From: Pyropia yezoensis | Taxonomy: Eukaryota; Rhodophyta; Bangiophyceae; Bangiales; Bangiaceae | Direction of reading: 5' to 3' | Length of the DNA: 64,000 bases | Assembly (NCBI GenBank): GCA_009829735.1 | Contig: CM020619.1 | Location: 33,086,283 to 33,150,282 of the forward strand | Shown here: piece after piece, positions 1 to 64,000 of the stretch | How positions within the stretch are numbered: the stretch's first letter is position 1 | Layout: each line of letters opens with the position of its first letter | Translations under genes and position numbers: made by a program | Notes under the pieces: model-generated | What the model was told of the DNA's origin: nothing | Database searches by the model: none | The model's input: only the letters and a program-made list of their open reading frames with translations

Positions 1-1415
1 ATCTGGAGCGCCGTTCGCACAGGCATGGACGTTGGATCCGAATCCTCCTCTGCTTCCTCCGACGTTTTCAGCGAGGCGTCGCCGCCGAGCGCGGCGGGCA
101 ACAAAAACACCTTGGCCCGCAAGCGACAGCAATTCTCCTTGGTGAGCCGCTTCGTCTTGCGAAAGTGCGAGAGGCACTTCTCCCGTCGCTTGTGCAGCTT
201 CGTATCCAGGTGTCTGGACGCCGACAAATCACACGTGCGCGATATGTCGAGCAGCCGGCGCGGGTTGGGCGGCGCGCTCGGCGCATGGGTTGGGCCCTCC
301 CACTCCACGGACACAAGCCCCCTGCCCACCAGGGAGGAGAGGGCCTCCCAAGGTTCGCTCACCCGGTGGCTCTTGTCTGACGACCACATGGTGCTGGTCA
401 TGATGCTCGACAGCACTTGTCGCTCCATGGCAGGCAGGGCAGCATTGGAGGCGGTCTTGACCATCGACATCGTGCCAGGCACCACGTTGCGACCTAGCGA
501 CACTGTGAAGTGACCACAGGTTGGCATGTAGACGTCCAAATGGCCAATTAGGCCACGTTGCGGGTTGGCCGCCGCAAGCAAAAACTTGCGGCCGAGGGAG
601 AAGGAGAAGGAACGGCCTTTGGGGGGCATCAGCTTGTCTACCACTGCGTCCAGCTGCTTGGACGACAAGTGGTTTGAAAACAAGCCCATGCCGCTTAAGG
701 GCGGCGCGCCTTCTTCCTCGTCGTCTCCTGCCGCAAAAAGCGGCAAAAACGAGCTCGGTGGCTTGGGAACCACAGACGAGCCACCCACGACCGGGCCCGC
801 GGAGGAGGACGACGGCATGTACATGCTTGGCACAATCTGCAAGGCCATTCCACGCTTCTTGCGCGACCGCACACCCCGCCAGTCCGGGTTGTCATACGCC
901 ATGCAGTGTACCGACCACGCCGTACACCCAGACGCCTCCGTGTCGCAGGCAAAGCAGAAACACTTGGCGCACACCCTCTTGTTGGCCACCACCGACTCGG
1001 CCGTGACAGCCTTGATGAACGGGTTGGATGGACAGTCCCCGCGTGCGTGGGGATACAGGTGCACGGTGGAGGCCACCATCGCCATGCCGTCGCCAATGTC
1101 CGTACCCGCGCCGGCATCGGCGCCGCTGCGGCCACTGCCGCCGCCGCCGCCGGGTGCATCACCGCCGTCGGTGCCCCCGTCACCTCCACCGCCGCCACCA
1201 CTTCCGTTGCCATTCGCAGAGGCGCCAGCACCAGCGGCGGCCGACGCCGCCCCCCCCCTCCGGGCAGGCGTCACAGCGGGCGACGGCGCCACCACCGAAA
1301 TCTCATCATCGTCATCATCGTCTAGGATCACCACGACGCCGTTGCCCACCGCCCCCCCCCCCGCGGCCGGTGACGCTACATGAGGACGGGGCAGCGAGGG
1401 CTTGACGTCAGCCAT
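1..1415 (-). CDS. RPM1-interacting protein 13-like protein (3' end off window)
   Basis: The frame is open from the ATG at 1415 leftwards past the window edge, about 470 codons, so the C-terminus is missing. An acidic stretch (VILDDDDDDE) lies near residue 30, then a Gly/Ser/Ala-rich linker. Residues ~118-172 hold a Cys/His block: HARGDCPSNPF, then CAKCFCFACD, then CTAWSVHC. This spacing is what I know from plant RPM1-interacting protein 13 and relatives, a little-understood family. The rest is globular in composition, with a basic Cys-containing segment near the visible end. The opposite-strand ORF at 565-1383 is a shadow: it has no recognisable domain. Function is not assigned beyond the family; metal binding by the Cys/His block is an inference. 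Confidence 0.72.
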   Translation of the reverse strand, partial: MADVKPSLPRPHVASPAAGGGAVGNGVVVILDDDDDDEISVVAPSPAVTPARRGGAASAAAGAGASANGNGSGGGGGGDGGTDGGDAPGGGGGSGRSGADAGAGTDIGDGMAMVASTVHLYPHARGDCPSNPFIKAVTAESVVANKRVCAKCFCFACDTEASGCTAWSVHCMAYDNPDWRGVRSRKKRGMALQIVPSMYMPSSSSAGPVVGGSSVVPKPPSSFLPLFAAGDDEEEGAPPLSGMGLFSNHLSSKQLDAVVDKLMPPKGRSFSFSLGRKFLLAAANPQRGLIGHLDVYMPTCGHFTVSLGRNVVPGTMSMVKTASNAALPAMERQVLSSIMTSTMWSSDKSHRVSEPWEALSSLVGRGLVSVEWEGPTHAPSAPPNPRRLLDISRTCDLSASRHLDTKLHKRREKCLSHFRKTKRLTKENCCRLRAKVFLLPAALGGDASLKTSEEAEEDSDPTSMPVRTALQ

Positions 1416-2307
1416 GGACCGCCAACCCACGGGGGGAGGAGCCATCTCCCCACTGTTGGCGCACGCCGCACCCGCCTTGACCCAAACGCCCAAACCCCAA
1501 CCCCCAACCCCCCGACCACTCAACAGTGGTCGCCCACAGCGGATGCGGCCACACAACTACCCCCGGGAGAAGAGGGGCCAGTGGACTCTCTCGCACACGG
1601 ACGGCACGCGCGGCTGCAGTGAAGCGTCGTGACACGAGCACGACGATGCAACGACGGAGGAGGGGGGGGGAGGGGGGGCCTCGTCTACAGTGTGGTTGCG
1701 GTGCACCGCGCGCAACGGCGGGCAAACCGACATTGCGCGGGAGCCGCGGCCGAATCAGGCACCCGGCCCATCCGGTGACGCCCCACGTCGTCGGGGGCAA
1801 CGTGGCCAAAGCCGCGCGCTGCGGCGGGTCCTGGATGTCCGACGGCCGGGTGCATCCAGAGCAGAGCGCGGCATGGAGCCGTCCCCAATGGTTCGAAGCA
1901 AGGCACCACCAACAGCACGCACACGAGGCGGGGGGGGACCAAAACACCGAGGAGGCCAAAACACCCGCACCGCTTTCCCGTTTCCAGGATGAAATTCCTT
2001 TGTGGCCGCAACAGCGTGCGACCGCAGCAGGTGCCTCAAGCCGGCCTTGCGGAAGCTCCAGCGGTTCCAATGACAATCGTGAACCACATCCGCGTACATA
2101 GAATTACAAGCACAGCACACATTGGTGACGAATTTAACGAACTGAATACTGTACAGAACTGTACTGTTTAGTACACGTACAGGATGTAACAATTGCTGGA
2201 GGCCGCGATCGGCCGGCACGTCACAGGAGTGATAGCGGCCGCCTCTTTCCAGACACGCGGCGCAGTCCGCGCTCGCCCCGCCTACGACCTGCCCGTCGCC
2301 GCCCCCG
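1416..2307. other. intergenic region between divergent genes
   Basis: No supported gene. It separates the leftward gene ending the window from the rightward Ycf21-like gene and probably holds both promoters. Around 2148-2185 is an AT-richer patch with overlapping TGTACA/AGTAC palindromes (CTGTACAGAACTGTAC and GTACACGTACAG), which stands out from the GC-rich surroundings. Confidence 0.4.
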
Positions 2308-4337
2308 ATGCGCCACCCACTCGCTGCGGCAGCCGATGCGAACTGGCGGCGTCTTCCCGTGACCACCCTGTCGTTTTTTCCCCCGACGGCGCTTCCGCTG
2401 CGGTGGTGGTCTGCGGCGGCGTCGCCTCCGCCGCCAGAGGCGGCGCTGGCGACGGCGGCACCGCCGGCGCTGGCTCCACTGGTGGCAGCGGTGGCGGTGG
2501 CTGCTCCTGACCGGCAGCGGTTGCTGCCGCTCACCATCTTATGGTCCACCCCGTGGATGCCGTTGGGTGCTGGCACACCAAGACCGCCGGGCGCTGCGCG
2601 GTCGGCCACTAGAAGCAGACCTAGCAGCGGCCTCCGCGGGCAGCGGCGGGCGGCGGCGGCGGCCGCCGCCGCTGCCCCCCAGCGCTCACCCGGCACCTCG
2701 TGGCCGGCTCGGCCGGCCCGCTGCCGCTGCCTGCACCGCCTCTGGGACCAGCTGCTGCTGCGTTGCTCTGGCCGCCGCCGGTGGTGCGCAGCCGTGGCCG
2801 TGGCAACACCGCCACGGTCAGCGCCGGGACCGCCGCCCGACGCGCCGCCGCCATGGCACCACCCTGCGCCATGGGGCAGGGGGGTTGACGTTCCCACCGC
2901 GTCGCAACAGGCCGGTGGCGAGGCGGCCGCAGCAGCGGCAGCGGCGGCACAAGCGGCAGCGACAGCAGCGGCGGCAGCGGCAGCAGCGGCAGCAGCGACA
3001 GGAGGGGCAGCAGCCGCCCCTGCCGTGGGAGCAGCGGCCGCCGCGGCCGCGGCGGAATCCGTCGGCGTAGGGACGGCCGCAGCGGCAGCGGCGGTGCCGG
3101 CGCTGCCGCCAGCGGCCGGCCCACTGCACCCGCCGGGGGGGCCGTCCCGGGCGCCCTTGTCGGCCGCCGCCGCCGCCGCCCCCCCCCCCCCACCGCCGCC
3201 GCCGCTGCCGTCCCCCCGCCCTGGCCGCCAGACGGCAACGACGCGGCCGTGGCGACGGCAGAGCCAGCGTGGCCGCGCGTGGCCCACCCCCCCCCCTGGT
3301 CTGCCGCTGGCGACTCCCTGACAACCGCACCGTCCACGCCGTCGCGGCTGTGGCGGCTGCTGCTGCTGAGCGACAATCACTTGCCGCGGGTGCTGCCGCT
3401 GGTGGCGGGGCCCACGGTGCTGCGGTGTGTGGCAGAGCGGCTGTCGCCGTCACCCGCCGCGGCGGTCGCCGACGCGACCGCCGACACTGCGGGTGGGAGG
3501 GGGGGGGCGCCCGCCGCCCCGACGGCGGCGACGGCGGCGGCAGCGGCAGCGGCCCGCAACGGCAGTGGCGGCGGTCGTGTTGGTGTCGGTGGCCGTGGCC
3601 GTGGCAGCGGCGGCGGCGGTGGCGGTGTCGGCGGCGGCGAGGGGGGGGTGGTGGGGGAGGCGGCGGAGGGGGCAACCCCACCGTCACCCCCCCTCATGCC
3701 GTTGCCCCCCCCCCTCGAGGTGGCCATCGCCGCCCTCCCCCCCGGCCCCGTCCTTCGCCAGCAGCTGGTGGCGGAGGCGGCGGGCGACGGCGCCGCTTCC
3801 CCCCTGGTGGCCACCACCCTCTGGTGGGCCGCCCCCGCCTATGCGGCGCTGGCAGCCGCGCTGGGCGGTGCGGACGGGCTGCCCGTGTGGCTGGGCGTGG
3901 ACGCGCTGCGGCTCGAGGTGGCCCGCCGGGTGACGCTCCTGCAGTGGGGGCCCGCCACGGGACGGGGCGCCGCGGCGCTCCGCGCCGGTGGGGGGGGTGG
4001 CGGCCGCGACGGGGGCGGCCGGTGCGGGGGCGGCGACGGTAGCGACGGTCGGGACGGGTCGGGGTGGGGTGACGGCGCGTCGGGGACGGCGGCCGAGCCG
4101 CTGTGGGCGCGCGCGTACGTGTACAGGCGCCGCGGGGAGGTGCTCGTCGCGGCGTATGAGGTTTTTTCCAACCGCCTGGCGGTGCCGCTGGGCGAGGGCG
4201 CCGCTCCCGAGGGGTGGCCCCAACCGCCGCCGCACCCGCCGCACGCGCCGCATCCGCCGCGGTCACCCCCACCGCCGTCGCCGCCGCGGGCCGGGGGGGG
4301 GAAGGGGGGGGCGGAGCGGGAGGCACGCGTGGACTGA
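2308..4337 (+). CDS. Ycf21/DUF98 chorismate-lyase-like protein, frame broken at a C13 run
   Basis: The C-terminal domain is clear in the frame ending at 4337: a start block SRLWRLLLLSD with PLVAGPTVLRCV, a middle block VATTLWWAAPAYAALAAAL, then LPVWLGVDALRLEVARRV, and an end block WARAYVYRR...AAYEVFSNRL. This order matches the Ycf21/DUF98 family, structurally related to UbiC chorismate lyase and plastid-encoded in many red algae. Glycine-rich insertions separate the blocks. The N-terminal part (ATG at 2308, Ala/Pro-rich) is in another frame; the frames would meet at the run of 13 C at 3179-3191, where one is one base out. Either the assembly has a length error there or the gene is broken. There is no ATG in the domain frame between the stop at 2886 and the domain. 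Domain call 0.75; start uncertain. Confidence 0.6.
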
Positions 4338-6960
4338 AGGCCCGGCGGGGTTGTCCCGCCGCTGTCTTTTATTTTGGAAGGGGTGGCGGTGGTGGGGGGG
4401 TCAAGGCCCCAGTTTTTTTGTGTGTGGGGTGGCGGCGGTGGTGATGGGTGGGGGCTGGGTAGGTGGGGGAGGTGGGGGGGGCAGAGGGCACCCGAAAGGA
4501 GGTGGTGATGCTGGCACCGCGCCGTGCGCGGATTTTTTTTTTGGCGTGCCACCCGTCTTGCCTCCGCCCGTCTTGCCTCCGCCGCGCACACACCCCCGTC
4601 TGACTCCCCCCCCGCACGTCGGTGACCTGGGGGGGGCACCCGCCGCAGCGGCGGCGCCCGCCAAGGCAGTGTCAGCGCCCGCTCCCCCCCCTCCACCCCT
4701 CCCCGCACCTGCCCACCTTCACCCGCCGCCCCGAAGGACAGCAGCGCGAGCATTGACGTCGGTCACGAATGGGTGCTACAGCCGTTTCTGCCGCTCCTGT
4801 TGCAGCGGCGTTGAGGCCGTCCCCCACCAAGCACAACGTATCTGTTTGCGCAGGCATTCAACCTCGATGTATGTATGTAGGGGACCGGGTGCCCCAAGGT
4901 CGCGGGTGGGGCCGGAAGACGCGCGATTCCACGCGGCGGCGTAGCGTTGTCGGTGGTGGCAGACCGTTGGCAGTCTTACCGCTGGGAGCCACTCCATCAG
5001 GGGAGAGCCGTCCGTGCTGGGAGCGCTGGTCAACACCGCCCCCCACACCCCCACCACCGCCACCCCCGACCGCTGGCCCCCCACGCCGCCGCCGTAGCGG
5101 CAAGAGGCGGCGGTGCGGTAGCAGTGGAGACGGAGGGCGGCGGTGCGGCGGCGGCGGCGGCGGCCGGCGGCGCGCCGATCGCGCCGGTCGGCTCGGCGGC
5201 AGCCAAGGACGGGGCGCCGAGGGCGGGGGCGGGGGAGGTTGGGGAGTGCGGCTGGACAGAGGTGGGCGCCCCCCCCCCCCGTCCGCCCCCCCGCCACCGC
5301 CACGCGCTCCTCCACGACCGGCCACTCCAGCGGAGCGGTGGCGCCCGCCGTCGGTCCGCCGGCGTCGGCAGAGACGGCCGGCGGCGTCGTGCCTGCGGCG
5401 GCTGCCGCCGGCGTGCGGGCCACGCCGGGCCGGCGGATGGCTGGGCGTGGTGGGGGTGGCTGTGGTGGTGTCGTGGGGGGGTGGGTGGGGGGTGCTTAGC
5501 GGCGGGGGGTGTCCCTCCCTCGAGGCACCCCGCCCTCGCTCACCGGCGGCGCCGGCACTGCGCCCGACGCCGCCGACATTGGGGCGTGCGGCGGCGGCGG
5601 CGTGGTGGTGGCCACGGCGTTGACTGGTCGCAGCGAAAGCGGCGGCGGCAACCGGCAGTGCCGCTGGCTGCGGTGAGCGGTTGGATGGTGGTGGCGGCTG
5701 GCGGCCGAGGCGACGGGGATGGTGTTGGCGGCGGGGGGTGCTCCATCACCCCGCCGGTGCTCCACAACCGCCGGCGACGCTGCAGTCTGGGTGGACGGTG
5801 CAGTCGACGGGGCGGCGGCCACAGCGGTGGCCGCGGCCGGCGGTGCGCCGGCTGGGGCGGGTGGTGCGGTGGCGCTGAGCGCCCGCGCCGCTGCGGGGGT
5901 GGTGGTCGCGGCGGCGGCAGCGTCACGCCGGCGGTGGACGACCACGTGGCGGCGGTGGCGGCCGCGCGGGTGGCGGTGGGTGGCGCGGCCGCCGCGGTGG
6001 GCGGCGGTGGGGACGGAGGGACGGCGGCGACGGCGGCGACGCCGCCTCCTTCATTGGTGGCCCCGATCTCGGCGCCCTCCCCATCGAGCCGCTCACGGCC
6101 GCCCTCGCTCATGACCCCCCGGCGGTGGCGGCGGTGGCAGCGGCAGCGGGTGGGGGAGTGCCGGCGGTCGGCAATGTCGGCGGTCGCGGCGGCGGCACGG
6201 GCAGGGGGGGGGGCGGCGTAGTGGGCAGGGGTTGGGTGTTGCCCACCCCCCGGGCGAGACGGGCCTGCTGCCGCTGCCATCGTCGCTGGTAGGCGACCTC
6301 GGCCGCCGGCCGCGGGCAAGGGCACTTGAACTGCCGCCGGGACGGGGGGGGCTGGACACCCACGGCGGCGGCGACGCGATACCTCTGCGCGCCAGCTGTG
6401 TGGCCTTCTCGCCACCACCGCGCGTCGAGGGCGGCGCGGGGAGGAGGCGGCAGTGGGAGGCGGGCGTGGGCTGAGCGGGAGGCAGGCGTGGGCTGAGCGG
6501 GAAGCAGGTGGGCTGAGCGGGAGGCGGGTGTGGGCTGAGCGGGAGGCGGGCGTGCGCTGAGCGCCGAGGCTAGGTCCATCTGAATGGGCGGCGCAGGGGA
6601 TGGCCGCGGCGATCCACAGGCCGCGGCGATCGTCGCCGCGGCACGTGGATAGAGCACGTGGGAGGAGGGGAAGGCGCTCACGGGGTGGGGGGGAGCTAGA
6701 GGAGAGTTTGTCCATCTTGCGCGAATCCCCTGCGCTGGGACGGCATGAGCCGTGCGAACACGGTGCACCAAGTCAAGGTTGCATACAGAGCGGAAGAGTA
6801 GGCCCCAAAACCTGCCCCTTGTGCCCCTGCTTCCCCTCCCTCCTCCCGTGGGGCCCCTCTACTTGCCGCCAACCCGCTCACCCCTCCAACTGTCGGGTGG
6901 GGGGGTAGAGCGCCGCCTGGTTGAGCCCCTCCCCCTACCCACTCCCGCGCTGTGCCCCCC
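4338..6960. other. low-complexity region without a confident gene
   Basis: Gly, Pro, Ala and Arg-rich ORFs run on both strands and none has a recognisable domain. On the plus strand, patches at 5509-5674, 5719-5940 and 6038-6290 look coding-like (for example SFIGGPDLGALPIEPLTAAL near 6050) but lie in three frames. They could be exons or a frame-broken gene; I cannot join them with confidence. Confidence 0.3.
6455..6563. repeat. short tandem repeat, ~21 bp unit, five copies
   Basis: The unit GGGCTGAGCGGGAGGCGGG recurs five times at 20-22 bp spacing, with the core GGCTGAGCGGGA almost unchanged. It lies outside any supported gene. No function is suggested by the sequence. Confidence 0.7.
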
Positions 6961-8754
6961 CTACTCCTCCCCATCTTCCTCTACCCGAAACGACGCGGCG
7001 GATCCCCCCAGCGACGCCAGCGAGCCCCCCGCCCCCAGCACCGCCATCGGGTCGCCCTCCCCCGCGGCGGCCGCCCGCCGCAGCCGCCGTCCCTGGGACC
7101 GCGTGCCCGCCTCGCCGGCGCCCATGATGTAGTCAAACGTCAACGCCTCGCCCGCCGACATGGACGAGGCCGTCGCGGGTCCCAGGTCCATGCCGCCCCC
7201 GACGCTCGCCCGCGGGAACCGCTCGTCGTCGCTGTCGTCGTCCGCCTCCCAATCCCCGGGGTGGGAGCTGCTGCTGCCGTCCGAGTCGGACACGTCGGCC
7301 GCCATCATGGCCGCTGCGGCCGCCGCGGCTGTCGTCGCGGCCGCCGCCACGGCGGCAGCGTCATCGGCCGATATGGCCGGGATGGGCCCGCCGCCGCCGC
7401 CGGCCAAGAGGTCCCCGCCCGCCCCGGCGGCGCCGCCGCCAGACCGCCCGTCCGCGTCGGCCACGTAGCCGTCGGGGGCGGCGGGGTCGGCGCCGCCGCC
7501 GCCGACGGCGCCACGGCTCAACGGCATGGGGGGGGCGGACCACTCGCCGCCGGCGCTGCCGGCAGATGGGCGGGCGGGGGCACCCGCCTCCCCACCAGCA
7601 GGGTCGGCCGCCGTCGCCCGGCGCCGGCCCGTGAGGAGCACCGCCCCCACCAGCGCGCTCACCAAGGCCACCCCGCCAATGGAGCCGCCAACGATGGCGC
7701 CCAGGGGCACACCCCCGTTTTCGGAAGTGACGTTTGCAGATGACGACGTCTCGTTGTCGGTTGGCAGCGGCGGTGGCAGCGGCAGCGGCGTCAAGGGCCC
7801 GGAAACCACCTCGCTGGGGGATGTCGCGTCGGGCGTCTTGCCGGGCACCCCCCCGTCCGACGGCGATGGCGACTGCGGCGGCGACGGCTGAGGGACAACT
7901 GGTGGTGAGGGGGAAGGGTGGGCGGGCCCCTCGGACGGCTGCTTGGTTGGCCGCGGCCGCAGCGGCTGCTGCGTGGTTACGGGCGGCACCTGCGAAGGCG
8001 CCAGTGGCGTGGGCGGCGGTGGGGCGGTCGACGGCACGGGCTGCGGCCGCGGCGGCTTTGTCTTGGGTGGCCTCGTCGGCTGGGGCGGCGCCACGGTTGG
8101 CTGTGGCGGTGGTTTGCGTGACGCCGTCGGCTGTGCGGACGGCTGTGGCCGCGGTGGCGACCCCGACGGCTGCGGCTGCGGCGGCGCCGAAGACGGTTTC
8201 GGCTGCGGGGGTGACCACGTCGGTTGCGGCGGCGGCGGCGACCTCGACGGCTGCGGCCGTGGCGGCGACCCCGACGGCTGCGGCCGTGGCGGCGACCCCG
8301 ACGGCTGCGGATGTGGCGGAAGCCCCGACGGCTGCGGCTTGGGCGGAGGGCCGGGCACGGGCGGCGCGCAACCCGGAGGTGGGCCCTCGCCCGGCTCGTC
8401 TTCCCGCCCCCACGTCTCTTGCGACGGGTTGCACGGGGGGCGGCTGGCCTCGGGGCTCCATTCAACGTCAATCTCAATCACCATCGCCGCGCGTGGCGAC
8501 GCTGCCGCCGGTCCGTCCGAGCCGGCAGTGGCCGCGCGACCGGCCGCCGCCACGGCCGCCGCCGTTGACCCCGCGGCGGGCGCCGCCGTTGACCCCGCGG
8601 CGGGCGCCGCCGCCGCTGCTGCGGCCGCTCCTGCCCCTGCCGCTGCCGCCGCCGCCGAACGGGGTAGGGACGCTGACGGCACCGCCCCGACAATGGCGGC
8701 GGCACCCGCCGCGGCGGCCGCGACGCCCACCAGCCCCGCCAGCACCACCATCAT
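6961..8754 (-). CDS. proline-rich (HRGP-like) type I membrane protein
   Basis: The start is set at the ATG at 8754 because it opens a strong signal peptide (MMVVLAGLVGVAAAAAGAAA). The frame stays open upstream to 9225, so an earlier start is possible. The mature ectodomain (residues ~28-348) begins with Ala-rich sequence, has a short Cys-containing part (CNPSQETW, CAPPVPG), and then a long Ser-Pro/Gln-Pro region built on PPRPQPSGS-like units, as in hydroxyproline-rich cell-wall glycoproteins. One membrane segment (LGAIVGGSIGGVALVSALVG, ~349-372) is followed by RRR and an acidic, Ala/Gly-rich cytoplasmic tail. The topology suggests a cell-wall or extracellular-matrix anchored protein. No ligand or enzyme domain is visible. 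Confidence 0.75.
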   Translation of the reverse strand: MMVVLAGLVGVAAAAAGAAAIVGAVPSASLPRSAAAAAAGAGAAAAAAAAPAAGSTAAPAAGSTAAAVAAAGRAATAGSDGPAAASPRAAMVIEIDVEWSPEASRPPCNPSQETWGREDEPGEGPPPGCAPPVPGPPPKPQPSGLPPHPQPSGSPPRPQPSGSPPRPQPSRSPPPPQPTWSPPQPKPSSAPPQPQPSGSPPRPQPSAQPTASRKPPPQPTVAPPQPTRPPKTKPPRPQPVPSTAPPPPTPLAPSQVPPVTTQQPLRPRPTKQPSEGPAHPSPSPPVVPQPSPPQSPSPSDGGVPGKTPDATSPSEVVSGPLTPLPLPPPLPTDNETSSSANVTSENGGVPLGAIVGGSIGGVALVSALVGAVLLTGRRRATAADPAGGEAGAPARPSAGSAGGEWSAPPMPLSRGAVGGGGADPAAPDGYVADADGRSGGGAAGAGGDLLAGGGGGPIPAISADDAAAVAAAATTAAAAAAAMMAADVSDSDGSSSSHPGDWEADDDSDDERFPRASVGGGMDLGPATASSMSAGEALTFDYIMGAGEAGTRSQGRRLRRAAAAGEGDPMAVLGAGGSLASLGGSAASFRVEEDGEE

Positions 8755-11471
8755 AGACGACGGGGCGCCACGGCGGCCGCGGCCACCACCGTCGCAGGCG
8801 CACGGACGGACGGGGACGCCCGTCCGTGCTGCCGCCTTTGCCGCCGACGGCAGCGTCCACGGCCCTGTCCCGTGACGCGGCGACGGCGGCGACGGCGCCG
8901 GTGACGACCGAGGCGGCGGCGGTGGCGATGGAGGTGGCGATGATGACGGCGGCGTCGACCACCGCCGCCACCCCCACCGCTGGCCCGCCGGCCGCTCCAG
9001 AGCGGGGGTCGGCATCGTAGAGCCGCCGCCGCAGCAGCGCAAGAACCGCGCGTGCTCACGGAGATGGATGGAGAGGGGGAGGGGGGCGTCGAAGGCCGTC
9101 ACTGAGCACCACAAGTGGAAGGGGGTGGTGCAGCTGGTGGAGCAAGATCTCTCATGGGAAGGGGGCGGACACCCGCAGCGGCGCCAACGACCGACGGCGG
9201 GTGGCGCGCCAAGGGGGGGCGCCAAGAGCGGGGCGCGGTGTCAGGGCCGTGGCCAAGGTGGATGTGTGCCAGCGGTCGGCAAACAGTCGGAAGAGCCCCC
9301 ACCGACGGCTCGTGGGGGCGCGCGGGTGGGCATAGGCCGAGGGACCCGGGTGGTGCGTGGCGTGCGAAAGCCGCGGGGAATGGGGGGGGGGGGCGGGGGC
9401 GGAGGATGAGGGCGGAAGCGCCCGCAGGCGCGCGCCCACACTGTGAGGTGGGGGGGGGGGGGGGGGGGCGGGGCGGGTGAGGAGAGGGCGCGGCGGCCAT
9501 TTGTCGCAGACCAGCGGGGGCCAGGGAGGGGGGGGATGGGGACGTGCAACGGACGGCCGAGGCGGGGTGGAGCCGCCGCTGCTGCAACGAGCCGCGCTGC
9601 CAGCGCCCGCCGGGGCGGCGGTCGCGCCGGCCCGTCCCGTGGTTGACAGTCGAGTCCCCCTCATTGGGGGGGGAGGGGGGGTGGTGGTGGTGGTGGAGGT
9701 GGTGGAGCGCAAGACGACGGACAGATGCCGCCTCGCGGGGTGTGGGTTGCAAATGGTGGAAGGGCAGCGCCTGGAGAGGACCGGGGGGATGTGTAGGTGG
9801 GCAGGGGGGGGGGGTGGGCCGGGACAAGGGGCAGGCGGTCCGCTGCCGGGGGGCTCGGAGGGACTCGCAGCCCTCCCTGACCTCTGGATTGGGTGGGCGC
9901 GGAGGGGAGGGGGGGAATCAAGCTGGTCAAAACGGGGTGTGGGGCGAGTGCGCGTCGCCATCCCCCCAAGCGTGAGGCCCGTCCGTGGGTGGGTCACAAC
10001 GGCCAGCGGCGGGGGTGACGTAGGGCGGCGGCCGCTGCTACAGCGGCGTGACGCACCCACCGGCAGTCGCGCCAGGCAGGGGGGGGGGGGCAGGGAGGGG
10101 GACGGGGCGACCTCCCCTCTCTCACCCCCCCAAGCAGCCCAGACGCACCCGCGCTACCCCATCGGCTGTCCAAACAATGACGACGACGATACTGTAGGTT
10201 CAGTACAGAACACCAACGTAGATGCACACATACCATCCACGCCCACACCGGCGCGGCGGCCGCGAGCACATCCCGCGGCGGTGGGGCCCGGGGCGCCCGC
10301 GCCCGCCGCAGCAGCAACACACGACTCATACTGAAACGGGCGAGTCGGCCGCGGGTGGTCGGGCGGGGGCGGAGGGGAAAAAAAAAAGAACAGAGGCGAT
10401 AGGCAGTGGGAAAGAGGGAGCAGAAGCAGAGCACGGGGACAAGCTCGCCAACAACAAAGGGGACCCACCCCCCCGCCGCCTTCTTGACCTCCCCAGGCCA
10501 CGGCGTGGGGTCTATCCTGGGAAGTGGGAGCGGGGCCTCTGGGGAAGGGGGTGTCGTAAGGCGGTGCGCGGCTCGGTGGTGTTACAGCGGGCGTTGCCCC
10601 AGCAGCCCCCCTATCATTTCCTTCGCGGCGGAGGCCGCTCCCGGCGGGGGGGGGGTCCCCTGCTGGCTGGCCCCACCCACAGCGGTGGGGAACAGCACCG
10701 CCCCCATCGTTGTGCCGTTTGACCACCAGCCGCTGCCACCGCGCTGCCATCGCCATGGTCACCCCCACCGAGCGGGGAGCAGCGCTACGCTGCAGCGCCC
10801 GCCCCCCCCACCGCCTCCCCCCAGTCTGGGGGCAGCCTGATGATCCTCGCCGTGTGGTCGCGTCCACAAATCCCGCGCTGTCAAAACGTAAATACCCGAG
10901 GTAACTTGATGTGCAATGAAAGGAATTCTTCGTACCCAGAGAGCGACGGTCGAAAACTTCCTCTCCAGCTCTCCCATACCCATACCCACCCTCGTCCCGA
11001 TGACGCGTGGAAAAGGCCAAGCGTCAAGGTCCGCAGCCCCCCCCGTGGGCGATGGCGCACGCTTAGCGCGGGGAAGCAATGAGGGGGGGGGACAAGGCAG
11101 AGAAGAAGGGCGGGGTGCGGTGGTGGGTGGCAGAAGGAGAATGAACGCCATAGACTCAACATGAAGCTGCTGCTTACAACGCGCGCTCGGTCGATGGCGC
11201 CTCCCGATCCACTACAAGATGCTCCGCTGCCACACCGGACCCACGGAGCGTGAGAGGGCGGGGAAGCGGGGCGGTCCGTCCCCGTGCACCACGATGCTGA
11301 CCGGGTGCGCAGCGTGCAGGCCAAGCCCAAGGGAGGATAAAGCGACCACCCGAGCGCCGCGCTTGCCGTATCTCCAATGGGCATTCGTCCCCATTCCCCT
11401 CGCCCCTCCCCCGAGCTCTGCCCCCGTCCCCGCCCTCGACGACCCCCCCCCCCTCTCATGCTGTCCTCACC
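8755..11471. other. long intergenic low-complexity region
   Basis: No supported gene. It contains G/C homopolymers, including a G19 run at 9450-9468, and Pro/Arg-rich ORFs on both strands without domains. An AT-richer patch at 10185-10220 has ACTGTA...CAGTAC elements like those near 2150 and 50110. A Lys/Ser-rich ORF at 10406-10840 (+) has nothing recognisable. Confidence 0.4.
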
Positions 11472-12566
11472 TCAGTCACGGCGGTCTTCCAGCTTTGGCC
11501 GCAGCACCCCGTACAGAAGGACGCCGACCGCCCCCCCCGCCACCACCCCCGCAGCGAGCACATTATCGGCAAACGAGCTCGCTTCGTACAGCCCCCGTCT
11601 CCGCATGTCTTCGCACAGGGGCCCCCACAGCGCCACCCACAGGTACACCACGTCGACCGCCGCGGCCCACGTCCACGGGTCCTCCATCAGCAGCGCCCGG
11701 GCGCCGGCCAGGCCCACCCCCCCCAGCACGCCAACCACACCCACCACCGTCACGGCGGCGAGGCCCAAAAAGAGGCCCGAAAAGAGGCGGCCCTCGGTGA
11801 CGCGCGCCATAGCGCCCATCTCGGGCCGCCCCACCGCCGGCCGGTACCGCCGGAGCGCTAGGTATGGGCCCAGCACAAAGCCCCCGCCGCCCGACAGGGC
11901 GGCTCCCAGAAAGGCCCACGTCGGCAGCCGCTGGTCCCGGCTGCCCGGTGTCAGTAAGAGCGCCGCCGCGGCCACGAGGCACGCGCGAAGGCCCCACAGC
12001 GCCGCGCCCATCGGGTGCGCGCCGAGGGCGGGGCCGTGCGACAGGACGGGCACGATGGACAGGCCCGGCGGCGCGAGGGCGCTCACCCACAGGAGGAGCC
12101 CCGCCCAGGCAGTGGCCACCACCGCCGCCCGCGCCGACGTGTTGCGGAGCCGGGAGCTGGGGGACGCGGCGAGCTCATCGGCAGGCACCCCGTCCACCAC
12201 CTCGTCCGTCGTGGGCGGGGGGACCCCAAACAGCATGTCCCCAGGCGTGGGCGACGCGCGCACCCACGGCGCGACCGGCGGCGCAGCGGGGGATGCGCCG
12301 GGGGTGGAGGAGGGGGGGGGGTCGGCCGACTCAGGATTGGGCGGCCGCGACACGGCCACGGGGGGCGCCGCCGCCGGCGGGCGCCGCCGCCGCCGCCGCA
12401 ACGGCGGGGCGGCCACCACCCAGGTGGCTGGCCGCCCACGGCCGCGCACAAGGGGGACCGCCACAGCAGCGACGCTGCCGACGGCGGCGGCGCGACCGGT
12501 GGCCCCGGCGGGGATGGGGGCAAGGAAGGCGACCATGTGGGTGGCGGCTGCGGCGGCGGCGGCCAT
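11472..12566 (-). CDS. multi-pass membrane protein, possibly plastid targeted
   Basis: 364 aa from the ATG at 12566. The frame is open further up to 13022 but the extra sequence is not protein-like. The N-terminal ~60 residues are Ala-rich with few acids (MAAAAAAATHMVAFLAPIPA), which fits an organelle transit peptide. A Pro/Ser-rich stretch follows, then about six hydrophobic segments in the C-terminal half. The motif GGFVLGPYLALRRYRP and the ending CEDMRRRGLY...YGVLRPKL resemble uncharacterised chloroplast/cyanobacterial membrane proteins as I remember them, but I cannot name the family. It is convergent with nothing close by; the antiporter gene lies 2 kb upstream on the same strand. Confidence 0.7.
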   Translation of the reverse strand: MAAAAAAATHMVAFLAPIPAGATGRAAAVGSVAAVAVPLVRGRGRPATWVVAAPPLRRRRRRPPAAAPPVAVSRPPNPESADPPPSSTPGASPAAPPVAPWVRASPTPGDMLFGVPPPTTDEVVDGVPADELAASPSSRLRNTSARAAVVATAWAGLLLWVSALAPPGLSIVPVLSHGPALGAHPMGAALWGLRACLVAAAALLLTPGSRDQRLPTWAFLGAALSGGGGFVLGPYLALRRYRPAVGRPEMGAMARVTEGRLFSGLFLGLAAVTVVGVVGVLGGVGLAGARALLMEDPWTWAAAVDVVYLWVALWGPLCEDMRRRGLYEASSFADNVLAAGVVAGGAVGVLLYGVLRPKLEDRRD

Positions 12567-13875
12567 GGCAGATGGCAGCGGAGGAGAGTCACCTCCACTG
12601 CACCGACACGATAGGGGGGTGGGGGGGGACCGAGCAAAGTGCTGCACGATGGGCGACGCAGGAAGGCCAGCAAGGGCAGTGGGGCGGCCCGGCGCGGCTA
12701 CAGAGAAACAAAGCACCTTCTGCCGGTGTGGGGGAGGTGGGGAGAGTAGAGGGGAGCAAGAGGAGGGCGAGGAAGCACGGACGTCGTCGGCAATGCGAGC
12801 ACTACCAGCGAGAACCCCGGGGGGCAGGGGCAGCGTGCAAAAGAGCCCGTTCGTGGGAGCGCCTGTGAGGCAGTCCGGGCCACAGGCGATTTGCACACCG
12901 AGAACGGCGTTTGCCACGTCACCTCCAACACAAATATTGTGCGCCACAGAAGAAGAAAAAACTATTCGCGCTCTTTTCGTAGCCTCTGTCCAAAGCCCGG
13001 ATCTGAGCTGCACAGCAAGCACCAGCGGACCAACCGGCTCTTGCGTCGGCCTCCAGCTGTACAGCTGTACAGCTGTAGGACGACCGGCTCCCGCACACCA
13101 ACCCCCTCGCGGAGCAAACGCATCCTCCTTGTTGACTACGTCCGTTCAATCCCATATCTCCCTGCAGTACCAGTTGGTCAGGGCCGCCGACCCGGACGCA
13201 TCGCGGCCGCCGCCACCCACGGCCACTTTTCGACGACGCGGTCCACACCCCTGTGTCGCTGCCGCGGGCATCCGCAAGCGCGCGAGCGCCCCCGCTCTGC
13301 GCTGCGCCCCCCAGGGGTGCCTCCCCGTCATGAAATGAAAACGGGCGGCTTGCCCTCGAATGGGAGCTGGCTTGCAGCCGCCGTCACCGCCGCTGCCACT
13401 ATGGCCGCCACCGCCACCACCGTGGCGCCGTTCCGCGCCTACCACCAGGGCGGCGGCCGGCCGGCCGCCGCCACTACCGCACCCATGCCGCGCTGCAGCC
13501 AGCGCCATAATGATGGTGGCTGTTTTGAGAGTGGTTTAGTGTACGTGTCTGGAGAGGGTCGGGTGGGGGGCGTCTTGTCCCACAAGGATGGGTACCGTTG
13601 TCTGAACACGTATGCCGTCGCGTCGGCGCCCGCAGCCGCCTTGGTGTGTCAGCCACTGTGGTGTGTGTACATAAAGGGGGAGCTTGAACTGTCGCGGCCT
13701 GTCGCGCTCGACGGGTAGCAGAGCTAAAGGCAACTAACAGCAGCTCGCGCCAGGAATAAGGTAGCTACAGCTGGTGGCGCACGCCTGGGCGACTTGCATG
13801 ACTGTGCAGCAGGGGTTCTCCATCTAGCAACTACCGACAGACGTACCGGTGACGTACGCACAGGCCTACACAAGC
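12567..13875. other. intergenic region
   Basis: No supported gene. It probably contains the promoter of the membrane protein gene that starts at 12566. At 13056-13078 CAGCTGTA is repeated three times in overlap (CTGTACAGCTGTACAGCTG). ORFs on both strands are low in complexity. Confidence 0.35.
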
Positions 13876-14298
13876 CTACGCAGAGGCATATAGAGAGCCT
13901 TCGGCAAGCCTAGCAGGCCTGCGCAGAGGACTAAACTGCAGGGAGGCCCTTGCCCAACGCCTCCTCATGCCTTTGCAGGCCATCACGACTGACGCGGCAG
14001 CCGCCACCATCGAGAGCGCAACCGCAGCCGCGACCGCGACCGCGAGAGGAGGAGATCCAGTGGAAAAGACATGCTGTGTACAAAAGGAGTATCCCTCGCG
14101 AAACGCACTACATGGCAAGCCCGGAACACAGGTTGCAACAGAGCCCTTCCCATCCAGCTCTACCCCACTCCCGCTCCACCGCTCCCACGACAGCGCCCAG
14201 TAGCCCCACAATACCCCTGATTGCCCCCACGGGTCCAAAGGAGGCCAGTCAAAAGTCCTCGACGGTGCGCCTGCCGTTGCCGCCAACACTGTCTCCAT
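13876..14298 (-). CDS. small hypothetical membrane protein
   Basis: 140 aa from the ATG at 14298. The N-terminal half contains several Trp and Cys residues (WPPLDPWGQ, VPGLPCSAF). A single hydrophobic segment lies near residues 83-107 (PPLAVAVAAAVALSMVAAAA), followed by a basic stretch KGMRRRW. It lies 320 bp downstream of the antiporter stop on the same strand. There is no family match that I recognise, and it may be a chance ORF. The codon bias is moderately GC-rich at third positions, like the real genes here. Confidence 0.33.
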   Translation of the reverse strand: METVLAATAGAPSRTFDWPPLDPWGQSGVLWGYWALSWERWSGSGVELDGKGSVATCVPGLPCSAFREGYSFCTQHVFSTGSPPLAVAVAAAVALSMVAAAASVVMACKGMRRRWARASLQFSPLRRPARLAEGSLYASA

Positions 14299-14618
14299 TA
14301 GCCAGTGTGGGTCGGGGCGGCTCCATCGCTCCCTCGACTGCGGAGCACCAGCTTGACCAGCGCCGATGTGATCGTTCGGAACTCACAACGATTGGCCAAC
14401 GGGGAGGCGTTCCTGCCGCGAATCACGCCCGCCCGGCAGGACCTCCGCCAACGCCAACGTCACCATTACACCATCACCGCGTCAGCGTCGGCGGCGGCTG
14501 CCGCATCCGAAGCCGCGACACCTCGAGATGAACTCGCCGCGGCACGCATCGTCCCCACGCAAGCCACGAGCGTCCCTTCGATGGAAAGGGCCGTCTCATG
14601 GACAGCAGCAGCAACAGG

Positions 14619-17600
14619 CTATGAGCCGCCCCGGCCGCGGGAAGGGGTGCCCCCGCCCCGCCTTCCATGGCGCGGTGGTGACGATGCGGAAGGCCGCTGC
14701 GACGGCTCGATCCCCGGTGGCAGCGGGCGCGGCGGGGGGTGCACGCGCGCACCGGCCGGGAGGGCAGCCGCCCCGCCCAGCCGAGACCCCTGCGGCGCCT
14801 CTCCCGCGCCCCTTGCTGCATCCTCCCCGTCCCCCCAAATGACGATGCTGCCAAAGCTGCTGCGGCTGTCGCCTGCAGTGCCACGTACATGGCCGGTGCC
14901 CGGGTAGGGAGGGGCGCCCCACGGCTGCACGGCTGCACCTACCTCCCGGTCGGGAAAGCGACCATAGGGTGGACCCACCGGCGGGGGGACCCCCCCCCCG
15001 AGAGTGCCAGGCCCGTCATGATGCACAATAACGCTGCCGTAACTGCTGCGGCTGTCGCCGGCCCAGCCGGCTGGCAACGGCGCAGGTCCTGGCGCAGGTG
15101 CCGGCGCCACTACCGGGGAGGACGGCGGAGTAGCCAGCTCCCCACCGTCGGGCCACTGGTCGGTGCGGGGGCCACCAAAAGGGCCCCCGCTGCCCACAGG
15201 CGCAGTCACAGACCGGCGGAGGGGGTGGGTAGTGGGCTCCTCGGCGGGCGGCGGCGGTGGCGGGTCTTCCTCGTCATACTCAGCCGCCTCATCAATGACC
15301 GTATGCAGCAGCGGCGCCGTATCGCCGAGGCCACGACTGCCAGAGGCGCCACCAGAGGTGCGTCCACGGCCAGAAGCGCTGCCACCACGACCGACGGCAC
15401 CGAGGGCCTGGCGCCGCCCCGGCACGCGCAGCGGGAACAGGCGGCCGACAGGTTCCTGGAGCTTCCGAAGGAGGTCGCCCATGTTGGGCAGTGGTGCGAG
15501 CGGCTCAAGGTCGTCAAACGTCGACGACGACATGCGGGTGTGGGAGGTCGGCGCCATGACACTGACCGTCCGCCGCACTTCGTCTATGCCCGCTGACGAA
15601 TCCCCAGGGCCCCCAAAGCTGCGACTCCGAGGCAACCGCCGGGGGCCCGCCGCCAAAGGCGACGGGAACGGGTCCGCCTCGAGGTCATCCGTGGAAAAGA
15701 GATCCTCGCTGGCCGCCATCTCCGCAATCGAGCGGAATGGGGAGGTTGCAGAAGGACCGCCGCGGGGATTGGAACCAGCACCACCAGTAGCGGCGATGGC
15801 GCTGCCGCCATTGCCATCGGGGGTCGGGAGGTCGGCTTCCGCGTCGGCGAGCGCCTTGGCAAAGGAGTCTCCTCCGTCTTCGGCGCCCCATCCCCAGCTG
15901 TCCCCTGCCGACGCGCCTGGCGAGATGTCACTGTCTGCGCCCACACTCGTGTGAGAGGCGGCGTCAAAGTTCAGGCTCATGGAGCTCTTGAAAGTGCTAA
16001 GCCCACCGTGCGGCAGATACACATAGCTCAGGTCCTGGAAGAGATTCACAAATGGCTCAAACAGGAGGCCTTGGACGCCGAGCGAGAAGAGCACGAGCGT
16101 AAAGGTCATCAAGAAGATGACCTGCCCAGGGCTGAGGTGCCCCGGCAAAGCGTGTTGCACGAACGCGTCGGGCACGCCGAGCGCCAGTGCGATGCTAATA
16201 CCACCGCGCATGCCACCCCAAGTGAGGACGCCAATCGTGCCACCACGGTACCGAACCGCCCTGTGGCGAAGGCGGAGCTTGGTTACTGTCTCAATGGCAA
16301 CAATCGCAAGCAGCGGGGTGGCGACAGAAACAGCGCGGGCAAACAGCGAGATACACACAGTCGCCGCCACGATCGCAGTCGTCGGTACCACGCCAATATC
16401 CTGCGGCCGCCAAAAGAGGTCCGCAGCTCCGATTAAAAGGAAGAGCACCGAGTTGAGGGTCTCGTCGAGAAAGGACCACAGTTGGTGGAATAGCGCACTG
16501 CTCGTGTCCGTCATCGCGTCGGCCACACCGTAGTTGCCAATCAGCAGGCCAGCAACGACACTGGCCAGCGGGATAGAGGCGTGAAAGTAGCTGCATGCGA
16601 GGTTGATGTTCGATACGAGAACGATTGTGATGGTTACCTCGAGCAGCGAGTCGTCGACCGTCAGCATCGCCGAGTAGGCGGCAAACGACAAAATCCCTCC
16701 AATGACGATACCCGTCGCGCATTCAAGGGCAAAGCCGCGCGCGAAGATTCTGAGTACGTCGAGGACGGGCATGTCAGGCTTCTCAACCGTCTCCAAAAAA
16801 CCCAAAAACAGGACCACACCAACCGCGTCGTTAAACAGAGATTCACCCAGTACAAAGTAGCGGGTGGATTGGGGGATCAGGTTGGGTTTGTCATTGAGGA
16901 TGGCCACCACGGCCACGGGGTCTGTGGGAGATACAATAGACCCGAAAAGTAGGCACCACATAAAGTCCATGGGCGCAATTCGCAGCAGCAGCAGATACGT
17001 AAGGCTCGCCACGAGGAGTGTTGAGATGGCCGTGCTGAAAAAGTGCAAAGGAAGACGGGCGCATTGGAAGCAGATGGTGACCGCGAAAAGTGCAGCACAA
17101 AGAAACCACGCAGGCGACGTCAGAAACAGCGCAGAGAGCGCATTGCATAGGCACATCACGTGCATGAGCACCACTCACCTTCTCCCACAGCAGCCGTACC
17201 CCCACACACGAAGCCAAACATACCTAAAAACCGACAGCGCAAACACTGTGGTTCGAATGCGCGACAGCGCGCGGAGGTCCACCTCAATGGCAGCGGCAAA
17301 GAGCAAAAACCCCAGCATGTAGTTCAGCAGAAGGTCGGGAAAATTCATGAGGAAGTTCTTCAGCCCGTCGAGGGCGGCCGACACGCCCTCACCAGGCGTT
17401 GGCGGCCGCACATACGAGATAGCAAGCAGCACAGACGTGGACGCAACGGCTGCAATCGACATGAAGATGCTCGTTGGCACACTGCGGAACCAGTGGTGCT
17501 TGATGAGCCGGAAAACCACCGTCAGCGTCAGCAGCAGCATCACCGTGTCACCGGTGCGCAGGTGGAAGGCGTGCTCCGCTGCTTCCTTGACGCCCGCCGC

Positions 17601-17666
17601 AACGTCCGCCGCCGCCTCCGCGGACGCCACCTCCGCCAAGGTCTCCATCCCAGCCGATGGTACCAT
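14619..17666 (-). CDS. CPA1-type Na+/H+ antiporter, two exons
   Basis: Exon 1 runs 17666-17224 and exon 2 17034-14619. The 189-nt intron (17223-17035) starts GTATGT and ends TTTTTCAG; joining them gives 952 aa and restores a continuous membrane helix. The membrane domain (residues ~35-480) has SPTDP (~183), the ion-binding FND in ESLFNDAVGVV (~215), and TWGGMRGG (~420), all hallmarks of the NhaP/NHE/SOS1 (CPA1) superfamily. The protein should exchange Na+ or K+ for H+ across a plasma or endomembrane. The last ~470 residues form a soluble, disordered, Ser/Pro/Gly-rich tail with two copies of a GDSRSS(Y/F)GS motif, probably phosphorylated and regulatory. The start follows a 27-bp repeat array by 28 bp. 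The intron contains an in-frame stop, so retention would truncate the protein. Confidence 0.9.
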
Positions 17667-17694
17667 CGCGGTCAGGGGATATGTCGGCCCTGGC

Positions 17695-17802
17695 GGCGGC
17701 AGGGACCTCCCAGTTCAAAACGGCGGCAGGGACCTCCCAGTTCAAAACGGCGGCAGGGACCTCCCAGCTCAAAACGGCGGCAGGGACCTCCCAGTTCAAG
17801 AC
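17695..17802. repeat. four tandem 27-bp repeats upstream of the antiporter start
   Basis: Units start at 17695, 17722, 17749 and 17776 with an exact 27-bp period. They share GGCGGCAGGGACCTCCCAG with only a couple of changes in the last bases. Each contains a near-palindrome GGGACCTCCC. The array lies 29 bp upstream of the antiporter ATG, so it is in the 5' UTR or core promoter. A regulatory role is possible but not shown. Confidence 0.9.
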
Positions 17803-19010
17803 GGCGGGCCGGCACAGCCACCAAAAAAAATAGAACAACCCGAACAACCCCGCTGCAGGAACTGCTCGCGACAAGTGTGGTGCGTCTCCTGCTGTCACCA
17901 CCGCCGGAGCACCTGGGATGAAGCAACCAACCCGGCAGGCGACGCTTCCCCGTCTGCGCTGCGGCCGCGACCCGGCCGCCCGTGGAGGTGGCCCGGGGCC
18001 GCGGCCGCACGGGGAGTGGGGCGCGATCGCCAGGCAGCCACGGCGGGGAGGCCGGGTCCTCGACCGACGCTGTGGCAACGCAGCCCACATGATGCTCGTC
18101 GCTCCTATTGATGATGGGAGGGGGGGCTCAGAGTGCATGCAAGCTCACCAAACACTTGGGCGGTTCCGCGATCAAATCCACAGAAGGTCCATTTGTAATG
18201 CTACTTTGAATTAAACCATGGATAATTTTAGACGAATGTCATGATTTGGTGGTGAAAGGGCCTGAGAGCAGCGTCAATTCATTCAAGTTGGCTGTCGATG
18301 GCTGCAAAGCAAGACTCGGGCGAGGGGGCGCCACTCGGCAGCTGCCTGCAGGTGTCTGGTCTTTTGGCCCGCCCCCGTGCCGACCGCCATTTGCTGCCAG
18401 GCCCGAACCAAAGCCACGCGTCCAGCCAAAGTGGACCCCCTTCATGGTTGACGGAGAGCTCCAAGGAGACTCCTCGCGCTCCCCAGCCTCCCTGCCAGTG
18501 TGGCTGCAGGGCCCCCCCCTGCGCCCTGGAAAGCGCCCAACTCCAGATTGACAAGCGCTTTGTCACTGCCCTCGGCAGGCGCCTCTGTGGGTGGCGCTCC
18601 CGCCAGTCTCCTCGTCATAACTGTCAGCCTGCCACAAATAGGTGTGTATCTCGATGGCAGGTGTGGATAGGCCATCGAAATCCGCGGTGTGGCTCCCTGC
18701 TATCTCAGCGCTCCACACAGATTGTCTTGCAAAGGCGAAACGCCTGTTCCGCTGGTGTAGCCCCAGCAGGCGCCAAGCGGCGCGCGACGGCTCTTTCACT
18801 TCTTCGGCGTCCTGTCACTGCCGTTGGCGCTTTGCTGGACTCTTGCTCGCCGACGCCTCTCTCCCACTGAGGGGAGCGGCACGCGCATGAGCGGGGCAGC
18901 GACCTTTCCGCCCACCAGTCCCTCTTCGTGTCTGGTGGCCCCTGCCACCTCGCCGCGCCCACCTCCTGGTCCTCCCCGTCTGTGCTACCTCTGTTTGCTC
19001 GTGGCTCACC
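17803..19010. other. intergenic region
   Basis: Promoter space between the leftward antiporter gene and the rightward coiled-coil gene. An AT-richer stretch lies at 18150-18300. A 190-codon plus ORF from 18298 has a mixed, Arg/Ser-rich composition without motifs, and I do not support it as a gene. Confidence 0.35.
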
Positions 19011-20192
19011 ATGCACCGCGTCAAGCGGGCGGCTTTTCGGCCTCTCTCCCGCAAGGAGGTAAGCGATGAAGAGCACCACGCGCTGCGGGCGCAGGTGACC
19101 GAGCTTCGGCGCGACATGGAGAGGGCGCTAGAGCTGTTGGCCGGTGCCCACCGGGCTTGGCGGGCCGTCTTTCGCAACGCCGCCGCGTTTGCTGCCCACA
19201 CGTCGTCCATCCACGGCAACATGGTACAGGACGGGGGGGGAGTCAAGGGGATGGACGGCCCCTTGGCAGTTGCCGCAGAGGCCACCGCGGACGCTGACGC
19301 CGCAGTGGGGGCGTCGTCCAAGACACGCGGCAGCGGCTTGGACGGTTCTGGGCGAGGGAGCGGCAGCGACGACGAGCGGCACTCGACGCCGCCGGGGGGC
19401 ACGGCGGTAGCCCTCACCCGCCGCGTACGGGTATGGGTGCAAGAGGTACGTGCCATGAAGGGGGACATGGACTCTGCGGCCGTTGCGGAAAAGGAGGCGG
19501 CGCTGTACTCGCGCAAGGTGGCCAACCTGGAAGCAAAGCTCCCTCCCCGGCGGGGAAGTGGGGAGTCCAAGCAGGAGCAGCGGCTGGCACGAAACGTGGA
19601 CAAGCTGGAGGATGCCGAAGCCGCCCGTGATGCGGCGTTGGACAAGGTCAATGGGCGGATGCAAGACGCCGTTGATGACGGCGGGGGCGTGCTCGAGGCG
19701 GTGGTCCTTGCCTATTGGAGCTTGTACGGGGACATGGTGGTGCTGGCCGGGCGCGCTGGCGAGGCGGGGGCGCGGATGGTCGACGACCGGGCGGAGCGGC
19801 TGCTGTCGCGGTCATCGTCGCGGTCTCGAACGGCCTCTTTCGTCAAGCTGTTCCGCCGTTCGCCCAGCGACGACGGCCGTGGCCGGCGCAGGTCGCGGGA
19901 AGGGCGGCGGTCTTCCCCGCAGGTACGGCGGGGCATGACAGAGGAGCACCGCCGCCCCCCGTCGCGGGGGCACTCGCGGGGCTCCTCGCGGAGCGGTCGC
20001 CGCTCCCGGTCGGGGAGCGACCGCCGCCACTCCCGGTCGGGGGACCTCCGCCGCCGCTCCCGGTCGGGGGACCGCCGCCACCGCTCCCGCTCTGGGGACT
20101 ACCACCGCCGCTCCCGGTCGAGGGATGGGCGCGGCTCGGGGGATCGCCGCCGGTCGGGGGGGTTCCTCCGGCGGCTTCGTGGCAAGGACTGA
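19011..20192 (+). CDS. BAR-like coiled-coil protein with Arg/Ser-rich tail
   Basis: 393 aa from the ATG at 19011 (context CACCATGC). Two helical regions (residues ~20-65 and ~125-260) are interrupted by a Gly/Ser-rich insertion (~75-125). In the second, AALYSRKVANLEAKL, then EQRLARNVDKLEDAEAARDA, then LEAVVLAYWSLYGDMV follow the order seen in BAR domains (Y..K...L, RN..KL..A, a final aromatic helix). BAR dimers bind and bend membranes. The C-terminal ~110 residues are a repetitive RS-rich tail (RSRSGDRRH units) like that of splicing factors, which is unusual beside a BAR-like core. Coding and helical character are well supported; the BAR name is an inference from spacing. Confidence 0.65.
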   Translation: MHRVKRAAFRPLSRKEVSDEEHHALRAQVTELRRDMERALELLAGAHRAWRAVFRNAAAFAAHTSSIHGNMVQDGGGVKGMDGPLAVAAEATADADAAVGASSKTRGSGLDGSGRGSGSDDERHSTPPGGTAVALTRRVRVWVQEVRAMKGDMDSAAVAEKEAALYSRKVANLEAKLPPRRGSGESKQEQRLARNVDKLEDAEAARDAALDKVNGRMQDAVDDGGGVLEAVVLAYWSLYGDMVVLAGRAGEAGARMVDDRAERLLSRSSSRSRTASFVKLFRRSPSDDGRGRRRSREGRRSSPQVRRGMTEEHRRPPSRGHSRGSSRSGRRSRSGSDRRHSRSGDLRRRSRSGDRRHRSRSGDYHRRSRSRDGRGSGDRRRSGGFLRRLRGKD

Positions 20193-23100
20193 CGGCGGGC
20201 CCGCGTAGGGGTGCCGCGGTCGGGCTCTCGGAGGGGGTCAGGGGGGTGGCGGGATTGGCGGGGCCGACCGGCCGTCGCCGACGCAGGGGCGAGGCGATGC
20301 GTTGTGCGCGTCTTCTTTTTTTTTTTAGCGTGGGTGTGTGCTTGGTGCGTGCCTCCACGACACTGGCGGCGCGTACGCAGCGTTTCACCGTGTTGCTTTG
20401 TCTTCTCTGCCCTCTTGCTTCCCCTCTGGTCGTACGTATAGAGCTGTTCCGTGAGCTACCCTCCCATGGTCGTTTAGGGCAAGGACACGGCGATTCCGAG
20501 CAACGGGGCAAGGCCGCAGCTGCTTTCCCTCTATCGCCACAAGGGCGACCCTGTCATGGAGAGGGGGCCGCCGTCCTGCGAGTGCCGGAAAGGCCAGGTC
20601 GGCAAGGAGGATGCGCTCGATTCCGCCGCGGGACGAGGGGCCGCTTATGGAGAGGTTGAGTGGCGTCTGAGCCCCTCGTGCCCCGTGGCTGGCCACGCCC
20701 ACTGCACGGTTGCCGTCGTTGCCGCCGTTTTCGTACGCACGCTCTGTGGGTGGGACTGGCCGGCACCCCCGTGTGCGGGGAGGTCCTGCACCCTGCGTCC
20801 TGCGCGGCACCAAGGGGGGTGGGGAGGGCGCCAAAGGGGGGGGGGGGCGGAGGGGGCTGTTGGACTCGTACAGAGCGGGGGAGACGGCATGGGGGAGGGG
20901 GGGCACCCCTTGGTAGCCGCCCGTTGCCGCGGTGACGACCACCCGCCGGGGGATAGTGCCGGAGCCATGCCGTCGCCCGCGGCAGCTGAGAATGGGGGAG
21001 GGGGCGCGTTGGAAGGGGGCGGGCGGGAGGGCGGTGGTGGGGAGGGCGGGGGGCGAGGGCAGGTCAGTGGGGAGAGAGCCGGGGAGGTTGGTAACCGGCG
21101 TCGGAGGAGCAGCCGCCGGGGGGGCGGGGCGGGCGACGACAGACGGCGCCGCCCTGGTGGGGGCGCGGCTGCAAGGCCGCGACGCCTCGCGGCGCGTAGG
21201 TCTCCCTCGGTAGGTACCGTACCTACAGACGCGGCGGGCGTCGCGGCGTCGGCGACGCAACGTCACTTCCGTGCGGCCCCCCACCCCACCGGCGACAGGC
21301 CCTGTCGCGCGCGCCCCCCCCCCCCCACCCCCCCAAGAGGACCGCCCGGCCCAGCCGCCGCTCAGCCCCACAACCACCCCCCCCCCCCGTCCAGTTGGGG
21401 CCTGTCCATAGCATGGGTCAGCCACCCACTCCCAGCCCGCCCCACCCCCCCCACCCCCCCCCCCCGCCCCCCCCCCCGTCCGCCGTCCTGTGGGGGGACC
21501 TTTTGGGGCCCGTTTTGCCCACTGCCAGTGTGGGGCTGTACACCCGATGGGGGCAGCCGCCGCCTGCTCCTCTGCCGCGGCGGCCACGCCGTGGCCACGC
21601 GGCAGCGGCGGCGGCGGCAGCGGTTGCCCCGCCCTCCCCGCTCCCGCCCCGGCGGTCAGCAGCGGTGTCCGTCCTTGGCCGCGGGGCGCCGCCGCCACAC
21701 CCCTCCCCCCCCCCCCCCCCCCGCGCCTGCAGCGGCGGCGGCGGGACGCGCCGTGACCCCCCGCAGGCCAGCAACGGGGCAGGCACGCCGGCGGTGGGGG
21801 AGGGGCGGCGGGGGCGCGGGTCCTGGGTCACTCGTGACGGCGGCGGCGCCGCCGCCGCGGCACACGCTCGTCGCCACGCCCCCGCTGGTCACCCTCTCCC
21901 CCCGCCGCCCGCCCCCCTTTTGTGCCGCGCCATTGGCGGGCGTCACGGCCGCCGGCGGGGGGGGGGGAGGTGGTTGTTGGCGCAACGATCCCCGTGGCCA
22001 GGGGGCTCTTGCGGGGTGACGGGCCCGCCGCCGGTGAACGCGGCTGAACGCGGCACGCGGCCCGCCGCGGCGGCCGCCGCTACCGCCCGCCCCACCGGGC
22101 GACCGCGTCGACGGGGGGGGGGGGGGGACGGGGGCGCGACCACCCGACGCGGCTCGGCGGCAGCACGACCACCCACCCCCTGTGGCACCCTCCACCGCCG
22201 CGGGGGGGGGGGGGGGAGGAGGGGCGGCGGCGGCGCGCCTCCCCGCGCGGGACGGGGGGGGGAAGCCTCCCGTGCTTGCCATCCCCAGGGCGGCGGCGGG
22301 CGGGGGTGTTGCAAGCAGTGGCTGCCAGGCAGGCAGGCTCCGCGGGACTGGGATGGTCGACGCAGGCTCGGGAGCCGTCGAAGGGCTGGGCGTGCCACCC
22401 ACGCACCGCGGGGACCTGGTTGGGTGTGCAGGGGGGGGGGTTCCTCCACCTCCCTGGTCGGAACCGCCCACTCTGCTGGCTCTGTCGCGCCGTGGCGGAC
22501 TGCCTCCGCCATGCGCGCTGAGGAAAACAAGGGACTGGCGACGGGGGGGGGTAGGTGGAGTGGGGTGGTGTCTGACAGCCGCGCGAGCGGGTGGTGAGCA
22601 GTAGGCTGAGCTGCGCCATTGCGGGGGGGTGTTGCGTCCCAAGAGGTGACGTCGCAGGGGATGGGCGGCTGTAGAGGAGGGGGGGCGGAGCTGGTTTGAG
22701 GGGGGAGGGGGGGAAGGGCGGGAGGGGGGGAAGGGCGGGAGGGGTGTGTGTGGAGCCACCCCTATGTGACAACGCCAAGGCGACTGTCGGCAGTGGGGGT
22801 GCCCACCCCGGCCCCGCGGGGTGGACGGGCGCCGCGGGCGAGCGACCAGGCAGCAGCTTATATGTTCTGTAGTTCGCCCTTCCACGTGTATCTGCTTTGC
22901 CGCGCCCCGCGGCCGCCCGCCCCACCACAACCGGTCCCTCCATTCCCGCCTTTCCCCCCGTTCCAATAGTGCCCCCCCTCCACCCTTCACCCCCAACCTC
23001 GGATGCCCCCACACGGTCACGCTTCACCGGGCACCACAGCCCCTCCCCACCGCCTTCCTCCCCTGACCGTAGCACCACGCCACGACGACCGCCAGGCCCG

Positions 23101-23256
23101 CCGCCGAGGGCGTCACCGAACCCCGTCGGGGACGGCAATGGAACCCGCCCGCCAGACGTCACCGTGCCCCCACCCCCACCCCCCAGCCATGCCGTTCCGC
23201 CCAATCACCCAGCACCTGGCCCTGTTGTAGTCCCGACGCGCTGGTCGGGAAGCGTC
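20193..23256. other. long low-complexity intergenic region
   Basis: No supported gene. The largest ORFs (20556-22019 plus; 20385-21698 and 22080-23204 minus) are Gly/Pro/Arg-rich shadows of each other. There are many G and C homopolymers of 10-17 nt. A short palindrome GTAGGTACCGTACCTAC lies at 21210-21226. Confidence 0.35.
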
Positions 23257-25152
23257 TCAGCGGCGTCCCTGCCCCGCCAGTGCCACCTCTGCCTCTGCCG
23301 CCACCCCAGACTCTGCCTTGACGACCGACGCACCCGCTATGGTCGCCGTCGCTCCCGTCGCTGCCGCCGCGGGCGCCGCCCCCCCACCCGCCCACCCCAA
23401 CTCCCGCCGCAGCGCGCCCACAATCGCGTCACAGTCGCCAAGCGCCACATAGTCAAACGCCCCCCCCGGCGGCACCACGGGCGTGCGGTTCAGGAGCACC
23501 CGCGGCACGCCCGCGGGGAAGCGGGCGGGGAGGGTGGAGACGGGCGCCACCGCCAGGGAGGTGCCCACAACGAGCACCAAGTCCGCCGCCCCGGGCCGCA
23601 CGTCCGCCGCCACGCAGGTGGCCACGGCGGGGGGGAGGGGCTCCCCAAAGAGCACAATGTCGGGCTTCATCACCCCGACCGCGTCGCCATCCGAGGCGCC
23701 CCCGGAGCCGTCACTGTCGTCGCTGTCGCAGGGGCGATAGCGGCGGCGGCCGCGGCCGCGGCCGCGACCGCGGCCGCGACCGCGACCGCGACCGCGCCGT
23801 GGCGGTGGCCGCCGCGGTGGCGGCCGCGGCGCGCGGGGCGCCCCCGCCGCACAGGCGGTGCAGCGGGGCACCCGCCCCGCGCGCACCGCCGGCGCGATGG
23901 CCGCCCCCCCCACCGTCACCCCGCAGCGGGTGCACGTGGCAGTCGCGATGCTGCCGTGGACGGGGACGACGACCGGGCCGACGCCCGCCGCCGCCTCGAG
24001 GCCGTCAATGTTTTGGGTGTAGACCCGCCGGAGCACCCCGCGGTCGGACAGCTCCCGGAAGAAGGCGTGGGTGGCCGTCGGGAGGACGGCTGACTCGGGC
24101 GCGACGAGGCGGGCGGCGGCGGCAAAGAAGGGGGCGGGGTCCTCCCGGAAGGCGTCAATGTGAAAGACCGCCGCCGGGTCGGCCACCGTCGCGCCGAGCG
24201 CGGCGTACAGGCCGTTGGGGGAACGAAAGTCGGGGAGCCCCGCCGACACGGAGATGCCCGCGCCCGCCACCACCACAATGCGGGTGGCAGACCCGACGAG
24301 GCGGGCAATGGTGGCCACGCTGGGGGGGGGGGGGCCGGGAAGGGGGGCGGAGACCACCCGCCCGTCGTCGGCAGCAACGCCCACAGGGTCAGGGCAGTAG
24401 ACGCGTATGCCAGAAGGGGCGGAGACGGGAAGCACCGCCGCCGCCGCCGACGCCGCCGCCGCCGCCGCGGCACTCCCTTCAGCGGTGGCCGCAGACCAAG
24501 GTGCCACCGGGGAGTTACCGCCCGTAGCGGCGGGCGCCCCCCCCACCCCATGCCCCCCCGCAGCAGCCGCCACCGCCGCCGCCACTGCCGCCGCCGCCGC
24601 CACCCCTGCGACCCCAACGCCGTGCGTCTTGAGGGGGCGGCCGACGGCGGGGGGCACCCCCCCCCACCTCGCGTCCCCACCCCCCTCCCGTCCAACCCCG
24701 GCCCCCAGTGGCGACAATGCCGCCGGTGACGGTGACAGCGGCGGCGGCGGCGACCGCAGCCCCCCGGCGGCTCGGCTGCCCGCAGGTAGTCGTGCGGCGG
24801 CGGCGCGTGCCGACGGCGGCCGGCGCGGTGGCGCGGCGACGGCTGCCGCTGCCACCGCCGCCGTCGACGGGCCTCTTGTCGGTGACGCGGCGGGCGGCGG
24901 CGCCACGCCTGCCGCCGCCGGGCTTGACTGCCGCCGCCGTTTTGCCGGCGGCGATGTGGGCGGCGGCAGCCGAGGCGATGATGATGGCGGCGGTGGAGGC
25001 GGCAATGACGGCGGCGATGACGGCGGCGGCGGAGGCGGCGATGACGGCGCCGGCGGCGGCGGAGGCGGCGACGGCGGCGGGGGTGGTAGCGGCGGCGGCG
25101 CCGCGATGGCGGCATCGGCCGCCGCCACGTCGGCGGCGGTGGTGGTCATCAT
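23257..25152 (-). CDS. Sir2-family NAD-dependent protein deacylase
   Basis: 631 aa from the ATG at 25152. The first ~270 residues are Pro/Ala-rich low complexity with a PPAKRRRQ nuclear-localisation-like motif. The catalytic core has every sirtuin hallmark in order: GAGISVSAGLPDFRS (~295, NAD binding), YTQNIDGLE (~377), VPVHGS with the catalytic His (~398), zinc ligands CTRC (~405) and CTAC (~430), KPDIVLFGE (~497), GTSLAVAP (~530) and LLNRTP (~553). It should deacylate lysines using NAD+. It is odd that an (RG)n tract encoded by alternating CCGCGG/CCGCGA (~440-470) and an acidic SDDSDGS segment are inserted between the zinc module and KPDIV. RG repeats usually bind RNA or are methylated. The type I core and KRRR motif suggest a nuclear enzyme. 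Confidence 0.93.
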   Translation of the reverse strand: MMTTTAADVAAADAAIAAPPPLPPPPPSPPPPPPAPSSPPPPPPSSPPSLPPPPPPSSSPRLPPPTSPPAKRRRQSSPAAAGVAPPPAASPTRGPSTAAVAAAAVAAPPRRPPSARAAAARLPAGSRAAGGLRSPPPPLSPSPAALSPLGAGVGREGGGDARWGGVPPAVGRPLKTHGVGVAGVAAAAAVAAAVAAAAGGHGVGGAPAATGGNSPVAPWSAATAEGSAAAAAAASAAAAVLPVSAPSGIRVYCPDPVGVAADDGRVVSAPLPGPPPPSVATIARLVGSATRIVVVAGAGISVSAGLPDFRSPNGLYAALGATVADPAAVFHIDAFREDPAPFFAAAARLVAPESAVLPTATHAFFRELSDRGVLRRVYTQNIDGLEAAAGVGPVVVPVHGSIATATCTRCGVTVGGAAIAPAVRAGRVPRCTACAAGAPRAPRPPPRRPPPRRGRGRGRGRGRGRGRGRRRYRPCDSDDSDGSGGASDGDAVGVMKPDIVLFGEPLPPAVATCVAADVRPGAADLVLVVGTSLAVAPVSTLPARFPAGVPRVLLNRTPVVPPGGAFDYVALGDCDAIVGALRRELGWAGGGAAPAAAATGATATIAGASVVKAESGVAAEAEVALAGQGRR

Positions 25153-26479
25153 TAGTGGGCGGGGGTGAGAGGAAGGCGGGGGGGGGGTGGCGTTCTCTGG
25201 CTGACCAGGCGGCGGCGGCAGCAATGAAGGAGGCTGGCGGGCGCGCGGGCGCGCGGGCGGTACAGCCAGTGGCAGCGGCTACCGGCAGACGTCCCGTTTC
25301 GGGGGTCGGCGAGCGAGCTGCAGCAGCGGGGCAGCCAGCCGCCCGCGGAGGGGAGCGGGAAGAGGGGCGGCGACCCGCCAGTGGTGATACACACGCTGCC
25401 GACAAGGGAGGTGGCGGCGGAAGAGGGGGTTTGGCACGGCGGCAGAGGTGGCCGGCCGGCGTGGACGAGCGTGGCCAAGAGCACCGGGCGCCCTGCCGTG
25501 CGGTGGCGTGTCTGTTGAGGAGCAGTCACCAAATCTATGGATGGGTGGTTGTTGGCTGATGGGATTGCGGAACAGTTGTGGGTTGGTGTCGCCCCTGACC
25601 TGCCACAATGACATTTTCAACACCTTTTTTGTTGGCGGCCATCAACTTTGTTGCTGGCTCGCCTCGCCACACCACACCAGCGATACTGCACATGGTATGT
25701 GCCTACGTACGCCTCCCCAGTCAGTCCGTCCACGGCGAGGGAGCGCACAGGACCAGCTACCAATACGCGCGCGCGCAACGGCGGAGCGGTCAGGGTACGT
25801 GCGCGCCATGGGCCCCACACCCGAGCGCCGCGTACGCCTCTCCCGCCGTGGCCGCCAGCGACGCGCCCGTCGACCTCGAAACTCTCGTACGCCCATTCCC
25901 GCAGCGTACCCCACCCGCACGCGCTGCCGCCGTTGGCCAATCGGAAGGTTGTTCGTCCCCTGCCGACTTCGCGCCGTGGCCGCCGCCGCGGCGGGCGTTG
26001 GAGTCGCGCCCCCCAGACCGAGTGCGGGGCTAGAGCGCCTGCCCCTCGGGGAAGAGCAGAGTCAAGTGGGGGATGGTAAGGAACAGTCGGGCTAGGCAAA
26101 CAACGGCAGTGCGCGGTTTTGTCAACAGGACGCGCGGTCTTGGCGGGGAAGCGGAGCGACAAGGTATGCGCAAGGAAGAAAACACGACCAAGCGGCGGGA
26201 TGAACGCTCCCGATGAGTTAGTCGCTGATTAGCTCCCGTGAAAGTGGTGGTCGACAGGCGTCCCCACTGCAGAGGCCGTGCTCTGACCTTGAGTGGACGG
26301 GTTGGGGGCCCGCCCGCCATGCCCCGCGGGAGCAGTATCACGTTTGAAGCCCGACAACAGTCCATTTGCGGACAGCTCGTCTTCTTTGTCCCTCGGGTGC
26401 CTTCGCATGCTCGCAGACTGCGGCGAGGGACGGCCCAGCTCACGGCGCTTCACGCAGTGTGCCGCCAAGGAAGGCTAAA
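25153..26479. other. intergenic region upstream of the sirtuin
   Basis: Probably contains the sirtuin promoter near 25153-25600. A minus frame at 25617-26162 has propeller-like wording (VRSLAVDGLTGEAYVGT) but no ATG start and no continuation, so I leave it as an unsupported fragment. Confidence 0.3.
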
Positions 26480-26662
26480 CATGAAACCTGTCTCGGAGAA
26501 ATCGAAAACAAGGCCCAAAATAGAGGAGAGTACTTTAAATACATACCAGAGCTGCGCCAGGCAATTCAACAGCAGCTGAATATGTATGAGGCGGACTCTA
26601 ATCTGCCAAAAGTCATCCACTGGTGGACCTTTCAGGCCGCCGCAAGTCTACCGGCAGTGTGA
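26480..26662 (+). pseudogene. fragment of an unknown protein-coding gene
   Basis: About 60 codons in one frame end in TGA at 26660-26662 and look like real protein: GEYFKYIPELRQAIQQQL, then MYEADSNLPKVIHWWTF. There is no convincing start or upstream exon. Codon use is less GC-biased than in the host genes around it. I do not recognise the family. It may be the 3' exon of a decayed gene or transposon; it ends about 50 bp before the tRNA gene. Confidence 0.3.
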
Positions 26663-26711
26663 CAGCAACGCTCTATCCGGTCGATCATGCTACATAGACA
26701 CTAAAATGCTT

Positions 26712-26805
26712 CGCGTCCTGCAGGACTTTCGCTTCTATTCGAACCTGCGCGGGATGAACCCAACAGATTTCGAATCTGTCGCCTTAACCGCTCGGCCAAA
26801 GACGC
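26712..26805 (-). tRNA. tRNA-Ser(CGA) with a 12-nt T-loop insertion
   Basis: Reading from 26805: acceptor GCGTCTT, TG, D arm GCC...GGC, anticodon stem ACAGA/TCTGT with loop TTCGAAA (anticodon CGA), a long variable arm GGG-TTCAT-CCC as in class II tRNA-Ser, T stem GCAGG, T loop TTCGAA, 12 extra bases, T60, CCTGC, acceptor AGGACGC and discriminator G. All stems close (one G-T pair). Removing 12 bases leaves 82 nt, the usual tRNA-Ser length. The insertion is best placed at 26726-26737 (between positions 59 and 60): TTCG of the T loop pairs with CGAA in the insertion and the 3' side has a 3-nt bulge AGT before the T stem, as in bulge-helix-bulge introns. A TTTT Pol III terminator follows at 26706-26703. 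Confidence 0.85.
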
Positions 26806-29464
26806 CGATTTGTGCTTGAGACAAATTTGTACATAAGATAATGGAGTTTTGTCTCTGTTTCCGGGAGAGCGCGGCTGCGTCTTGCGCAGCGACCTTCCGG
26901 TAGGGGTACGACGACGCAGCAATGCCAACCAGCTTCTCAGGAAGGCCGAGAGCCGATACCGCCACCGTTGGTCGCGGGACCGAGTCATGAAGGTGCGGGA
27001 CGGTGAGCAGGCGGCGCCCAGTCATCCTCCCCTTGCGGGCCTGAATTGCCGGGAGACGCACCTTGGTAGCGTGCTGTAGCAGCTGAAAATAACCTGCCGA
27101 CGCTTGTCCGCGACCAGACATCAGCAGTCCGTACCCCCATGGTTGATAGGCCCATGGCCAGCGAGTCATCTCTCGTTGTGAACGAACTGCCCGCGACTCT
27201 ACTCAGTTGTAAAGGAGCTGCTCGTGACATCGTCATCCCTCGACTGAATTTTTGTTTGATGAAAAGCCGAAAGCAACGGAGCTTCGGAGCCACGCAGCCA
27301 GCCCACACTACCTCACGCTCAGAGTAAGGGAGGCTGCTGGCACCATCACCAAAAAGCCTCCCGAAGTATACACGAGCAGTCGGCTCTTGCATTCACCCGC
27401 CCCCAACGGCATCAACTACACTTTAGTTAAGTGCGCGTCCAGGCCCGTAGCGAGTGGCACGTTCACTTCCGGCAAAACACAGAGGATCGCGGCCTCAACA
27501 AGTGGCCGTTGCCTCCGCATGCGGCAGCGGAGTGCACTTGTGTGACCGGTTCCGCCCGTCGATGGCAGACGGTCAGACAACCAGAGTCGCAGCGGTGGCA
27601 GCCAGCCGTCAGGGGGGCACCGCGATGGACATCGTGGATGGCAAGGAGCTGGCTACACTGCCATCCGGCGCCAGCTTCACGCCATCCTTCAGGACGGAAT
27701 CGCCCAAGCCGCCCAGCGTGCGAATCTCCGCTGCCGCCGGTGCCCTTTGCCCAGTGGCAGCGGCGGCACCCGCGTTGTGATGCTCGCGCACGATCGAGGC
27801 CGCGGCTGCCGGCGCGCACGTTGTCCGCGACACCCATATCCGCGTCGGCCACGTCTGCGCCCCCCCCCCCCCCAACGCATGTACGTCCCAGGGAGAGTTG
27901 GCGACCGCTCCCATATACCCCAACGTTTCCTCTGCCAGAAACTGCACCACCCTCCCAAGGCAAGACCGGCGAAGTTGAGCAGCTGCTGGTGAGGGAGGGC
28001 GGGGGGCAGGCGGAACCCTAGTTGCTCCCGTGTGGCATCTGCGGCCGGGGGGCGGGCGACATGGCGAGGGGCAGAGGAAGGGGCACGTCGGGGGTCAGGG
28101 CCTGTCGCCACAGCGCCCAAAGCGCCGACGGCGCCATCCTCCGCCTATGGCGGCCGCGCGGCGGTGGTCAAAATGAGGCGCCCCTCGTGCCGACGTGACG
28201 GCGAGCAAAAGGGCACTGTTTATGCTGGCTGACTGGCGCTGCAGCGACACTACCCAGGACCGGCCGCTGGGAGCGCTGCCGCCGAGCTTGCCACCACCAA
28301 TGCCGCAGGCAGGGAGATGACGGGAGGAGGATGATACTGTCGTTACGCTAATCTGTGCACATTGAGTGGAGGAGAGGCATGCCCAGGTTGTGCGCTCGAC
28401 TGAAACACATTCTGCACAAGCATGGTGGAGCCACTGCTCGGCACAATTTTGTAGTGTAATGGGCCCCTGTCACGTATTCCATGTTGACATCAAAAATGAA
28501 AGCTCCCTCGAATCCCTGGGAATGTATTTCGTACGTACTTCCTCTCACGACCACAATGTTCCATATCGCATGCATCCTTCATGCGCTGTTATGTAATATG
28601 AATTGAAAATCTAAACATTGGGGGAGACATGCCCCGGCGACGACGACCGCTGCCCCAGCGGACGCACCGTCGCTCCAGCGGACGCACCGCCGTCGGCAGT
28701 GGTCGACGTGGCGCCCATCCTCGTCGCGGGCGGCAGTGTCCACCCTCTTTTGGTCACCATTGATCTACATACGGAACAACGCCACGAGAGGCGTCAGGTG
28801 GCCACGTCCGAGCATGGCAAGCTCAGCAGCCCCGGCTACGTGCCCAGGCGCAGTGGCCCCTGGTACGTGTCCACGCGCATTCAGAGTACCCTTTTTTTCG
28901 TTTCTTTATTGTCATTTTTGATTGCGCGGGAGCGGGAGCGCGCTCGGCGCTGATATCGAGAACACTGGCTAACGAACTCACCCTGTGCATGGTTGACTCT
29001 TCACAATGGATGGTTTGGCTCTTTCGACCCACAGACGCCGGCAGCTCTGTCGTTGACGACCCCACGCGCGCCCCGGAGGATATCTGTGCCCCAGAGCCTG
29101 TTTCCCCCCGGGCGGCTCCCGCGGCGGCGAAATACGGTGCCTGTGGGTACCAAAAGACTTTGGAGGCTGGCAAGACGCACTACTGGTCAATTTGCAAGCT
29201 CGTGGTGGACCGCATGCAGTGCCCTGCTGCACTGCCGGTCTGCCACAAGTTATATACTGGGGCCGGTTGCGGGAACGGCAAATGCCCTCGCAAGAGGCCG
29301 TACGTTATTCCGATACAATCAGCGGTGGAGGGCATCTGGACGGCAGGGAGGCAGCTTCTCCGTGTGGGAATGCTTTGAGACGTATTCTGACACTCTCTTT
29401 GGCAAGCCCTTTCAGCTTTTCTCGTGCTTTTCTCTGGTTGTTTTTTCCGGCTTTTTTCCAGGTG
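26806..29464. other. intergenic region with weak coding-like patches
   Basis: No confident gene. A minus frame at 27609-27914 (from MGAVANSPWDVH) is coding-like, containing EIRTLGGLGDSVLKDGVKL and LAPDGSVASS, but has no known domain. A plus ORF at 28989-29378 from an ATG is Cys-rich (YGACGYQKTLEAGK, MQCPAALPVCHKLY, CGNGKCPRKR) and may be the upstream exon of the host gene hit by the retrotransposon: an intron-like AT-rich tract ending TTTTTTCCAG lies at 29380-29460. 28340-28620 is AT-richer and empty. Confidence 0.3.
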
Positions 29465-29469
29465 CAAGA
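29465..29469. repeat. target site duplication CAAGA, left copy
   Basis: CAAGA directly precedes the TGTGAGG end of the LTR. The second copy is at 37039-37043. Five base pairs is usual for Ty3/gypsy integrases. Confidence 0.93.
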
Positions 29470-30390
29470 TGTGAGGACCCACCTAAAACCGGGGAGCCCT
29501 CAACGTACTCGTGGGGGTGTCAGCGGGCCTTGCGAGCCAATGGGGCGGCGGGGCACGGGGAAGAGGACGGTGGTCTCGACGGGGGTGGGTCTGGGGAAGA
29601 AGATGGGCGCGACGTCGGTGGGGATCGAGGGTACAAAAGGTAAACAGTGTCTTTGGTCTGTGTCTGTGGTTGCCCCTCTCGTCTCCCCCGGTGGCGCCGA
29701 CATCCACGCACTATATACTCGCGTCGGGGCACCCGAGGTGCCCCAAAGCATGCGTTTCCCCATCGCACCGCCGGTAGGCACAGAACGGTCCAAAAACAAA
29801 GCATGTCTCTCAGAACAAAGCATGGGCGGGCGTGCGCACTAAAGGAGTGCAGCCCCAGTTTGCCCGAAACGAAGGAGGTCCCGTGGATGGCGCCCAGCGC
29901 GCCCCACCAGCCGGCTCCACACGCCCGTCGGCCAGAAGGTCCGACTGGCTGTAAGGGCCAGCAAGGCCAAATTCAATCAATCCAAAAGCCGGCGAGCCAG
30001 TCATATCGCACTCAGCCGCCAGCGAGGATGTGCGGTGTCCTCAGTGTCGGTGAATCATGTGACTGGTCCTTGATGCCAGCTTTCAAGCAGCGCAGAGAAT
30101 AAAATTCAGGCAGCACAGACGGGGATGTCCGCCCGTGGTTGGTGGACGATGTCACTCGCTCCTCGCTGTCGAGTTTCGACGTCCATGACAGGGTTCCGAC
30201 AGTGCGTTGACGGCGGCTTTCGTGCGGTCGGCCGACGTCCGCAAAATGTCAGGGATACAGCGTGGTGTCGCCCAGGGTAGTGGGGAATTGATGTGTCTTG
30301 GGGGGAGTTATCGGGGCCGGACATGTAAGGAGAGGTCCCAGTCCATATCCCCTGGGTACCGGGTGGGGATTGAAGGGGCAAATCCTTACA
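29470..30390 (-). repeat. 3' LTR of the chromovirus
   Basis: 921 bp from TGTGAGGA to TCCTTACA (plus strand), near-inverted ends. On the transcribed strand a TATATA element (plus strand ACTATATACT, ~29711) can act as core promoter. It is identical to the other copy except for one base. Confidence 0.95.
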
Positions 30391-30404
30391 CCTCCCCCCC
30401 CTTA
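30391..30404 (-). other. polypurine tract of the chromovirus
   Basis: On the transcribed strand AAGGGGGGGGAGG directly abuts the TGTAAGG start of the 3' LTR, where the plus-strand primer is expected. The pol stop codon TAA (30402-30404) overlaps its first bases. Confidence 0.85.
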
Positions 30405-32552
30405 GGACGCGCGTCGAAGAAACGCGTCTAAAACTTCAGGGGCGTTCACAAGGTCTTGCTTTGTCAGCCAAGAGTTCTCGCTGATGTCGCAGCCTTTCCA
30501 TTTGACGAGGTACTGCAGTCGTCCACGGCGCTTTCGTGACCGTATAATGGAGTCCACTTCATACTCGACCGAGCCATCCGGAAATGTAACCGGGGGTGGA
30601 ACGGGAGGAAGTCGACCATACGGATCAGCGCGGTACGGCTTCAGGAGGCTGGCATGGAAGGCGTTGTGAACTTTGCGATCGAGGACAGCTTGAGGAAGAT
30701 CGAGACGGAACGTGACGTCATTGATGCTCTCCGTGACTTTGTAGGGTCCGGAGTATTTGGGCATCAGCTTACAAGCGCCTTGAAAAGCGTCGGGCAAGAG
30801 GTTCTTGGTGCTGAGGAGTACGTGGTCGCCCACAGCGATTGTGCATGGTCGGCGATGACGGTTTGCGTACGCCGCGCGCGTCTCATTGGCGCTCTTGATG
30901 GCGGCGATAGCCGTCTTTTGAGCATCGTGGAGGCTGGATAGCCAATCCGACACAGCAGGAAGATTTGAGTCCCTGCTGTCGAGGATGTCCATAGGCACGG
31001 TCCTTGGTTCAAACCCGTAGTTCAAGAAAAATGGAGAGTACGTGGTTACGGCATTAGGTGACCGGTTGTACGCAACTTCCGCGCCAACGAGAAAAAGATC
31101 CCAGTCGCCTTGATGGTGGTTGACGAAGTTTCTGAGGATTTCTTCAATTTTCTTGTTCATAATCTCAGTTTGGCCGTCCGTCTGCGGGTGGTAGGCCGAT
31201 GAGGCTTTGATCTTGACCTTGAGGATCTTTGTCAGTGACCGCCAGAAGTTGGAGAAAAAGATGGGGTCGCGGTCACAGACGACTTCTTGAGGTAGGCCGT
31301 GGTTGCGATAGACGTGATCGTGGTAAAGCTGAGCTGTGACCGGCGCTGTACATTCCGGCTTCATTGGTGCCAGGCGAATCATCTTTGTGAGTCGGTCAAC
31401 AACGACATAAATGCCGTTGTGGCCTCGTGGTGTCAGTGGCAGTGGGGTGATAAAGTCCATGGAGACACTTGCCCATCTTTGGCTTGGGGGTTCAAGTGGT
31501 TTGAGATGACCCAGAGGTGAATGAGTGCTAGCCTTGTTCCGCTGGCACGAATCACATGATTGTACGTATCTTTGGATGTCCTGCCGCATAGATTTCCAGT
31601 AGTAATTGGAAGCAACGGCCTTGGTGGTTTTCTTCACTCCCATGTGCCCTTGGCACGGGACGTCATGGTAGTCGTGGAGGAGTCTTTGACGTAGAGTACC
31701 AGCGGGGATGCACGTACGGTCACCTCGCTTCAACAACCTCATATGAAACCGGTAGGGAGATACCGGGTCCTTGGCTAGGTCGGCAAATTCGGGGTCCGCT
31801 TTGTACTTTTGTTCTAGGGTGGCAAGGTCTTGATCACTTTGGTTGATGGTCATGAGGTTGTTGATTTCAGTTTTCTTGAGGGTTTCGTCAATGGTCTTGG
31901 TCAGCACGCGACTAAGGAGATCTTGGTTGGGTTCGTGCTTGTCAGGGGCATCTTGGGGTTGCCTGGAAAGGGCATCAGCTACGGCGTTGGAGATGCCTTT
32001 GATCGGGACAATCTTGAACTGGAATTGGTCCAGAAGTTCAAGCCACTTGACTTGGCGGTCGTTCAGCCTTTCTTGGGTTCGCAGGTATCTCAGGGACTCG
32101 TGGTCGGTATGGACCTCAAAGGGTCTTCCGTGGAGGTAGCAGCGCCAGTGCCGGATGGCTTGGACCACTGCGAGCAGCTCACGTTCGCGGATGCTGTAGC
32201 GTTGTTCGTGGATATTCAAAGTCAGGGAGAAGAATGCCACTGGACGCCGTCCCTTTCCGTCGTCTTGTTCGAGGACTGCGCCAATAGCATACCCGCTGGC
32301 ATCAGTAGACACGTAGATGGGATATCGTTTGTCAAACGGCCTTAGTACCGGTGCACTTGTTGTCAGAGTCCGCAGCTGCTCGAAGGCTTTTTGGGCGTCC
32401 GGCGTCCACTCAAAGTCGACCTTCCCCGTCAGCCTCGTAAGAGGGGTAGCAACTGCGGCCATTCCCTTGATAAATCGGCGATAGAAGTTGACCATACCGA
32501 GGAAGGACTGCACGTCCTTCTTGCTCTTGGGGGTTGCCCACGTCCGAATGGC
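30402..32552 (-). CDS. chromovirus pol, second part: RT end, RNase H, integrase, chromodomain
   Basis: It continues the reading frame of the first pol part after an in-frame TAA at 32553-32555. It starts with the end of the RT connection (SFLGMVNFYRRF), then RNase H (VSTDASGYAIGAVL, the HTDHESLRYL block). The integrase has a HHCC zinc region (LLHDYHDVPCQGHMG... CDSCQRNK), a DDE core with SMDFITPLP and CDRDPIFFSNFW, and a GPY-like region (YSGPYKV). The last ~60 residues form a chromodomain (YEVDSIIRSRKRRGRLQYL, VKWKG, ENSW), which directs integration to chromatin marks. It would be made only if the stop is read through or is a sequence error. Confidence 0.92.
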   Translation of the reverse strand, partial: AIRTWATPKSKKDVQSFLGMVNFYRRFIKGMAAVATPLTRLTGKVDFEWTPDAQKAFEQLRTLTTSAPVLRPFDKRYPIYVSTDASGYAIGAVLEQDDGKGRRPVAFFSLTLNIHEQRYSIRERELLAVVQAIRHWRCYLHGRPFEVHTDHESLRYLRTQERLNDRQVKWLELLDQFQFKIVPIKGISNAVADALSRQPQDAPDKHEPNQDLLSRVLTKTIDETLKKTEINNLMTINQSDQDLATLEQKYKADPEFADLAKDPVSPYRFHMRLLKRGDRTCIPAGTLRQRLLHDYHDVPCQGHMGVKKTTKAVASNYYWKSMRQDIQRYVQSCDSCQRNKASTHSPLGHLKPLEPPSQRWASVSMDFITPLPLTPRGHNGIYVVVDRLTKMIRLAPMKPECTAPVTAQLYHDHVYRNHGLPQEVVCDRDPIFFSNFWRSLTKILKVKIKASSAYHPQTDGQTEIMNKKIEEILRNFVNHHQGDWDLFLVGAEVAYNRSPNAVTTYSPFFLNYGFEPRTVPMDILDSRDSNLPAVSDWLSSLHDAQKTAIAAIKSANETRAAYANRHRRPCTIAVGDHVLLSTKNLLPDAFQGACKLMPKYSGPYKVTESINDVTFRLDLPQAVLDRKVHNAFHASLLKPYRADPYGRLPPVPPPVTFPDGSVEYEVDSIIRSRKRRGRLQYLVKWKGCDISENSWLTKQDLVNAPEVLDAFLRRAS

Positions 32553-33932
32553 TTAGACCTTCTGGTCCTCCATGGAAAAGCCTGCGTCAGATATGACGTG
32601 GCCGAGGTAATCGACAGTGGTTCGAGCGAATTGGCACTTACTCGCCTTGGCGTAAAGCTTGTGGTCTCGTAGCTTGGCCAGGGTTTTTCTCAGGTGCTTG
32701 AGATGATCCTCGTAGGTTTCGCTGTAGACCAAAATGTCGTCTAAGTAGACGCAGATGAAGTCGTACAGGTAGGGTCTGAACACATCGTTCATCAAGTTCA
32801 TGAAGACTGCGGGGGCGTTCGTCAGTCCGAAGGGTAGCACAGTAAACTCGTAGAATCCATACTTGGTCCGGAACGCCGTCAATGGGATGGTGTCAGGGTC
32901 CAGCCGGATCTGGTGGTAGCCAGAGCGGAGGTCAATCTTCGTGAAATACTTGGCCTTTCGTAGTTGATCAAAGATGTCATCGTTACGTGGTAGAGGATAC
33001 GCATTCTTGATGGTGGCCTTGTTCAATGCTCGGTAGTCGATGCACATCCGCCAGCCGCCGTCCTTCTTCGCCGCAAATAGAACGGAGGAGCCCCACGGTG
33101 AGGCACTTGGCTGGATGAATCCCTTCCGAATCAGGGTCGCAAGTTGCGTCTTGAGTTCATCGAGTTCCCACTCGGAGAGGCGGTAAATACCGCTGCGACG
33201 TGGTTCAACGTCGTCGGTCAGCTTGATGCTAAACTTTTGACTACGCTCGGGAGGGAGTCCGTCCGGGAGCTCAGCCGGGAAGACGTCAGCGTACTCCTTG
33301 AGAATCTGTTGGACTTCATTTTTGTCTTCAGCTTCTCCCATAATGATGGAGTTGATGTCAAAGCTGCTTGAGGGGTCTTCAGACTGCAGGTAGATGGCGA
33401 ATACAGGGGTCCTTTGGATGAGGTCACGTGCGAGTCGTTGCCGGCTAATGAGGCCCTCCGGTTTCTTGAGGGAGGCGGTGATAGAAATATTCTTGTGGTT
33501 GAACTTAAAGGATATCTTGTTCTTCTTGTTGTTGATCTTGGCGCCCTTGTCATCGCGCCATTTCTTACCGAGGATAACGTCGTACGCACTGAGGTCGCAT
33601 ACGGCGAACCGTAGTCGTTCTTGGTAAAGGCCGATGTGAATCTCTAAGGGTTCAATGGTTTCAGCGAGTACATGGGAACGTCCATCGGGCATGTTTGCCG
33701 CGAAGTCCGTTTCAGTGGTCTTGACATTCAGGGTTTTCATGAGGCGCCTGGAGACGACGTTGATGGGAGACCCGTCGTCGAACAGCACCTTTACAACATG
33801 GCCATTGACAGAAGCAGTAGAAAGCAGTAGCCCGAGACGCGGGCCTTCAAAGGGTGACGATTTGTTTCCCGGAACCAAAGGAGCATCTTTCACCGTTGTT
33901 GACGACGGTTGCTGCTTCAGTTCCGCTGGCCA
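32553..33932 (-). CDS. chromovirus pol, first part: protease and reverse transcriptase
   Basis: The frame is -1 relative to gag and is open back to the slippery heptamer at 33932-33938. The aspartic protease comes first ([13 protein letters not shown], with D-D-G-S in place of the usual D-S/T-G), then YDVILGKKW. The reverse transcriptase has [56 protein letters not shown] and the catalytic YLDDILVYS. The frame ends at TAA (32553-32555) just after DQKV, inside the RT-RNase H connection, where the homologous protein continues without a break. This stop disables the element if real. Confidence 0.92.
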
Positions 33933-34794
33933 TTTGGGCAGTCCTTTGCCAGGTGCCCCTTTTCGCGACAGCGGAGGCAGAGTCCCTCGCGCATACAGCG
34001 CTGGCGCTCCTCGGGCGTGAGCTTCTCGACCTTGATGCTGGAAATGTCCATGGGGACGACACCCGTCGCAGACGGCTTCCCAGAGGTGCTGCTGAGGTTG
34101 TTCGTGAAGCGCGAGGCTCCAGCCTTGGCAGCTTCTACGCGCAGGGCGTCTGTCATTAGAGGCTCGAGTTCAGTGTAGTTCTTGAGGCACAGTGCCTGCC
34201 AGATGTCCCGCTTCAGACCTCGCGTGTAGCGGTCAATCTTTTCCGCTTCAGTGATGTCTGGGATGTCCACGACGACGCTCAGGAAAGTCTTGTTAAACGT
34301 CCCGACGTCCTTAATCTGTCGCCATGCGTGCAGCTTGTCCCGTGCCGCCTGCGTCTTGTTCAGGGGACTGAAGCGCCGGATGAGTGCAGCACGGAAGGCG
34401 TCCCAGCTCGAAACGTCTGTAGTCTGACTGTAGGTATGCCACCAGTTGAACGCTTCTCCATCGAGATAGGTGCAAGCGGCACGACACGCTTCGGCGGGTT
34501 CACTCAGCCGGACGTAGGAGTCCATGTGGGAGCACCACGCTTCAATGGTCCCGGGTTTGCCAGAGAAAAGCCCGGGCTTGTTCGGCCGCGCGGGTTTTGC
34601 GTTCTCGCGGGCTGCTTTCGCCTTTGTCTCGGCGAGCTGCTGCTTCGTGTCTTCCAATTCCACCTTGTGTCCTCTAGCTCATCACGCATTTGCGTCACAA
34701 ATGTCGTAAGCTGATTCCATGCCTCGACACTGGGGGTGCCGGATGTCGACCCAGAAGTGACCGGGGTCCCGCCAGCAATACTCGAGGGGTCCAT
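33917..34794 (-). CDS. chromovirus gag with zinc knuckle, one-base frame break
   Basis: The ATG at 34794 opens [16 protein letters not shown] and a coiled-coil start. Near 34665 the frame changes by one base within a small tandem duplication (ELEDT motif twice), and the rest of gag is read in the next frame. That part has the Ty3/gypsy capsid pattern ([33 protein letters not shown]) and a CCHC knuckle [14 protein letters not shown] near the end. The stop is TGA at 33917-33919. Gag packages the RNA and forms the intracellular particle. The break may be a real mutation or a sequencing slip. Confidence 0.88.
33932..33938 (-). promoter_or_regulatory. -1 ribosomal frameshift site at the gag-pol junction
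   Basis: On the coding strand the heptamer C CCA AAT sits in the gag frame (third base of a Cys codon, then Pro and Asn codons), six codons before the gag stop. It fits the X XXY YYZ rule, and the -1 frame opens straight into pol. A possible stem ACCGT/ACGGT with an 8-nt loop lies downstream, further than the ideal spacer. Confidence 0.7.
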
Positions 34795-35137
34795 CGTTTC
34801 CAGGAATTAACTCCAGAAGTTACAATTTCACAGGACAGAGCGCCCTGGACTTACAAGAAATGCCCAGTCGAACTCCGGATAGATTTGTGTAAGAAATTTG
34901 GTCAAGCAACGTAGTGGCGCGCGACAATTGGTCAAGTGCCGAGAGATCGCGGTGACGAGATCAAGAGCGTGCAACACTACTTCGTTAAATCCAATCACAA
35001 GCAAATCGCTCGAGGGCGCGCAATCGGATTTTCGATCGGCTTCCGCGCTCGGGCCCGAGTCGGTCTCGTCGGATTCTCACCCGGGGGGGAGATCAGAGGG
35101 GGAAAATCGGGCTCGCGCGGTAGATCAATGGAGGTTG

Positions 35138-35881
35138 TCAATCGGTGCCCCGCGCCAGCTGGCGGTGGTGCGCCTTGCCACGCAAGTGGCTTTCAAATTG
35201 AACCACCGAATCAAATTCACGCCCACAGGGATCGCAGCGTGGGAGAGTGAAAAGGCGGTTGACAGTATTGCGATGCCGACGTGAGTTGCGATGGTCGCGC
35301 AACACCGATAGGCTGTTGCACGTCACACCGCAGGGCTTACACTGGTGTGTGCCCAGTGGGATGCGGCGGGTCTTGGCGATTCGGCGCTGTTCGCGCTGTT
35401 CCACCGCCCGCGCGGTGGTCGGCTTAATGTGCCCAATCAGCGGGGGGGGCGGCGCGATGAAACGGCGCGCCGGTTCCTGCGGGGGTAGCAGCAGGCGCCG
35501 GTTCGTCCGGGCCGCTGTGCCCGCCGAGGCAGGGCCCTTGCCCTTGCCCGAGAGGGGGGGCTTGGGGGCGGTCCGCCCCAGCAGGGATAGGTGCGGGGGG
35601 GCCGCCTGGGTGGAGGTGGAGAAGGCGCCCGCCGGGGGGCTGCGTGCCCCCGGGTGGTGGTGCCCTCCCACGGGGCCGCGTGCCGACGGACTGCCGCGTG
35701 CCGACGAGCCGCGCGCTGTACCAGCGCCGCGGATCGTCGGGGGTGCGCGGGTCGTCGGGGGTGCGCGGGTCTCAGGGTTTCCACGTGACGTGGCCACCGT
35801 GTTGCGGGCCGTCGTGCCGGAGGATGCCGACGCGGCCGCCACAGCCGAGGAAGAATATTCGGAGCCTGATTTGGAACTCAC
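35138..35881 (-). CDS. extra two-zinc-finger ORF between 5' LTR and gag
   Basis: About 247 codons, same strand as gag and pol, between the 5' LTR and gag. The N-terminal half is Ser/Thr/Pro/Ala-rich. The C-terminal half has two C2H2 fingers with long linkers, CKPCGVTCNSLSVLRDHRNS followed by RHRN, and CDPCGREFDSVVQFESHLRG followed by KAHH. This is the U1/ZFR/JAZ-like class (long H-x5-H spacing) that often binds double-stranded RNA. There is no ATG: the frame opens after a TGA with GTG as the first start-like codon, so expression needs a spliced leader exon (an AG acceptor TTGAATCCCAG lies just upstream) or it is a captured fragment. Its GC content and codon use are like host genes and unlike gag/pol. 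Confidence 0.7.
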   Translation of the reverse strand: MSSKSGSEYSSSAVAAASASSGTTARNTVATSRGNPETRAPPTTRAPPTIRGAGTARGSSARGSPSARGPVGGHHHPGARSPPAGAFSTSTQAAPPHLSLLGRTAPKPPLSGKGKGPASAGTAARTNRRLLLPPQEPARRFIAPPPPLIGHIKPTTARAVEQREQRRIAKTRRIPLGTHQCKPCGVTCNSLSVLRDHRNSRRHRNTVNRLFTLPRCDPCGREFDSVVQFESHLRGKAHHRQLARGTD

Positions 35882-36097
35882 TGGGATTCAACAATCGGTT
35901 GACCAAAAAGAAAAATTCCGTGACATCAAGCGCGATGGCAGTGTCAGGGAAATATTCTTTCGGTGTGATTCGTGGAACCCACTGCGTTCGTATTACAATG
36001 CCCATGGCAAGCCGAGGGCAGGGGGCAACACGACGTCACAATCGCAGGGAGGTCCAAATCACGCACGGAATCGCAGTCACCGCCAGGTAGAAAGTCG

Positions 36098-36115
36098 AAC
36101 AATCGGAAGCTACCA
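36098..36115 (-). other. primer binding site, initiator-tRNA-like
   Basis: Two bases inside the 5' LTR the transcribed strand reads TGGTAGCTTCCGATTGTT. This is complementary to a tRNA ending GGAAGCTACCA. An acceptor of the form AGC...GCT-A-CCA is typical of eukaryotic initiator tRNA-Met (A1-U72 pair), so initiator Met is the likely primer. The actual tRNA gene is not in this window. Confidence 0.6.
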
Positions 36116-36117
36116 CA

Positions 36118-37038
36118 TGTGAGGACCCACCTAAAACCGGGGAGCCCTCAACGTACTCGTGGGGGTGTCAGCGGGCCTTGCGAGCCAATGGGGCGGCGGG
36201 GCACGGGGAAGAGGACGGTGGTCTCGACGGGGGTGGGTCTGGGGAAGAAGATGGGCGCGACGTCGGTGGGGATCGAGGGTACAAAAGGTAAACAGTGTCT
36301 TTGGTCTGTGTCTGTGGTTGCCCCTCTCGTCTCCCCCGGTGGCGCCGACATCCACGCACTATATACTCGCGTCGGGGCACCCGAGGTGCCCCAAAGCATG
36401 CGTTTCCCCATCGCACCGCCGGTAGGCACAGAACGGTCCAAAAACAAAGCATGTCTCTCAGAACAAAGCATGGGCGGGCGTGCGCACTAAAGGAGTGCAG
36501 CCCCAGTTTGCCCGAAACGAAGGAGGTCCCGTGGATGGCGCCCAGCGCGCCCCACCAGCCGGCTCCACACGCCCGTCGGCCAGAAGGTCCGACTGGCTGT
36601 AAGGGCCAGCAAGGCCAAATTCAATCAATCCAAAAGCCGGCGAGCCAGTCATATCGCACTCAGCCGCCAGCGAGGATGTGCGGTGTCCTCAGTGTCGGTG
36701 AATCATGTGACTGGTCCTTGATGCCAGCTTTCAAGCAGCGCAGAGAATAAAATTCAGGCAGCACAGACGGGGATGTCCGCCCGTGGTTGGTGGACGATGT
36801 CACTCGCTCCTCGCTGTCGAGTTTCGACGTCCATGACAGGGTTCCGACAGTGCGTTGACGGCGGCTTTCGTGCGGTCGGCCGACGTCCGCAAAATGTCAG
36901 GGATACAGCGTGGTGTCGCCCAGGGTAGTGGGGAATTGATGTGTCTTGGGGGGAGTTATCGGGGCCGGACATGTAAGGAGAGGTCCCAGTCCATATCCCC
37001 TGGGTTCCGGGTGGGGATTGAAGGGGCAAATCCTTACA
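36118..37038 (-). repeat. 5' LTR of the chromovirus
   Basis: Direct repeat of 29470-30390 with the same length and ends. Because the genes read leftward this is the promoter LTR. The TATATA box (~36359) lies in mid-LTR and should start the genomic RNA. Confidence 0.95.
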
Positions 37039-37043
37039 CAAGA
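37039..37043. repeat. target site duplication CAAGA, right copy
   Basis: Matches 29465-29469 exactly. It lies in the host reading frame within TGC AAG AAG TGC. Confidence 0.93.
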
Positions 37044-38252
37044 AGTGCCACAAGCCAGGGCACAACCCGCAAACGATCGCGCTGGACCCCCAGCTTTTTG
37101 ACCGCAAAGTCACGGCTGGGGGCGTCACGTTCAACAAAAAGGCTCGCAAAACGATGTCTGGACGTTTCTACGTCTGTGACGCATCAGGCGATGCGTCTTA
37201 TGAGTCAGAGGCTCGGCGGGCCCGCGACGAGTTTGCGTCGATTGAAGCCACTCGAGAGGTGAGGGCGGCGCGGCGCCGATCCCTGCTCGCCAATTTTGTG
37301 GCGTCGGCCACACCGGTGGGGACTGCCATCTCCACCCTACAGGCCATTGAGTCGCCGGCGTCGGCTGTCGCTCCTGAGAATGCTGCCGCTTCTCTCGAGC
37401 AGGCGCGGTGCGCCGACAGTGGCCTCAACGCGCTGGCCAGCGCTTATGGTGGGGCACTGTCGGCAGCTCTGGGGGGACCCAGTGGGGTCGCGTCGGACTG
37501 CGCCCCGGGGGCAGCGCTGGCGGTGCTGAACGGGCGCCAGGCAGCTGCTGAAAAGCAGGCTGCCTTGCGCCTCCGCACATCCATGGAGGCGCTGGGGGCG
37601 CCTGTGGGATCCGCTCGACTGTGCGTTGAGTTCACCCTATCGTCTTGTTTCACTCACCGAGAGGAGCAAGCATTCTGCTCTGCATTTCCTCCCTAGGACT
37701 TTCCGGAGCTATGTTTTCCACGCAACATACTGCGCCGTTGTTTTCTTTGCGACAGGGATTGCGAGACCAATTGCCGGGAGCTCTGTACTTTCCATCCGAA
37801 ACTGACTTTTGTTGCATGTGCGCATCGGTTGGTTTCCCTGCAGCGGTTTCTCTTAATATGAGCATATGGCCTTTCTTTGCATTCCAAACTACAGAACAAA
37901 CTGGGCCTCCCCTAGCGCTAGCCTCGCAGGAGGAGTCATCCAGATAGACAACTTGGGTTCCCCGAGTGGGGAAGTGGCCCCGACGAGGGCTCCGCTTCGG
38001 TTGTCCCCGGCCCAGGCCGCGGCGGCACTAACAGAGTTTGTTTTTGGGGACGAGGGGGGAGAGGAGCGTGCCTTATTTTTGAGCCGTGTGGAGGGTTCTG
38101 CGCGGGAGTACGGTGTGCGAGGGTCCACCCTGGGGGGCTCAGCGAGCATTGACACCCTGGTGGGTCAGTTGCTGTCCGGGTTTGACCCGGATGACAAGGT
38201 GCTTGCCTCTCATCAAGCCACTTGCCGTGACTGGGTTCTGTCTTTGAGATAG
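37044..38252 (+). pseudogene. host gene interrupted by the retrotransposon (zinc knuckle, unknown family)
   Basis: Across the empty site the reading is TGC-AAG-AAG-TGC-CAC-AAG-CCA-GGG-CAC, a zinc-knuckle-like CKKCHKPGHN; the insertion falls in its second codon. Downstream the frame continues (DPQLFDRKVTAGGVTFNKK, SGRFYVCDASGD, a helical Ala/Arg/Glu stretch) to about 37603. An AT-richer intron with GT at 37604 and AG at 37943 (CATCCAG) would join it in frame to a second exon, LGSPSGEVAPTRAPL...ATCRDWVLSLR, ending at 38252. Upstream sequence before 29460 ends like an intron (TTTTTTCCAG). I do not recognise the family; a mobile-element origin is possible. Splice sites are proposals. Confidence 0.5.
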
Positions 38253-38785
38253 GTGGGATATGTCATTTCTGTGCGCTGGCGCTGGCGCTGATGACATGGG
38301 CTTTACGTTTTGCTGCTTCCCGCCCCACTCTTTGGAATAGAGAGACAAGCAGTGTGAGAAAAATAAGGTGCGGGACATTTAGTGACATCGGGCAGCCATG
38401 CACGGAGCTTTGTTGACATCACAACCCTGGGCGCGACAGGCACATTCAGGCCAAGTCTGCATCACGCTCCCATCTCACCGAGCCGGACTCATGTGCGTCA
38501 GCTTTTGCTGTGCAACTTTCCCCACCGTCAGCGCGCGTCAGCGCCTCCTAATTTTGGACAGTCGACCCAGAAGACAGGTACATCTACATCCCACGGATGA
38601 CTGCCATCCACGACTCCCCTATCCACCCACAGTCGACCCCCGCTTCCTCAGCCAGCAACAATGGATAAAAGAAAAGAGAAAAACAGTGCATCAACTCCAC
38701 GACAGAAGAACACCATGCCATTCGCCATGACAAATAAAGTCCCATGCCCACTCCACCTTCCGCCACACTTCTCCAAAGAACCTTC

Positions 38786-38847
<62 letters not shown>

Positions 38848-39262
38848 ATCTCGCGCACGGTGGCGTCCAGGCCAGCGCCCTCGTCGCCGCCTTTCCAACT
38901 CCTCCTCCCCAGCAAGGACCCTGTCCAGTCGCCACAACTCCCGCATCCCCCACCCACCCACACAACCCACTTCTCCCTGGAACAGGCAAGCACAGCCACG
39001 GGGAAAGCACAGGTGCAAGACGGAAAGAGAAGCGCCGGTTATTTCAGGCTAAGCAGCTAGGCTCGTCCCCATCTCCTCTCTCGGATTCTCGCCAGGCTTC
39101 TCAAACTCGACATCCCCCCCACCCACCCCCCCCCCCCCCGCCCGCGCCGCCCCTGTCGACCATACCCTCCCCCCCTCCCTCCCGCCAATTCCTCTCCTCG
39201 TCGACCCCTCCGCTATTGCGCTCTGATGAAGAAGCCGCCCTTGCACGTTTGCCGTCCGTTGT
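38253..39262. other. intergenic region with a 59-nt C tract
   Basis: No gene. Left of the tract is ordinary AT-richer sequence, right of it C-rich sequence running to the transposase 3' end. ORFs over the tract are polyproline or polyglycine artefacts. Confidence 0.6.
38789..38847. repeat. uninterrupted run of 59 C
   Basis: A pure C59 homopolymer, the longest in the window. Such a run can form i-motif or, on the other strand, G-quadruplex structure, and its assembled length is unlikely to be exact. Confidence 0.9.
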
Positions 39263-40357
39263 TCACTTCAGGGCGGTGCCAACTCCAACCGGTAGGGCAC
39301 GCAGCACACCTTCCAGAGGGGCTCCAGGGCCGGTGAGCTCCGGTAGGTGCCGCCACATCTCTCGCCACGCTTCCCGGTAATGGCCTTGGATGGTGGCAAG
39401 GGGAATCGAAGCGAATGATAGCTCATGGAGAAGTCGGTGGGGAAGATCAGGATGATGGTACGCAATGTTGTGCGCCTCGCGTTTGTAGTCCGCAAAGGTG
39501 GGCTCCACGGCAGACAGGTTAGGGCAGTAAGGAGGCAAGCGAAGCAAAAAGACACCGTTCATAGTGAGGATCTCATCTGCTAACGCTGTGTGTACAGAGG
39601 CATTATCATACAAAAGCACACAGTCATCTGGCTGATCGGCCCACAAAGCCCCCGGCACATACGCGTTCATACGTGTAGCCAGGCTCGTGCAAAAAAGCGC
39701 CCAGTCATCGCCAGCTTGAGCAGGGGGCACCTCGTTGACCGACAGCTCCAAAATTCCCCGAGAGTGAGAGATAGCGACAATAGAAGAAAACCGCTTGGTC
39801 GCCCTCGGATCAGGAGCCAGCGCCTCCAACGGAAAACCCACCTTGGCGCGGCCCCGAGGTCGCACCATTGCATCACCCTTAATGTGGGTTTCATCGGCAA
39901 CCACAATGCATCTGTCAGGGATGTGCCTCATCAGCCGGCATTGGTCCACCATCCGCTCCAGGCACCGTTCGCTCGCCAGCCGCTCCACCTTCTTGAATGA
40001 ATAGCCGATCTGCCGAAGCATCAGCCCCAGCGTCGTCACGCTCGTCGGCCAGCTGCGGTTCCAGTCGGGAAGCTCCTCCAGTCGTTGAAAGAGAGACGAT
40101 AGTTCACGCAAAAAAATCTCAGGGTGGGCAGTCACGAGGCTGTTCAGCGCTCGGAGAAAAGTTGCGTTAAAGCGAGCGGAGTCCGCATGCTGATTCTGAA
40201 TACAGTCATCATTCCATGGCGACCCGTTCCGCTCGAAATTCTCCCACCATTGATGGGCGGCTCTGAGTCTGCACCCGGCGTGGTCCACAATCGAATCCCA
40301 GCCCAGGCCGCGCTGGCGATTGCGCACGACCTGCCAGCGCACGGCGATAGGAAACAT
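39263..40357 (-). CDS. IS630/Tc1-mariner-type DDE transposase
   Basis: 364 aa from the ATG at 40357. The frame is open further up to 40660, but that sequence is GC-rich and not protein-like. An N-terminal helix-turn-helix region (AVRWQVVRNRQRGLGWDSIV) is followed by the catalytic core: VVADETHIKGDAM (first D), VLLYDNASVH (second D) and LPPYCPNLSAVEPTFADYK (third acid E). This is the IS630/Tc1-mariner (DDE_3) pattern for cut-and-paste transposition into TA. The ORF is intact at normal family length. I searched the flanks by eye for terminal inverted repeats and TA duplications and saw none, so the transposon ends are undefined; it could also be a domesticated copy. Confidence 0.88.
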   Translation of the reverse strand: MFPIAVRWQVVRNRQRGLGWDSIVDHAGCRLRAAHQWWENFERNGSPWNDDCIQNQHADSARFNATFLRALNSLVTAHPEIFLRELSSLFQRLEELPDWNRSWPTSVTTLGLMLRQIGYSFKKVERLASERCLERMVDQCRLMRHIPDRCIVVADETHIKGDAMVRPRGRAKVGFPLEALAPDPRATKRFSSIVAISHSRGILELSVNEVPPAQAGDDWALFCTSLATRMNAYVPGALWADQPDDCVLLYDNASVHTALADEILTMNGVFLLRLPPYCPNLSAVEPTFADYKREAHNIAYHHPDLPHRLLHELSFASIPLATIQGHYREAWREMWRHLPELTGPGAPLEGVLRALPVGVGTALK

Positions 40358-42130
40358 TGCCGAAAATAGACACGCCCCACGCCCCTCAGTGCGACCCTCC
40401 CCCCCCCCTCCCCTCAGGGTGCGACCAACGGAATCCGCGCGTGCCGAGGCCCCGCCCCGACCACCCGAGGCTCCGCGCGCCCCAAGCCGAAAAAGACGTC
40501 CACGTCGTCGCGGCCACCACGCGAGTGGCACACCCCCCAGATGGTGTCTCCTCGACGGTGAGGATCGGCCGCATGGACACCGTGTGTCGCGTCGGCCTTG
40601 GTGGGACGCACCACGCCCAGTGCCCACCACCACTGTGCTCCGGCGGCCTCTGCCGGTCACTCACTGGTCGAAGAGCCATGCAAGACGCTGGTCGCGAACG
40701 ATGGTTGGTTGACAATCTGTGCGCTCACACAGCGGGCGGAACACCCTCTCAGCCGCAACAGTAGAATTTTCGTCAGATACGAACGCAGCCGCGCCGCGTC
40801 GCGGCTTCCTATTGGACAGTTCCGATATTGGTGGTAAATTAGAGACAACCAGCCGGAACAGTAAGTACATTTGTGCTTGCGCGGCAGTCGTGCGACCACC
40901 AAACCACCGCACCCCTGCCAATGCTCCCCCGATTGTGGTTGCCGCCACTGCTGCCATCAGAGGTGGCGGTGCCGGATTGTCTCGCGCTACCATCGCCAGC
41001 GGCCCCAACGAATGGGCCGGGGGAGTGGCTGAGCGACACTGGGCTGAGGCAGTCTGTGGTGGCGGATTCGCTGTGGGCCTCAACGAGGCGGTCGGGTGGA
41101 GGTCGGGTCATGGGGCTCGCAGAACTCCTCGGAGGCGGCCGGCGGCAGCCGTAATGGAGGAAATCTGGGGCGACCACGACGTTGGCAGGGGATCGGGAGC
41201 GTCAGTGGCTCAGGCCTGTCCACACAAATTTGATGGCGGACGTGCGCGACGGCCGATGAAAAATCTCATGCAATCCAGTTTGGTGCAGTGAGAGTTGTGC
41301 CAGCGATGGCACGAGCCTCACGGACGGCGTCCCGGGGGTGTGCCAACAGAATCAGATTTGCGTCGGTGGTAAATCTGCCGAAACGCTGGCAGGCCCTGAG
41401 CCGTCGGCCGTCATGAATGAGAGTCTCGACATTTGGTTGTGCATAGTTACGATTTTTTGTCACTTGAGCTCATTCCATTCGCATCGAACCGACTCGAAGC
41501 ACTGCTTCTGAGCAGGTTTTTTGTGTGCATGGGCCTCGAATGCAACCAAGTGGCCTGCTCTGTTGCGGGGGGGGCCATCTCAGCCGCAGATGCCACCGCG
41601 TTTGACACAGCGTCGGAAAGGGTCCCCAGTCGAGCGTGATGCAGGCGCTCCTTTGTGATCAGACCGACATTTTCTTGCCCTCAAAACGCCCGCGGCTGCG
41701 TGCCGGAACCAGATCTGGTAAAGTCATCTCACACAGGGGCCTTCAGAATTGTGATGTAAAAACGGGTCTTGTTTCTGTGCTGCTGATAGTATCAAGAGGA
41801 CCAATCAGAAGCCTGCAGACAAGGGCTGCAGCACTCATTCCGAGTTCAAATCTGCCATGCATGCGTTCCTTTTCGACGGATCCCGTTCATCTCCGGCATG
41901 TGCACACGTGCTGCGTCACCCGCACAATCCAAACATGTGCACTTTTTAGCGTAAGCACAGTAGGGGCTGTGGAGGGGGCGGCGTGACGGGCTGTGGGTGG
42001 GGGACCGAGGAAGAGGCCCGTCGGGGAGACGTGCGGAGTGGGAGGACAGATTGCGTTCATCACCACTGATCATCTGTCCAGCGGATGTTTGCGAGACGAG
42101 CAAATCAACATTTATCGGTACAAAACATCG
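40358..42130. other. intergenic region
   Basis: No supported gene. It contains the transposase promoter side. A plus ORF at 40719-41291 begins with GTG and has a mixed composition without motifs. 41280-41960 is AT-richer and empty. Confidence 0.35.
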
Positions 42131-42224
42131 CGCGTCCTGCAGGATAACCGGGCATGTTCGAACCTGCGCGGGATGAACCCAATAGATTTCGAGTCTATCG
42201 CCTTAACCGCTCGGCCAAAGACGC
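42131..42224 (-). tRNA. second tRNA-Ser(CGA) with a 12-nt T-loop insertion
   Basis: Reading from 42224: the same acceptor, D arm, variable arm and T stem as the gene at 26712-26805. The anticodon stem is ATAGA/TCTAT, a compensatory C-G to T-A change relative to the first copy, and the loop is CTCGAAA (anticodon CGA). The T loop TTCGAA is followed by 12 bases at 42145-42156 that are unrelated to the insertion in the first copy, then T60 and CCTGC, AGGACGC and discriminator G. Removing them leaves 82 nt. Pairing of TTCG with CGGT is weaker (three pairs), and the 3' bulge is TAT. TTTT at 42125-42122 is the Pol III terminator. The flanks are unrelated to those of the first copy. Confidence 0.85.
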
Positions 42225-42272
42225 TTCGTATGTGGGAAGGAGGTATTAATTAATTAACTAATTACGATTGGT

Positions 42273-42935
42273 ATGGCTTCCGCCATGGCTCTCTGGGTTG
42301 CCGGAGCGGGGGAGTGGGAAGAGGTCGCGTGCCTGCCGAGCTTCGACGCCACCCCGGCGTATGACCTGCGCGCCATTCGATCCAGTGGATGGCTCACGAG
42401 CGATGGGATGTATGTGGTCATGCTCTTTCTGCAGAATCGTCATGATCGTCGAGTTGCTGACGGCTCGACTGCCGCGAGCTGTCCTTTCCTTGCGCTCTAC
42501 TTCTACTCGATGATTGAGGGAAGCATCTTCTCTTCGGACCATGACTGCATCATGGGCTACCATCGCGGGCGGAGCATCTTGTCTCAGGGTGCTGTCTTCG
42601 TGCCCATAGACGTTAACCCCGGGGACGCCACACCCCGACGTCACGTACGATTCCGTCTCCGTGGGCGACAGTGCCACCAGCTCACGCGACGGTGTGTCCA
42701 CCGGTGGCGTGCCGGCAGAGGCGGTCGTGCCGGCGGTGGTAGGCGTGGGTGCTGCTTCAGTAGCGCTTGCGGTGGGGGCTGGCTGGCTCTGGGAGCTCCC
42801 TCGAGGGGGGGGGCGGTGCCTCCTGTGCCTCCAAGTCACCTCCTCGCCACCGCTGTGGCCGCCGTCATCCCCAGCGACGGTTCTGTGGTGGACCACGGCG
42901 TGTTCACAGTTAATGCAATGTCGCAGCACTCCTGA
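42273..42935 (+). CDS. hypothetical protein
   Basis: 220 codons from the ATG at 42273, just right of the tRNA. The first ~130 residues look globular (WVAGAGEWEEVACLPSFDAT, SDGMYVVMLFLQNRHDRR, CPFLALYFYSMIEG); the rest is Gly/Arg-rich and may be out of the true frame. No family is recognised. An opposite-strand ORF (42258-42929) is of similar quality, so strand is uncertain. It may be a transposon remnant. Confidence 0.33.
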   Translation: MASAMALWVAGAGEWEEVACLPSFDATPAYDLRAIRSSGWLTSDGMYVVMLFLQNRHDRRVADGSTAASCPFLALYFYSMIEGSIFSSDHDCIMGYHRGRSILSQGAVFVPIDVNPGDATPRRHVRFRLRGRQCHQLTRRCVHRWRAGRGGRAGGGRRGCCFSSACGGGWLALGAPSRGGAVPPVPPSHLLATAVAAVIPSDGSVVDHGVFTVNAMSQHS

Positions 42936-44657
42936 CTGGCGTGTTCACAGCGAATGCAACGTCGCAGCACCTCTGTCGGCGGGGGGCTGGCGGTGGACGC
43001 GTCGTACACGGCGCGGTCACCCACATCCTCCTCTACTCGCCTTACGTGAGTGGCGAGTCGAGATAAGCAAGCTGGGGCGACGGCAGCGCGCCGCCGCCTT
43101 GCCCCCCCCCCCCGCGGTACTGTCGTCGCCACTGCCGCCGCCGCCGCCGCTGATGCGCGCCAGCCCTGGGAGACATACCGCGCAGTTTAATACTTTAGGG
43201 CGGCTGTCGTGACCGGACCGCCGCGCCCTATGCACCCATCGCTGCCGCTGCCACTGCCGCTGCTGTCTTCGCTTTCGGCGATGTTGTTTTCGTCGACAGA
43301 CGGGGGGGATAACGGCGGGGGCTCCGCCACCTGCTACAGCGACCGCGATAGCGGCTGCGGTGACGCTGGAGGCAGCGGTGGCTGCGCTAGTGGGCACCAC
43401 CCCGCCACTGGCCACACACCGCAACACTGGCCCGCTGCCCCCCTCTCGGCGGCAGCAGCATCGACTGCCACCTTGCACATGTCTTAGCAGGGGCGCCCTC
43501 CCGTAAGGATGGCAGGGACGCAGCCGCCCGTTCGCTCGTACTGTGGCGTTGGGGGGGGGGCGGTCGGCCTTTGCCCCCGAGCTACCACATCTGCTCTGGG
43601 GGGTGGGGCGGGTGCCGCCGCCAGTCGCGCCCGGTCGCCGCCGCCCGTGGGGACAGCGGATGGGGGCCGGCGGGGGCAGATCCGCATTGCGACGGTCGGC
43701 GTTTGTCGGGGAGGCTGGGCGGCGCTCGCGAGCGGCGGAGAGAGAGGGAGGGAGCGGGTGCCGCTCGTGGTGGGGATGGGGATGGGGTGGGCGGCGGCAG
43801 GGTCGGTGGAGCGCCGTCGCCGCCGCTCGCACGCACCTCCTCGGGGCCCCACCTGGGGAGCCCCGTCGTGGCGTCAGACCCGGGCGGCTTGTGGCGGTCA
43901 CCGTCGCGGCCACCGTCACGGCTTCACCACCCGGGACAGCATCCCGCCCTGTCCAACGAGCTGCCCTCCTCGACCGCAAGTAAAGCCACCACCGACGGGG
44001 CGGACAGTTGGGCGACCGCGGGGTGTGGCGCCGCTGTCGCTGTTGCTGTCGCTGCCGCTGCCGCTGCCGCTGCCGTGCCAAAGGAAAATGGCAGCGGAGA
44101 CGGCCGCTCGAGGCGGCGGCCTGCCGTCGCCGGCGACAGCCGCTGGCGTGGCGCCGCCACCGCGGCAGCGCCACTTGGCCCTGCCGCGGTGGCGCCGTTT
44201 CGCGCTGCCGCGGCGGCGGCGGCGGCAGCGGGCATCGTTTTTGACCCCGCGGCAGTGCTGCTTCAGGGGATGGGTGAGGGGGGCGCCGCTGGCGGGGGGG
44301 GGCGCCGCTGGCTGTAGGGGGCGCCGCCACCGGGGGGGGGTGGGAGGCCGGATAGGGGGCCCCGCTGCGCGCCACCTGCAGCGTTTCTCCATGACATGGT
44401 GGGGGCACTTCATTCCCTCCTCTCTCAACATGCCTGGAATTGTATTTCTTCCTTGTTTAGTATCTCCGACGCTCGGTCCCCATCTCTCCAAATGACTACC
44501 GTACTGGAGCACGGCCACGCGTCGAGCACAATCGAACTCACTATTTACCAAACGACAAGACACATGTAGTCACCCCAGCGCAAATAACAAGGGAGTGCTG
44601 GGAGCTCACGGGAGGGGAGGCCGGCGGGCGCGAAACAAAAAGAAAAGAACACATACA
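42936..44657. other. low-complexity intergenic region
   Basis: No supported gene. Arg/Pro/Gln-rich ORFs on both strands are shadows of GC-rich trinucleotide repeats. 44380-44657, next to the metacaspase 3' end, is AT-richer. Confidence 0.35.
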
Positions 44658-44695
44658 TACAGCCGTTCTCTGAAATTATTGAGAGAACGGCTGTA
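44658..44695 (-). other. perfect 14-bp hairpin in the metacaspase 3' flank
   Basis: TACAGCCGTTCTCT (44658-44671) and AGAGAACGGCTGTA (44682-44695) are exact inverse complements around a 10-nt AT-rich loop. It lies 63 bp past the metacaspase stop, so it is probably in the 3' UTR or just beyond. It could be an mRNA 3' end or stability element; it is too short for a normal miRNA precursor. Confidence 0.7.
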
Positions 44696-44757
44696 GGAAA
44701 CAGGAACAGGCTCACATCAGACAAGAACGGGAAATCGAAGACATCATCCCGCCGCCA

Positions 44758-46044
44758 TTACAGCTCCAGCCGTGCGTAGGGGTCCAGCGGGCTGCTGCTG
44801 GACAGCTGCGGCTCCTGCGTCATCCCCTCCTCGAGGATCCTCCGCCGTACGTAATTGAGGACGGCGCGGTGTGTAGTGCCGCCCACGTTGCGCTCGACGG
44901 CATCGATGAAGAAGCTGGTCATGGCGCCTGCCGACGAGGTGCCCCGACCCGCGCGGTGCCAGTCGGCCGCCGCCGAGTCGTCGCGGCATGCGCCCAACGA
45001 AATGACGCGGTCGCCGCCACAGCCCTTCTCTGTACCACAGGCGGCGTCGCAGCCATGGCCAGCCCCCCAGGGCTCATCAAGGAGGTGCGGGAGGTCCAGC
45101 GCCGTCGCCGAGTGGCAAGCGTCGATGAGCGCCATCAGGCGGACGCCCGGCGGCAGCGCCTTGACGAGCAGCTTGTGCACGTTGTCATCGAGAATGGTGC
45201 GACCGGTGGGGGTCCCATCGGCTGGCACAAACGTCTCGTCCATACCGTCGATCTCATCTCCGCTGGCGTCAGGCTCCTGCGCTCCGTGGCCGGAAAAGTG
45301 GAAGAAGAGGGAATCCCCTGCCTTTGGCTTGGCCACCAGCGCCCTCATTTCCGCCAAGATGGCATCGTGGGTTGGGAACTTCCCCCAAGCCCCACCGATC
45401 CCGTCGAGCGGCTCGTCGGTAAGGGTGACGATGTCGGCGGGATCGTAGCCACACCGGGATGTCAGCAGCCGCCGCACGTTGCGCACGTCGGCGACGCAAC
45501 CTCGGAGGGTCGGCATGAAGTGATTGCCCCAGTAGTTGATGCCAACGAGCAGCGCGTACTTGCGGGGCTGGAAGTGGGAGGACGACGCTGCGGCCGCAGG
45601 GGCGGCGGCGGCGGTAGACCATGGCATGTGCACGGGGCGTACGGGAAGGCCCCCACTCAGAGGCGGCCGCATCAACGCATCGACCCGAGCACCCCGTTCA
45701 ATCTCCTCCCCGATAAGGGCATCATGGACGGCACGGGGGGCAGCCGGCGGTGGGGCGGAGGTCCTCCAGGGTGACGACGCTGACTCGCCGGCGGCGGGGT
45801 GCCCCCAAGGCGAGAGGTTGCCGGCCCCCGTCGGAGGGCGGCGCCGGGGCGTCCACGTGTCTGGGCCCGCCGAGGAAGTGGCAGAAGCGGCGGCTGCGAA
45901 AGGAGGCGTGAGGAAGGGGTGGTGGTTGGAACGGGCGAGGGGGTAGGCCGGCGGCCCACGTGGAGGGAGGACGTTTGCAGCGCCCGTGCCACCATCGACG
46001 GTGCGGGACGATGTCCAGGTATCGTGGCCTGTCGGGATGGTCAT
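44758..46044 (-). CDS. type I metacaspase
   Basis: 428 aa from the ATG at 46044 (MTIPTGHDTW); the frame continues upstream without another ATG. The N-terminal ~180 residues are Pro/Ser/Ala-rich, as in the prodomain of type I metacaspases. The caspase-like p20 has KYALLVGINYWG, LRGCVADVRNVRRLL, HFSGHGAQ with the catalytic His (~252) and IDACHSATALDLP with the catalytic Cys (~310). The p10-like part has VISLGACRDDSAAAD and a final VLNYVRRRI. It is a Ca2+-dependent, Arg/Lys-specific cysteine peptidase acting in stress, protein quality control or cell death. All catalytic residues are present. A hairpin follows the gene and a cluster of CACGTG boxes lies ~550 bp upstream. Confidence 0.93.
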   Translation of the reverse strand: MTIPTGHDTWTSSRTVDGGTGAANVLPPRGPPAYPLARSNHHPFLTPPFAAAASATSSAGPDTWTPRRRPPTGAGNLSPWGHPAAGESASSPWRTSAPPPAAPRAVHDALIGEEIERGARVDALMRPPLSGGLPVRPVHMPWSTAAAAPAAAASSSHFQPRKYALLVGINYWGNHFMPTLRGCVADVRNVRRLLTSRCGYDPADIVTLTDEPLDGIGGAWGKFPTHDAILAEMRALVAKPKAGDSLFFHFSGHGAQEPDASGDEIDGMDETFVPADGTPTGRTILDDNVHKLLVKALPPGVRLMALIDACHSATALDLPHLLDEPWGAGHGCDAACGTEKGCGGDRVISLGACRDDSAAADWHRAGRGTSSAGAMTSFFIDAVERNVGGTTHRAVLNYVRRRILEEGMTQEPQLSSSSPLDPYARLEL

Positions 46045-46590
46045 GGCCGCGACAACGGTAGCGGCCCGCAGGGGGGAGGATGATGATGAGAAGATGGGGG
46101 AACACGGCACACCACGAGGGTGCAAGAGGAAGGAGGGCAATCGCGGGAGCTCGATTCAAGGAGTGAAAGCGAATGGAGCACGGGGGAGCGCAACGTGCGG
46201 GGAAAGGAAGTTGGGGAAGGAGGGGGACGCGTCAAACGGGATCAGAGGTGAAAGGGGGGAACGTCGCACACCAGCGGAGGTTCATCCAGTGAATGGCAAA
46301 GGCAGACAGGTCGAGTGAGCGCGCCGCGTAGGACGCCAACGCAGAGAGGACGAACTGGGGGGTTAGGAGCAGATGCGCGCCCCAACACACGGCCGCGCGG
46401 CTGCTGGCGAGGCGGACTTGGCTTTCGGGCCCGCCCGCGTGCGCTATACCCTGTGGGCTGTGCCCGCACCCCCTCTCTTGGCGCACGTGCTGGGCAAAGG
46501 TCCCATGAGGGAGCTGGGCCAAAAAACGCGACACAGCACCCAAGAGAGCAAAGACAGAAACAATGGCGTGGTATGATGTGGCGTAGGGGC

Positions 46591-46632
46591 CACGTGATCA
46601 CGTGATCACGTGGCAAGCCACCTTATCACGTG
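46591..46632. promoter_or_regulatory. cluster of four CACGTG (G-box/E-box) palindromes
   Basis: CACGTG occurs at 46591, 46599 and 46607 with an exact 8-bp period (CACGTGAT repeated), and again at 46627. bHLH and bZIP factors bind this core. The nearest gene start is the metacaspase at 46044, transcribed away, so the cluster may belong to its upstream control region. Confidence 0.6.
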
Positions 46633-49239
46633 ATCGCGTGGGGTGACAAGGTTTTGTGACATTGCTCGAGATCAACTCTCAAGGCCTTCCAAGATTCATT
46701 GCTTACTGTTCCTTTCCACTGGGGAGAAGACTGCACCCCTGGTCGTGAAGAGCTGACTGCGGGGCCACGCAGCCTCGCGACAGCGAACACGCACTTGATT
46801 GAAAAGTGCTCGGGCTCGTCACTTTCCAGAGCCGCGGCTTGGCCGCCGTGCATACGAAAAACAACTGCAGGGTAGCTGCTCTCAGTCAGTCCCATTGCAT
46901 GGCGCGGGAAGAGTTCTAGGTAGACCCTTCCTGGCCCCTGCCCCCCCGCCCCATGCAACGCATGAGCCCCCTTCCCGCACCGGTGACGGCGGTGACTCCA
47001 TGAGGGGTGCGCCGCTTTTCCCCAAGGCTTCTGGGATGGGCGATGTGCCACGACAGCCGTCTCGGCCCCCCCGCCCCCGCGTTGCGGGGCGTTTGGCCGC
47101 TGCTGGTGGTATGGGGGGGGGGAACGGTGCCCGACCGTGGTTGCGGCCGGCGGGCGGCTACGGACAGGGCGGTGAACGGCGGCCGTGGTGGCAACGAGCG
47201 GGTCGTGATAGGCGGTGACGGAGGCGGCGGCGAAAGGTGACGGCGGTGGTATCGGCAGCTGTCACGCGCGGCGTCGGGCGGTCGCCGTTCTGGTGGCCAA
47301 GGTGGATCGGCGTGCGCCAGAGGACGGGCTGGCGCTGGCGGCCGAAGAAATGGCGGGCGGTGCTGGCAGTGGGGGGGCGAGCGCTGAACTGCAAAAGGGA
47401 GCGACCCCTTTCCACCCGTCGCTCCCCTGCCGCTGCCATCGCTACCGCCACCGCCGGCGACAACGCCGTGGCCCGCAGCGTCGCCTACGGGGAGGCCACC
47501 TGGGCGGTCGACGATGGCGACGACGTACCGCTAGTGGTGGTTAACAGTGCGATGGTGGCGGAAGCCGGGCTGTCGGCTGCGACAGCCCGGCGTTGGCGCT
47601 CTTTGGAGTGTCGGGCGAGGTTGGCAGTGGATTATAAGGTGTCTTAGAAGCGCGCGGTGGGCAGATCCGTCGCTGCTCGCTCGCCCGCCACCGTCAGTGC
47701 TGCTCCCGCCGCTCCACACGACGGCGCCGTGCCTGACCGCGGTGCCACCGACGCAGGGTCAGAGGTTGGGGAGGTCGACCGCGAAGGCAGGCCCACAGTG
47801 GCTGTAGGCGGCGCGCTGGCGGCGGCGGACGAGCACGCGGCGATGAACGGGCTGGTGTTGTCGCACGTCGGGGTGAGCGACGCGGGTGGGGACGCTGGAG
47901 GGGGGTTGCTTGGCGCGGGTGGCGGGCTCCTCGCCGCCCCCCCCGCCGCCGCCGCCGTCCCTGATCGCGCCGCCTTTGGCCGCCGCGGCGCGGGGCGGCG
48001 GTGATCCCGGCCGACGGTTGACTGACGGGCGGCGGCGGATGGGCCTCTGCAGGCGGGCGGTGCGGTAGCCGGCTTAGCAATGGGGGAGGGGGGGGGGGGG
48101 AGCACGGGTGGGGGGGTGGGGCTAACCCATCGTAGCCCACTCCCCCACCACAGCTGGTACCGGAGCTGGCGTGTCTGTCGACGGCAGCACAAGACCGCAC
48201 GGCGGCGCCGACGAGGCGGTCGCGGTGGTGCCGTGGTTTCTTGTGGGGTTCGCTGCGCGAGGGGACGGCCTTCGGAGGGAATGCGGGGAGCGTCGACGTG
48301 GGGGCGGGGACGAGCGAAGAGGAGCGCAGGTGCTGGTGAGGGAGTCAGAAGCAAGACGTCTCGACCCCCGACAGAGATGAAGCCGCCATGAGACGCCTGA
48401 GCAGGACCACAGCCCCGGCTACTTTTCGAAACTGCGCTGAAAGTTTATACATGGTTCAAATACTGTATGAAAACAATCGGTTCGTGCGACCCGTATACAC
48501 CTCCGCGGTCCCCCTCCCCGCGCAGTGGGGTCTAAAGAGGGACCACCGATTTCTTGCATTCCGGGTGTTTTCCTCTGGCGCAGGATTTTGCAACCCCCTC
48601 TCAGTGCTTGAAGAACGTCGATTTTGAGCACTAAATTTGCTTTACGCTTCCAGATGCAAGTTGCACAAGCCCGCATGGATGGTGCTTGTCTGCGCCGGAA
48701 GCGCACGACCCCCAGCTTCCTTGTGGTATCGACAGAACAACTTGCGAGCTTGTGAAGCGCTCCCTGAAGAGGGAATGGAAAAAGTTACATCTGGGATCTG
48801 TTCTGCACAGCAAGCATTGCACCCACAAGCAACGGACGATGCAGGTCTGTATCCCACTGCAGGGCGCCCCCAGAGCAGGAACAAAATTCTCCCAGCATTC
48901 CGTTTGGAGCTGCGACCAGTCATATGTTCTCAATCGTGACAGCGGAGTCATCCGGGCCGTTCTATTGGACACTAGCAGAGAAAGAGTAAGGATCAGTCAC
49001 GGGAGATTTTTCGCTCGTGCCGAAGAGCACGGCCGACCTGGGTTGTCCCCTTGTTGTGCCCTGCAAGAAGTTGCGCTGCGCAGCAATCTCAGGAATACTT
49101 CTTGCGCCCGCGATGCAAACTCAGCGTCGCTAAAAGCAAGGTTTCGGGCCAGGACCCCGCTTGCTCGAGGCCCTGCCTTAAGCCCCACTGCGCCGTCCCC
49201 TTTCCTCCCGCCACCACCCTCTCGGCCACAGCGGACGCG
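46633..49239. other. intergenic, with weak coding-like patches
   Basis: No confident gene. A plus frame ending at 47647 has protein-like sequence (VAYGEATWAVDDGDDVPLVV, VNSAMVAEAGLSAATARRW), and an ATG-less frame at 47657-48004 follows. A perfect 12-bp hairpin GCCGGGCTGTCG/CGACAGCCCGGC with a 4-nt loop lies at 47564-47591 within the first. 48400-49000 is AT-richer and empty. Confidence 0.3.
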
Positions 49240-49708
49240 TTAGCCTCTGGCGGGGCGAGCAGCTTGCCCCCCCCCCCCCTCCATCCCCACGTAGGGCAGC
49301 GTGTCCCACAGGGCAAGCGGCAACGGCGGCGGGGGGCCCAGGCTGCCCGCGCTGAGCACCACCCTGTCGGCGGCGAGCGCCAGGGGCGGCGGCGGCGGCG
49401 TTGGCCACCCCGCCTGCGCCTGCCTGGCGCCCCCGACGGAAGATACGCCGCCGCCGCTGCCGCTGCCGCCTGTGACGCCGCTGCCGCTGCCACTGCCCCC
49501 GACGACGCTGTCGCTGCCGCCGCCGCCGCCGCCGCCGCCGCCGCTGCCACGAGTGAAGCCGAGGCCTCTGCCGCTGCCGCCAAAGCTGCCACTCCCGCTT
49601 GCGCCAATTGTGCTGGTAACAAAGGGAAGGCTGGGGTATTCATCCATTGGCGCCACAGGCACTCGCCTGGACGGGCTCGTTCCGCCGCCCACCCCGCCGC
49701 CGCCTACC

Positions 49709-49769
<61 letters not shown>

Positions 49770-50061
49770 TGCCCCCATCCCCTGTACCAAACAGGCCAGC
49801 AGCAAAGGGGAGGCTGGGGTGTGTCATGGGCGCCGGTGGCGGCCGTGGGTAGGGGCTTGCCCCCCACCCCGCCCCGCCCGCCTCCCACCTGTTCATGCCT
49901 GCGTGTGGGCGGTAGGCAGCGTCTCCCACCCCACCCCCTTGGTATCCCCGCGACGGAGGAATCACCGGGGGGTCGTCATCCCCGCCGGCGGCCACGCCCG
50001 TGCCCCCCCCGCCGCCACCGCCGCCGCGGCGCCACAGGCGGGTGGCGGAGATGGCGGTCAT
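49240..50061 (-). CDS. glycine-rich protein with N-terminal membrane segment
   Basis: 273 aa from the first ATG at 50061. The frame is open upstream to 50292, and that part encodes a hydrophobic stretch ending at this Met (TGVVVGALAAAAAGAMTAI), so an upstream exon or non-ATG start may complete a membrane anchor. The protein is Gly/Ser-rich with a polyglycine tract from a GCC/CGG repeat (49690-49763). Two related motifs, PMTHPSLPFAAGLFG and PMDEYPSLPFVTSTIG, repeat ~60 residues apart. Such proteins are common in cell walls or membranes; no enzyme domain is visible. Confidence 0.5.
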
Positions 50062-50575
50062 CGCCCCTGCGGCGGCGGCGGCCAACGCGCCCACCACCAC
50101 CCCCGTCACTGTACTATAAGTACATACAGTACTGTACTCTGCTCGCCCCGCGAGCGGCCAGTGCTCTCGGTGGAGGCGCCTCTGCTGTCCCTCTGACGCG
50201 GCGTCGTGACAGACCCGTCGTGGCTGGGTGCCTCCTTCCCTGGTGGGATCAGTGGCCGTGTGGGGGGTGGGCCGGCTGCGAGGCGCCCGCACGCGCGGCC
50301 GTGGTGCCGTCGGGTGTCAGGGGGGGAGGAAGGAGCTGTTTCCCGTTTTCGTTTCCCTTGGCCCTGGACTTTTTCTTCTTTCTTCCTCTTTTGTTCTGCT
50401 AGCTTACGTCCCGTTGCCCGCCTAAAGAGCCGTCGAAGTGCCACCACCCCCCCGGCGTACACACCCCCACCGCCGCCAACGGCGGCCGCCTTGCGGGTGG
50501 TTGGCGCCGCCCACGCGGTGGAGGCGGCGGTGGCGGCGGTGGCGGCGGCGGAGGCGGGGAGGGGGGTGGGTGAGG

Positions 50576-50716
50576 TGGCCATGTGGGCGGCCATCTTGGC
50601 CGCCTCCCAATACCCCACCCGCGGGTCATTATGGCCAGCGGTGAGGAGGACGGGTGGGTAGGCGGTGCCCGGCCGCACGTTGGTCACGGGCCGGGTGAGT
50701 GCAGGGTCGATTACGT
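50576..50716 (-). pseudogene. fragment of an oligopeptidase B-type (S9) peptidase
   Basis: About 45 codons read VTNVRPGTAYPPVLLTAGHN then DPRVGYWEAAKMAAHM. This matches the C-terminal catalytic-Asp region of oligopeptidase B (Y-P-x-x-L-x-T-x-G-x-N-D-P-R-V-x-Y-W-E). The family's upstream catalytic Ser region and downstream His motif are absent: tandem repeats lie on one side and Ala/Lys/Arg-rich sequence on the other. It is a gene remnant or misplaced exon. Confidence 0.6.
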
Positions 50717-50919
50717 GGGCCGCACGGAGGAGCTGGGCGCCCACCTCAACATCGTCATTGACGTGAACAGTACATACATCCACCTCCGTCGCCCCCCCAA
50801 ATGATACCAGTGGGGCGTGGGAGTGGGCGAATGGGGGGGAGGTGAGGGGGGGGGGTTGGGAGGGGCAGGCGGAGAGGTGTGGGAGGAAGGAGTGGAGCGC
50901 AGGGGGTGGGATACCGCGC

Positions 50920-51068
50920 CCCGTGGGCGCTCCCATTGGGCAGGGCAGCGCGCTGCCCTGCCCAATACCGCGCCCCGCAGGCGCTCCCATTGGGCAGGGC
51001 AGCGCGCTGCCCTGCCCAATACCGCGCCCCGCGGGCACTCCCATTGGGCAGGGCAGCGCGCTGCCCCC
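50920..51068. repeat. 54-bp tandem repeat, each with a 32-nt perfect palindrome
   Basis: Copies start every 54 bp (CATTGGGCAG at 50934, 50988 and 51042). The palindrome ATTGGGCAGGGCAGCG with its exact inverse complement spans 50935-50966 and 50989-51020; the third copy is cut off after half the second arm, where the 101-bp array begins. It can form cruciforms or RNA hairpins. Confidence 0.9.
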
Positions 51069-51485
51069 CATCCTGCCTCCTCCCTCTCCTCGCCTCCTCG
51101 TGCAGCCACCTGCAGGGGACAGTGTCCCCCGGCAGCCGACGGCCGGATGCATGGCGACTTGCCCCTCCCCATCCTGCCTCCTCCCTCTCCTCGCCTCCTC
51201 GTGCAGCCACCTGCAGGGGACAGTGTCCCCCGGCAGCCGACGGCCGGATGCATGGCGACTTGCCCCTCCCCATCCTGCCTCCTCCCTCTCCTCGCCTCCT
51301 CGTGCAGCCACCTGCAGGGGACAGTGTCCCCCGGCAGCCGACGGCCGGATGCATGGCGACTAGCCCCTCCCCATCCCCGCCTCCTCCCTCTCCTCGCCTC
51401 CTCGTGCAGCCACCTGCAGGGGACAGTATCCTCCGGCAGCCGACGGCCGGATGCATGGCGACTAGCCCCTCCCCATCCCCGCCTC
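51069..51485. repeat. 101-bp tandem repeat, four copies
   Basis: TCCTGCCTCCTCC or a close variant recurs at 51071, 51172, 51273 and 51374 with an exact 101-bp period. Units include CAGCCACCTGCAGGGGACAG and CCGGATGCATGGCGACT. The last two copies share small changes (CCCCGCCTCC, GACTAGCCCC), showing stepwise duplication. ORFs over the array are artefacts of the repeat. Confidence 0.92.
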
Positions 51486-51597
51486 CCCCACAGCCGCCAC
51501 GCGCACGGATGGTTTGTCGCGGCTCCCTCCTTTGCAGCCTCCGAGTGGCCGCTAGGCTCCCCACGCGTCCTGCCTCAGCAGAAAGGATGCCGCGCGC

Positions 51598-52368
51598 ATG
51601 CGCCACCGTCCGCCGTCGTCACCCACCATGAATGCTTTCACGCCTTCTGCTCCACCCGTCGCCCCCTCTGACGGTACTCCCCTCACCGCCTTGTCCACCA
51701 TGCCTGTGACTTGGGAGCGAGACCCCGCGGAACGTGAAAGAGGCAATGAGCGGGCCAAAGTGCGGCGCCTGGAGCGAAAGGCTGCCGCCGCGGCTCTGGC
51801 AAGACGACCAACGGCGGCCGTGGCCGTGACGACGCCTCCAAGGACTGCGACCAGGCACTATGTTCCGGTCCCTGGCTGGCAGCCAGCCCGTCCCGGCCTC
51901 TGGCCGACGCCCCCCGCCGCCCATTGGCCGCCCCCCCCCCGACTTGCCCCTGCCCTGGCGTGGGGGGCGCCGCCGCCAAGTGGGGTGGGTGGTGAAGTTC
52001 CTGCTCCTGTGCCCCCCCCCCGCCTTGCCCCTGCCCTGGCGTGGGGGGCGCCGCCGCCAAATGGGGTGGGTGGTGGAGTTCCTGCTCCTGTGCCCCCCCC
52101 ATGCATTGCCCCTGCCCTGGCGTGGGGGGCGCCGCCGCCAAATGGGGTGGGTGGTGGAGTTCCTGCTCGTGTGCCCCTCGCCCTCCTTGCCCCTGCCCTG
52201 GCGGGGGGGGCGCCGCCGCCAAGTGGGGTGGGTGGTGGAGTTCCTGCTCCTGTGCCCCCCCCCCGTCTTGCCCCTGCCCTGGCGTGGGGGGCGCCGCCGC
52301 CAAGTGGGGTGGGGGGTGCGGTTGCTGGTGTTGTGCCCCCCCCGCGCCTTGCCCCTGCCCTGGAATGA
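51598..52368 (+). CDS. proline-rich repeat protein or N-terminal part of the nuclease gene
   Basis: 256 codons from the ATG at 51598 (a second ATG at 51628). The first ~90 residues are non-repetitive with a charged segment (WERDPAERERGNERAKVRRL). Then come five to six copies of a 27-residue unit (LAPALAWGAPPPSGVGG, VPAPVPPPR). The frame ends at TGA 52366-52368 inside a degenerate repeat unit. The same frame reopens and reaches a C12-13 run at ~52631-52644, after which the next frame carries the GIY-YIG protein. It may therefore be the 5' part of one longer gene with one stop and one frame slip; this is an inference. Confidence 0.42.
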   Translation: MRHRPPSSPTMNAFTPSAPPVAPSDGTPLTALSTMPVTWERDPAERERGNERAKVRRLERKAAAAALARRPTAAVAVTTPPRTATRHYVPVPGWQPARPGLWPTPPAAHWPPPPRLAPALAWGAPPPSGVGGEVPAPVPPPRLAPALAWGAPPPNGVGGGVPAPVPPPCIAPALAWGAPPPNGVGGGVPARVPLALLAPALAGGAPPPSGVGGGVPAPVPPPRLAPALAWGAPPPSGVGGAVAGVVPPPRLAPALE

Positions 52369-52560
52369 GGGATGTGGCCGTCCAGTGGGGTGAGGGGTGC
52401 GGTTGCTGGTGCTGCCCCCCCTCCCCGACTCGCCCCTGCCCTGGCGTGGGGGGCGCCGCCGTCCAGAGGGGTGCAGGGTGGGGTATCTCGTGCTGCCCCC
52501 CACCCCGGAAATGTATCTGCCCTTACGTGGAGGGCGCCGCCGCAAAGTGGGGTGGGGAGT
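51943..52560. repeat. 81-bp tandem repeat, seven to eight units
   Basis: The start CTTGCCCCTGCCCTGGCG recurs at 51943, 52024, 52105, 52186, 52267, 52348 and 52429 with an exact 81-bp period; a weaker copy follows. 81 is a multiple of three, so the array encodes a 27-residue repeat in frame. The last copies diverge. Confidence 0.9.
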
Positions 52561-52612
52561 GGGGTAGCTGTTGCTGCGCCACCCCCTCCCCCAAACCTCC
52601 TCGGCGGTGCTG

Positions 52613-53773
52613 ATGTCGCTGCCGGCGGTGTCTCCCCCCCCCCCCGCCGACCTCCCCGGCGGTGCTGGTGCCGCTGCCGGCGGTGCGCCCCCCCCTCGTC
52701 CCTTACCGTGTGTCCGCGTGCTATGTCCGGGGCCGTGGAGTGTGGTCGTGCGTGGGCGCCGCGCGGAGGCGCTGTCTACAAGCGAGGACTGGCACAGGTG
52801 GGTGAGCGGCGTCGCCCTGGCAGCTGTCGCGGAGCAGCGAGAGGCGCTTGAACGACAAGGGGAGGTGACGGCGGTGGCCGACGCCGTCGCGGCAGACCAC
52901 GCCGCGGGGGCGGGATATACCGCGTCGGTCTACCTGATCGTGAACGGCGACGGCGACACGTACGTGGGCCAAGCTGTGTACGCAAAGACGGGCGAGGCAG
53001 CATGCGACACGCGCTTCCGCAGCCACATGCGCGGCGGAAAAACAAAGTTTGACAAGGACCTGGCGGCTGATGAGGCGGAGTCGCCTGGCACGTGGGCGCT
53101 TGTACCTCTCCTGGAGGTCAGCGAGGTCCGGGGCAAGGTCATCCTGCAGGCCATCGCTGATGCAATGGAGAACGCGGTTTGGCGCCGTGGTATGTCGTGC
53201 GGTTGGTCTCTGCGCAACCGAAACGCGCCGGCGCTCCGAGCCGTGCAGGGAGGCACTGCGCGCGATGCCTCGTCATGGTCGGCGCTGCAGCAGGCACTTT
53301 TAGCACACCTGGCCAAGCACGGCGACGTCATCGTCGGATCCGATGCGCATGACGCGCAGTACGGCCGGGGTAGGGCACTTGGCGCGGCTGTATGTGCACT
53401 ACGGCGCCGCGGGCCCACTCGCGTGGACCCGCTCCGGCGGGCTTGGCTGGATGCCCTGTGGTGGGACTGGCGCGTCACCCCGGCCGCTGTGATGGAGCGC
53501 AATGCGCACCAGCGGCAACGCAACCTCGTTGCCGATGTGATCGCCTTTGTGCGGCGGCATGGCAGAGTGCCTGACGTGACGCGCGGAAGTAAGACCAACG
53601 CGGCGTACGACGCGGAACGTCTGCTGAGGGGCCGGATGACGAAGGTCACCAGAAGGGCGGGTTGGAGTGAGTCGCACGTAGCCGTTTTGGACGCGGCGTG
53701 GCGTGCGGCCACGAGAAGAAGTCGGTTCCCGCGGTCGTTGTTGTGGAAGCACAACGTCCAGCCGAGAAAATGA
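52613..53773 (+). CDS. GIY-YIG-like nuclease with helicase-associated-like C-terminus
   Basis: 386 aa from the ATG at 52613; the frame is open to 52571. After a Pro-rich start, residues ~110-200 read ASVYLIVNGDGDTYVGQA, then TRFRSHMRGGKTKFDKDL and a Glu-containing helix, following the GIY-YIG fold (VYLI for GIY, YVG for YIG, R..H, conserved late Glu in ADAMENAVW). GIY-YIG domains cut DNA in repair, homing and mobile elements. The C-terminal ~120 residues (WLDALWWDWRVTP, LVADVIAFVRRHGRVPDV, VLDAAWRAA) resemble helicase-associated helical repeats. Upstream lies an 81-bp repeat array and a Pro-rich ORF that may belong to the same gene. It may be part of a mobile element; no ends are seen. Confidence 0.65.
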   Translation: MSLPAVSPPPPADLPGGAGAAAGGAPPPRPLPCVRVLCPGPWSVVVRGRRAEALSTSEDWHRWVSGVALAAVAEQREALERQGEVTAVADAVAADHAAGAGYTASVYLIVNGDGDTYVGQAVYAKTGEAACDTRFRSHMRGGKTKFDKDLAADEAESPGTWALVPLLEVSEVRGKVILQAIADAMENAVWRRGMSCGWSLRNRNAPALRAVQGGTARDASSWSALQQALLAHLAKHGDVIVGSDAHDAQYGRGRALGAAVCALRRRGPTRVDPLRRAWLDALWWDWRVTPAAVMERNAHQRQRNLVADVIAFVRRHGRVPDVTRGSKTNAAYDAERLLRGRMTKVTRRAGWSESHVAVLDAAWRAATRRSRFPRSLLWKHNVQPRK

Positions 53774-54482
53774 CGGAGGAGAACATCTACGTATATGTAA
53801 ATAGCCATGCCCGGGGGGGGGGAGGGGGGGGGCGGGCGGCGGGCACCTTTCCACCCCCATCCTCCCCCGTCACCCTTCCCCACAGTTCGGGAGCGGCATC
53901 GGCGGCGGGCCGCTGCGGCGCAGACCGCGCCTCCCTGGCCACCCCCGACACCCCCCGCCGGCCTTGACAGCGTCGGCGGAGACGGTCACGCGCGCCGCGA
54001 CGGGTGCCGCTGCCGCCACCGCTGCCGTCATCAAGCCCCACCTCGGGGGTGGGGAGCACCCCGCGCCGCGGCGGGCGTGTCCTTGCCGTGGGTGGCCCAC
54101 CAGCAGCGGCGTGCCGGGCGGGAGGCAGAGCGGTTATGACAGACGGCATGAGCGGTCATGACAGACGGCTTGAGCGGTCATGACAGACGGCGCGTGCACG
54201 CGCCAGCCAGGTGGGAGGGGTGGAGCCAGAACGGCCCCGCCAAGCCCAGAATGGCAGAAGAGGAGATAAGAACGGGAATGACAGAAAAAAAAAAGGATAA
54301 ACACGATGCCATGATGGGCACAAAAGACGAGAGTGAGCCAGCCCCACAAACCCACCCCACCCCGAACCAGGCGGGAACCGCCGCCACCTGCCTTCCTCCC
54401 CCACATTACTCTCCTTCCCCGCCACGCGTCTGTGCGTACCCGCCCCCCCGACCCCCCCCTCACTCTCCCCTCCTCCCCCACC
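53774..54482. other. intergenic region between convergent genes
   Basis: No supported gene. At 54136-54190 the sequence GGTCATGACAGACGGC recurs three times (about 23-bp spacing), an imperfect short tandem repeat. An A9 run lies at ~54286. Confidence 0.45.
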
Positions 54483-56927
54483 CTATACGTGTGCATACCG
54501 CACATCCTGCTCCATCTGCTCCCTTCGCGCCTCGTGGCGCTCCGCGTCGGCTCGCATTTGCGCAAACTTCTCCGGGAAGCAGCACTGGAGGACCAACCGG
54601 TAGGGCAGGCACAGCAAGTAGAGGATGAGAGAGACGAGGAAGACTAGTATGACCAGCGGCAGCAGCAGCGCCAGGACAACCCCTGTCACAACCCAGTTGA
54701 CGCCCCAAACACTAAGGAGCCAGACCAACCAGCCAGGCAGCTGGACGGGCTCTTGCCGCGCCTCCCACTCGGCGTAGGTCTGCTCGGCCGAGGCGTCACC
54801 ATCGCCACTGGCGCCGGGTGGAGGCTTCCGCTCCGTCATGTACTTGTCATAAAGGGTGCGCTTGAGGCTATTTGAGAGTGTGTCGTACGCGTGCGACACC
54901 TCCTTCATCGCGTCGTCCGCACCGGGGACACTGTACTTATCAGGGTGCAGCAGGCGCGCCAGGGTGTAGTAGTTTTTCTTGAGCAGCGTGGGCGACGCCT
55001 CGGGCGAAGCGTGGAGGACCACGTAATAATTGGCAGCCGCCTGGATCCGTGCCACCTCCTCTTCGGGACTTCCGGGGAATGCGCCCGCCGGAGCCGGGGT
55101 GTCACCCTTGGTATTGTCCCCGCCGCCCGCCCCAGCTGCCGCCGTGCCCGCGGCAGCGCCCCCTGCTCCGGCCGCATCGGCTCCTGCTGCTGAACCGGCC
55201 GCGCCGCGGCCGCCACCGCCGCCGCCATTCGCGCCCGTCTGGCCAGCACCCGCCGAGGCCCCAGACGCAGGGCCCGTCACACCCGCGGCGCCATACCCGC
55301 CCGCCGCCCCCCCGCCCCCCCCCTCCGCAGGAAGGGCATTCCCCGTCACCGGAGGTGGCCGCACGTTCCCAGAGTCCACCCCCACCGACGCTGTCGACGG
55401 GATCGAGTCGAGCCCAGGGCCGGGCCCACCAGTGCTAGCCCAGCTCCTCGCCACTCCCATCGGCGTGCCGCTGTGTCGTGGCGAGCTCGACTGGGCAGCG
55501 GCGGCGGCAGTCGGCGCCACCCGCACGGCCGGCACCTCGTTCGCAGCCGCAGCCGCCTGTGCGGCGCCAGGACCCTGGACCGCATTGTACGCAGACACGC
55601 GGGCGCGTGCCGCGCGCTTGCCCTTGAGCAGCGCTCCATCGCCAGGGCACTTGTCCAAACCTGCAGTAAAGGTGGCCAGGGCGGCAGCGTAACAGCCAGC
55701 TTCGAGCTGTGCAGTCCCCGTGCGCCACCTGCCTTTCCCCCACATGGGATTGAGGGCCACCGCCATGTCCGCATCCCGACAGCTCTATCGTAGAGCTCCA
55801 TCTTGGTGTGTGCAGCGGCCCTGTGAAGAATATGACAAGACGACAAGGGGGCCGGCGCAGAGGGAAGGTCAGCACCAAGACGAGACCATCGATGGGACAG
55901 ACGTGGAGCATGCAAACATGACCAGGGGACAAGCGGAATCGTCAGCGCCAGGGCTCACACTAACGTGGAACCGACCGCCTGGCGCGTCGCGCAGCGCTAC
56001 GGTCCACTAGCGACGGTGACAGCGCGCCCCCCAGCCGCACACAACACGCGCCAGAAGGACATGGCCCACCAGGCGTGCAACTTGGCGCCCCCGCCACCTC
56101 CCGCCTCCCCGACACCATGATGACACAGCAGCCAGCCAACCCGACGTCACAGCAGCCCGCTATGCCGACCGCGGTCACTGAGCCGTCACCAAGGCCACTA
56201 GTGTCCCTCCCATCGCCAAGTTCGCAAGCCCTGCTCGGCGGCCGGCCAGCCGACCGGCAGCACTGCAGCGTCATGCCGCACGCAAGTCCCAGAAGCCACC
56301 ACGCACGAGCACTCCCAGAGGGTCATACCGACGAGGCTCCCCCCACCCACCCGCCCCCGCCCCTGGCCCGGCATCCAAAGCCCTCCCTCAACCTAGTACC
56401 CATACGACCACCCCGTCGTCGGTTGCAACGGGCACCGATCACATACCACAGGCGGCAATCGTTACAAAAAAGAGAGGACAAAAACACAAGCAGCGCCGAC
56501 GTACCGATTGCTGAACAACGCCGCGTTGGTCGGGTCATGTCCAATGGCCTCGGTGTAGTGCGCGGCGGCCTCGTCATAGCGGCCCGCCTTGAAATGCTCA
56601 TTGCCGGCGGGCTTGCACGCCTCGGCAGTCGCGTTGCCTTCGGGCTCCTCCTCATGGATGGGGGGGGCCGGCACCGCCGCGCTCGTTGCACCAGGGGAGG
56701 CCCCAGCGGCGGCAGGGGTGGCGGCAGCGGGCACCGCCCCCCCCCCCAGGGGCATCGGCCAGCTGCGGAGGCGGCGGCGGCGGCACCGCCGCCACCGCTT
56801 GCGGGGCAGGCACCACCACCGCCGTTTGGGGCGACGGCACCACCACCGCCGGTGGGGGTGGCATCACCACTGCCGGCGGGGACGTCGTCGCCGCCGTCGA
56901 CCCGACGGATGGGCCTTCTGGCGGCAT
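54483..56927 (-). CDS. TPR and J-domain membrane co-chaperone, two exons, frame slips
   Basis: Exon 1 (56927-56505) starts MPPEGPSVGSTAATTS, passes a C11 run at 56737-56747 where the frame slips by one, and then carries a TPR helix pair (GNEHFKAGRYDEAAAHYTEA). The intron 56504-55821 (684 nt) begins GTACGT and ends TTCTTCACAG. Exon 2 (55820-54483) continues the TPR (MELYDRAV...NPMWGKGRWRTG), with another one-base slip at ~55777. After a Gly/Ala-rich linker comes a J domain: NYYVVLHASPEASPTLLKKN, LLHPDK with the essential HPD, and a DTLSNSLKRTLYDKYM helix. Two hydrophobic segments (LPGWLVWLL...VVLALLLPLVILVFLV) anchor it. It should recruit Hsp70 to a membrane, probably the ER. TPR and J parts are certain; both slips may be assembly errors. 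Confidence 0.85.
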
Positions 56928-58498
56928 GACGCGTGGGCCGGGGGGAAGGGAAGGGGGGAGCAGACCCCGTAAGTGGGCCGGGCCGTCCGCGGGGGGGGGG
57001 GGATGTGGTGGCGGCGCGTACCCCGCCTCAGCCCCCGACGGGGGATGGACAGATAGACAGCCAACGGCAGAGGGCGCCGGCGACACACGCACCGGCGGCT
57101 CCCTTCAGCAGCGCCGCGTCACCACAAGACAAAGGGGGAAGGCGCACCACGCGGCGCCCAGGTACGGGCGGCCGGCCACAGCCAAACGCACGGCGCCCAG
57201 GCGGTGGCGATAGCAGGGGCGGCGGCAGTAGCGGAGGCGGTGGTGATGGCGGTGGGGCACTCGACGGCGGCGGCGACGGCGGCGAAAGCGGCGGCGGGTG
57301 ACGGCATTGGCGGCGTCAATGACAGCGCGGGGTGGGGGGGGGGGGGGGGGGGCGATAGGGCGTATAGCTAGCGGCGTACAGCGGGGACGGGCAGCCCAAC
57401 CCCGCTGCCGTCGCGTTCACGGTCGTGGCAGTCGTGGTCGCGCGGCGCCGCCGTCAGCCAGCCCCCACCCCCCCTCCCCCCTCCGCACCGACACCGCCGC
57501 TCCGCCCCCCCCCCACTTCCCCCTCCCCCCGTCTACCGCCTTCCCACACCACCACCCGCCCGCGCCTTTACGCAGGCACGGCCGACGACGCCGTCACGCG
57601 CGCGTGCCGCGGCAGCGGTGATGCGGAACAGGGCGGGCCGGCGGGTCGCAACGGGCAGTGTGCGGCGCGAGGAGCGGTGGGGGGGGGGGGGGGGGGCTCG
57701 GCCGCGGCGGACGACCGACGCGGGGGCGTTCCCGTGCTCGCGTGTGCCGACAGAGGGGGGGGGGCGCTCGGGGCGCAACCGGCAGGGGGCAGCACGGCCG
57801 CGGGGAGGACGCGACAGACCAACGGCGGGTGGGGCCAGAAGGGGGGGGGGGGGAGGGCGGAGGGGGAGGGGAAGGTGGGGGGTGACGCGGAGGTGGGATG
57901 GAGAAGGGGGGGTGGGGGTGGGGGCAGAGGTCCGCGTGCAACCGCGTCGCGGGCCGCCGCTGCGCACGGCATGCTGCGGGTGGTGGTGGAGGAGGTGGAG
58001 GGAGGAACGGAGGGGGAGCGGAAAGTCATGGGGCACCACGGCCCCCACACGACGGCGGGCGTCGGCGGCGTGTGGCCCCCCACCCCCCGTGGGAGCAACC
58101 AGAGGGGGAGGAGGGACGTGACAAGGCGCGCTGGTGTGACGGGAGTGTGACGGGTACTTTACACAGCCGCGCAGCGGCCGCTGTCCCGCGTGACGCGGGG
58201 TCGGTTGCGGGAGGCAACGGGGGAAGGCGGAGAGAGCCGGGGGGGGAGCGTCGTTGGGCTGTGTGGTGGGGAGATGGGGGGGGTGGGGAGGGGGGTCCAG
58301 AGACCCCTTTTTGTGGGGGGGGAGCGGGACGGGAGCGACGCGAGCAGGTGCCCCACCAGCGAGTGCACGCCGTCGGGCCGGGGCCTCCGCCGCCGACCAG
58401 ATGCTGTGATTTGCGGGAGGCCCCGCTCCCGACCGACGGCCGACGGCGCGAGAAGTGCGATGGCTGTCGTCGCGCTGTAGCAATATGGTTGTCCGTAT
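56928..58498. other. low-complexity intergenic region
   Basis: No supported gene. G runs of up to 19 nt (57334-57352 and ~57680) and Gly/Arg-rich ORFs on both strands. Composition drops sharply in GC at ~58490, marking the start of the second retroelement. Confidence 0.4.
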
Positions 58499-58837
58499 TG
58501 TGACCCTAATATCAGGGGGGCTACTTCTAACTCTTAACTTTCAATTTGAGAGTCCGAACTGGTCACGGTATCTATAAGTTACGTATGACCAGAGGGACTT
58601 GCATCTTGGGGTGGAGGGTAGTTAGTAGTGTCTCCGAGGGTTTATAACGAGGGGGCCGGTGGCGAATCCACCGCCGGCCAAGGAGAACAACAAACCCCTC
58701 CCATTTGGGCTCCCATCTTGGTCCCGTGGCTTGCGCTCCAAGGACAGCAACCTTGGCCTCCCGGTGACGTTGGTGCCGATCCCCCTTGGTGAGTGTTCCC
58801 TGAGAGTGGACGTGCGACGGATTCCTATTGTGCTACA
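58499..58837 (+). repeat. probable 5' LTR of the second retroelement
   Basis: The right end is well placed: TGCTACA at 58831-58837 followed one base later by a primer site. The left end is inferred from TGTGACCC at 58499, where GC content falls; TGTCCG at 58490 is an alternative. It contains TTTATAA (~58640), a possible TATA box. The second LTR lies outside the window, so the boundaries are unconfirmed. Confidence 0.55.
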
Positions 58838-58838
58838 T

Positions 58839-58855
58839 TGGTGGAGCAGCAGGGG
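58839..58855 (+). other. primer binding site of the second retroelement
   Basis: TGGTGGAGCAGCAGGGG lies one base after the inferred LTR end. It would pair with a tRNA ending CTGCTCCACCA. It differs from the primer site of the other element, so the two use different tRNAs. Confidence 0.5.
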
Positions 58856-59062
58856 ACGGGTTTCCGTCACCCTTGTGGTGACGCCGTCTTCGGCCCTGGC
58901 ACACGGATAGGGATCCGGTCCTTTTCTTGTACTCGTGGTGTTGCGACCTGATCGATTGTGTTGAGCTTTTACCTGTGACTGTGACCTACTGTTACTCTCC
59001 CCAATCTACCCCCTCGCTCTCTTATTCGTGGTGATCGTTGCGTCGGTTGACTGATTGTGACT

Positions 59063-61246
59063 ATGTCTACCCAAGAGACGGGGAACGTTCAAGATGACGG
59101 ATCGTCGTCTACGCCGACTCCGGAGGTGACTACGGGAACCGGGATCGGGAACCCGATCGATAACATTGAGACGCCAATGCTTTCCGGTGCCGGATCGACG
59201 TTTGGCACGGCTCGGACGGCAGGAGGCGGGGGCCCGCCTCAACTGTCGTCGACCGACCTCACTCCGCCGCCTCCTTCACCAGGGGATTCCCTGATGGCAT
59301 CATTGGCCCGCATCGAGGCCCGGTTTTCCGGGCTCGACGCCCGTCAAGATCGGACGGAGGACGCAATGGCAGTGTTGATGTCAACACGGCACACGACGGG
59401 ACCCCGTCGTGTTCCTCCCACACCGGTACGGTTCGAACCGGCCGGACTACTTTCGGAGTCCACCAGGGTCAACCCCGGTGTTGCTACTCCTGGACAACCC
59501 CCGGACACAATGGGGTATGGGTCCGACTCGTCGGCAGAGTTGGAACGGAGTCACACGGAGCGATACGCTCGGAGCACCCGAAGCGGACTCCGCGGACACG
59601 ACCCGGCGGATACGTACGCCGGGGGAGAGTCGGTTAATGGGGGAGGGGGTACCCTCTCGCAGTACCCCCACGACGAAGGAGGCCAGGCAACTCGGGTTCC
59701 CGAGGTGCCGACGCCTGAAGTACCATCTTCAGTGGTGGAAGCTATGACCGCGCAGGTAACTGCGAGCCTACTGAAGCGGATGGAGTCCGATGAGTTCGCT
59801 CATCAACTGGCTAAGCGACTGGATATCCAGGACGCTGACACGGAGATCGTCAACGAGGTCTTCCGGTCGGTTCTTACTCCGGAACGTTATCGTTTGGAGG
59901 ACCGCTCTACCACCGTATCGGAATCGATGCGTAATACGTCGCATCGGGCGATCCGCTCTATGCAGACCCTTATGAAGGGAGTCCCTATGTTCGGGGGGCC
60001 GAACGGACGCCCGTTGGCAGTCATCGGCTTCTTGACTAGCTTCAAGGCAGCCGCAGACAAGGCGCTCGTTAACGAGGGGCTGGCCCTGGAGATCCTCCCG
60101 TTCTTTGTTGATGAACGGGTGCGAGGCATTCTTCGCCAGGCATCCCCGATGCCGGGAATGAGGGTCGCGGCCACCCCCATGGATTACCGTGGGATATTGA
60201 AGGAGCTGCTGAGCAGTTACCTCAGTGAGGACAAGTGCGAGGACCACTACCGGGCCCTGCGCACTGCCACCGCCCAGAGCTGGGAGGATGAGGAGATGCT
60301 CGGACGACGGATTCAAGAGCTCGACAACGAGCTGGGGAAGCTCCTCGGAGAAGGCGAGCTACGGGCCATCCTGTTCGCAGGAGTACCCAACTACGTGCGG
60401 ATATCCGCACGGGGCGCCAACACGGCACGGACGAACTTCAGTCGACTGATGCATATGTGCAAGTCCCTAGGGGACGCCTACCGGGTTCTACACCCGGAGT
60501 GTGCCTTGGCCCCGAAGCCCAAGGGTGAGGGAGGCAAGCCCAGTCTTACCCCGGTACCGAGGCAAGAGAAGGTGGAACGTAAGGCCGCACTAGTACTGGT
60601 GGCGACCGAACATACCCCTATTGGTGAGGATGACCCTCTAGTCGACCAACAGGGCCACCTGTTGCTACCGGCGACGCCGGTGATTGATGAACATGGAACG
60701 GTAGCGTACATCGCCCCGGCTGGAACCCAGTTCCAGGTCAACGAAGGAACGGGACGGCGCGTCCCGTATGTGCGGACTACGGGGTACTCCCCGGTGACAG
60801 GTAACCCTCACCAACCCTTGCCAACATGGGCGGTGCGCACGGAGGCACCTCCGCAGATTGCGGGCCGACCCAACCGGTTGGGGGAATCCATGTTCCGGTT
60901 GACCCAAGGACCCAAGGCCTACCAGGGAGCAGGCACTCGGGCGCCCGAGGGAGGCAACCGTAGCTACGGGGCTACCCCGATGCGAACTCAAGGGGGGACC
61001 GGCACGTCCGGGTGTATGTTGTGTGGGGATCCCCAGCACTGGGTGTCTTCCTGCCCACTCATCCCCGAGGAGTCCCGGCGGGCAGCGGCGCAACGCAAGG
61101 CATCCACCGGGGGGTATCCCGCCCGAGCACCCGGACCCGCACCGGGTAGGCAGCCAGCTCCAGGGGGAGTACTGGCCGTCGAGGGGGCACCTCCTCAGCC
61201 GGATGTCCCGGCGGACAGCACCCTACCAAGGGCGGGAAACGAGTAA
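59063..61246 (+). CDS. gag of the second Ty3/gypsy element
   Basis: 727 aa from the ATG at 59063; the leader is ~225 nt. The N-terminal ~220 residues are Ser/Thr/Pro/Gly-rich with a short coiled coil (LMASLARIEARFSGLDARQD). The helical capsid-like middle (residues ~230-480) has LKRMESDEFAHQLAKRLDIQ and ELLSSYLSEDKCEDHYRALR. Near residue 655 is a zinc knuckle CMLCGDPQHWVSSCP. The stop is TAA at 61244-61246, two codons after a slippery heptamer. Third-position GC is lower than in host genes. Confidence 0.9.
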   Translation: MSTQETGNVQDDGSSSTPTPEVTTGTGIGNPIDNIETPMLSGAGSTFGTARTAGGGGPPQLSSTDLTPPPPSPGDSLMASLARIEARFSGLDARQDRTEDAMAVLMSTRHTTGPRRVPPTPVRFEPAGLLSESTRVNPGVATPGQPPDTMGYGSDSSAELERSHTERYARSTRSGLRGHDPADTYAGGESVNGGGGTLSQYPHDEGGQATRVPEVPTPEVPSSVVEAMTAQVTASLLKRMESDEFAHQLAKRLDIQDADTEIVNEVFRSVLTPERYRLEDRSTTVSESMRNTSHRAIRSMQTLMKGVPMFGGPNGRPLAVIGFLTSFKAAADKALVNEGLALEILPFFVDERVRGILRQASPMPGMRVAATPMDYRGILKELLSSYLSEDKCEDHYRALRTATAQSWEDEEMLGRRIQELDNELGKLLGEGELRAILFAGVPNYVRISARGANTARTNFSRLMHMCKSLGDAYRVLHPECALAPKPKGEGGKPSLTPVPRQEKVERKAALVLVATEHTPIGEDDPLVDQQGHLLLPATPVIDEHGTVAYIAPAGTQFQVNEGTGRRVPYVRTTGYSPVTGNPHQPLPTWAVRTEAPPQIAGRPNRLGESMFRLTQGPKAYQGAGTRAPEGGNRSYGATPMRTQGGTGTSGCMLCGDPQHWVSSCPLIPEESRRAAAQRKASTGGYPARAPGPAPGRQPAPGGVLAVEGAPPQPDVPADSTLPRAGNE
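61234..61240 (+). promoter_or_regulatory. -1 ribosomal frameshift site GGGAAAC
   Basis: In the gag frame the bases read G GGA AAC, followed by GAG TAA. This is a canonical X XXY YYZ slippery heptamer. The -1 frame is open from 61150 and continues into pol without a stop. Confidence 0.8.
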
Positions 61247-64000
61247 GAGGAAGGATGACCGGGGGGCGCTGGGGTTACCCAAGCAAGCCACCCCGGAGTA
61301 CCGCGGGGAAAGCCCCACGGAGAGCGCGGTTGAGCCGACGCCGCATCAACCCCCGGGTACACCTTCCGGCCCCGACGACACGGCGTCAGGGGATTGATGA
61401 CCAACCTCCAAGGTTGGGAGGAGAGGACGGGAAGCCCCGTCACGTTGAACCAGACAAGGGCCCTGTTCAGGATGCCCGAGCTACACCGGATATCGGTGTA
61501 GGACATGTGTTGTTTACCTTGGAGAACTTCAAGGTATCAGCCACACTGGGGGTTGACCCCCAGTCGACACGATCGTACTACCCTGTACTGGATACAGGGG
61601 CTGGACCCAACCTTATCCGGAAGGATGCCCTCCCGGACAAGTGGCTTCCACGAGTCAGAGTGACTCGGGGACCCACCATCAAGGACGCGAATGGTCGACT
61701 CATTCGTACGACCGCAGCGATGTCGCTGCGGGTTACCATCGGGGATCTCACCACGGAAGTTGACTTCCTGGTATGTGAAACGCTATCGGTGCCCTGCATA
61801 CTGGGGTGCACCTTCATCAACGTTCACGTTGATGCAATCCGGCCAGGCCGGAGGACCGTCGAGCTTCAAGAAGCCGACGGGACGAAGCGAGGACACACGG
61901 CTATCGTCAGGGATCTGACGCTACAAGGAAGCCACGTTAACGTGGCTGAGGTGTACGCAAGCGTCGAGCCGAAGACACTTCGATTGGCCAAGCGAACTTG
62001 CTTTGAGCCGTTGTCAGAGACAGTCCTCCCGGTTAACTGCGACCTCGCAGGCATCTGCAGAGTCCAGTCCAACCTACGGACGTACAAGCGCCATGGGTTG
62101 ACCATGGCCAACGGTCTCATAGACCTCCCAGCAGGAGGGTCGTCCCTCCTAGTGATGGCGAACTATCGCCGTAAGGCAGTCACCCTCCCGAAGGGAACTA
62201 TCCTCGGGATTGCCGAACTCTACGAAGGAGATATCCTTACCCCTGATAAGGAAGGTCAAGTGGAACCACTTGAAGTACTGGCGGTCGCCGAGACCACCGA
62301 GCGACAGCAACCCGATGACGGGAAGCCTAACCCATCGGCGGCTCCGGCGGACCTGCAGCCAAAGGACCAAGAGGCCTTGAAGGCACTGGCCGAGGCTGAC
62401 CTCGACCACCTTCCCCCTTCCGTAGCCGAAGGGGTACGACGGATGCTAAGAAAGCATGACGTTATGTGGACAGGCGGGGCCTTGGGGACCATTGGGGCAG
62501 CCCAACATCGTATAGACCTGGTACCAGGCGCACGACCCGCCCGCTCACAACCGCACCGAGCGGGACCTATGCAACGAGAGATCGTTGATGGAGAAGTGAA
62601 GAGGATGAGTGAAGCTAAGGTGATCCGACCTTCGATGTCGGAATGGGGTGCCCCAGTCGTTATTGTGCCGAAGAAGGATCAAACCCCTCGGTTTTGCATC
62701 GATTATCGACGCCTCAACTTGGTTACCAAGAAGGACTCATACCCTTTACCAAGGATGGATGAATGCATCGACTCCCTGGGGGAGGCTACGGTGTTTACCA
62801 CCATCGACTGCAATGCCGGATACTGGCAGATCCCGGTGGCGGACGAGGATATCCCCAAGACGGCATTCGTCTGTCACAGTGGAGTGTACGAGTTCCTAAG
62901 GATGCCCTTCGGATTGTCCAACGCCCCAGCCACATTCCAGCGGGCTATCGACATCATACTGTCGGGGGTGAAGTGGCGTAACTGCCTAGTGTACCTCGAT
63001 GACGTCATCGTCTTCTCGCGTAACATGGATGACCATGTACAACATGTTGACGAGGTACTCACCCTCTTGAGGAACGCCGGGGTAACCCTGCGTCTGAAGA
63101 AGTGCGCCTTCTTCCAACAGACGGTCGAATATCTGGGCCACCAGATAACCCCTGGTAAACTAGGGGTACTCGAAGCCAATACCCGGGCACTCCGGGATGC
63201 CCGGTTCCCTAACACCCAGACGCAGCTCAAGAGCTTCCTGGGAATGTGCAATGTATACCGACGGTTCGTCAAGGACTTCGCTCGGATAGCTAAACCGTTA
63301 ACGGTTCTTACGAGCAGTACCTTACCCAAGGTACTCCAACCCCCTTCGCCTAGCGAAGAGGAGGCATTCGAGTCGCTGAAGCGAGCCCTACTAGCCCCAC
63401 CCGTCCTTGCGTTACCGCATAGACGGGGTACCTTCGTCATCGATGTCGATGCGTGCGATACACAAGTGGGATGCACCCTGTTACAGGGAGAGACGTTGAT
63501 CGGTTCCGATAACGTTATCCCGGACCTACGTCCGGTAGGGTACTTCAGCCGGACACTCAACCCGGCTGAGCGGAACTATAGTGCCACCGAGCGTGAATGC
63601 CTCGGAGTTATATGGGCAGTGCAACTGCTCCGTCCATACCTGGAGGGCTCCAGGTTCATCGTGAGGTCCGACCACGAACCCCTACGATGGCTCCTCAACC
63701 TTGGTGACAAGGATTCCGATAGCCATGGGAGGCTAGCCCGATGGAGGCTGAAGATGGCCGAGCACGACTACCGCACGGTGTATAAGGCTGGGTCAACCCA
63801 CCACCTCGGAGACGCGTTGTCTCGACTCGACACCCCGAGCGGGGATACCCGCCCGGTGGACGAGGACATCCCGGTGGTACCGGTGTGCATGGTGGGTAAT
63901 GCTACCCAGGGTATGGCTGACCATACCATGGCACACCTTGCGTGCCCATTGACCCTCGCGGACTTCCGCGAGGCACAGGCCAACGACGATGACTGTAGAC
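61240..64000 (+). CDS. pol of the second Ty3/gypsy element (incomplete at 3' end)
   Basis: It is read in the -1 frame after slippage, with ~920 codons visible and no stop. After a basic linker comes the aspartic protease (YPVLDTGAGPNLI, then PCILGCTFI). The reverse transcriptase has EWGAPVVIVPKKDQTPRFC, DYRRLNLVTKKDSYPLPR, MPFGLSNAPATF and the catalytic YLDDVIVFS. RNase H has FVIDVDACDTQVGCTL, ATERECLGVIWA, RSDHEPLRWLLN and HHLGDALSRL. The window ends in the linker before the integrase. All catalytic residues seen are intact, so this copy may be active. Confidence 0.93.

Follow-up and report, generated by a model that had tools for sequence, protein, structure and literature searches.

Putative ectopic introns in the T loop of all four tRNA-Ser(CGA) gene copies found in the nuclear genome assembly of the red seaweed Pyropia yezoensis

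Canonical introns of eukaryotic tRNA precursors lie in the anticodon loop, behind the sixth of its seven nucleotides. Ectopic tRNA introns of the red alga Cyanidioschyzon merolae were reportedly described by Soma et al. (2007, 2013), and Kawach et al. (2005) are said to have described tRNA introns in the nucleomorph of Guillardia theta, which is a relic nucleus of red-algal origin. Excerpts of three papers place the C. merolae introns in the D, anticodon and T arms (PMC3978253, PMC9602550, PMC4090602). A first-pass annotation of the present DNA likewise remarked that introns in D and T loops are known from Cyanidioschyzon and archaea. As far as these excerpts describe it, C. merolae shares with Pyropia yezoensis that both are red algae with short introns in the D, anticodon and T loops, BHB-like motifs, several introns per gene, and Sen2, Sen34 and Sen54. 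However, C. merolae is a unicellular alga of hot acid springs with a genome of 16.5 Mb, whereas P. yezoensis is a seaweed with an assembly of 107 Mb. The T-arm introns named in the C. merolae excerpts are at 53/54 and 55/56, whereas those of P. yezoensis tRNA-Ser(CGA) are at 59/60, a position that in C. merolae is the junction of three permuted genes (PMC3978253). Unlike what is described for C. merolae in the same excerpts, all four copies found of one isoacceptor are interrupted in P. yezoensis.

The Guillardia theta nucleomorph, like P. yezoensis, has non-canonical introns in the D and T arms (PMC4090602, PMC3978253). It is, however, a relic genome; according to the excerpts, many of its inserts, which measure 3-24 nt, lack a defined BHB motif, and removal was shown by RT-PCR, whereas in P. 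yezoensis it is predicted from DNA. Non-canonical archaeal introns have the 59/60 site and the BHB grammar in common with those reported here, but the archaeal endonuclease differs (PMC4090602, in excerpt). Canonical eukaryotic introns at 37/38 show the same geometry (5-bp stem, 7-nt loop, cut after nucleotide 6) in another arm. This kind of intron is therefore already known from C. merolae, the Guillardia nucleomorph and archaea, and its wide use in the nuclear genome of a seaweed was not found in print. A literature search, which covered mainly titles and the beginnings of abstracts and few subscription papers, returned nothing on ectopic introns in nuclear tRNA genes of Pyropia, of Porphyra or of any other red alga beyond the work on C. 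merolae and the nucleomorphs. Nor did it return a seaweed whose nuclear genome has all copies found of a single tRNA interrupted.

We analyzed a stretch of 64,000 nucleotides of P. yezoensis DNA (the 64-kb window), in which the features listed in Table 1 were located. Copy 1 of the tRNA-Ser(CGA) gene is 94 nt long with its insert and 82 nt without it, the discriminator G included. The Rfam tRNA model spans the gene end to end, with part of the variable arm and a stretch of the T loop aligned as insertions. When the 12 nt were removed, ARAGORN called tRNA-Ser(CGA) over positions 1-82; no tRNA was returned by ARAGORN when they were retained, and none was called in the whole window. The form lacking the insert has the cloverleaf, the long variable arm and the CGA anticodon of a class II tRNA-Ser(CGA), and an A box and a Pol III terminator accompany the gene, as judged by sequence; the names A box and B box follow the established layout of Pol III promoters. 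Position, Rfam match and the ARAGORN call on the spliced form uphold the first-pass description of a 12-nt T-loop insert whose removal leaves 82 nt. The helix of TTCG with CGAA and the AGT bulge, also described there, are present in the T arm of copy 1 and form in its minimum-energy fold. That annotation listed one gene, whose locus was confirmed; the window contains two such genes, and four were found in the assembly searched.

Table 1. Positions of tRNA-Ser(CGA) gene parts and of other features in the window.
Feature	Position	Strand	Basis or remark
tRNA-Ser(CGA) gene, copy 1 (L031)	26712..26805	-	cmscan RF00005, 49.7 bits (E 1.2e-7); ARAGORN on spliced form
Copy 1, exon 1	26738..26805	-	acceptor 5' strand, D arm, anticodon arm, variable arm, T stem 5' strand, T-loop nt 54-59
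Copy 1, anticodon CGA	26770-26772	-	within exon 1
Copy 1, A box TGGCCGAGCGG	26788..26798	-	uninterrupted; sequence read
Copy 1, B box 5' part GGTTCGAA	26738..26745	-	last bases TCC displaced by insert
Copy 1, putative 12-nt T-loop intron TAGAAGCGAAAG	26726..26737	-	at 59/60; predicted from sequence
Copy 1, intron CGAA	26728..26731	-	complementary to TTCG of the T loop (26740-26743); the 4 bp would be the central helix of the hBH motif
Copy 1, exon 2	26712..26725	-	T-loop nt 60, T stem 3' strand, acceptor 3' strand, discriminator
Copy 1, TTTT, likely Pol III terminator	26703..26706	-	5 nt past gene
tRNA-Ser(CGA) gene, copy 2 (L034)	42131..42224	-	placed by DNA search of genome
Copy 2, exon 1	42157..42224	-	sequence read, spliced-form test
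Copy 2, putative intron CATGCCCGGTTA	42145..42156	-	site as in copy 1, sequence unrelated
Copy 2, exon 2	42131..42144	-	sequence read, spliced-form test
Copy 2, TTTT, likely Pol III terminator	42122..42125	-	5 nt past gene
Frame with Na+/H+ exchanger domain	14622-17174	-	
Frame with Sir2 domain	23260-25224	-	
Ty3/gypsy-type retroelement frames (RT, RNase H, integrase, chromodomain)	30405-33893	-	between the two tRNA genes
Frame with DDE_3 endonuclease (transposase-type) domain	39266-40660	-	

A DNA search of the genome with the gene as query revealed four tRNA-Ser(CGA) loci: the two in the window, one on C1 and one on C3, the two outside the window being L032 and L033. Copy 2 lies 15.4 kb from copy 1; it was missed by ARAGORN and was matched in part by cmscan (42151-42224, 29.8 bits, with a different acceptor). 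The assembly searched comprised 107.48 Mb in 11 contigs, the three large ones being 43.59, 34.33 and 29.39 Mb. An excerpt of the published P. yezoensis genome gives scaffolds of 43.6, 34.3 and 29.4 Mbp with 65% GC, plus 524 contigs of 5.5 Mbp (PMC7423979), most of which fall outside the assembly searched. The pattern of an A box followed by a CGA anticodon loop occurred at 29 places, of which four were the tRNA genes and 25 appeared by eye to be repeat-like or due to chance. Neither the DNA search nor the pattern search of the 11-contig assembly found an uninterrupted tRNA-Ser(CGA) gene; such a gene, with the present loci silent, is what the first-pass annotation had said would refute its reading.

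The four inserts (TAGAAGCGAAAG, CATTAGACGAATG, ATTGTGTGGAAG and CATGCCCGGTTA) were 12-13 nt long and occupied one common site, each standing between TTCGAA and TCCTGC. The cut site is ambiguous by one base in copy 1 (59/60 or 60/61) and in copy 2 (58/59 or 59/60), and 59/60 is the sole site permitted in L032 and L033. In pairwise comparison, at most three of the 82 exon positions differed (range 0-3), and a single anticodon-stem pair, changed on both sides (C28-G42 to U28-A42), accounts for two of the changes. The introns aligned no better than shuffled sequences in five of six comparisons; in the sixth (L031 with L032, which have CGAA in common), 16 of 500 shuffles were as good. A conserved exon with a freely varying insert is the pattern that would be expected of selection on the spliced product. 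ARAGORN called tRNA-Ser(CGA) over [1,82] in all four spliced forms, so that removal of an insert outside 37/38 restored a standard tRNA in 4/4 genes. From the unspliced forms it called just one (L033), with a different 3' end; in its run over 34 loci, three of the four Ser(CGA) genes were missed.

A run of T4 or T5 begins 5-7 nt past each of the four genes. Flanks of up to 1400 nt per side contained no in-register match adjoining the genes; the matches present were scattered and short, the best (48 nt, 81%, E 1.7e-7) lying >1 kb off in opposite orientation. If the loci were tRNA-derived pseudogenes or SINEs in which the insert is damage, a reading that we consider highly improbable, all four copies found would have been damaged at one site while their exons, T stem and acceptor included, stayed conserved with a compensated pair. 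Moreover, the genes have no in-register flank in common, and no other Ser(CGA) gene was found for the job although TCG is used (10 of the 42 serine codons in a small sample of five matched coding segments, RtcB supplying two of the five). It is nevertheless true that tRNA-like repeats with an A box occur in this genome, that the unspliced T arm is broken and that eukaryotic tRNA copies with such inserts, when one among many synonymous genes, are usually taken as pseudogenes (PMC4090602, in excerpt). A tRNA-derived SINE or a pseudogene was rejected on the lack of a shared in-register tail or flank beside the four genes, the conserved exons and the absence of an uninterrupted copy in the searches, and a circularly permuted gene, for these four loci, on the normal order of the halves. 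Several families of tRNA-like repeats with A-box-like and B-box-like motifs, possibly SINEs, were seen in the genome (e.g., TGGCGCAGTGGTCCACAACGCC... and TGGCCGAGCGGATTCCGGCGCC...). For the related Porphyra umbilicalis, a codon study based on tRNAscan-SE defaults counts UCG among the optimal codons and names Ser(CGA) the major tRNA gene for serine (PMC10496412, in excerpt).

Site 59/60 is the place in the T loop that corresponds to the canonical site, after the sixth nucleotide of a 7-nt loop on a 5-bp stem. Pairing of loop nucleotides 54-57 with intron nucleotides n-5 to n-2 is possible at 15 of the 16 positions in the four Ser(CGA) genes, a value matched by 2 of 20,000 intron shuffles (8 of 20,000 if any of seven registers was allowed). 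Five more T-loop inserts, as read by us, were present in genes for Leu(TAA), Ser(AGA), Lys(TTT), Ile(TAT) and Val(TAC). For the nine T-loop introns together, with the junction assumed at 59/60 in L073, L090, L096 and L103, 30 of 36 pairs were possible (0/20,000 shuffles), against 10-22 of 36 in other registers. Pairs at 55 and 56 were possible in 9/9, and the outermost pair (54) held in five and failed in four (L034, L082, L090, L096). Copy 2 (L034) permits three of the four pairs, and the Lys(TTT) gene L090 just two.

The BHB or hBH motif was counted here on possible pairs at the junctions, and the minimum-energy folds agreed in a minority of cases. Isolated T arms formed the full helix in 2/9 (L031 and L032), and L082 formed its three possible pairs; for the other six, including L033 and L034, alternative pairing was predicted, and the helix was absent from the fold of copy 2. 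The alternative was better by 0.5-0.6 kcal/mol in L033 and L034 and by up to 6.7 in L073. These folds slightly lower our confidence in the splicing reading. Two of the additional loci can also be read otherwise. Rfam (39.8 bits, 73 nt) and ARAGORN both took an uninterrupted reading of Val(TAC) L103, in which 9/12 T-stem and acceptor pairs form, versus 12/12 with a 22-nt insert. L096 was read by us as Ile(TAT) with an intron at 37/38, and ARAGORN read its T-spliced form as tRNA-Ser(tga) with an intron at 36.

The ability of the insert to lengthen the T stem by a short helix would also fit a tRNA that works unspliced, its T loop of 19-20 nt folding back on itself. This seems extremely improbable, since the insert sequence varies, the related tRNA-Ser(AGA) genes were found without inserts (L017, L018) or with inserts elsewhere (in the D loop of L069, and in the anticodon loop as well as the T loop of L082), and the usual contact of the T loop with the D loop would be lost.

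We inspected 74 tRNA loci, consisting of 34 loci and 40 picked by eye, with all 43 Rfam genome matches included. This sample is partial and search-biased, as 63 of 1453 candidates were scored with the tRNA model and 100 of 168 pattern places were listed. Four loci (L074, L075, L100 and L102) were set aside as degenerate-looking, of which L100 (52.5 bits) and L102 (43.9) pass the Rfam cut-off. By our own reading of this search-biased sample, at least one insert was present in 39 of 70 tRNA genes and none in 31. Inserts were located in the D loop of 21 genes, the anticodon loop of 13 and the T loop of nine, anticodon and T loops being interrupted together in four. Among the Val(CAC) genes, one had no insert, two had D-loop inserts and two had anticodon inserts.

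Eleven D-loop introns allow 41 of 44 pairs between exon nucleotides -6 to -3 and intron nucleotides n-5 to n-2 (0/10,000 shuffles; other registers, 19-27/44). The thirteen canonical introns of the anticodon loop gave 30 of 52 (124/10,000; other registers, 18-26), compared with the higher fractions in the T and D loops. Exon nucleotide 32 pairs with the intron in 11/13 of these, and position -5 in just 4/13. The former pair is comparable to the A-I pair of yeast introns. The weak pair thus differs between loops, being position -5 in anticodon introns (4/13) and the outermost one in T-loop introns (5/9). The D-loop inserts of Arg(TCG) and Arg(CCG) (L021, L076, L078-L081) were excluded from the motif count because no uninterrupted sibling fixes their ends. 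Rows of the helix counts are partly related, the count having taken three of six Lys(CTT) copies (L024, L028, L029) and three of four Phe(GAA) copies (L087, L095, L098).

When only introns fixed by a sibling were counted, the pairs possible were 18/20 in the T loop (2/10,000 shuffles), 18/24 in the anticodon loop (3/10,000) and 29/32 in the D loop (0/10,000). With Watson-Crick pairs only, the counts were 25/36 (0/10,000), 25/52 (11/10,000) and 30/44 (0/10,000), and with both restrictions 15/20, 15/24 and 18/32, respectively. The helix was above shuffles in T, D and anticodon introns alike. There is a hint that ectopic introns may be stricter in this helix than canonical ones, which depends on counting G-U pairs and on assumed junctions, and the gap shrinks otherwise. 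The same counts bear on whether the inserts are real introns that are removed by another nuclease and joined by another route than that of the Sen complex. Some inserts of the Guillardia nucleomorph are just 3 nt long and their route of removal is unexplained (PMC4090602, in excerpt), and the motif differs from the minimum-energy fold in 6/9 T arms. In the D and T loops, pairing nevertheless peaks at the register of Sen/EndA substrates, anticodon loops showing a less sharp peak there, and we regard a non-Sen route as very unlikely.

Both an endonuclease and a ligase are encoded in the genome. The tRNA intron endonuclease domain occurred twice; the best PDB matches were Sen34 chains for one frame (E 5.7e-15) and Sen2 for the other (E 5e-10). 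The Sen54 N-terminal domain was also present, and RtcB was encoded on C1 in two adjacent pieces. The absence of an intact copy from the assembly searched, the unrelated inserts, the helix, the other loci and these enzymes support the first-pass reading, and we consider it very probable (about 0.9) that the tRNA-Ser(CGA) inserts are genuine ectopic introns, excised by the tRNA splicing endonuclease. According to this reading, the transcript of the gene would be a precursor of tRNA-Ser(CGA) that is interrupted by an ectopic intron at 59/60 of the T loop. Its T arm, with a 5-bp stem and a 7-nt loop cut after nucleotide 6, would match in shape an anticodon arm that is cut at 37/38. Nucleotides 54-57 of the loop would form a helix with intron nucleotides n-5 to n-2, so that the two last intron nucleotides and nucleotide 60 bulge out against the T stem. 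The Sen2/Sen34/Sen54 endonuclease would cut both unpaired stretches, and RtcB, or another ligase, would join the exons. Because the B box is split by the insert, transcription would require a tolerant TFIIIC.

Eukaryotic non-canonical tRNA introns, known from a hot-spring unicell and from nucleomorphs, could pass for oddities of small genomes. Their wide occurrence in the genome of a seaweed hints at a trait that belongs to red algae as a lineage. We propose, at about even odds, that position-independent tRNA splicing is an old red-algal trait that is active in a multicellular seaweed, that the Sen rule (exon -6 to -3 with intron n-5 to n-2) applies in any loop, and that isogenes freely gain and lose introns until one isoacceptor depends wholly on ectopic splicing. 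How a eukaryotic Sen enzyme escapes the anticodon-loop ruler is a question that could be studied in P. yezoensis.

Genes of this kind can escape standard tRNA finders, as three of the four tRNA-Ser(CGA) copies escaped ARAGORN. In a tRNAscan-SE survey of eight red algae, C. merolae and C. yangmingshanensis are the only two for which tRNA-Ile is reported (PMC10496412, in excerpt), whereas we found an uninterrupted Ile(AAT) gene (L020) as well as L096, read as Ile(TAT) with two inserts; inserts may therefore hide some tRNAs from default scans. Six tRNA-Lys(CTT) genes (L024-L029) were clustered on C3 at 12.65-12.77 Mb in both orientations, all with 14-nt D-loop inserts, and an uninterrupted Lys(CTT) copy (L008) was located on C1.
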